IMG/VR virus record: IMGVR_UViG_3300008012_000015
Location: 1 to 31,576 of that record
Length of the DNA stretch: 31,576 nucleotides
Strand: one strand, 5' to 3'
Source of the DNA: a virus
The position numbers were made by a program, and so were the translations under genes. Below are positions 1 through 31,576 of this stretch, in pieces (the stretch's first letter is position 1; every line of letters starts with the position of its first letter). The notes beneath the pieces were generated by a model. That model was not told the DNA's origin. It saw only the letters and a list, made by a program, of their open reading frames with translations, and searched no databases.

Positions 1-123
1 TAAAGGGCGGTAAATATTATGACAAGGAAATTTAGATGAGTTTTATACAACCAATTGTAGCGGCGGCGAGTACGGCGGCGACAGCGGCGAGTACAGCAAG
101 TGCGGCGATAGCCCCATATGCAA
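1..123. repeat. Terminal direct repeat, left copy
   Basis: These 123 bases recur exactly at 31454-31576, so the two ends of the window are the same sequence. The repeat covers the tail tube B stop, a short spacer with a TAAATA motif, and the first 29 codons of the internal virion protein B gene. This is what a circular molecule, or a terminally redundant phage genome assembled as one contig, looks like. The length may reflect the assembler's overlap rather than the physical terminal repeat of the virion DNA. Confidence 0.97.
11..16 (+). promoter_or_regulatory. TAAATA motif before internal virion protein B
   Basis: TAAATA lies 25 bases before the start codon at 36 and is followed by ATTATGA and an AAGGA ribosome-binding site. 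The same extended block, GGTAAATATTATGA, occurs before the tail fibre gene at 8113-8126. The spacing matches that at other late genes, so I infer a late promoter -10-like element. The duplicate copy is at 31464-31469. Confidence 0.4.
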
Positions 124-605
124 CATTGATTGCCACAGCAGGTACATTGTATTCAGCACAACAGAATATTGCTTTAGCCAATCAACAAGCGGCGTTGTCA
201 GCCTTTGAAGCGGATCAAAGTGAACGTGCTTATTTAGAACGTAAAGAGCAACGCAGAAAACAATTAAGAAGAGTAGTGGGGCAACAACGTGCTTTGTATT
301 CAGCAAGTGGTGTTGCTTTAGAAGGAACGCCCACTGATGTGTTTGCGGACACGGCGAGAGAATTTGCTTATGAAGATTTTGCAGACAAGTTTGATGCATA
401 TTCAAATGTTGTTAGCAAAAGATATGAAGCAAGTGTTTACAGACAAAGTGGAAGACAAAGAGCATTTGGCAACTTGTTGGATTTAAGTTTGGCAGGTATG
501 CGAAGAGGTAGTGTGCCAACACAAACTACAGGCGGTACAACATTTTCATTCAATAGAAACATAATGGATTTGGACCAAGCAGGTAGAATAAGAGGAGGAA
601 TATAA
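36..605 (+). CDS. Internal virion protein B-like (T7 gp14 type)
   Basis: A 189-residue protein. Residues 1-50 are almost entirely Ala, Ser and Thr with hydrophobic character, which is typical of small podoviral core proteins that enter the host envelope. The middle (about 50-140) is charged and helical, with an ERKEQRRKQLRR stretch, and the C-terminus is Gly- and Thr-rich. The start is supported by an AAGGA ribosome-binding site ten bases upstream. It follows tail tube B around the circle and precedes the gp15-like gene, exactly the position of T7 gene 14. The role, an ejected core protein helping DNA cross the envelope, is inferred from synteny and size. No catalytic motif is visible. Confidence 0.7.
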   Translation: MSFIQPIVAAASTAATAASTASAAIAPYATLIATAGTLYSAQQNIALANQQAALSAFEADQSERAYLERKEQRRKQLRRVVGQQRALYSASGVALEGTPTDVFADTAREFAYEDFADKFDAYSNVVSKRYEASVYRQSGRQRAFGNLLDLSLAGMRRGSVPTQTTGGTTFSFNRNIMDLDQAGRIRGGI

Positions 606-606
606 A

Positions 607-699
607 ATGTACGGTAAAAAAAGTTACGGTAAAAAAACCAAAGCAAAGAAGACAAAATCAAAATCTAAAAAAGGTTATGGCAGGAAGAAAAAATATTAA
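607..699 (+). CDS. Tiny lysine-rich basic protein, 30 residues
   Basis: ATG at 607 opens a 30-codon frame ending TAA at 697-699. The product is almost half lysine, with repeated YGKK/YGRK blocks at both ends. It starts two bases after the preceding stop and overlaps the next start as TAATG, so translation is probably coupled. Its basic, disordered character fits a nucleic-acid-binding or DNA-condensing virion protein, but no family is recognised. It lies between internal virion proteins B and C and could easily be missed by gene callers. The AGAGGAGGA stretch just upstream (591-599) is a strong ribosome-binding site and the best support that it is expressed. Confidence 0.65.
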   Translation: MYGKKSYGKKTKAKKTKSKSKKGYGRKKKY

Positions 700-848
700 T
701 GGCAACAAAAAGTATTAAAGCACCAAAAGGTTTTCACTTTATGAAAAATAAAAGTGGAATCAAATTGATGAAACACAAAGGAAGATTTGTGAAGCACAAA
801 GGTGCAAGTACAAGTTTAAAGTTTCCAGTAATTAAAAGGCACGGATAA
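699..848 (+). CDS. Small basic protein, 49 residues
   Basis: The frame starts in the TAATG overlap with the 30-residue gene and ends in another TAATG overlap with the next gene at 848. The 49-residue product is rich in Lys, Gly and His, with a near-repeat MKHKGRFVKHKG at about residues 24-35. The unbroken chain of one-base overlaps on both sides is strong evidence that it is translated. It may be a DNA-binding minor virion or assembly factor, judged only from charge and position. No family is recognised. Confidence 0.65.
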   Translation: MATKSIKAPKGFHFMKNKSGIKLMKHKGRFVKHKGASTSLKFPVIKRHG

Positions 849-3826
849 TGGCAAAGATACCAACATATGAAAACAGAAGAGCACCAACAGGACGTTTCAC
901 ACGTCCACGTTTGGATGACACTAATATTAGAAATGCACAAAAAATTGTTAACTATGCGAATGAAGTGTTAGATGAAAAAGCAAAGAACGATGGATACGAA
1001 GCAGGTATTGAAGCACAAAACCAATCATTAAAAGAAGGTGCGGCGTACATTGAAGCAGAAAATCAATACACTATTGCAGGTAGTGCCTTTCAAAAAGGTG
1101 CCAACGCGGCTTTCATAGCAGGCACACAAAAGAAAATCAAAGAAGACTTATACAAAATTAGAACACAATATGACGGCAGTAGTTTGGAAAATCCTGTGCC
1201 AAATTTAGATGGCTTCAATGCAGACGCACAGCAGTTACGTGAAGATATTATCTCAAGTACACCAAGCCAACTACAACCAGACATAGCAAATTATTTAGAC
1301 AATCAATTACAATCAAATTTTCAATATGTTAACACACAGCAATTAGCATATGCCAAAGAAGAACACGTAAACACAATCTATGAAGCAACAATGAGTGACA
1401 TTGTTGATATAGAAAACAGCATATCAGCAAGTGGTTTTTTAGATGAAGGTGTTATTGAAAATTATGGAACACTTGTTGCACGTATTGAAAGTTTGGATGG
1501 CACACTATCACCAGCAAAAGCATTTGAACTAAAAGAAACATTGGCATCAACAATTAAATTAAGTGCCATTAGACACGGGTATAACACACACAAAAGATTT
1601 GGTGTAACCAAAGAAGAATTTATCAATGACATAAGAAATGGTGGTGAAATATTTCAAACACTTATGAATGAAACCAACGACTTGTTTGGTGAAGCGGGAT
1701 ATGATTTAGGTAGAGCACTTTCTGTCAAAGAAAAACAAGCGATATCAAATGAATTGTATTCAACATTCAACAGAGAAAAAACATTATTTTCAACCAAGTT
1801 AGACACCAGTGTTACACAATTAGAAGATGCTATCAAACTTGAAGCACAAGGTATTGATAGTGGTTATGAATTTAGCACATCAAAATTTATTGAATATGGA
1901 ATGGATGAAACACAAGCCAATGCATTAGAAACAAATTGGAACAATGCACAATTGGCAGGTGGTTTTGTAAAAGAAATGAAAACTGCCAGTGTTACAGAAC
2001 ACGCACAAGAAGTTGTGAACGTAAAGACAACCATTGATAATTTAGAATTAAGTTTGTCAACAGGTGAAGATGCTGATGGCAACAAACTTTCAGATTTACA
2101 AATGGCTGAAAATAGAGAGCAGTTATTGTTGTATCAATCAATTGACGACACATTAACAGCAAATCTACAAGCCAAAAAAGATTTGATTGCAAAAGCAGAT
2201 GGCAGTGATTGGCAAATAGTTACTGATGCAGGACACACATTAGACTTTAGTTCACCAACGGCAATTGAAGAAAGTTTAGTACTCAAAAAGAAAATGACAG
2301 GTGTAAGTCCATACAACGGAACCATTATGCCTAAAGAACAAATAGCAGAAATAAAACAAACAATTGAAAACGCATCATTCAACGACTTGTTTGCTGAAGG
2401 CGGTTACTTTGAAGCATTAGAAAAACAATTTGGCAAATATCTTCCATCATTAATTAATGATTTAGAATTAGACAGCAGTGGTGTTGAACACGTGTTTGAT
2501 ATGATACAGCAAGGTGACTACAACACAGCAGAAGCAATGTACAATGGTATCAAAAACCAAAAACAACTTGTTGCTGATTTAACATCACAAGGTGTAGTAA
2601 ACAACAATGGTGATGTTGTAAAACTTACAGAAGCAAAAGAAAACTTTACACAACTATTCAATGACAAATATGCGGATCCATTACGTTCAAATCCAAAACT
2701 AAAAGGCACATTGTTTGATGGTGCATATGCACACTACCTACAAAAAGTATCAGGTGGTATGACACACGAACGTGCAATTGAAATGACATTGGGTAGATTA
2801 GACAATGCATTTGTTCCTGTTGAAATTGAAGCCAATGGACAAACACTATTGGTACCAAACAACAGCGAAGCATTTCCAATTGAACAAGTAGAAGACACAT
2901 TGAATGATGTATTGAACAATCCACAGGACTATCCAATATTTTCAAATAATCCAAACTTTACAATCTCAGATATGGTTGAACACAAAGACAACTACAGATT
3001 TGTAATACAAGGTAATCAGATTTTTATGGTACCTGAAGACACAAACTTGTTGATGGCACCTGTGTATATGAAAACACCAAGTGGTGAAAATGAACTAAAC
3101 AAAACCGTTGTTACACTTGATGTAACCAATAGTGCAACAGCAACAACAGAAACCAACGATGTAGAACTTACACAAGTTTTTGCAAAACCAGATGATTGGA
3201 ACACAACATTTTTAGAAGAAATGGGTGATACCAAAACGGTTAAAGCACCTGAAAGGGAAGATGGTGCGGGTGGACGTAAAGACAGAAGAGATAATAAATT
3301 TGTTGACAAGCAAGTACCATTGGAAGGTAATGACAAAGTAGATTTATTGTACGAAGCATTCTTTGAAGAAACACAAACATCAGATGGCAAAATAAAATAT
3401 TTTGATATACACGCAGAAGAATTAACATTAGACAGCGAAGACCAAAAAAGATTACACGCAATTAGTTTTTACATAAGAGATGGTGAAATTGAAAGTTGGA
3501 TGCTTGATTGGTTATCAGACAACAACATACAGAGACTTGGTGATGCATTAAGCAACCCAACAATCAAAAGATTAGTTATGGAAGGTTGGGCTGACAACAA
3601 CAAACGTACATTCAAAGGTGAGTATGGTGGAGAAATGACTCCACTCCGTGCATTAGAAAGTTTTGCTATTGAAATAAGCAAAACATATCGCAGTGAAATA
3701 ACCACAACAGCAGACATAGACAATGATGCAACATTAAGTGATGGTGAAATTATTTTACAAGGTGAAGCGGCACAAGAAGCATTAGGTTTAACTGAAATAG
3801 ATTTAACACCAGATTTGGATTTATAA
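848..3826 (+). CDS. Internal virion protein C-like (T7 gp15 type)
   Basis: A 992-residue protein with no obvious signal peptide or membrane span. It is largely acidic and helical, with long stretches rich in Asn, Asp, Glu and Thr. The N-terminus (ENRRAPTGRFTRPRL, about residues 8-22) is basic and Arg/Pro-rich. Two aspects identify it: its size, somewhat longer than T7 gp15 at about 750 residues, and its place between the gp14-like and gp16-like genes. The probable role is the ejected periplasmic tunnel of the virion core. A charged patch at about residues 798-830 (KAPEREDGAGGRKDRRDNK) looks like an interdomain linker. No peptidoglycan hydrolase motif was seen. It starts in a TAATG overlap, and the next gene begins two bases after its stop. 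Confidence 0.7.
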   Translation: MAKIPTYENRRAPTGRFTRPRLDDTNIRNAQKIVNYANEVLDEKAKNDGYEAGIEAQNQSLKEGAAYIEAENQYTIAGSAFQKGANAAFIAGTQKKIKEDLYKIRTQYDGSSLENPVPNLDGFNADAQQLREDIISSTPSQLQPDIANYLDNQLQSNFQYVNTQQLAYAKEEHVNTIYEATMSDIVDIENSISASGFLDEGVIENYGTLVARIESLDGTLSPAKAFELKETLASTIKLSAIRHGYNTHKRFGVTKEEFINDIRNGGEIFQTLMNETNDLFGEAGYDLGRALSVKEKQAISNELYSTFNREKTLFSTKLDTSVTQLEDAIKLEAQGIDSGYEFSTSKFIEYGMDETQANALETNWNNAQLAGGFVKEMKTASVTEHAQEVVNVKTTIDNLELSLSTGEDADGNKLSDLQMAENREQLLLYQSIDDTLTANLQAKKDLIAKADGSDWQIVTDAGHTLDFSSPTAIEESLVLKKKMTGVSPYNGTIMPKEQIAEIKQTIENASFNDLFAEGGYFEALEKQFGKYLPSLINDLELDSSGVEHVFDMIQQGDYNTAEAMYNGIKNQKQLVADLTSQGVVNNNGDVVKLTEAKENFTQLFNDKYADPLRSNPKLKGTLFDGAYAHYLQKVSGGMTHERAIEMTLGRLDNAFVPVEIEANGQTLLVPNNSEAFPIEQVEDTLNDVLNNPQDYPIFSNNPNFTISDMVEHKDNYRFVIQGNQIFMVPEDTNLLMAPVYMKTPSGENELNKTVVTLDVTNSATATTETNDVELTQVFAKPDDWNTTFLEEMGDTKTVKAPEREDGAGGRKDRRDNKFVDKQVPLEGNDKVDLLYEAFFEETQTSDGKIKYFDIHAEELTLDSEDQKRLHAISFYIRDGEIESWMLDWLSDNNIQRLGDALSNPTIKRLVMEGWADNNKRTFKGEYGGEMTPLRALESFAIEISKTYRSEITTTADIDNDATLSDGEIILQGEAAQEALGLTEIDLTPDLDL

Positions 3827-3827
3827 A

Positions 3828-5576
3828 ATGGCAGTTAAAATTGATGAACGTTTTGGTTTACAACAAGAGAGAACATTAAGTGATGTTTATGTTCCACCAA
3901 GTACCGTAGGTGAAAACTTTGGTGCAGGTGTTGGACTTGGATTCAAAGAAACCAGTATTGGTTTAGTACAAGACTTAACACTCAAAGAAAAAGCCAAACG
4001 TGGTGAAAATCGTATCACACAAGAAGATTGGAATGAACAACATCCATACTATGTTGAAGACATTGATTGGTATGAAGAACTTACAACTGATGTAGCAAAA
4101 AATATCAGAGACTACAGAGCACAAGTAGAAACAGCAGAAATACTTTCAAACAGAGCAAGTGGTTGGGGTAAAGCCGCACAATTTGGTGGTACCTTTGCAG
4201 GCGCTATGTTGGATCCAATCAACATTATACCAGTGGGTTTTGGTGCAAGTTTGTTAGGCAAAAGTTTAGCAATTGGTGTTGGCAATGCAATATTAGACAC
4301 AGCCATATATGCACCATTGGCAGAAAGCACAGAAGAAATACGTGGCAGAGATTTAACATTTAAGGACCACGCCATCAACGCAGGTTTTGCCTTTGGCGCA
4401 GGTTATGGATTAAGTGTGTTGGGCACAGGCTTTGGAAAATTTGCACGTGCAATGGGCACAACAAAGACAGGTGACACAGCATTAATAAAAGAAACTGAAA
4501 TACACGACGTAGAAATTAAAGACAGCACAATAGCACCACCAAACACCGTAATTGATATCAATGCGGCACACAGCAGAGGTACAGCAACAAAAGTAAGTGG
4601 CACAGCATCTACATCAGCAAACTTTATAAGAAGTTTTGATATTGATGGTATTGAAGGTGCCATACATATTTCATCAGATGGTAGAGTGTATGCTTCAGGT
4701 GATGCGGGCAGAGTAAAATTAGAAATTGATGAAGATGGTGCAATCAAACTCACAGGCAAAATAGAAAACGTTGCACGTATATTGCCAACCGTAAGAGAAT
4801 TAAGTAGCAAAGACACAATCAAAATCACAAGTGAAGGTAAAACAGAAACACTTACACCTGACAACATTGATGAACGTATCAATCAAATTGTAACAGAGCA
4901 AAATGCCAACACACAACTTGGTGGAGATAAAATTGATAGATTTAGAGTGTTGGTTGGTGATGAAAGATATGATTTAGAGATTGATGAAGTGACAGGTGAA
5001 ATAACAGCAGGTTACATTGTTAAACAAAGAGCAAATGGACAAATAAGAAGAGGTAAAAAACTTACCAACGATGAATTGGAAGCAGTTAAAACACAATTCT
5101 TAAATGAACAACATTCATTTGTGGGACGTGTTAATTCAACAGCAAGACGTGTTGATGAAGATGCAGAAGCAGTGAACATTGATGCACGTAGTGGTAAACA
5201 AAAAATCAAAGACAACATTAGCAAAGTAACCAAAGCACTAAATGAAACAGATGGTGACGAACAAGTTGCTGTTAATTCAATACGTGGCAAAAACTTTACC
5301 AACAATGCAACACCAGAAGGTGCAATGGCGGCGTTCTTATCACAACCAATTGTGAGTGAAAGAACAATGAGTGAAATTGGTTACAGAATTGTAAAAGATG
5401 ATGCGGGCAACAGAACTATTGTGCCAATCAAAGATTTTGATGCAGGTAGGTTAGACGTGGAACAGACAGCATTTAGAAATAGTGTGATTGCTTTTGAAAC
5501 CAAAGTAAAAGCACTGCAAACCAAACGAGAAGCAAAGAAAAAGTTTCATACTTGTATGATTACTAATGGAGCGTAA
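3828..5576 (+). CDS. Internal virion protein D-like, N-terminal partner (T7 gp16 type)
   Basis: A 582-residue protein. Residues about 25-45 and 115-200 are Gly/Ala-rich and hydrophobic (for example GGTFAGAMLDPINIIPVGFGASLLG), as in the membrane-active parts of gp16-type ejection proteins. The rest is a charged, mixed alpha/beta region ending in a basic helix (TKVKALQTKREAKKKF). T7 gp16 is one protein of about 1,300 residues; here this gene and the next (582 + 844) together cover a similar length. No lytic transglycosylase motif is visible at the N-terminus, unlike T7 gp16. The assignment rests on position and composition. Confidence 0.6.
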   Translation: MAVKIDERFGLQQERTLSDVYVPPSTVGENFGAGVGLGFKETSIGLVQDLTLKEKAKRGENRITQEDWNEQHPYYVEDIDWYEELTTDVAKNIRDYRAQVETAEILSNRASGWGKAAQFGGTFAGAMLDPINIIPVGFGASLLGKSLAIGVGNAILDTAIYAPLAESTEEIRGRDLTFKDHAINAGFAFGAGYGLSVLGTGFGKFARAMGTTKTGDTALIKETEIHDVEIKDSTIAPPNTVIDINAAHSRGTATKVSGTASTSANFIRSFDIDGIEGAIHISSDGRVYASGDAGRVKLEIDEDGAIKLTGKIENVARILPTVRELSSKDTIKITSEGKTETLTPDNIDERINQIVTEQNANTQLGGDKIDRFRVLVGDERYDLEIDEVTGEITAGYIVKQRANGQIRRGKKLTNDELEAVKTQFLNEQHSFVGRVNSTARRVDEDAEAVNIDARSGKQKIKDNISKVTKALNETDGDEQVAVNSIRGKNFTNNATPEGAMAAFLSQPIVSERTMSEIGYRIVKDDAGNRTIVPIKDFDAGRLDVEQTAFRNSVIAFETKVKALQTKREAKKKFHTCMITNGA

Positions 5577-5578
5577 CA

Positions 5579-8113
5579 ATGGCAAAAGTATGTTTTGATA
5601 ATTTTGAAAAAGACACAGGACAAAAGTTAGACAAGAACACACGTGAACAACTTGATACTGAACACACGGAAATAAGACGTAGTTCACAAACACAAGGTAT
5701 TGATGCTGAAGCAGAAGTTGATGGTGTTAAGTTCACTGACAAAATAGTTGAAGATGAAACCAATGTAGAAGTTTTAGAACTATTAGATGACTTTATGGCA
5801 CAAGCAGATAGTTTCCAAAAAACATCAACATTCAAAAGAGATTTACAAAACAACATACAAGCATTGATGGATGAACAAAATCTATCATTAGACAAAGCCA
5901 CAGAAAAAGCATTGGTGAGTATGATATTTGATACCAATGACACACGTGGCAGTGTTCCATTTTTAGAACTTATCAAATCACAACAAAACAATTTCTTACA
6001 AGACTTTAATGAAATTACATTAAGAATATCAGGCAAGACATTTGATGATTACATTGCCAACAAAAAAAATTATGAAGCATTTTACAAAGAATTATTTGAA
6101 ATAGAAAACAATCCTACACGTAATGACAGCACTACAAAAAATGTTGAAGCATTCAACATAGCAAAAGAATTTTATGAACTTAAAATGGGTTTGGTTGCCA
6201 ACAGAATTGTTGCGGGTGATAAAGCATCATTTGCCACAGCAAGAACAAGAATAGTTTGGGACAAAGACATTGTTGCTAAAATGGGCAAACAAGAGTTTAT
6301 TCAAAAACACATTAATGAGTTAGATGAAGGTGTACACGGCACAACCATACAAAGAGAAAAAGTATTAGATGATTTGTATGAACATCTAACACAAGGTAAT
6401 GCCAATTGGCGTACAGCAGGTGACACAGCACAGAAAGGCAGAAGCCAAAAGTTTTTAAGACGTAAGCAACCAGTCCTACAATGGAAAGATGGTGAAACAT
6501 TTTTACGTATCCACAAATCATATTCACGTGTTGGCTTACAGCAACAATTGATGACAGACATTGGTGAATTTACACGTGACACTGCTATTAGACAATTTTT
6601 AGGTAGCAATCCACAACAGATGGTAAACTTTATCAATAGAACAGCACGTACCGTTAAAAAGTCATCAGCAATGAATGGTGCGTTGGATAAATTGGATCAA
6701 GTTCTTAATCCACACGATTATGAATACAACAATTCATATGCTTGGATACAAAGTTTTTTAAATTTACAGGTTGCATCAAAATTAGGTAGTGCACCAATCA
6801 CAGCCACATTGGACATACCAACAGCCATTATCGCAGGTAAAGGTTTGTTTAGTTTGGACTTTTCACAAACAATCAAACTACTAACCAATCCTTTCAAACT
6901 TTCTTTGAATGAAGAAAAACGTTGGGCACAAGAGGCGGCATTGGTGTTTGATGATATGGTTGGCAGACTTTCAGACAACAACACAGCAGGCAGTACCATC
7001 ACAGGCAAGGGACACAAAGCAGTTGATTACATTGCACAAAAGTCAATGAAGATAAGTTTCTTACAACAATGGACAATGGCAACACGTGGTGCTGTACAAG
7101 GTATTATGAGTAGAAAACTTGGCACATTCATAACCAACAAAACTGCATTTAAGGATTTGCCAAAACCATTACAAGGTGCATTGAAAAAATATGGTATTGA
7201 TGATGTAAGCAGAGGTGGCGAGCCCGCTTGGACAAGATTGTTAAGAACACAACCAATCAATGAAAGAGGTTTTGTTAATATGCGATTGCTTGATGAACAG
7301 GTGTTTGAAACAGCATTTGGTAATCAATCATTGCGTACAAAAATGACAACATTGTTTAATGATGTGGGTAAAACACTAACCATTGAAGGCAATGACTATG
7401 ACAGAGCATTGGCAACATTCTTTTCAGACGATAGAAGAGTAATAGGTGCACTTATCAAAGCGGCAACGCAGTTTAAAGGTATTGCTGTTGCTGTGTGGCG
7501 TAAAACTTTTTACAGATACAAAAAACAAAATGGCACAATGAATATGTTGATGTATGGCTCCGCACAGATAGCCGCCTTATCAGCAATGGGTTACTTTATC
7601 AATCAAGCCAAAGATTATGCGGCAGGTAGAGAACCATTACAAGGTGGTAAAGCGTGGGCACGTGCATTGGTAACAGGTGGTGGAGCAGGTATTGCCTCAG
7701 ACTTGTTTTTACAAGTGGGTGGTGAAGATTTGTTTACAGCAATAACCACAGGTGAAAAACAATACATACGTGGTGAAGATATTATATTTGGACTATTGGG
7801 TCCTGTGTTTTCAGATGCCGCAAAATTAACAAGTGGTGCACTAAATTTAGCACAAACACCTTTCACAGATGATGAAGATTTTAGAAAAACTTTACGTCCA
7901 TTAACAAGAACATTGGCAGACACAATACCACTGCAAAACTTGTGGTGGGCAAGAATGGTTATTAGAAAATATGTACACGAAGCATTACAAGAAATTGCGG
8001 ATCCAAAAGGATGGCGTGAAAGAGAAAGAAGATTAGACAAACGTGCGAGAGAAGAACGCAGAAACGGAAATTACAACAACGTATTATATGAAAGTTTACC
8101 AGATATATTTTAG
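5579..8113 (+). CDS. Internal virion protein D-like, C-terminal partner (T7 gp16 type)
   Basis: An 844-residue protein starting two bases after the previous stop, with GGAG upstream of the ATG. The first 280 residues are acidic and helical. The middle and C-terminal parts have hydrophobic amphipathic stretches (for example LNLQVASKLGSAPITATLDIPTAIIAGKGLF, and MNMLMYGSAQIAALSAMGYFINQAK near residues 655-680) and a very basic tail (KGWRERERRLDKRAREERR). These features suit the large ejected core protein that forms the trans-envelope channel. It is probably the second half of a split gp16 function. No enzyme signature was recognised. Confidence 0.6.
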   Translation: MAKVCFDNFEKDTGQKLDKNTREQLDTEHTEIRRSSQTQGIDAEAEVDGVKFTDKIVEDETNVEVLELLDDFMAQADSFQKTSTFKRDLQNNIQALMDEQNLSLDKATEKALVSMIFDTNDTRGSVPFLELIKSQQNNFLQDFNEITLRISGKTFDDYIANKKNYEAFYKELFEIENNPTRNDSTTKNVEAFNIAKEFYELKMGLVANRIVAGDKASFATARTRIVWDKDIVAKMGKQEFIQKHINELDEGVHGTTIQREKVLDDLYEHLTQGNANWRTAGDTAQKGRSQKFLRRKQPVLQWKDGETFLRIHKSYSRVGLQQQLMTDIGEFTRDTAIRQFLGSNPQQMVNFINRTARTVKKSSAMNGALDKLDQVLNPHDYEYNNSYAWIQSFLNLQVASKLGSAPITATLDIPTAIIAGKGLFSLDFSQTIKLLTNPFKLSLNEEKRWAQEAALVFDDMVGRLSDNNTAGSTITGKGHKAVDYIAQKSMKISFLQQWTMATRGAVQGIMSRKLGTFITNKTAFKDLPKPLQGALKKYGIDDVSRGGEPAWTRLLRTQPINERGFVNMRLLDEQVFETAFGNQSLRTKMTTLFNDVGKTLTIEGNDYDRALATFFSDDRRVIGALIKAATQFKGIAVAVWRKTFYRYKKQNGTMNMLMYGSAQIAALSAMGYFINQAKDYAAGREPLQGGKAWARALVTGGGAGIASDLFLQVGGEDLFTAITTGEKQYIRGEDIIFGLLGPVFSDAAKLTSGALNLAQTPFTDDEDFRKTLRPLTRTLADTIPLQNLWWARMVIRKYVHEALQEIADPKGWRERERRLDKRAREERRNGNYNNVLYESLPDIF

Positions 8114-8114
8114 G

Positions 8115-8120
8115 TAAATA
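8115..8120 (+). promoter_or_regulatory. TAAATA motif before tail fibre gene
   Basis: TAAATA, 24 bases before the fibre start codon, lies in the block GGTAAATATTATGAAGGA that also supplies the ribosome-binding site AAGGA. It closely matches the block before internal virion protein B (9-22). I infer a late promoter or conserved leader element. Confidence 0.4.
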
Positions 8121-8138
8121 TTATGAAGGACACACAAT

Positions 8139-11100
8139 ATGGCAGTATCAAACGTAACACCAAGCGTACAATACACAGGTAACAATAGTAGCACAGACTT
8201 TACATTTACCTTTGTTGTGCCAGCCCTACAAACAGGCAACACCATAACTGACAGCACAGCATCAATCACAAGTGGTAGCACAACACTAAACGTTACTACA
8301 GCAGACTTTTTTTACACATCAGCACTACAAGGCAAAAGCATTACAATAAATGGTGCGGGTAGTGGAGGTGCAGATTTAGTTTCTACAATCAATACACGCA
8401 ACAGCGGCACACAAGTTGATTTAACAGATACAGCAGGCACAACGGTATCAGGTGCAACAATTACGGTAACCACAGGTTTGTTTGGTACAGCAATGAAAAA
8501 CACGGGTGATTTAGAAGTGTATGTAGATGGTGTTCTACAAACATACACAACACATTATACGGTTTTATTAGACACAGGCGATGGCAGTAACAAGGGTGGT
8601 ACGGTACAATTCGTAACAGCACCTGCCACAGACGCAGTAATCACAATCATACGTGATGTTGAATTGAGCAGAACGGTTGACTTCCAAAGAGGGGGTAGTT
8701 TAACATCCAAAGATTTGAACGCAGAGTTTGACAACATTGTGATGGCACTACAAGATAACATTGAAAGCAATGAAAGTAATTCACTAAAGTTTCCTGCTTC
8801 TGAAGTTGTAGCAACAGCGGATTCAACACTACCAACACGTACCAACAGACAAAACAAAGTTTTAACATTTGATGGTGATGGTGATTTACTCGTTACCAAT
8901 ACATTCACAGCCTCAACCATCACAAGTAATTTGGTTGGTAATGTAACAGGTGATGTCACAGGTGATGTTACAGGAACGGTTTCATCGTTATCAAATCTAA
9001 CCACAACAGATTTAGCAGAAGGTACAAATTTATACTACACAGACACAAGATTTGACACACGATTAGCAACCAAAGACACAGATGATGTAAGCGAAGGCGC
9101 TACAAATCAATATTTCACAAACGCAAGAGCAGATGCACGTATTAGTGCGGCAAGCGTTGGTGATTTAAGTGATGTTGCAACAACAGGTGTGAGTGCGAGC
9201 ACAGGTGATGGTAATGTTTTGGCTTGGAGTCAAACCAATCAACAATTTGAACCCACACCAACTTCAATTGCCATTTCAGCACAAGCACCATTAGCCTACA
9301 ACAGCGGCAGTGGACAACTTACATTAAACACAGATGGCATCAACGACACACACATTGACTTTGGTACAGGTGCAAATCAGGTAAACACAGCGGACATACC
9401 AGAACAAACAAATTTGTATTACACAGATGCGAGAGCAAGAAGTTCAATTAGTTTAGGCACAGCAGGTACACAAGCATACAATTCAACAACAGGTGTATTA
9501 ACTATACCAGGCACAACGGATCATATCACAGAAGGCACAAACTTATTCTACACAGACACTCGTTTTGACACAAGATTAGCAACAAAAACAACAGACGACT
9601 TAACTGAAGGTGCAAATTTATACTACACGGACGCGAGGGCACAGGCTGTATCAATCAACAATGTGGTAGAAGATACTACTCCACAACTTGGTGGTGATTT
9701 AGATACCAACGGAAATGCATTAACAAATGCAACACTAAAATTTGAAAGCAATGAAATATTACTTGGAACAAATCACACAACAACAACAGAATTTAAAGTA
9801 CACGCAAGCCAACAAGCCAGCAACAAAGGCATAAAATTTACAGCGGGCACATCAACATCAGGCAGTACAGGTGCACAACTACTTTTACAAGGTGATAATG
9901 CTTATTTGGGAGCAAGTACGAGCGCCCCATTAAGTGTAGGTAACTTTTATTTACAAACATCAAACAACTATTTAGGTTTGGCAAGCACAAACCAACCAAA
10001 CAATTTTGCAGGTATCAGCGGTGGTGATTTAAATTTATATCAAAACAACACAGGCAGTACAGCAAGTATTAAATTAAAAGCCAACAATGATATTGAAATA
10101 ACACCATATTCAACAGGTGACTTGTATTTAGATGGACAAAAATGGCCTCAAGCAGATGGTAGTGCAAATCAATATTTAAAAACAGATGGCGCGGCACAAT
10201 TAAGTTGGGACACACTAACAACAGATGATGTAGCAGAAGGTAGCAACTTATACTACACAGATGCAAGAGCACAAGCAGTATCAATCAACAATGTTGTGGA
10301 AGACACAACACCACAACTTGGTGGAGATTTGGACGTCAATGGCAATGACATTGTTTCAACATCAAATGGTGCGATAGATATCAAACCAGATGGCACGGGT
10401 GCTTTCACCGTAGACACAGAAGGCAATTTAGAATTCAAAGCAGGGGTGTCAACAGGACCACACGGATGGGGTTATTGGCAAAGTGATGACAGCATTAAAT
10501 TTTTACAACACACAGCACCAGACATTGGCGGTAACTTTGATATTGCACAAGGCGCCTATGGAGTAGGTTATGCTCCCGTGCATATACAAGGTGGCTTGAG
10601 CATTGGTGGCGGCACTACACCAACAACAGATTTATTATTCAACACGGGTATACAGATTGAAGCCACACACGAAGGTTTTCCCGCATTGGTATTGAAAGCA
10701 CAATCAGACAGCAACAAGTTTCCTAATGTATGGTTTGCGAGAAGTGGTGCGGATGGCAGTGATGCCTATTGTGCTCTAAATGATATCGTAGGTGGATTTT
10801 ACTTTTCACCATACAATGAAGATAATGGTGGCTACTTTGGGACGCCAGGTAAGTTTTTTGCGAGAGCAACACAAAACCACAGCAACGGAGCGATGGGCAC
10901 AAAACTTGAATGGTATGCGACACCAGACAATGTTGGCAGAGATGGTGAAATAAAAGTTTTAGAAATGCAGGGTGAACAGGTTATCGTAAACCCAAGTTTC
11001 GCAGATGTAGATTTTGTTGTTAACAGCGACGACAACAACGAAATATTCAAAGTAGATGCAGGCACAAACAAAACATTAGTAGGTGGTGTATTGAATGTAT

Positions 11101-11732
11101 TCAATAGAGCGGGCAATCCATTAAGCAATTTAGCAAATGGTGACATATTCTATGACACTACAGCAAACAGATTAAAAGTAAGAGAGAATGGTGGCTTTAA
11201 AGATATTACAGGCATTGGCACACACGATATTTGGGTGCCAGCAACAGCAATGTATCCTACAACAACAAATGGTTGTAGTTCAATTGAAACATTAGAAGTT
11301 ACAGCGGGGCAACCAGAAATACGTGCTTTATCATTTCAAACATCAAGCAACACCAACGCACAATTTTCAATTGCGATGCCAAAAAGTTGGAACGAAGGTA
11401 CCATAACATTTGAAGCATATTGGACACCAAATGTGTCAAGTTCAGGTGGTGTTACTTGGAAAGTAAAAGCAGTGGCATTGGCAGATGACAATGCATTGGG
11501 CACAGCATTTGGCACAGCACAACAATCAGATGACACTTACATAGCACAAAATGATGTGCATATATCACCAACAAGTTCAGCGATAACGGTGGCGGGTTCA
11601 CCGTCAGCAGGTGACATTGTGTATTTTAATTTAGAAAGAGACACAACAGATGCTAATGACACAATGGCAGTTGATGCCAAATTGATTGGTATCAAATTGC
11701 ACTACACAACAGAAGAAAGCACAGACGATTAA
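8139..11732 (+). CDS. Tail fibre with T7 gp17-like N-terminal anchor
   Basis: A 1,197-residue fibre. Residues 7-30 (VTPSVQYTGNNSSTDFTFTF) and about 121-210 (GDLEVYVDGVLQ ... VDFQRGGSLTSKDLNAEFDNIVMALQDN) together match the T7 tail-fibre anchor that attaches to the tail tube. Between them, residues about 31-119 look like an inserted beta-rich domain. The shaft has recurring modules: EGTNLYYTDTRFDTRLATK, the related EGANLYYTDARAQ, and twice AQAVSINNVVEDTTPQLGGDLD. The C-terminal part (from about residue 720) is Gly/Asp/Asn-rich and probably binds the receptor. No S74 self-cleaving chaperone motif was noticed. The gene overlaps the lectin gene by one base (TAATG), so the two are co-expressed tail genes. 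Confidence 0.85.
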   Translation: MAVSNVTPSVQYTGNNSSTDFTFTFVVPALQTGNTITDSTASITSGSTTLNVTTADFFYTSALQGKSITINGAGSGGADLVSTINTRNSGTQVDLTDTAGTTVSGATITVTTGLFGTAMKNTGDLEVYVDGVLQTYTTHYTVLLDTGDGSNKGGTVQFVTAPATDAVITIIRDVELSRTVDFQRGGSLTSKDLNAEFDNIVMALQDNIESNESNSLKFPASEVVATADSTLPTRTNRQNKVLTFDGDGDLLVTNTFTASTITSNLVGNVTGDVTGDVTGTVSSLSNLTTTDLAEGTNLYYTDTRFDTRLATKDTDDVSEGATNQYFTNARADARISAASVGDLSDVATTGVSASTGDGNVLAWSQTNQQFEPTPTSIAISAQAPLAYNSGSGQLTLNTDGINDTHIDFGTGANQVNTADIPEQTNLYYTDARARSSISLGTAGTQAYNSTTGVLTIPGTTDHITEGTNLFYTDTRFDTRLATKTTDDLTEGANLYYTDARAQAVSINNVVEDTTPQLGGDLDTNGNALTNATLKFESNEILLGTNHTTTTEFKVHASQQASNKGIKFTAGTSTSGSTGAQLLLQGDNAYLGASTSAPLSVGNFYLQTSNNYLGLASTNQPNNFAGISGGDLNLYQNNTGSTASIKLKANNDIEITPYSTGDLYLDGQKWPQADGSANQYLKTDGAAQLSWDTLTTDDVAEGSNLYYTDARAQAVSINNVVEDTTPQLGGDLDVNGNDIVSTSNGAIDIKPDGTGAFTVDTEGNLEFKAGVSTGPHGWGYWQSDDSIKFLQHTAPDIGGNFDIAQGAYGVGYAPVHIQGGLSIGGGTTPTTDLLFNTGIQIEATHEGFPALVLKAQSDSNKFPNVWFARSGADGSDAYCALNDIVGGFYFSPYNEDNGGYFGTPGKFFARATQNHSNGAMGTKLEWYATPDNVGRDGEIKVLEMQGEQVIVNPSFADVDFVVNSDDNNEIFKVDAGTNKTLVGGVLNVFNRAGNPLSNLANGDIFYDTTANRLKVRENGGFKDITGIGTHDIWVPATAMYPTTTNGCSSIETLEVTAGQPEIRALSFQTSSNTNAQFSIAMPKSWNEGTITFEAYWTPNVSSSGGVTWKVKAVALADDNALGTAFGTAQQSDDTYIAQNDVHISPTSSAITVAGSPSAGDIVYFNLERDTTDANDTMAVDAKLIGIKLHYTTEESTDD

Positions 11733-13153
11733 TGGCACAACCAAGTTACGTATATCTACAAGGTGGTGGAGGAGATAGAATAGGTGCTATCAATTTCAAT
11801 GGAAGCACAAGTGTAATTGAATATGACAACAATTTATTTAAGGATTTGCCATCATCTAAATATTATGGAGATTGGGAAAGTTATTATGCTACTTTTGTTA
11901 ATTCAAATACAGGAGAACAAATAGTAAACCAAATCAAAACAACACCAACAGAAGATTGGGGAGATTGCGTGATTAGTTTTTGGATAAAAACAGATGCAAC
12001 GGTAGACAATGATGGTGCTACAATACTTGCTATTCCTCCACACAACCCAACAATTTTTATAGAATTAGTAGAAAGCGAAGCGGACAGGGGTGTAAGTCCA
12101 AACGGAACCAAACAAGGACTTACCATACAATTAGGAACTGATATGACGTTTACATCAGCATTGCAGTATCCAAGTACTCCATATCATCCATCTTACTTAA
12201 CAGGTGGATTAAGTGGTCAGGCGGCAGGTGGTTTAAACAAAGGTGAATGGAATCACGTGTTAATATCATTCACACAAAGAAATGAAACTAATGCGTTTAA
12301 TAAATTTGGTTTTAGAGTTTGTATCAATGGTGAAAGTTTTTGGACAGGACAAAGCACAGGCAGTAGTTATAGTAAAAGTAGTGATACAACAAACAATCCA
12401 TTTGCAACAATCACAGCAACAGACAATAGTATGATTGGGGCACGTGAAGACAGCGGTGGAAACCTAACACAACAATTCAAAGGTGACATAAGTGAATTTT
12501 TCATCACCACAAAAGCAGGAACACACGTACCAGCACAAGTCGCCACAGCAGATGTTATAAGTGTGCATTCACAAAATCCACTTGTACTACAGATGCTTGT
12601 GCCAAATTCACTTACAGGCGGCTTTGGTGTAGGACACCCCTTTGCGGGAACACCAGATTACACAAGTGCAATGAATGGTAATACAAATCCATATCCTCAA
12701 TTACACGAATTTTATGGCAACAGAAACACACTTGAAGGTGATTATGTAACCGTTACTGATGTTGCAACAGAATTAAATGGCAATGTGTATATGGTTGAAA
12801 ACGTACAGAAAGCATCTCCAAATCAATTTGGACCAGAAAATGATTTGATAAAATTAAGAACATTAGACACCAAAGCAGAAATTGACGGTAGTAGTTTCAC
12901 TTACAATGCATCAAGTGGATCCAATCCAAGCAAAGTAGGAACACTTACAGGATATTTTGTAGATAGATATTACCAAACGGTAGGCGCAAAAAAATTACCA
13001 CTACAACCATCACTACCTTCTGCATACCCATATGGTGAAGCAGTTGTATTTTTAACAGGCAATCACGCAACTTGGCAAAACAGAGGCACAACAGATTTAG
13101 GAACACAAACCAAAACAGGTATAACACAAGCGGAAAAATCACCAGGTGAATAA
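11732..13153 (+). CDS. LamG/concanavalin-like lectin-domain tail protein
   Basis: A 473-residue protein with a laminin-G-type jelly roll at about residues 15-262. Recognisable strands are IGAINFNGSTSVIEY, GDCVISFWIKT (77-87), GEWNHVLISFTQ (171-182), FGFRVCINGE (192-201) and SMIGAREDSGG followed by FKGDISEFFI (249-258). Such domains bind glycans on the host surface, so it is probably a receptor-binding accessory of the fibre. The C-terminal 200 residues are unrecognised, with a short YVTVTDVATELNG-like beta region. It begins in a TAATG overlap with the fibre gene and is followed at once by the holin-like gene. Confidence 0.75.
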   Translation: MAQPSYVYLQGGGGDRIGAINFNGSTSVIEYDNNLFKDLPSSKYYGDWESYYATFVNSNTGEQIVNQIKTTPTEDWGDCVISFWIKTDATVDNDGATILAIPPHNPTIFIELVESEADRGVSPNGTKQGLTIQLGTDMTFTSALQYPSTPYHPSYLTGGLSGQAAGGLNKGEWNHVLISFTQRNETNAFNKFGFRVCINGESFWTGQSTGSSYSKSSDTTNNPFATITATDNSMIGAREDSGGNLTQQFKGDISEFFITTKAGTHVPAQVATADVISVHSQNPLVLQMLVPNSLTGGFGVGHPFAGTPDYTSAMNGNTNPYPQLHEFYGNRNTLEGDYVTVTDVATELNGNVYMVENVQKASPNQFGPENDLIKLRTLDTKAEIDGSSFTYNASSGSNPSKVGTLTGYFVDRYYQTVGAKKLPLQPSLPSAYPYGEAVVFLTGNHATWQNRGTTDLGTQTKTGITQAEKSPGE

Positions 13154-13154
13154 T

Positions 13155-13361
13155 ATGAACGAAAAAGAAACAGACAGATTGACATTGGTAGAAGTACAAG
13201 TAGCAAAGTTAGATACAAAATTAGATATATTAGCCAACAACCACCTTCAGCATCTACAAGCAGACGTTACATCAATTCGCAAAATACTTTGGTGGTTGTT
13301 TAGTGGCATCGTTGGCACACTAATATCTCTCGTTTTTATTCTTGTTCAATCTTTACTTTAA
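13155..13361 (+). CDS. Holin-like coiled-coil/one-TM protein
   Basis: A 68-residue product from ATG 13155, chosen over an upstream in-frame GTG because it has AGGTGA at good spacing. Residues 1-40 form a heptad-like charged helix (LVEVQVAKLDTKLDILANNHLQHL). Residues 45-67 are a single membrane span (LWWLFSGIVGTLISLVFILVQSL). This coiled-coil plus C-terminal TM layout resembles XhlA-type and other phage lysis accessory proteins. Its place after the tail genes matches T7 gene 17.5 (holin). It is the only lysis candidate in the late operon, and no endolysin was recognised. Its 3' end overlaps the convergent leftward gene by 26 bases. Confidence 0.55.
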   Translation: MNEKETDRLTLVEVQVAKLDTKLDILANNHLQHLQADVTSIRKILWWLFSGIVGTLISLVFILVQSLL

Positions 13362-13674
13362 TTTGTTCACAACTATTCAAAAGTATTTTCCATAACTTGT
13401 GATTGTTGTTGGAGTTGCTCCATTTATCATTTTTGTTTCTTAATCTAAACGGACGTTGTTGTAGTTTATTCTGTGCCCACAATCTTTCAGGTGCTTTGAT
13501 GTATTTGGATTGCATCGCATATTCCATTAATATTTCAAACTCGTGTGGATCCAATAAATCTACCAAGTCCCACCATTCTTTGTCATTCTTTGGCATTGCG
13601 CCTTTCATCTTTATAAGTTCTTGCCACCTTTCATAGATGGCAATAACTGCAACACCACTATCTGTGATTTTCAT
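13336..13674 (-). CDS. Hypothetical protein, last gene of leftward block
   Basis: A 112-residue protein of unknown function, mostly helical, Trp-rich (seven Trp) and with a basic C-terminal half (KLQQRPFRLRNKNDKWSNSNNNHK). The start is preceded by AAGGA on the minus strand and lies 17 bases inside the upstream leftward gene, implying translational coupling. Its end overlaps the convergent holin-like gene by 26 bases. The segment EWWDLVDLLDPHEFEILMEYAMQ looks like an acidic interaction helix. No family is recognised. Confidence 0.6.
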   Translation of the reverse strand: MKITDSGVAVIAIYERWQELIKMKGAMPKNDKEWWDLVDLLDPHEFEILMEYAMQSKYIKAPERLWAQNKLQQRPFRLRNKNDKWSNSNNNHKLWKILLNSCEQIKVKIEQE

Positions 13675-14185
13675 TTGTTATTTTCCTTGCGTGTTCTAAT
13701 GCCTTGTCCCAAGTGGGTAATTTTGATTGTCTTTCACCAATCATTTTCATTGCTTCATCAACAAATCTATTCTTCTTGTTTGAATCCTGCCAACCAATGC
13801 GTATGCTTAAATCGTTTTTGGTTTTGTACAACAAGTGAATACAATCTTTTGTGGTTTGTTCTGTGAAGTTGTCTTGTAGTGTTTCACAACTATTCGCATT
13901 GATTACATCCACAATGTCTTTGTCGCCTGTGCTCCAAAGAAACAATCTGTCTGCTTTGGTACAACCAATTTTTTCAAATTCTTGTAACGCTTGTAGGATT
14001 GCTGAAAGTTGTTGATGAATTTTATCACCACGTGCCAAAAATGTTTTGGCTTTGACGGGAACGAGTTCCTCGCCCATACTATCATCCAAATTTGATTTGA
14101 CTTTTTTCTTTATTTGTCCTGTGACTGCACAGGTTAGTTTGGTGTCATCTAAACGTGACGACACATACAAAGTGACGGTTGCCAT
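13658..14185 (-). CDS. Hypothetical protein, 175 residues
   Basis: I place the start at the ATG of MATVTLYVSSRLDDTK because AGGAGA stands just upstream; a longer open frame continues to 14428 but lacks a ribosome-binding site. The N-terminal half is beta-like and basic (KLTCAVTGQIKKKVKSNLDD). The centre is helical (QLSAILQALQEFEKIG), and the C-terminus (RFVDEAMKMIGERQSKLPTWDKALEHARKI) is amphipathic. No family is recognised. It forms a two-gene unit with the 112-residue gene. A possible sigma70-like promoter (TTGCTT, 17 bases, TACAAT on the minus strand at 14283-14255) could drive it independently of the integrase operon. Confidence 0.6.
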   Translation of the reverse strand: MATVTLYVSSRLDDTKLTCAVTGQIKKKVKSNLDDSMGEELVPVKAKTFLARGDKIHQQLSAILQALQEFEKIGCTKADRLFLWSTGDKDIVDVINANSCETLQDNFTEQTTKDCIHLLYKTKNDLSIRIGWQDSNKKNRFVDEAMKMIGERQSKLPTWDKALEHARKITNENHR

Positions 14186-14254
14186 ATATATTTCTCCTTT
14201 TCGTTGCTGTTCTCTGCAACAATATTTATATGCGTCTCTCTGCTTGTGTGTGTT

Positions 14255-14283
14255 ATTGTACAATATTGCGTCAAAAAAAGCAA
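14255..14283 (-). promoter_or_regulatory. Possible sigma70-like promoter for the two-gene leftward unit
   Basis: On the minus strand, TTGCTT is followed after 17 bases by TACAAT. The -10 box matches 5 of 6 consensus bases but the -35 only 3 of 6. It lies about 70 bases before the start codon at 14185, which has a clear ribosome-binding site. It is back-to-back with the rightward promoter at 14321-14350. Confidence 0.35.
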
Positions 14284-14320
14284 GTAAAATCAGGCACTTA
14301 CGGGGATTTGAAGAAAAAAC

Positions 14321-14350
14321 TTGACTTTTTAGCATAAAGTACCGTATAAT
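14321..14350 (+). promoter_or_regulatory. Strong sigma70-like promoter facing an RNA-like region
   Basis: TTGACT (14321-14326), an 18-base spacer and a perfect TATAAT (14345-14350) on the plus strand. No plus-strand gene lies downstream for more than 4 kb; the flanking genes run leftward. The predicted start near 14357 coincides with the 5' base of a hairpin ending in six T residues. It therefore probably transcribes non-coding RNA, and may also produce antisense RNA to the 3' end of the integrase gene. Confidence 0.65.
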
Positions 14351-14355
14351 GTAAC

Positions 14356-14402
14356 AAATGGCGCTGTATGACGCTTTAAATAGGAATAAAGCACCATTTT
14401 TT
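14356..14402 (+). terminator. Attenuator-like hairpin right after the promoter
   Basis: AAATGG (14356-14361) pairs with CCATTT (14394-14399), and inside it GCTTTA (14373-14378) pairs with TAAAGC (14387-14392). The last six bases are T (14397-14402). It begins at the expected transcription start of the promoter at 14321-14350, so most transcripts may stop after about 45 bases and read-through would be needed to make the longer RNA. The stem is interrupted and AT-rich, so termination strength is uncertain. Confidence 0.45.
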
Positions 14403-14505
14403 AGGCATTTTAGGGCATATTTAGGCATATTACATAAATATTATTACAGGCACACGTTTTAGGCTAATATCTACACACACAGGCAAACATCTTCCAACAT
14501 AGGCT
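14401..14505. repeat. AGGC iteron-like repeats
   Basis: TTAGGCAT occurs at 14401-14408 and 14421-14428, with a one-base variant TTAGGGCAT at 14410-14418. Further AGGCA/AGGCT words follow at 14448, 14461, 14481 and 14501. Spacing is about 10 bases at first and 13-25 later. The cluster lies between the integrase gene and the leftward two-gene unit. It could be integrase arm-binding sites of attP, replication iterons or operator sites; the sequence alone does not decide. Confidence 0.4.
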
Positions 14506-14559
14506 ATATAGTTTCCACACAAACATACGGAAGTGCGTGAATTAATGTAATGGTGAATC

Positions 14560-14892
14560 CGTTGAAACCGTTGGTGTTGGCGTTATCAACACAAGGCATA
14601 TACTATGAAACACAATGACACCTGAAAGTGTTTCTTAAAAATCGTAGCAGTGGGGTAAGGTACAGAGCCCAAGTAAAATTATGCCTGTGTAATGCGAATA
14701 AATCTGCTGTCAAAAAAGGGCAAATGAACTTTTAGACATTCTCTTGTAGGGTGTCTATTGAGCAAATGAAAGTTAATCACTTGTAAAAGAAAATCACAAA
14801 CGAACGCAAGTGAGTTTGTAGCCTAACACGAAGTGTTAGTGCTTAATATGATAGTAAAATCATCAAAATGATATTTGAAATAACCACAAGTT
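14560..14892 (+). ncRNA. Candidate structured non-coding RNA
   Basis: A dense run of stems lies in DNA without a gene. GTGTTG/CAACAC is at 14573-14578 and 14587-14592. GAAACAC/GTGTTTC is at 14607-14613 and 14628-14634. AGCAG/CTGCT encloses TGGG/CCCA near 14646-14708. AGACA/TGTCT lies near 14734-14756. CTAACAC-GAA-GTGTTAG is at 14823-14839 and ATCAT/ATGAT near 14859-14872. Purine-rich loops (GAA, GCAA) and the upstream promoter favour the plus strand. TCACTTG/CAAGTGA and ACAAAC/GTTTGT interleave near 14776-14819, so they could be alternative or pseudoknotted pairings. The class is unknown. Large ornate phage RNAs such as GOLLD are a possible comparison, but I cannot test homology. Confidence 0.5.
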
Positions 14893-14896
14893 CCAT

Positions 14897-16126
14897 TTAT
14901 ACCTCCTCAAACAATTGATTGTAATTGGTATCCAAAGTTTTGTATTCTTCCGTGTCTTCATCCAATGCCACCACTTTGTTTTTGGCAAGCAATGGAACCA
15001 CATTTGAATAGTGTTCCTCAATCATCTTAACACTGGTACCACATTGTGATGCGATGATGTCTGATGTAACACCTGCCAATAATCTGTGTGTGATGTATGT
15101 GTGTCTCAAACTATAGACTGAATAGTTAAGTCCACTCACAGGATCCACTTTCATATCACATCTGTTCAATAGGTTGTCAAAGCCATTCTCAAATGACAGA
15201 TGCTGTGGAAAGAACTTTTCCGTCAAGTCAATGCCAAGCCGTGCATATTTCTTTATGTGCTTGTCCACCACAGGTGTCGCTGAAGGCATCAGCACACACG
15301 TTCTCTTGTGTGAACGTTTGCCACTGATTGTTTTCGTCTTAAACAATATTTGGATTGAATAAGCATCACGTGTTCTGCCTTTTTGTTTTACTTTTATTTT
15401 TTCTATGTGTTTGGCGCCAATTGAAGCCAATTCACCTGAACGTGCACCACAATTCAACATCATCACAATGTATGTGTACAAGTCTTCTCTTTTGCTACGC
15501 ACGGTAGGATGTGTTGCTATTGAAATATTTCTGTTCGCTTCAAACAACAATCGCTTGTCCGCACCATTTACGAAGGCAGGACGTCTCGCACTTTCAACAC
15601 GATATTTGGGGAACTCAGGTATTGCTTTTCTTTTCAATATATTCTGTGACACACACCAATTGAAAAAGTTTTTCAGCACCACCAAATCATTGTGTATGGT
15701 AGAACTTGTAGGCACGGTGCCACGTGGTGTAAGCACCGTCTTACGCCAAGCCAACCAATCAATCAGAGTGTGTTCTGTGATTTCATCTATTCGCATTTTG
15801 GCGAACTTGAACAAGAAGTATTTTTGGAACTGCCCGTCAAATTGGCGATATTTTCTGTACTTGTATTCGTCCTTTATCCACGCCTCATATCGCTTGTATA
15901 AATCTTTTATGTAAGGCGCAGTTGTGGGCACGGAACCGTGTTCTTTGTAGTGTACACGCAAGTCATCATAGCGAGCATACGCCTTCGCTTTGGCAGTCTC
16001 CAAATCATTGGTGCCACAAGTTTCTCTGACGTAGGTTGTGCCAATCTTAATCTGCATATGCCAAGTCCTGTTACGCAGTCCCAAAACAATGGCGCCGTCA
16101 TTTAATCTAATCTTTTGTGCGTACAT
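14897..16126 (-). CDS. int: Tyrosine recombinase (phage integrase)
   Basis: A 409-residue site-specific recombinase that would integrate and excise the phage. An N-terminal DNA-arm domain (about 1-65) and a SAM-like core-binding domain (about 66-165) precede the catalytic domain. Catalytic residues visible: R229 in NCGARSGEL, R341 in YSLRHTYITH, and the nucleophile Y373 in MIEEHYSNV. The first position of the usual HxxR motif is Tyr (Y338), a change also seen in other phage integrases. The start is supported by GAGGT upstream, and the upstream gene ends two bases before it, so it is the last gene of the leftward operon. The DNA just beyond its 3' end is the repeat- and stem-rich gap at 14400-14892, a normal place for attP. 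Confidence 0.93.
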   Translation of the reverse strand: MYAQKIRLNDGAIVLGLRNRTWHMQIKIGTTYVRETCGTNDLETAKAKAYARYDDLRVHYKEHGSVPTTAPYIKDLYKRYEAWIKDEYKYRKYRQFDGQFQKYFLFKFAKMRIDEITEHTLIDWLAWRKTVLTPRGTVPTSSTIHNDLVVLKNFFNWCVSQNILKRKAIPEFPKYRVESARRPAFVNGADKRLLFEANRNISIATHPTVRSKREDLYTYIVMMLNCGARSGELASIGAKHIEKIKVKQKGRTRDAYSIQILFKTKTISGKRSHKRTCVLMPSATPVVDKHIKKYARLGIDLTEKFFPQHLSFENGFDNLLNRCDMKVDPVSGLNYSVYSLRHTYITHRLLAGVTSDIIASQCGTSVKMIEEHYSNVVPLLAKNKVVALDEDTEEYKTLDTNYNQLFEEV

Positions 16127-16128
16127 TT

Positions 16129-16590
16129 TTACCTCGTTGTTTCATCTACGAAAATTTCTGTTTCATAACGCCAACCCAATTGTTGTGCTCTAATGCCAAA
16201 ATTCCTTTTTAAGAATTTAGGTTTTGTATGCCAATCACTTGCTTTCAATGACAGATATAGTTTTGGTTTATGTTCATCATCTGTTTTACCAATGTCGCCG
16301 TATACTTTAATATCACCATTTTCTCTTGCCCATTCATCAGCATCGTTTTCAAAATAAACAGGACCCAACAAATAATTTCCTTTGTGTGGTTTTTGTTCTA
16401 TGTAAGCACAAGATTGTTTGACAAAAAATTTGAAAGCAGAATTAAAATTCGCATAACTTTTGCGTATGTAGTTTTTTACCTCGTTGCCTTTTTTGTCCAA
16501 CAACAAGCCTGTGCCATACTCATTATCACCTATGTGTAGGTTATGAGTTTTTGGTAGTTTTGAATAACTAACACAATATGGTTTGCCCAT
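16129..16590 (-). CDS. Hypothetical protein, 153 residues, upstream of integrase
   Basis: An unrecognised protein with a strong GGAGGAGG ribosome-binding site before its ATG. It appears mixed alpha/beta: an N-terminal region (GDNEYGTGLLLDKKGNEVKNYIRKSY), a helix (NSAFKFFVKQSCAYIEQK), then beta-like segments (YLLGPVYFEND, IKVYGDIGKTDD, PKLYLSLKASDW) and a basic C-terminus. Its stop is two bases from the integrase start, so the two are translated together. A partner of integration such as an excisionase cannot be excluded, but excisionases are usually smaller and show a winged helix that I do not see here. Confidence 0.65.
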   Translation of the reverse strand: MGKPYCVSYSKLPKTHNLHIGDNEYGTGLLLDKKGNEVKNYIRKSYANFNSAFKFFVKQSCAYIEQKPHKGNYLLGPVYFENDADEWARENGDIKVYGDIGKTDDEHKPKLYLSLKASDWHTKPKFLKRNFGIRAQQLGWRYETEIFVDETTR

Positions 16591-16623
16591 CCTATGCCTC
16601 CTCCCTTCTTTTAAATCCGTACA

Positions 16624-17184
16624 TTAGTAATTGGTTGTACAACCCATTTTCATCAAAAGTGTGTGTGTGTCATACAATTCTCTCAAATATTTGTTGGTTG
16701 CTGTTGCTCTCAGATGTTTGGATTTTTCAACAATGTCATCAGCAGTCAAATCTGTTCTACCCACACACAATTCTAAATTGTCCAAATTGGTACAATATTT
16801 CAAACTCACAGGTTTTTTCGCAACCCACCATTTCATTGGGTCGTCGCCGTGTGCTTGTGCAGTAAGTTCCATATTCAACACAGCCTTCGTTGCTTTCTTA
16901 CCCTTGTTCATCGCCGCCTGTCTCACATATTCCCAACGATACAAACCAGGTGTGTTTTCTGCATCAAAATGAAATGCACGATGTTTAACACCAGGCTGTT
17001 GTGAGTTAGACGCAAAACCTTCTTCTGTAAACCAAACAAGTCTACCACCTTGTGCTTTTAATAATTCCCTAAAAGTCCAATCAATATTCTGTGTTCCGCT
17101 GTGGCACATTTCTTGTAAAAGTTCACCACTTTTTAAAATTGCTTCTACGTGATGTGGACGTGTTATATGCCTTACAAGTGTCAT
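16624..17184 (-). CDS. Possible ADP-ribosyltransferase-fold protein
   Basis: A 186-residue protein. The start RHITRPHHVEAILKSGELLQE (residues 5-25) resembles the first core motif of DarT/KptA/PARP-like folds (H-hydrophobic-T, then a helix ending IL..G.L). Residues about 46-57 (GGRLVWFTEEGF) resemble the second core strand. A Glu in VLNMEL could be the third motif, but this is not clear. If correct, it might modify host protein or nucleic acid with ADP-ribose early in infection, as T4 Alt and Mod proteins do. It overlaps the previous gene's stop as TAATG. The fold call is tentative and it may be an unrelated phage protein. Confidence 0.5.
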   Translation of the reverse strand: MTLVRHITRPHHVEAILKSGELLQEMCHSGTQNIDWTFRELLKAQGGRLVWFTEEGFASNSQQPGVKHRAFHFDAENTPGLYRWEYVRQAAMNKGKKATKAVLNMELTAQAHGDDPMKWWVAKKPVSLKYCTNLDNLELCVGRTDLTADDIVEKSKHLRATATNKYLRELYDTHTLLMKMGCTTNY

Positions 17185-17384
17185 TATCTTTTTTCTCCCA
17201 TTATCAATAAGTTGTGCATTTTGGCATAGACATATGCTTGGTTGTACAAAGTATCATCATCTGTGTTGAAAAAATGGCCAGGTGCCGCATAATCAAAATC
17301 CCATTCAGCATCATCAACATTGCAGTCGTTGACGTGATTAATAAAGTCACCAAAGTTAATATCGTCTGTTTGTGTAATCAACAT
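17184..17384 (-). CDS. Small acidic hypothetical protein, 66 residues
   Basis: A short acidic protein (MLITQTDDINFGDFINHVNDCNVDDAEWDFDY ...), rich in Asp and Asn, with no recognised family. An in-frame ATG four codons earlier (17396) is possible. I prefer 17384 because AAGGA sits about 11 bases upstream of it, whereas it almost touches the earlier ATG. It starts at or just inside the upstream gene's end and overlaps the next gene as TAATG. Small acidic early proteins of phages often inhibit host enzymes; that is only a thought here. Confidence 0.55.
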   Translation of the reverse strand: MLITQTDDINFGDFINHVNDCNVDDAEWDFDYAAPGHFFNTDDDTLYNQAYVYAKMHNLLIMGEKR

Positions 17385-17385
17385 A

Positions 17386-17781
17386 CTATGCCACATCCTT
17401 TCTTTTTCTACCAGTGTTGGCTTCTAATGTTCGCAACAATTTTTCATCAAGTTCTGCCTGCAAATCTTTTTCAATTTGCTCGCATTTTGCTACCATCACA
17501 TCCCATTGTGTTCTTGTGTAATCGTAAACAGCCTTACGCAATTTTTGATTGTATTCGTGTTCCAAATCATCCACAACATCATATGCCTCTTTGTCAGCAG
17601 TTTTGTAATCATCGTATTTGAAACCGTGTTTCACAATATCAAATCTGCCTCTTGTCAGAGTTTGAAATACATTTCTATGTGTGCCTGTTTGTTGTGCATA
17701 ATCTGTAGTGAGTGAATGATGCACATATCTACTTGTGCCTTCATTGTCTGCCATCTTAAGTACTATTCTTTCTTCTTTCAT
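17386..17781 (-). CDS. Hypothetical coiled-coil protein, 131 residues
   Basis: The start is the ATG in the TAATG overlap with the upstream gene (MKEERIVLKMADNEG); the open frame extends nine codons further upstream but inside the neighbour. The N-terminal half contains a His- and Thr-rich segment (SRYVHHSLTTDYAQQTGTHRNVFQTL). Residues about 65-125 form a long charged helix (EAYDVVDDLEHEYNQKLRKAVYDY ... CEQIEKDLQAELDEKLLRTLE), probably a coiled coil. It ends in a basic tail RKRKD. No family is recognised. It is the second gene of the leftward operon. Confidence 0.6.
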   Translation of the reverse strand: MKEERIVLKMADNEGTSRYVHHSLTTDYAQQTGTHRNVFQTLTRGRFDIVKHGFKYDDYKTADKEAYDVVDDLEHEYNQKLRKAVYDYTRTQWDVMVAKCEQIEKDLQAELDEKLLRTLEANTGRKRKDVA

Positions 17782-18257
17782 TATTGTACCATTCCTTTCA
17801 ACAACCACGCTTTTTCTTCAGGTGTTAAATCCTGTACATATGCATCTTTGGCAATACCAATATTCAAATATTTTGTCGCCCATTTTTCAATGTCTGTCAT
17901 ATGTTGTGGGTTTCTTGCGAAATAAAACTTACCATCAAAATCAGTATCACGTTTCTTACCAGTAAGTTTTTCCCAAACATTCCAATTGGTTGCTGTTGAT
18001 ATTTTACAAATATGTTGATGTAAAAAATCTTTGTGTTTGTATTGTGGAAACACATCATTACCAAAACCAGGTATATGTTGCATTGTTTCTCTTAACATTT
18101 GCATCCACACTTGTTCTTCTGTAGTTTTTTCATCAACCCAAAACGATATATTGTACACCGCCTGTTCATTATCATCATTTGCCTCATATAAATGTTCAGG
18201 CAAATTGTTGTAAGTAACAATAACATTACTTTGTAGTTTACGCCTTTTTAGTCTCAT
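17781..18257 (-). CDS. First gene of leftward operon, hypothetical, 158 residues
   Basis: The start at MRLKRRKLQSNVIV is set by AGGAGA upstream. The longer frame to 18326 would begin inside the promoter and is unlikely. After a basic N-terminus (RLKRRK) the protein is mixed, with an acidic segment (YEANDDNEQAVYNISFWVDEKTTEEQVWMQML) and several Trp and His. The C-terminus (LTPEEKAWLLKGMVQ) is helical. No helix-turn-helix is evident. Being promoter-proximal in the leftward operon suggests an early regulatory or takeover function, but none can be assigned. Its stop overlaps the next start as TAATG. Confidence 0.6.
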   Translation of the reverse strand: MRLKRRKLQSNVIVTYNNLPEHLYEANDDNEQAVYNISFWVDEKTTEEQVWMQMLRETMQHIPGFGNDVFPQYKHKDFLHQHICKISTATNWNVWEKLTGKKRDTDFDGKFYFARNPQHMTDIEKWATKYLNIGIAKDAYVQDLTPEEKAWLLKGMVQ

Positions 18258-18305
18258 AACATTTTCTCCTTTTGTGTTTTTGTGTATGTTATGTGTATAT
18301 GTTAT
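18256..18305. promoter_or_regulatory. Possible operator repeats at the leftward promoter
   Basis: TATGTTAT occurs at 18285-18292 and again at 18298-18305, the second copy covering the -10 region of the leftward promoter. An inverted copy, ATAACAT, is at 18256-18262 next to the ribosome-binding site. TGTGTATG words also occur at 18281, 18462 and 18473. The spacing of 13 bases between direct copies and the overlap with the promoter suggest repressor binding. No repressor has been identified. Confidence 0.35.
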
Positions 18306-18326
18306 AGCCACTTTGTAATCTGTCAA
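18299..18326 (-). promoter_or_regulatory. Leftward operon promoter (sigma70-like)
   Basis: On the minus strand a perfect TTGACA (18326-18321) is followed after 16 bases by TAACAT (18304-18299; 4 of 6). It lies about 40 bases before the first gene's start at 18257 and would drive the coupled operon through the integrase. No other promoter of this quality was found within the operon. Confidence 0.55.
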
Positions 18327-18478
18327 GCCCCTTATTTTCCGCAGTTTTTGGGGGTTTTTTGACTATGTGGACAGATTTTTTTGGTAAATGTACATTTCCG
18401 TAGTAAGTAACGCCACCAAAAAAGAGATATTTTATTGGCTTTTTGGAAGGCATTTTTCATTTGTGTATGCTTTGTGTA

Positions 18479-18555
18479 TGGCTCCGCAGGTAGGATTTGA
18501 ACCTACAACCTTCTGTTCCGTAGACAGACGCTCTATCCAATTGGGCTACTGCGGA
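18479..18555 (-). tRNA. tRNA-Arg (anticodon ACG)
   Basis: A complete cloverleaf on the minus strand. The acceptor stem TCCGCAG/CTGCGGA is fully paired. The D arm contains the AATTGGATA loop, the anticodon stem TCTGT/ACAGA carries loop CTACGGA (anticodon ACG, read as ICG), and the T arm is GTAGG-TTCAAAT-CCTAC. Discriminator G and an encoded CCA follow. There is one mismatch in the D stem. It would read CGU/CGC/CGA; CGT is a common Arg codon in the phage genes. It sits upstream of the leftward promoter. It may supply tRNA, or be the attachment core that restores a host tRNA-Arg after integration. Confidence 0.93.
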
Positions 18556-18563
18556 ATACATAA

Positions 18564-18592
18564 TTTACATTATTGTCTAATTTTACTAAAAT
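18564..18592 (+). promoter_or_regulatory. Promoter giving a leaderless transcript
   Basis: TTTACA (18564-18569), exactly 17 bases, then TAAAAT (18587-18592), each 5 of 6 to the sigma70 consensus. The expected start of transcription, six to seven bases after the -10 box, falls on the A of the ATG at 18599. It is divergent from the leftward promoter, with the tRNA gene between them. Confidence 0.6.
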
Positions 18593-18598
18593 AGCAAT

Positions 18599-18838
18599 AT
18601 GGTGGATTACAAAAATATAGCATTTAATTTAGACAAAAATATAACCCAACAATGGGACACACTTGTAGATGAAGCAAAAAATTTGTTTTTAGAACATTGC
18701 AAAAACACAAAAGAATTAGACGCATTCTACGAAGAATTATGTAAAATAGATAATTTAGGTGGGCTTACGACAGATGTGTTAGCAACAGCATATGAACGAT
18801 TATCTGATGAATGGTGGGAACCAACCCCAAAAACATAA
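18599..18838 (+). CDS. Small acidic protein from a leaderless mRNA
   Basis: A 79-residue helical acidic protein (MVDYKNIAFNLDKNITQQWDTLVDEAKNLFLEHCKNTKELDAFYEELCKID ... DEWWEPTPKT). There is no Shine-Dalgarno sequence. The start codon lies at the predicted transcription start of the promoter at 18564-18592, so translation is probably leaderless. The gene is alone: a TATAAATA motif follows the stop and an intrinsic terminator ends at 18947. Its divergent position opposite the leftward operon, and leaderless start, recall the repressor side of a lambdoid switch. I see no helix-turn-helix, so a repressor role is only a hypothesis. Confidence 0.6.
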   Translation: MVDYKNIAFNLDKNITQQWDTLVDEAKNLFLEHCKNTKELDAFYEELCKIDNLGGLTTDVLATAYERLSDEWWEPTPKT

Positions 18839-18840
18839 AG

Positions 18841-18848
18841 TATAAATA
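18841..18848 (+). promoter_or_regulatory. TATAAATA motif (T4-late-like)
   Basis: TATAAATA identical to the T4 late promoter core, three bases after the stop of the leaderless gene. The only downstream content before the terminator at 18906-18947 is non-coding, so it may drive a small RNA of about 90 bases. Confidence 0.4.
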
Positions 18849-18851
18849 ATT

Positions 18852-18947
18852 GCGAGACGCAGTCAATCATAACTATGTCTCTCCTAAAACGATATGTATA
18901 TGCCTACAGCCCTGTGTTAGTTTCCATTGCACGGGGCTGTTTTTTTC
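18852..18947 (+). ncRNA. Possible small RNA ending at a strong terminator
   Basis: Between TATAAATA (18841-18848) and the terminator T-run lies about 95 bases with no credible gene. It contains one short stem, GAGAC (18854-18858) with GTCTC (18877-18881), and then the terminator hairpin. The arrangement promoter-stem-terminator is that of a small regulatory RNA, but it could simply be the 3' untranslated end of the leaderless gene. Confidence 0.3.
18906..18947 (+). terminator. Intrinsic terminator
   Basis: ACAGCCC (18906-18912) pairs with GGGCTGT (18934-18940), extended inside by GTG/CAC across a T/G mismatch. The run of eight T residues begins at 18940. This is a strong factor-independent terminator that separates the leaderless gene from the late terminase operon. 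A TAAATA motif begins five bases later. Confidence 0.85.
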
Positions 18948-18951
18948 AACA

Positions 18952-18957
18952 TAAATA
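18952..18957 (+). promoter_or_regulatory. TAAATA motif before terminase operon
   Basis: TAAATA directly after the terminator at 18906-18947 and 43 bases before the terminase small-subunit start. A terminator followed at once by this motif is repeated at 28765-28806, which supports a promoter role at the head of a late operon. Confidence 0.45.
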
Positions 18958-18994
18958 TTACACAGAACAGCAATTTACAGAAGGACATAGAACA

Positions 18995-19342
18995 ATGGCA
19001 GGTAGAAAAAAGGTAGTTGATGACAACTATGAAAAAATACTAAAGGAATTTTCCCAACAATACTTTGACAGCGAATTAGCACACGGACACGATTTATTTT
19101 CAGAAGAAGCGTGGCCCTCAAAAGATGATGCGAAATACGTTCAAAAAGCAACATTTTTAACCAATTGTAGAAAAGCACATATGCTATTGCTAAAACAAAT
19201 GGCAGTGCATATCAGCGGTTTAAACAATGCATCAGCATCAGAACCCAACAAAGATGGTGAAGCAGACAAATTGTTAAAACAAGCAATGGAAAGGTTAAAA
19301 CCAAAAGAAGAAGAAAAAGACGCTGACAAAAAAGATGAATAA
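18995..19342 (+). CDS. Probable terminase small subunit
   Basis: A 115-residue protein from ATG 18995, with AGAAGGA upstream; the longer frame from 18875 runs through the terminator and is rejected. The N-terminal two thirds are helical (DDNYEKILKEFSQQYFDSELAHG, YVQKATFLTNCRKAHMLLLKQMAVHI). The C-terminus is a highly charged tail (MERLKPKEEEKDADKKDE), as in the linker tails of small terminases. Its stop overlaps the large-subunit start as TAATG. DNA-recognition function is inferred mainly from this position. Confidence 0.65.
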   Translation: MAGRKKVVDDNYEKILKEFSQQYFDSELAHGHDLFSEEAWPSKDDAKYVQKATFLTNCRKAHMLLLKQMAVHISGLNNASASEPNKDGEADKLLKQAMERLKPKEEEKDADKKDE

Positions 19343-20775
19343 TGCAATTACCATTCAAAGTATTTTTAGACACACAAAATATCTTAAGTGGTATGACTAC
19401 CCCACAACTGCACATTGATGTAGCAGATTGGTTAGAAAACACAGGCAAGGATCCACGTAGGATATTACAAGTATTCAGGCACGCAGGCAAAAGTTACATA
19501 CTTTGTTGCTATGTGGCTTGGCGTCTTATGATGGATCCAAACTACACTTGTATTATAGTGTCAGCCAAAAAGAGTTTGGCAATGCGTAACTCAATGATGA
19601 TACGTTCTATCATTGAAAGCAATCCACTCACACAACATTTAAAAAGTGAATTGTACACTTGGCAAGCAAACCAATTTACCGTTGAAAGAGACAGCATCCA
19701 ACTTAACCCCAGTTGTACGGTTACATCAATCACATCAGGTTTCACAGGTATGCACGCCACAGAAATTATTGGTGATGACGTTGAAATAAGTTCTAACGTT
19801 ACCACAGAAGATGCACGAAACTTTTTGAAAGACAGAGTGATGGAGTTTGGTAAAATTGCAAACCAAGTTTTGCTTGTGGGGACGCCACATCATCACGCCA
19901 GTTTATATACACATTGCCAATCAATTGGTTATGACAAAGTTTTAAAAAAACCTGTGTATGACAAAGAAGGAAATCTTGCTTGGCCCAATCACGCAGATGG
20001 TATGTTCAATTGGGATTGGTTAGAAAGACAAAAAAATGAATCAACAGAAGGTGATTTTAAATCACAATACTTGTTGATACCAAGCAGTACATACGAAGCA
20101 CTTATTGAAACAAGTAAAATTGAAATATACGAAGAAGACTTTACCATACAACACATTCCACAACCAATGGGCAACTACTTGCCTGTGGTTAGGATTGGTG
20201 AAAATCAAATCACAAGAATGTGTGCAGGTTGGGACCCTGCGTTAGGATTGCGTGGCAGAGATGATAGTGTGTTGGCAATCACAGCACGTGATGACAAAGG
20301 TATAACTTATGTACACGATGTTATTGAATTAAGTGGTGCTGAAAACAAAGAATTTGACAAGCAGTGTGAAGAAATAATTATGGCTTGTGACAGGTACAAA
20401 ATTGGACACATATTTTTAGAAGAAAACTTTTCACCAACATTAAAAACAGAATTGAATAGAAAAGCACGTGAAATGAAAAAGAAAATAATTGTGATTGGTG
20501 AATTTAGAAACAGCAACAAACTAAACTTTATGGCACAACAATTAGAACCCGTTATTAAAATGGGCAAGATGCGTGTTCACAAACGTGTTTTAGAAAAAAG
20601 CCATTTTATGTCTCAATTAGAGGAGTTTCCATACAACAAAATGGATGACTGCATTGATGCCGTTTCATTAGCACTATCAAAACTACCACAACCAAATGTA
20701 GATGTTACCAAAATACCATTGATACAATCACCACTACAAATGGCAGGTGGCAAGGCAAATATTACAAATCGCTAA
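19342..20775 (+). CDS. terL: Terminase large subunit (T7 gp19 type)
   Basis: A 477-residue packaging motor. The ATPase domain has Walker A FRHAGKS (45-51), Walker B EIIGDDVE (141-148) and the coupling motif VGTPHH (179-184). The RNase H-like nuclease shows D298 in AGWDPALG, acidic residues in IFLEEN (357-362) and DD at 435-436 in KMDDCIDAVSLAL. FRHAGKS differs from the usual Gly-rich P-loop in the manner of T7-type terminases. It cuts concatemers or circular copies and drives DNA into the prohead through the portal. Together with the small subunit it lies after the fibre/lysis genes in circular order, as in T7. Confidence 0.95.
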   Translation: MQLPFKVFLDTQNILSGMTTPQLHIDVADWLENTGKDPRRILQVFRHAGKSYILCCYVAWRLMMDPNYTCIIVSAKKSLAMRNSMMIRSIIESNPLTQHLKSELYTWQANQFTVERDSIQLNPSCTVTSITSGFTGMHATEIIGDDVEISSNVTTEDARNFLKDRVMEFGKIANQVLLVGTPHHHASLYTHCQSIGYDKVLKKPVYDKEGNLAWPNHADGMFNWDWLERQKNESTEGDFKSQYLLIPSSTYEALIETSKIEIYEEDFTIQHIPQPMGNYLPVVRIGENQITRMCAGWDPALGLRGRDDSVLAITARDDKGITYVHDVIELSGAENKEFDKQCEEIIMACDRYKIGHIFLEENFSPTLKTELNRKAREMKKKIIVIGEFRNSNKLNFMAQQLEPVIKMGKMRVHKRVLEKSHFMSQLEEFPYNKMDDCIDAVSLALSKLPQPNVDVTKIPLIQSPLQMAGGKANITNR

Positions 20776-20779
20776 AGCA

Positions 20780-20785
20780 TAAATA
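20780..20785 (+). promoter_or_regulatory. TAAATA motif before the Ser/Gly-rich gene pair
   Basis: TAAATA, 27 bases before the ATG at 20807, followed by an AAGGAG ribosome-binding site. It sits at the junction between the terminase gene and the head/portal genes and has the same spacing as at 11, 8115 and 28801. Confidence 0.4.
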
Positions 20786-20806
20786 AGCATAAGGAGTACA
20801 CACATT

Positions 20807-21226
20807 ATGGGCGGATCAAGTTCAAGTAGCGGAGGTGGAGGCGGTAGCAGTAGAAGTTTACCACCACCAAGTGTTAGGGCACGTAAAAGTTATGTAACAA
20901 CACCAAGCGGAAGACCCATTTTCACTTCAAGCGGAACCAGAATTCAAAAAAGAACACCAACTCAAATACAAAGAGACAACAATAGAAACACAGGCGGCGG
21001 AGGCGGCGGCGGAGGAAATAATAATCCTGCTCCAACACCAACACCAACACCTACACCAACACCAACACCAATTGTAGATGATGGTACAGGCACAGGTAAA
21101 ATTTTAAATCCAACAATATTTTTATTACAGAGAGAACAACGTAGAAGCAGATTAGGTAGAAATTATTTTAGTTTGTTAGGCGTGAGTGAACAATTTACAG
21201 GCGCAAGAAGGAATAGTTTATTTTAG
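20807..21226 (+). CDS. Low-complexity Ser/Gly/Pro-Thr-rich virion-associated protein
   Basis: A 139-residue protein beginning MGGSSSSSGGGGGSSR. A basic middle is followed by an eight-Gly run and a (PT)n track (about residues 77-88) encoded by CCAACA-type hexamer repeats. The C-terminus is basic (QREQRRSRLGRNYFSLLG). The first 16 residues nearly match those of the next gene, so the two share a duplicated or shuffled N-terminus. No known family. It lies between terminase and portal, and AAGGAG stands before the start. The disordered, repeat-rich make-up suggests a minor structural or linker protein. Confidence 0.65.
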   Translation: MGGSSSSSGGGGGSSRSLPPPSVRARKSYVTTPSGRPIFTSSGTRIQKRTPTQIQRDNNRNTGGGGGGGGNNNPAPTPTPTPTPTPTPIVDDGTGTGKILNPTIFLLQREQRRSRLGRNYFSLLGVSEQFTGARRNSLF

Positions 21227-21919
21227 ATGGGTAGAAGTAGTTCAAGCAGTGGCGGTGGTGGCGGCAGTAGCCGTAATAAACCACGTGTAAATTTAACAAG
21301 TGCACCAATTTATACTGATGCAATCATTAGAGGCAACAGAAGTGCGAGAAATGAAGTTAGAGTACAGAACACCACACAAGCCATAACAAAACAGCAGATT
21401 GCCAATCCAAACCGTATGCAAGGCAAAGATGATAGCCGTCGTGTTTGGGATGCTGTGGCGAATAAAAAGGGCAACTATGTAATGGATAGCAAAGGCAACG
21501 CTCTCCGTACCAAAAGCGGTAGCATAGTTATGACACGACAAGGTAGAAAAGAATATGAAGCGGAAATGTCTCGTATTCCTTTGTCTGAAGCCCAAGTTAA
21601 GTCACAGCAAAAAGTATTAAATATAATGAGTATACCACTTATGTTTGTGCCAGGTGGTGGAATCATTGGTAGTGCAATGCGTAATAATATGAAACGTAAT
21701 CATTATGCGGGTGGGGACAAGGTATTCACCTACAAAGGTGGTACTGAACTTACACAAGCAGAACAAAATGAAATTGCTACTGAAACAATGAAGGCACAAG
21801 GCAAAGAAATTGAAGGACAAGTTGATTTGAAAAAGAGAAAGCCAAAAGGCAATTTTTTAACAAGAATGATTAGCGAAACATTTGGCGCTAAACAAAATTT
21901 AGGCGGAGGTAATTTTTAA
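21227..21919 (+). CDS. Paralogue with shared Ser/Gly N-terminus, hypothetical
   Basis: A 230-residue protein whose ATG follows the previous stop without a gap. It begins MGRSSSSSGGGGGSSR, like its neighbour, then diverges. Residues about 60-115 are basic and mixed. A hydrophobic Gly-rich segment (VLNIMSIPLMFVPGGGIIGSAM, about 125-146) could insert in or touch a membrane. The C-terminus is basic and Gly-rich. No family is recognised. The hydrophobic middle would fit a minor virion protein or a lysis-related function, but evidence is thin. Confidence 0.65.
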   Translation: MGRSSSSSGGGGGSSRNKPRVNLTSAPIYTDAIIRGNRSARNEVRVQNTTQAITKQQIANPNRMQGKDDSRRVWDAVANKKGNYVMDSKGNALRTKSGSIVMTRQGRKEYEAEMSRIPLSEAQVKSQQKVLNIMSIPLMFVPGGGIIGSAMRNNMKRNHYAGGDKVFTYKGGTELTQAEQNEIATETMKAQGKEIEGQVDLKKRKPKGNFLTRMISETFGAKQNLGGGNF

Positions 21920-22167
21920 TGGGTGGAATATTTTCAAAACCAAAAGTGCCAGACCCACTTGAAGTGGCAAGAGCAAATGAACAGGCACGTAAAGAAGCAC
22001 AAGACAAGGCTGATGCAGAGCAGAGAGAGGCAGACGCTCGCTTTCAAGCAAGTGAAGAACGAAGTAGACAACGTCAACGTAGAGGAAGAAGCCAGTTGAT
22101 TGCGAATCCATCAGGTTATTTAGGTGTAACAGATGATTTTTACAATCCAACGAACTTATTATATTAG
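21919..22167 (+). CDS. Small charged protein next to portal
   Basis: An 82-residue protein starting MGGIFSKPKVPDPLEVARANEQ. A long Glu/Arg/Ala helix (about 20-60) is followed by a basic patch RQRQRRGRSQ and a conserved-looking C-terminus (PSGYLGVTDDFYNPTNLLY). Proteins opening MGGIFxxPK next to the portal are common in podoviruses and are usually annotated as hypothetical or tail-assembly proteins. It starts in a TAATG overlap with GGAGG upstream and ends directly at the portal start. The function is unknown. Confidence 0.7.
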   Translation: MGGIFSKPKVPDPLEVARANEQARKEAQDKADAEQREADARFQASEERSRQRQRRGRSQLIANPSGYLGVTDDFYNPTNLLY

Positions 22168-23697
22168 ATGAAAAACGATACATATTATACAAAGAAACTT
22201 TTTCAAAAGGCTAAAGACGCACGTCAAAAGCACGAAGAAGAAATAAGCGAAGCATATGGTTTCACATATCCACACAGGGATATTTGGCGTTCTATTGAAA
22301 GCAACACAGACAGAACAAAATTATATGATATGACAGCAGTGGATGGTGTACAAAATTTAGTATCAACCATTCTTAACTTGCTCATACCACAAAACCAACA
22401 ATGGGCATATTTGGATGCACGTGAAGAAATAAAAAAAACAATAGCACCAGATATTAGAACTATTTTAGACACAACCAACAAAACAATTTTTAAAACACTA
22501 CGTGATGGCAACTTTTATGTGGCTGTATCAGAAGCACTACAAGATTGTGTGATAGCAGGCACGGGTGCATTGGCATTGTATGACCCAATGTCAGAAAATG
22601 GACAGATTGATTTTATGGCTATACCAACAAGCCAATTGTATTTCTTAACCAACTACAAAGATGAAGTTGAAACCGTGTTTAGAGAACACGAACAAAGCCA
22701 ACAATATGTGTATGAACGTTATGGTTACGCAATGCCAGAATTAGAAAAAGCGGCAAAGGAAGAACCAGAAAAGAAAATGAAAGTTTTAGAATGTGTGCAT
22801 AGACACACAGGTGAAAAAGATTTGATGTATAGTGTGCATATTGGCAAAGATTTACATTGTGTGGAGCAATCATACACACCAGTTAATCCATTTGTAATAT
22901 TTCGTTTTGGTAAAACACTTGGCGAAGTATGGGGAGAAAGCCCCGTAAGAAGTGCATTACCACACATTAGAGTAGCAAATGAAGTGGCAAAACTAATACT
23001 AACACAGGCAAGTTGGGCAGGTTTAGGTGCTTGGCAAGTATCATCAGACACAACGGTGAACTATTCAAATATGAAACTATCACCAGGTGATGTTGTAACG
23101 GTGGACTCACCACTTACACCAATTCCATTCGCAGGCAACTTTAGCCTTACGATGGCAACGGTAGAGGATCAAAGAGAAAGCATCAGAAGAATGTTGTATT
23201 CAGATACACTACTTCCGCCAACACAATCACCAACAATGACTGCAACAGAAGTGCAGGCAAGACAAGCAGAATTTTTTAGACGCATAGGACCACACGGACT
23301 ACGTTTAGAAAACGAATTACTACGTCCTTTAATCAAAGCATTGGTAACCAAACTACAGATACGTGGACTTGTACCAGAGTTTGTGACAGATGAAGGCACA
23401 TTCACATACGTGGTAAATTCAGCGGTACGTAAAGGTACTGCGATGCAGACAATCACACGTGATTTACAACTATTACAAATGGTATCACAACTTGGACCAG
23501 ACGCGATGATGCAGGTTGATGTTGCCAAATTGGCAAGAAATATCCTACGTGAAGGGGATATGTCGCCTGATGTAATCAGAGACTTACGTGAAGTTGAACA
23601 AATGAAACAGCAAATGGCACAGCAACAACAAATACAAGGAATGGCACAACAACTGACAAATGAACAACAACCTCCAACAGACGAAACACAAACCTAA
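22168..23697 (+). CDS. Portal (head-tail connector) protein, T7 gp8 type
   Basis: A 509-residue protein with the typical T7-like connector features. The N-terminus carries KDARQKHEEEISEAYGFTYPHRD, then LVSTILNLLIPQNQQWAYLD (about 63-82), a central VNPFVIFRFGKTLGEVWGESPVRSALPHIRVANEV region, and PPTQSPTMTATEVQARQAEFFRRIGPHGLRLENELLRPL (about 350-388). A Gln/Met-rich C-terminus completes it. It forms the dodecameric ring at one vertex through which DNA is packaged and ejected. It is close in length to T7 gp8 (536). The ATG follows the preceding stop directly. Confidence 0.93.
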   Translation: MKNDTYYTKKLFQKAKDARQKHEEEISEAYGFTYPHRDIWRSIESNTDRTKLYDMTAVDGVQNLVSTILNLLIPQNQQWAYLDAREEIKKTIAPDIRTILDTTNKTIFKTLRDGNFYVAVSEALQDCVIAGTGALALYDPMSENGQIDFMAIPTSQLYFLTNYKDEVETVFREHEQSQQYVYERYGYAMPELEKAAKEEPEKKMKVLECVHRHTGEKDLMYSVHIGKDLHCVEQSYTPVNPFVIFRFGKTLGEVWGESPVRSALPHIRVANEVAKLILTQASWAGLGAWQVSSDTTVNYSNMKLSPGDVVTVDSPLTPIPFAGNFSLTMATVEDQRESIRRMLYSDTLLPPTQSPTMTATEVQARQAEFFRRIGPHGLRLENELLRPLIKALVTKLQIRGLVPEFVTDEGTFTYVVNSAVRKGTAMQTITRDLQLLQMVSQLGPDAMMQVDVAKLARNILREGDMSPDVIRDLREVEQMKQQMAQQQQIQGMAQQLTNEQQPPTDETQT

Positions 23698-24151
23698 AAT
23701 AAAATTGGTATCAGGTGCGGACTACAACAACCCCAAAGGTTGGTGGATCCTACACGATATGATTGAACAACAAGTAAAAACAGCCAACAGCGGTGACTAC
23801 GATCCGCAGTGGTTAAATTGGATGATACAATTAGACTTACAACCCAACGGTTTCACCACAGGTGTAGAAGATGCTGAAACAGGTGAACTACTTTGTTTGC
23901 TTGTAGCGGAATGGGTACACAATATGTGGGTACGACAGCGAGATTGCGTTGTGGTTGGCATATTGAAACGCAAACATTGTCCCGCCAAATACATTGATTT
24001 GATGCTACATCAAACGGAACATTGGGCAAAGGAGAATGATTGTGCGTTGATAAGTATTAACACGTGGGACGCACGGAAAGGTTACTTGGCTTGGGCACGA
24101 CGCAAAGGCTTTAACCTACGTGGTTACGCGGTAACGAAGGATTTGAAATGA
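23660..24151 (+). CDS. GNAT-like acetyltransferase-fold protein
   Basis: A 163-residue protein whose C-terminal half resembles the GNAT fold: ELLCLLVAEWVHNMWVRQRDCVVVGILKRK, a helix LMLHQTEHWAKENDCALISINTW, then YLAWARRKGFNLRGYAVTKDL with the usual 'arrives at the end' Arg-Lys-Gly-Phe element. The glycine-rich acetyl-CoA loop (Q/RxxGxG/A) is not evident, so catalytic activity is doubtful. The annotated start overlaps the portal gene by 38 bases and has no clear ribosome-binding site, so the true start may be further in. GNAT-like proteins are frequent beside the portal of podoviruses, with unknown role. Confidence 0.6.
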   Translation: MNNNLQQTKHKPKIKLVSGADYNNPKGWWILHDMIEQQVKTANSGDYDPQWLNWMIQLDLQPNGFTTGVEDAETGELLCLLVAEWVHNMWVRQRDCVVVGILKRKHCPAKYIDLMLHQTEHWAKENDCALISINTWDARKGYLAWARRKGFNLRGYAVTKDLK

Positions 24152-24378
24152 AACCAAATGAACTGAAGCAAACATACAAACACGTCTTTGAAACAGAAGC
24201 AGGCAAACGCATTTATGGTGACTTGCAACGCATCGCAAACCAACACAGAATAGACAGCGACAATCCCAATCCATATGCGTGTGTGTACAAAGTTGCACAA
24301 CAAGCCTTGCTCAAACGCATAGACAATATGTTGGAACGAGACAAACCCAACACACAGCAAATTATTGAAGGGAAATAA
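24148..24378 (+). CDS. Bbp19-like small phage protein
   Basis: A 76-residue protein overlapping the previous gene as ATGA. The core YKHVFETEAGKRIYGDLQRIANQHRI (about 10-35) matches the pattern of the Bbp19-like family (F..F.T..G..V..DL). These small helical proteins are encoded between portal and scaffold or capsid in many podoviruses and have no known activity. The C-terminal helix (AQQALLKRIDNMLERD) completes it. Family assignment is by motif memory. Confidence 0.6.
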   Translation: MKPNELKQTYKHVFETEAGKRIYGDLQRIANQHRIDSDNPNPYACVYKVAQQALLKRIDNMLERDKPNTQQIIEGK

Positions 24379-24381
24379 ACG

Positions 24382-25173
24382 ATGACAGAAGAAAACAACA
24401 ACACAGAGCAACAGCCTGTGGAACAAACCACAGAACAAGCACAAGAAACACAAACAACTCAACCAGAGAATTTGTTAGAACAAACACAAGCAACAACACA
24501 AGCACAGACAGAAGCCAACACTGATGCGGAGCGTCCACAATGGTTACCTGAAAAATTCAAAACACCAGAAGACTTCGCAAAGAGTTATAGTGAATTGGAA
24601 AAGAAGATTGGCACACAACCAAAGGCACCAGAAGAATATGACTATGGTTTCGTTGGTGATATGGGACTGCAGATGAGTGATGAACAGCAGAAAGAAGCCA
24701 CAACCGTGTTCAAAAACTACGGACTAACGCAGGAACAGATGAAGGGGATGATGGCGCTGTATTCAGATAGTGTACGTCAATTGCAGGAACAGATGGCAGG
24801 ACCCAACATTGACACAGCCAAAGAACAACAATCAATCAAAGATGTGTGGGCAGACAAGTATGATGCTCGCATTGAAGCCACAAGAACATTTGCACGTAAT
24901 CTAAAAGCAGAAACATTGGCGGCACCTTTGGCAAGCACAGCGGAAGGACTACAGATATTGTATGATGCTATGCAGTTCAGAAACGGGCCAAACCCATTGA
25001 ACACACAGGGCACAACCCAAAGTGTTACACGAGCATCATTATTGGAACAGGCACGTGGTATGATGGCGGATCCAAAATACAAACTACCACAGGGTGATCC
25101 AGTTGGAGATGCACACAGGAACGAAATGTATCGCCTATATCAACAAATGGAACGCATTCCCGCAGAAAGATAA
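24382..25173 (+). CDS. Scaffolding (capsid assembly) protein, T7 gp9 type
   Basis: A 263-residue protein. The first 50 residues are a Gln/Thr/Glu-rich disordered region. Then comes the signature RPQWLPEKFKTPEDFAKSYSELEKKIG (about 51-77), followed by helices (EQQKEATTVFKNYGLTQEQMKGMMALYSDSVRQLQEQ) and a C-terminal helix-turn near YKLPQGDPVGDAHRNEMYRLYQQ. Scaffolds guide prohead assembly and leave before DNA fills the head; the C-terminal helices usually bind the capsid protein. A GAAGGG site precedes the start. It is separated from the capsid gene by 2.6 kb of accessory DNA, unlike T7, where genes 9 and 10 are adjacent. Confidence 0.88.
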   Translation: MTEENNNTEQQPVEQTTEQAQETQTTQPENLLEQTQATTQAQTEANTDAERPQWLPEKFKTPEDFAKSYSELEKKIGTQPKAPEEYDYGFVGDMGLQMSDEQQKEATTVFKNYGLTQEQMKGMMALYSDSVRQLQEQMAGPNIDTAKEQQSIKDVWADKYDARIEATRTFARNLKAETLAAPLASTAEGLQILYDAMQFRNGPNPLNTQGTTQSVTRASLLEQARGMMADPKYKLPQGDPVGDAHRNEMYRLYQQMERIPAER

Positions 25174-25436
25174 TGGGCGAAGTTCTATTGACACAGCACA
25201 AAGACACACGCAGGCGCAGTCAAATTGAACAAGCACTCGCACAAGCACAAGCACAAAAGGAGCAGTACAAACACCACGCACTGCTCCACAAACTACACAC
25301 CATCAATTGTGAATTCATACAACGCCAATTGACACAGAGACTGCGTTGGCACACAGACAAGAGTTCGCTGTTCAAAGAAAGGTGGGCAATGACAAAACAT
25401 CTAAAGGCACTGCAAGATGCAACAACACGTGATTGA
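25173..25436 (+). CDS. Small basic hypothetical protein, 87 residues
   Basis: It starts in a TAATG overlap with the scaffold gene. The product is basic, with a Gln/Ala-rich helix (QIEQALAQAQAQKEQYKHHALLHKLH, about 17-42) and a Trp-containing Arg/Lys-rich second half. It could be a coiled-coil assembly factor. No family is recognised. Confidence 0.55.
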   Translation: MGEVLLTQHKDTRRRSQIEQALAQAQAQKEQYKHHALLHKLHTINCEFIQRQLTQRLRWHTDKSSLFKERWAMTKHLKALQDATTRD

Positions 25437-25623
25437 ATTTGATAGGCTATCACAGCAAGACATACAGAGGATGTGTAAATGGACAAAAACCTGTTCATTC
25501 CATCATTGGCACACAGCCGCAAAGGGCACACAATTTGCTTTCGTATTTGAAAACAGAATGGATGCTGAACGTTTTATAATGCGTTGGAGCACATACTTTT
25601 CAGACCCACGCACAATTGATTAA
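25417..25623 (+). CDS. Small hypothetical protein, 68 residues
   Basis: The frame starts 20 bases inside the preceding gene and ends right before the glycosyltransferase ATG at 25624. The sequence (DRLSQQDIQRMCKWTKTCSFHHWHTAAKGTQFAFVFENRMDAERFIMRWSTYF) looks like a compact alpha/beta protein, with FAFVFENRMDAERFIMRW resembling a strand-helix unit. The chain of immediate junctions supports expression. Function unknown. Confidence 0.55.
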   Translation: MQQHVIEFDRLSQQDIQRMCKWTKTCSFHHWHTAAKGTQFAFVFENRMDAERFIMRWSTYFSDPRTID

Positions 25624-26391
25624 ATGATTATAGACATACTAACCAGCACAACCAGAGACAGCAAGGTAACAGAACAAACCGTTGAATTTTGGCGTTCAGC
25701 AGGTTATCGCACAAGATTGTGGGACAACACACACAAACCCTGCGGTGAAGGAAGGAACAGGATGTTGCGTGACTTCTATGACAGCAACAGAGAATGGTGT
25801 GTGATGTGTGATGATGACATAACCCTATACCCGCACAGATACCTTACACAGCAGTTCATAGACACACAGAGTGCATTCCAACAACAAGATGTGGACGTGT
25901 TCAGCCTAAACTCAAACAACGAAATGCACAGACAACAGCAGTACACTTGGTGGAGTGATGCACAACAACCCTTGTTCCAACGAGATTGGACTATTACCAA
26001 ATGGTTTGCTGTACGCAAAACACACAAAGAATATTGGTTTGAACATTGGTATGGATTGGAAGATGTTGACTTCGCACTGCAACACATACGTGATGGACGC
26101 ACGGTAGCACGACTGAGCAATGTGTTCCTGCGTGAACAAGGATTCAACAAGAGCAGTTTGTTTAGCACACACGAACAAAGACGACAGGGATTAACACAGG
26201 GCAAAGAGGGTATTAGAACAAAGTGGGGTATTGAAAGAAACAAAAAGCAGTGGGTAAACAAGCATTGGCAAGCACGTGGTAAGTGGCAAGATACTACACA
26301 AGGATGGGTATGCACTGAAGATACTGCGTTTGCTGACACACTTGAACTGCGAAGCAAACCACATTTACCAACTGAACTTTGGCAACAATGA
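25624..26391 (+). CDS. GT-A-type glycosyltransferase-like protein
   Basis: A 255-residue protein with hallmarks of the GT-A fold. The N-terminal strand IIDILTSTTRDSKVTEQTVEFWRSAGYRTRLWDN is followed by EGRNRMLRDFYDS (42-54) and then CVMCDDDITLYPHR (59-72), with DDD at 63-65 as the metal/nucleotide-sugar motif. GLEDVDFALQ (144-153) is the usual ED catalytic-base block. It may glycosylate the capsid, host surface or DNA; the substrate is unknown. It lies between scaffold and capsid, an accessory position. A 24-residue membrane peptide overlaps its stop. Confidence 0.7.
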   Translation: MIIDILTSTTRDSKVTEQTVEFWRSAGYRTRLWDNTHKPCGEGRNRMLRDFYDSNREWCVMCDDDITLYPHRYLTQQFIDTQSAFQQQDVDVFSLNSNNEMHRQQQYTWWSDAQQPLFQRDWTITKWFAVRKTHKEYWFEHWYGLEDVDFALQHIRDGRTVARLSNVFLREQGFNKSSLFSTHEQRRQGLTQGKEGIRTKWGIERNKKQWVNKHWQARGKWQDTTQGWVCTEDTAFADTLELRSKPHLPTELWQQ

Positions 26392-26462
26392 TACACACAG
26401 CAGTTATAACAACACTTGTGATATATTGGATATTACTGATAGCAATGACATTACTGCACTAA
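26388..26462 (+). CDS. 24-residue single-span membrane peptide
   Basis: ATG at 26388 overlaps the glycosyltransferase stop (ATGA). The peptide MIHTAVITTLVIYWILLIAM plus TLLH is hydrophobic almost throughout and would span the membrane once. The ATGA overlap suggests re-initiation by terminating ribosomes, as there is no separate ribosome-binding site. It could be a lysis accessory (small holin or inhibitor) or a membrane anchor acting with the glycosyltransferase. It is a short frame, so chance cannot be excluded, but an uninterrupted hydrophobic run at an exact stop/start overlap is unusual. Confidence 0.5.
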   Translation: MIHTAVITTLVIYWILLIAMTLLH

Positions 26463-26900
26463 AGTGAGCACACAATAGAGGCTGTTGTGGAGCAGTTGAT
26501 ATTGTAGAACATTGTGTGACATTGCTGAAAAACGCGAGACGCCGCCGCAGGCGAGGAAAACAAACACCTTTAAACACTATATTGGAGACACTCACCCCAT
26601 CCCACCCACCTCCACCGTAGTCCAAAGTGGCACTATATGTTGTGGCGATGCACAAGCGTGTACACACCATCAGAGAGTGGTGGCAATAACCACCGTGTTT
26701 ACTTGCTTTTTATGATGAACGTATCAATTGTGAGCATTAGCATTCTCCAAAAGTTTCTACGGTGGCTCCATTTTTTGGAAGATTTGTAAGCATACCCCCC
26801 AAAATCCTGCCATTGTGGGCGGGCGGCTACTACGACAAAAATCTCACCTATTTTTGCTTAAAAAATTTTTCCATCTTTTCTCTTGCTCTTTCACTTGGCG
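26463..26900 (+). other. Non-coding, hairpin-rich interval (5' part)
   Basis: No convincing gene in about 440 bases. Perfect stems include CACACAAT/ATTGTGTG (26469-26476 with 26511-26518), CGCC/GGCG near 26540-26553 and GGTGG-CAATAA-CCACC (26679-26694). The last is followed by a T-rich stretch to about 26712, a weak terminator shape. CACTATAT occurs twice (near 26577 and 26633). The base composition is richer in GC than the surrounding genes. Confidence 0.4.
26679..26712 (+). terminator. Possible weak terminator
   Basis: GGTGG (26679-26683) pairs with CCACC (26690-26694) around a CAATAA loop; a T-rich but interrupted stretch follows, ending in TTTTT (26708-26712). It could end the scaffold/glycosyltransferase transcript, but the T-run starts 14 bases after the stem, so this is uncertain. 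Confidence 0.25.
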
Positions 26901-26912
26901 AGAAAGTATAAT
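26883..26912 (+). promoter_or_regulatory. Promoter of the structured region
   Basis: A perfect TATAAT (26907-26912) with TTGCTC (26883-26888) 18 bases upstream. The -35 box is weak (3 of 6). The predicted start, about 26919, coincides with the base of the 10-bp stem at 26918-26927/26967-26976, so an RNA would begin with a stable 5' hairpin. Confidence 0.5.
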
Positions 26913-26917
26913 TAATA

Positions 26918-27260
26918 ATGTAGCAACAATGAAACGTATTGAGTACGTACTACAACATTATACGTGGTTGCTACATCCATTTAGACGATGGTTTAAGTAT
27001 GACATAGCATTGTGATGTGTGGTGTTCTTACATTGTTGCTCTCCGTAATGATGGTGCATATGCACTCACCACACTCACAAAATTCCCCACCATAAATAAC
27101 CGTGTGCCACTCTGTGATTGGTAACGACGCTAACAGCCCGCAACTGCCACCCCAAGTGCAGACACATAGGCTTCAGCAATAGGTGGCACTAAATACACAC
27201 GGCACCATTCATCTATATTTTTTTCCTATATCCTATTAACAGCGTGGTTGGATGGTGCCC
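26918..27260 (+). ncRNA. Candidate structured RNA upstream of the HNH gene
   Basis: Stems found by eye, in order. ATGTAGCAAC/GTTGCTACAT (26918-26927 with 26967-26976) encloses ACGTAT/ATACGT. CCAT/ATGG is at 26977-26991. GTGTGGTG/CACCACAC (27017-27024 with 27067-27074) encloses the palindrome GTGCATATGCAC (27054-27065). GTGCCAC/GTGGCAC (27104-27110 with 27183-27189) encloses CTGT/ACAG and CTGC/GCAG hairpins. GGCACCATT/GATGGTGCC is at 27201-27209 and 27251-27259. No credible gene is present. It may be a stand-alone RNA or the leader of the HNH gene. The class is not recognised. Confidence 0.5.
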
Positions 27261-27311
27261 TTTAAAGAGTGTTGGGTTTTAATCGTCAACATATCCACCG
27301 TAAGTAAGTGT

Positions 27312-27641
27312 ATGTCACGCAAAGGGGTATACAAAACCTACACACGTCAATCACTCGCTCAACACAAAACGGTACGCAATGGTTGTTGGGAATGGAACAA
27401 ATGTTCTGACAATGGTTACGGAACCTGCAGGCACGGTGGTAAAACTTGGCGTACGCATCGCTTGTCAGCAGTGTTGCACCGCATCAAAGGCTACGAAACC
27501 ATAGACAACAACGTGGTACTGCACCGTTGCGACAATCCCATATGCTTCAATCCACAGCATCTTCAGATTGGCACACAATGGGACAACGTACAGGATATGC
27601 GTCGCAAGGGGCGTTATCGTCATCACATACAAGATAAATAA
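27312..27641 (+). CDS. HNH homing endonuclease (free-standing)
   Basis: A 109-residue protein from ATG 27312 (MSRKGVYKTYT); an upstream in-frame start at 27252 is possible but lies in the 27251-27259 stem. It has the compact phage HNH pattern: CWEW (25-28), GYGT, HR at 49-50, then LHRCDNPICFNPQHLQIGTQWDNVQDM (70-96) with H71, C73, C78, N80 and H83. The metal-binding and catalytic His and Asn are present, so it is probably active. Such enzymes nick or cut DNA at specific sites and spread as selfish elements. The gene lies between structural genes just before the capsid gene, and no interrupted gene or intron boundary was found around it. Confidence 0.88.
   Translation: MSRKGVYKTYTRQSLAQHKTVRNGCWEWNKCSDNGYGTCRHGGKTWRTHRLSAVLHRIKGYETIDNNVVLHRCDNPICFNPQHLQIGTQWDNVQDMRRKGRYRHHIQDK
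27635..27640 (+). promoter_or_regulatory. TAAATA motif at the end of the HNH gene
   Basis: TAAATA at the very end of the HNH frame, 183 bases before the capsid start. It lies farther from the gene than the other copies but precedes the long capsid leader. Other copies in this region are at 27093 and 27190, inside the structured RNA interval, so their meaning is less clear. Confidence 0.3.
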
Positions 27642-27666
27642 CTGCAATAGGACACGACACGTGTAC

Positions 27667-27732
27667 CTCCAAGTGGAGACAATGCACGGTGTTCAACTAT
27701 AGTTGATAAAACCTTGTGTAGGCGTAGATAAT
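27667..27732 (+). promoter_or_regulatory. Capsid leader: hairpin, palindrome and possible promoter
   Basis: The 176-base gap before the capsid gene holds a CTCC-AAGT-GGAG hairpin (27667-27678) and a 12-base palindrome CAACTATAGTTG (27694-27705). A sigma70-like pair, TTGATA (27703-27708), 18 bases, GATAAT (27727-27732), is 5 of 6 in each box. An extra promoter for the most abundant virion protein would be expected. The palindrome overlaps the -35 box and could be an operator. Confidence 0.4.
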
Positions 27733-27817
27733 TTTTGCTAATACAAAAACCTGCAACAACACGAGACAATTTTTCCAACGCGACACAAACAAGTAAACTT
27801 TTAAAGGAGTAATTAAA

Positions 27818-28747
27818 ATGGCGATTTACGGATCAGGCTCTACACCATATGATGGAGCAACATTTACAACTATGTTTGGAGATGAAGTAACACACGTCTC
27901 TCAACAAATGGCTTCTAACTTGCAAGGTAGCGTAAGAACGGTACGTGGCGTAGTTGGTAGCACATACAAATTCCCATTAATGGGTAAATCAGGTGTTGTT
28001 GTTAACAAAGCACCAGGCACAGATTTAGACGTTATGTCTTCAACTGCGTATGGTTCTTTAGGTACAACTGCACACGTTTCAAACGAATACAAAACAGGCG
28101 CAGGTACGGCGGCGGCTACATTTGAAACTGCAACACTAAAATCTTATGCGACAGGTGAATACGTGGACAACATTGAAACACTTTTCACAAACGTTGACAT
28201 CAGAGGTGCGTATGCGGAATCAATTTCAGCGGCTATGAACAGAGCGTACGATCAAGTTATCATTGATGCACTTGACGGCGCGGCGGCAGAAGGTGGATTA
28301 GCGGCTTCTATTGCAACAGGTGTTGATTTAAACAGAGGTGCTCTAATTGCGGCACACAAAGCGTTAAATGAACAAAATGTTCCAATGGCGGACAGATACC
28401 TTCTTATTGATCCAAATGGTTTAGAAGATATTTTGGATAATACTTCAAACCTAATCACAGCACAGGATGGTCCTCTTTCATCAGCATTAGTAAGCGGACA
28501 AGTTGCTAACGTGATGGGCTTTAACGTGATTGTATCAAATCAATTATCAGATGGTACAACAGCGGCGGCAGACGTAATGTGTTTTGCATTCCACAAAAAT
28601 GCAATTGGTATGGCAGTTGGTAAAGATATCACAACTGAAGTGAATTACGTGCCAGAAAAATTAGCAACGCTAATTTCTGCACAATTCTCAGCAGGTGCAA
28701 CTGCAATTGACAACACACAAATCTACGCATTTGAAGTTAACAGATAA
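27818..28747 (+). CDS. Major capsid protein (T7 gp10 type)
   Basis: A 309-residue protein resembling T7-like capsid proteins with the HK97 fold. The N-terminus is TMFGDEVTHVSQQMASNLQGSVRTVRGVVGSTYKFPLMGKSG (about 12-55). An E-loop/spine-like region with DNIETLFTNVDIRGAYAESISAAMNRAYDQVIIDAL (about 117-152) follows, and then a beta region NVPMADRYLLIDPNGLEDIL. It is shorter than T7 gp10A (345). AAAGGAG sits before the ATG, and the codon use and strong ribosome-binding site fit high expression. A terminator follows directly, so it is a separately controlled unit. Confidence 0.93.
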   Translation: MAIYGSGSTPYDGATFTTMFGDEVTHVSQQMASNLQGSVRTVRGVVGSTYKFPLMGKSGVVVNKAPGTDLDVMSSTAYGSLGTTAHVSNEYKTGAGTAAATFETATLKSYATGEYVDNIETLFTNVDIRGAYAESISAAMNRAYDQVIIDALDGAAAEGGLAASIATGVDLNRGALIAAHKALNEQNVPMADRYLLIDPNGLEDILDNTSNLITAQDGPLSSALVSGQVANVMGFNVIVSNQLSDGTTAAADVMCFAFHKNAIGMAVGKDITTEVNYVPEKLATLISAQFSAGATAIDNTQIYAFEVNR

Positions 28748-28764
28748 TATCTGACACTACATTT

Positions 28765-28795
28765 AAAGGGCGGCATAACCTGTCGCCCTTTTTTT
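28765..28795 (+). terminator. Intrinsic terminator after capsid gene
   Basis: AAAGGGCG (28765-28772) pairs perfectly with CGCCCTTT (28784-28791), and the T-run continues to 28795. It lies 18 bases after the capsid stop. TAAATA starts six bases after the T-run, so transcription of the tail genes must restart or read through. Confidence 0.88.
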
Positions 28796-28800
28796 GTGGC

Positions 28801-28806
28801 TAAATA
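28801..28806 (+). promoter_or_regulatory. TAAATA motif before tail tube A
   Basis: TAAATA right after the capsid terminator and 26 bases before the tail tube A start, with AAGGA between. This is the clearest case for a late-promoter role because a strong terminator lies immediately upstream. Confidence 0.5.
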
Positions 28807-28826
28807 CACACACAAGGATACACACG

Positions 28827-29414
28827 ATGGCAACAAAATTTACAATAGCATCACAGGCATTGATTAAAGTGGGTGGCACGCCCATTACATCCTTTGATGG
28901 CACAGACAGACAAAGTGTTGTGGTTTCCAACTTGTATGACGATACCAAAAAAGGGTTGATGTACTATACGTTTTGGAACTTTGCCACACACAAAGTACAA
29001 CTTTCACAATTGGTGGAAACACCCACAGACACAAACTACACATCAGCATATCAATTACCAGGTGACACGATTAGGGTAAAAGGTGTTTTTGATGCACAAG
29101 GTAGATTAAGACAAGACTACAGCGTAGAGAACAACAAAATATACGCATCATTCAATCCATTGAATTTGGAATACATCAGAAATATGGATGAAAGCAACTT
29201 TCCACCATTCTTCATTGAAGTGTTGATAGCAAAATTGGCATTTGAAATATGTGAAGGTGTTACAGGTGTTGGCACACTACAAGATAGATTGGCAAATGAG
29301 TTTGAAAGAAAACTACAAAAAGCAATGACGGTGGATGGACAGGAAACACCACCACAAAAAATCATTGACATAGAAGGTGCAAGATTAGTTAGAGCAAGAT
29401 TAGGAAACGTGTAA
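28827..29414 (+). CDS. Tail tube protein A (T7 gp11 type)
   Basis: A 195-residue protein from ATG 28827, preceded by AAGGA; an upstream in-frame ATG lies in the terminator/TAATA region and is rejected. Typical family features: IASQALIKVGGTPITSFDG (about 6-24), YDDTKKGLMYYTFWNFATHKVQLSQL (about 34-59), YQLPGDTIRVKGVF (about 71-84), and a long C-terminal helix (LIAKLAFEICEGVTGVGTLQDRLANEFERKLQKAM). It forms the ring between portal and nozzle. Its stop overlaps the tail tube B start as TAATG. Confidence 0.92.
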   Translation: MATKFTIASQALIKVGGTPITSFDGTDRQSVVVSNLYDDTKKGLMYYTFWNFATHKVQLSQLVETPTDTNYTSAYQLPGDTIRVKGVFDAQGRLRQDYSVENNKIYASFNPLNLEYIRNMDESNFPPFFIEVLIAKLAFEICEGVTGVGTLQDRLANEFERKLQKAMTVDGQETPPQKIIDIEGARLVRARLGNV

Positions 29415-31456
29415 TGCCAAACATTAAGATTGTGCAGAATAGTTTCACACAAGGTGAAGTTGGTGAATACTTTGATGCACGTGAAGATTTAGCGATATAT
29501 CCTGCGGCGGCAAAAACGGTAGAGAATTGGTTTATACTACCACAAGGTGGTTTGTTGCGTAGAACAGGTTTTGAATGGATTGATGGAACCAATCCAACGG
29601 TGTTGTCACCTGCCAAAGCAGACACAACAATGGATGATGAAACAGGTTTTGAAAGTCACGCAAGACTTATACCATTTCGTTTTTCAACATCACAAGAATA
29701 TGTGCTTGTGTTTGAAGCAGGCAAGTTCCACGTGTACAAAGATGGTGGTTACGCAACTACCGTAACATCAAATTGTTTTTGGGACGCAAGTAACATCAAT
29801 GAATTAAGATTTGCACAAACATTTGACACAATGATTGTGGTGCAAGAAGACAACGCACCTGTGCAAATCACAAGAACAGGACACACCAGTTGGACTTGTA
29901 CTCAAATTTCACACACTTTTTTACCATTGGCAAATTTCAACAATGGCATAACACTTACACCAGCATCAAAAACAGGCACAAACGTTCATCTAACAGCATC
30001 ATCAGATCCAAGTGGCGATTTTAGTGTTGGTGATTACATAAGAATAAATGGAGGGTTGGTAAAACTCACAGCAGTGTCAACATCTACAACAATAACTATA
30101 GACATTGAAGAAGATTTAGCATCAACCACAGCGGCGGGTCCAACTGAATATGAACAAACAGCATTCTTTAGTGGCAACTATCCACGTAGTGTTTCCTTTC
30201 ACCAAAACAGATTGATATATGGTGGCACAAGATTAAAACCACAAACCATTTTTGGTAGCCAAAGTGGAGATTTCTTCAATTTCAAACCCACCGTTGCAAC
30301 AACAGATAGTAATTCAACCACAGGCAGTGTAACAGATGATAGTGGCTTTGCATTCACCATTGGTAGTGATGAAGTAAACGTAATTAGACATTTAATATCC
30401 AAACAAACTCTTTTTATATTCACAAGTGGTGGTGAATTTGAAATGACGGGGGCGCCAGTTACACCAACCAACGTGAACATAAGATTACAAACACGTTATG
30501 GTGCGTTAGCAGGTGGTTTGCGTCCAACAACAATTGACAACGAAGTTCTATTTTGTTCTGCCAATGGTAGAGAATTAAGAGGCTTTGTGTTTGATTTCAA
30601 TAGTGATTCCTACTATGCGAAAAACTATTCAATTGTTGCACACGACATAATGGACAATCCACAAGACTTGACATTTATGCGAGCACACAGAAACACAAAC
30701 CAAAACTATTTGTTTGTGGTTATGCAAGATGGCACGTTGGGTGTGTTTGGTTTGAATGTTGAAAAACAAGTACAAGGTTGGAGTAGATTTACAATTGATG
30801 GTGGTAAATTCAAAAAAGTTCTTGCTGTAAATGATGCGGACACCACACCAGAAACACAGAGATTGTATGCAATCATTGAAAGAACATACACCAAAGATGA
30901 TGCAACAACGGTTACATCATACACATTGGAAAGATTAACAGAGGAACAAATTTATTTAGATGGTTGGGCACGTAAACAAAGTATTTCAGAATTTAACACC
31001 ATAGCAGGTGCTTATAACTTTGCTAACCAAACGGTTAATGTTGTTGCTGATGGTATTGTACACGCAGATGTTACATTAGGCACGAGAGCATCAACGGCAG
31101 GTGCAACATTGAATGACAACTATACAAATGTTGTGGTTGGTAAAAATTACACAAGCAAACTTACAACATTGACATTGCCAGTAACCATAAACGGGCAACC
31201 CTATAGAGGGGAACAGATTACAAAAGTGTCTGCACTTATCAACTTGAACAAAACACAGGCATTGAGTGTTGATGGTACGGCACTTGATTTTAGATTTAGT
31301 GGACAGGCATTAGATACATCCATTGCACAATTCACAGGCACAAAGAAAACTTTCTTAAGTGGTATCAGCACAGACCCAACGGTTGAAATAACGGTGGATT
31401 CGCCATTGTCAGCGACACTATTGGGATTAACAACGGAAGTTAAGTTTGGGCAATAA
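29414..31456 (+). CDS. Tail tube protein B, nozzle (T7 gp12 type)
   Basis: A 680-residue protein with the start typical of the family: IKIVQNSFTQGEVGEYFDAREDLAIYPAAAKTVENWFILPQGGLLRRTGFEWID (about 4-57). A beta-propeller-like body follows, with RLIPFRFSTSQEYVLVFEAGKFHVYKDG, SFHQNRLIYGGTRLKPQTIFGSQSGDFFNF and EVLFCSANGRELRGFVFDF. It forms the nozzle that carries the fibres. It is somewhat shorter than T7 gp12 (about 790). The start overlaps the tail tube A stop as TAATG. The stop lies inside the terminal repeat, so the gene crosses into it intact. Confidence 0.92.
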   Translation: MPNIKIVQNSFTQGEVGEYFDAREDLAIYPAAAKTVENWFILPQGGLLRRTGFEWIDGTNPTVLSPAKADTTMDDETGFESHARLIPFRFSTSQEYVLVFEAGKFHVYKDGGYATTVTSNCFWDASNINELRFAQTFDTMIVVQEDNAPVQITRTGHTSWTCTQISHTFLPLANFNNGITLTPASKTGTNVHLTASSDPSGDFSVGDYIRINGGLVKLTAVSTSTTITIDIEEDLASTTAAGPTEYEQTAFFSGNYPRSVSFHQNRLIYGGTRLKPQTIFGSQSGDFFNFKPTVATTDSNSTTGSVTDDSGFAFTIGSDEVNVIRHLISKQTLFIFTSGGEFEMTGAPVTPTNVNIRLQTRYGALAGGLRPTTIDNEVLFCSANGRELRGFVFDFNSDSYYAKNYSIVAHDIMDNPQDLTFMRAHRNTNQNYLFVVMQDGTLGVFGLNVEKQVQGWSRFTIDGGKFKKVLAVNDADTTPETQRLYAIIERTYTKDDATTVTSYTLERLTEEQIYLDGWARKQSISEFNTIAGAYNFANQTVNVVADGIVHADVTLGTRASTAGATLNDNYTNVVVGKNYTSKLTTLTLPVTINGQPYRGEQITKVSALINLNKTQALSVDGTALDFRFSGQALDTSIAQFTGTKKTFLSGISTDPTVEITVDSPLSATLLGLTTEVKFGQ

Positions 31457-31576
31457 AGGGCGGTAAATATTATGACAAGGAAATTTAGATGAGTTTTATA
31501 CAACCAATTGTAGCGGCGGCGAGTACGGCGGCGACAGCGGCGAGTACAGCAAGTGCGGCGATAGCCCCATATGCAA
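31454..31576. repeat. Terminal direct repeat, right copy
   Basis: Exact copy of positions 1-123. It contains the truncated second copy of the internal virion protein B gene start (ATG at 31489), which is not a separate gene. Removing one copy leaves a 31,453-bp circle in which tail tube B (ending 31456) is followed directly by internal virion protein B. Confidence 0.97.

Follow-up and report, generated by a model that had tools for sequence, protein, structure and literature searches.

The DNA analysed here (the window) comprises the 31,576 bases of an IMG/VR virus record, whose structural genes are podovirus-like and include a terminase, a head-tail adaptor, a major head protein, tail proteins and internal virion proteins. 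Its gene order continues across the record ends (a tail protein ends at 31456 and an internal virion protein runs from 36), and on this basis the record may represent a permuted, near-complete genome. Within it, the interval 14186-14896 is flanked on both sides by leftward genes (table 1). The next plausible rightward ORF lies at 18388, about 4.07 kb past the promoter described below and 3.5 kb past the end of the RNA, which agrees with the original prediction of leftward neighbours and no rightward gene for more than 4 kb. An Rfam scan of the whole window gave a tRNA as the sole match. This complete tRNA-Arg (ACG) gene (18479-18555, minus strand) lies near the start of the leftward integrase cluster, 3.6 kb from the RNA, and is a candidate attachment site or phage tRNA; in a search for the host, its best match was 89% over 61 of 77 bases. 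In a related record, L003, a tRNA-Asn is found at 5654-5729, just ahead of the integrase.

Table 1. Features of the RNA locus and its two flanking genes, in window positions.
Feature	Position	Strand	Description
RNase HI-fold protein gene	13658..14185	-	175 aa; divergent from the RNA; fold from a predicted model
Sigma-70-type promoter	14321..14350	+	TTGACT-18-TATAAT
P0, 5' hairpin	14356..14399	+	9 of 10 pairs in the window; arms picked by eye
AGGC tract	14403..14504	+	Six AGGC and one AGGGC, partly at 10-nt spacing
P2 hairpin	14574..14592	+	GUGUUG/CAACAC; nearly invariant
Core P3-P6	14591..14689	+	Hairpins P5 and P6 inside outer helices P3 and P4
P7 hairpin	14733..14757	+	UAGACAUUC/GGGUGUCUA; five members; arms picked by eye
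P8	14796..14819	+	6-bp helix, tandem GA/GA mismatches, 2-bp helix, GCAA loop
P9	14820..14843	+	AGC...GCU outer, CUAACAC GAA GUGUUAG inner, bulged U
P10 closing hairpin	14845..14875	+	AAUAU/AUAUU; arms picked by eye
Integrase (phrog_1)	14897..16126	-	Convergent with the RNA; context only

Scored on the sigma-70-type consensus, the promoter is the sole 11/12 match in the whole window on either strand. A match of this quality arose in 25 of 1000 dinucleotide shuffles of 14186-14896, and whole-window shuffles averaged 1.6. On score alone the promoter is modest, and the case for it is carried by conservation. TTGAC(A/T)-18-TA(A/C)AAT is present in L002, L003 and L041, all three relatives that extend that far 5', and the distance from the end of the -10 element to the first AGGC is 50, 53 and 53 nt in these relatives and 52 nt in the window. 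The near-consensus plus-strand promoter that had been proposed is thus confirmed as a conserved element with an 18-nt spacer. The RNA is predicted to start near 14357, and it would occupy about 530 nt of the plus strand, from about 14357 to about 14880. We took the plus strand as the RNA strand based on the promoter and on the U-G/G-U pairs that the consensus structures retain; read on the opposite strand, these pairs would be C-A mismatches. The folding program favours U-G/G-U pairs, so the latter argument is support and not proof. Folding of the single sequence was misleading here and was dropped as evidence: the plus strand of 14357-14892 was unremarkable in energy (z -0.26, with 39 of 100 shuffles as good), while the minus strand scored better (z -2.08). 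A coding frame, which the original prediction had named as a competing source of conservation, did not account for it either, since no open run in 14429-14892 exceeded 50 codons on either strand and the longest in shuffles averaged 66.

The first homologues, L002 and L003, were reached via the integrase. The DNA directly beyond the integrase gave no alignment of the window with either of them; the intergenic stretch upstream of their relatives of gene 13658-14185 aligns at 68% over 415 bases (L002) and 79% over 109 bases (L003). A motif search added L041 and L030, two pieces of a third record that flank a gap and were treated separately. L041:3132-3527 and L030:1-464 are two unequal copies of the middle of the RNA that meet at this gap, and they are probably variants of two strains scaffolded together. 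In the RNAalifold alignment of four homologues, 17 of 50 pairs showed compensatory changes. In the core P3-P6, with its conserved sequences CUUAAAAAUCG and GGUAAGG...AGAGCC, such changes occurred in 8 of 21 pairs among five homologues including L100; L002 was left out of this alignment because it aligned poorly. L100, which was found through the 3' module described below, has the P3-P6 core, and a model trained without it recovers it at the correct strand and place, with an E-value of 8.6e-7 among all loci searched, which is rough, as are all E-values of the models built here. The stems that had been seen in the single sequence are therefore backed by covariation among homologues and not by folding energy.

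Not every helix contributes to this evidence. P2 gives no covariation evidence because it is nearly invariant, and a possible P1 helix (GGUGAAU) was dropped since it pairs at only 5-7 of 7 positions. In P7, pairing was 1.00 for the members' own arms and 0.67 for swapped arms, again with arms picked by eye. P10 has a counterpart in L003 and L030 (GACCAU/AUGGUC) and is likely to lie close to the 3' end of the RNA; no clear terminator was found after P9 in the window. The helix arms picked by eye (P0, P7, P10 and the swaps) serve as illustration and not as proof. The weight rests on the RNAalifold alignments, the core and T4-like alignments, and the pairing tests of P8 and P9.

The 3' module consists of P8 and the adjacent P9, 48 nt in the window (14796-14843). 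On 28 rows, 6 of 8 pairs of P8 were changed on both sides, and the covariation score was 0.636, compared with 0.199 in shuffled alignments. The proportion of P8 cells that were paired was 97.8%, against 75.9% when shuffled and 31-36% when slid. The search patterns partly selected P8, fixing several bases and R/Y classes and leaving pairs 2-23 and 3-22 free. P9 is absent from these patterns beyond its first bases; each of the 15 distinct rows tested has it paired, and both bases have changed in 5 of its 8 pairs. Over 16 rows, P8 and P9 together were 98.3% paired (83.2% shuffled, 31-38% slid). A covariance model of the module, R2, was built from 16 rows that excluded the window clade. It finds the window at 14796-14843 with 31.4 bits (E 2.4e-5, a rough value) and L003 with 42.6 bits. 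The window has P8 with the tandem GA/GA mismatches and the inner 2-bp helix, P9 directly after it, and a covarying body upstream of the module.

The module occurs in many viral records. The P8 pattern found 20 stretches in viral_contigs, with P8 fully paired in all of them, and 18 passed a fixed structural rule that requires an unbroken P9 stem besides P8. Two true members of the window clade, L017 and L030, fail this rule because of a bulge in P9. Over three motif scans (one strict and two relaxed, one of the latter with 29 of its 30 stretches entered in the count), 41 of 50 viral loci pass, of which 31 are distinct. The family set comprises 45 loci. Eight others were left out because P8 or P9 is broken (L074, L077, L083, L085, L088, L090, L104 and L110); L089 was retained though it has no P9, and the GC-rich L107 is a doubtful member. 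Of the 45 stretches, 11 duplicate others exactly or almost exactly. Run over whole records, R2 matched 38 of 40, at one place per record except in G031, where the second place is weak, lies on the opposite strand and overlaps the first. The two records without a match (holding L004 and L060) are short and had been included as integrase relatives; 6 of the 40 records carry RNA stretches identical to those of another record. Every family-defining scan looks for P8, so members with an altered P8 are missed.

Outside uncultured viral records, little was found. The P8 pattern gave eight hits in the bacterial genomes of genome_contigs, and only L076 passed the rule, loosely (P8 5/6, 6-bp stem); shuffles often give a stem of at least 5 bp (98 of 820), so it was counted as chance. 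R2 matched 0 of 385 and 0 of 369 in bacterial genomes, which is weak evidence because the filters were strict and a positive control was lacking. In cultured phages, neither the window nor any of four family members had a DNA match, and the window integrase had no protein match. Four cultured-phage loci (L112-L115), reached via gp26-like baseplate genes and one weak DNA hit, gave no R2 match; this weak hit (H33, E about 1) adjoins an intrinsic terminator and was rejected. Rfam 15 had no match for the family, save for Polynucleobacter-1 in L061, and a description of phage RNAs with this 3' module was not found in the portions of the literature covered by our search. Judged from sequence comparison, these RNAs appear to be a previously unnamed family of folded RNAs across many uncultured phages.

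The family is found in both podovirus-like and T4-like records, with one copy of the module per record and a body that differs between lineages. In the T4-like branch, the body upstream of the module is about 440 nt, and 35 of 96 predicted pairs show compensatory changes. Body homology to the window is confined to the window clade and L100. A model of the body, R3, found only L100, which was one of its training rows, and missed L002; because it failed to join the bodies of the branches, only the 3' module is claimed as family-wide. Hairpins resembling GGUAAG...AGAGCC were seen by eye in L068, L092 and L093. In L061, Polynucleobacter-1 (RF01718) matches at 214-350 with 113.7 bits. It shares the strand of the module, and about 250 nt separate its end from the module downstream; it is absent from the other family loci scanned. 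Polynucleobacter-1 may thus be part of the body of one lineage, or a fragment of a longer phage RNA. Based on these differing T4-like, podovirus-like and L061 contexts, we regard the family as one 3' module with several bodies.

The flanking genes also differ between branches, and no protein gene is common to all members. In T4-like members, the RNA follows a gene that we read as putatively nuclease-like and is convergent with a baseplate-hub-type gene, whose protein matches hub genes of cultured jumbo phages. A convergent gene likewise follows the RNA in the podovirus-like L052 and L053. Upstream of the RNA, L053 and L051 have a nearly perfect inverted repeat (TTATGCTGA...TCAGCATAA in L053). 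It extends across the divergent promoter region and might be operator-like. These contexts bear on whether the RNA could act in cis, as a leader, attenuator or riboswitch. L063, L066 and L072 (about 250 nt downstream) and L054 (about 560 nt) each have a sense ORF after the RNA, and a cis role is conceivable there. Moreover, the table row of Polynucleobacter-1 in PMC2864571 carries a 'y', which we take to denote a cis-acting element. Against this, the convergent genes of the T4-like loci, L052 and L053, the 3.5 kb without a sense gene in the window and the unconserved T run described below make a cis role very improbable. Trans action is favoured because the window lacks a sense gene over that distance and because the neighbours change between branches; the RNA probably acts in trans.

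The 5' part of the RNA is specific to some members. The hairpin P0 is kept with altered sequence, at 7 of 8 pairs in L003 and 8 of 8 in L041 with arms picked by eye, and its arms in L002 were recognised in sequence only. In the window it is followed by six T residues (14397-14402), and it had been described as an attenuator-like hairpin. The hairpin is real and kept, but the attenuator reading is unsupported because the T run is not conserved: L002 has TTT at this position, L003 TTAT and L041 AATT. An intrinsic-terminator attenuator, for which a conserved U run after the hairpin is expected, was therefore rejected. The AGGC repeats fared better. AGGC occurs 6 times in 14357-14510, the shuffled mean is 1.7, and at least 6 copies arose in 5 of 2000 shuffles; L002, L003 and L041 have 3 to 4 copies at the corresponding position. 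AGGC repeats near the 5' end of the RNA are also present in the podovirus-like L051-L053.

Two rival readings give the repeats the leading role. One is a regulatory trans RNA, whose single-stranded AGGC sites bind a host or phage protein or target RNAs (as a sponge or antisense RNA), with the fold providing stability. Within the window clade, the spacers between the copies vary while the position of the tract is conserved, as this reading would expect. However, T4-like members have few AGGC copies upstream of the module, so the tract does not represent a family-wide function, and we consider this reading possible but unlikely. The other is an attP, in which AGGC would be arm-type integrase binding sites and the hairpins DNA cruciforms. 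The original prediction had allowed for it; the RNA adjoins the integrase in the window, and some repeats are spaced 10 nt apart, as would suit sites on one face of the DNA. This role is disfavoured, and we rate it as most improbable, because other genes (one read by eye as a DNA methylase) lie between the integrase and the RNA in L002 and L003, the 29.3-kb record of L030 contains the RNA and no match to the window integrase, and 9 of 10 RNA-bearing records, some of them fragments, have no phrog_1 match.

The divergent neighbour gene was considered as a possible partner. It is a conserved neighbour of the RNA in the window, L002, L003 and L056 (the record of L041), and T4-like members have other neighbours. 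The protein has no Pfam or PHROG match. A model predicted from four sequences only (mean pLDDT 82) resembles 3u3g_A (Z 13.7, rmsd 2.7 over 134 residues; Foldseek E 2.9e-5), which predicts an RNase HI fold. RNase HI has four catalytic acids. In the alignment, read by eye, the positions of the strand-1 Asp and the helix-1 Glu are not acidic, and D88 and D143 are invariant in 4 rows. The protein thus appears to lack two of the four acids; it may bind rather than cut, and it is a possible candidate RNA partner.

This gene also bears on a possible role of the RNA in replication, as a primer or origin RNA resembling ColE1 RNAII, which would be transcribed from its own promoter and undergo processing at a hybrid. 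The predicted RNase HI fold would suit such a role, and no replication gene was recognised among the window ORFs scanned, which included only part of the small ones. The apparent loss of two catalytic acids, at positions assigned by eye, argues against it. Moreover, T4-like phages carry their own replisome, and the family occurs in them too. We therefore regard a primer RNA as improbable. There is a slender chance that the AGGC tract, whose spacers change fast and which the folded body and the family-wide 3' module cap, is the variable arm of an RNA-directed phage system that, in the podovirus-like branch, works with a catalytically dead RNase H-fold protein.

Taken together, the locus almost certainly encodes a functional structured RNA, as judged from homology, covariation and the conserved promoter. 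These same lines support the original prediction that the interval is not spacer DNA and encodes a dedicated plus-strand non-coding RNA of a few hundred bases. Our preferred reading, to which we give a probability of about 0.55, is a structured RNA of the scaffold type, about 530 nt long, that stands alone and acts in trans. Among trans roles, scaffolding or assembly is a tentative choice by analogy: one 3' module is kept on differing ornate bodies, as for GOLLD in the text available to us. We hypothesize that the host sigma-70 RNA polymerase would make the RNA in the infected cell or lysogen, and that the P8-P9 module near the 3' end would provide a protected end and a common docking or assembly site. 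The lineage-specific body, with the AGGC tract in podovirus-like members, would hold a partner or cargo. The RNA would thus act as a scaffold, as proposed for GOLLD and ROOL, and would not switch a neighbouring gene. Because the family crosses podovirus-like and T4-like phages, its function is arguably useful in many infections. Large structured phage RNAs are few and their functions poorly understood; the 3' module offers a compact, searchable handle on the family and a small, testable set of loci.

The Rfam search that had been suggested was run on 14200-14950 (751 bases) at E up to 5 and gave two matches, both far below their gathering scores, so nothing credible was found. Polynucleobacter-1 (a model of 141 positions) had no match in the window at E 5, and a group I or other catalytic intron was rejected since no Rfam intron model matched in 14200-14950. 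The VIPR vrRNA is similar in that it is a phage RNA whose structured tail comes after a G-rich repeat tract. According to the part of PMC13142463 available, VIPR has 9-16 tandem YNNGG pentamers and an adjacent small RAMP protein (single RRM). The best 12-pentamer stretch of the window has 4 of 12 in-phase GGY, with a longest exact run of 2, so a VIPR guide of the kind described there was rejected. As to the neighbour, a RAMP/RRM fold is described for VIPR; of the two neighbours 13658-14185 and 13336-13674 (112 aa), the fold prediction covered the former, which is predicted to have an RNase HI fold. The RNA-directed system mentioned above would be VIPR-like in logic and not in descent.

GOLLD had been proposed as the first comparison, which is fair in kind, but membership is rejected, as is that of ROOL: neither Rfam model matched the window region at E up to 5 or the relatives scanned. 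GOLLD exceeds 800 nt, compared with about 530 nt here, and often lies near tRNA islands, whereas a tRNA gene was present at only 1 of 37 RNA-bearing loci scanned; its absence from the other 36 also distinguishes the family from ROOL. Both share features with the RNA reported here. According to PMC12286853, ROOL is likewise a structured RNA of phages or prophages for which no protein partner is known, and GOLLD combines a conserved 3' region with a less conserved 5' region.
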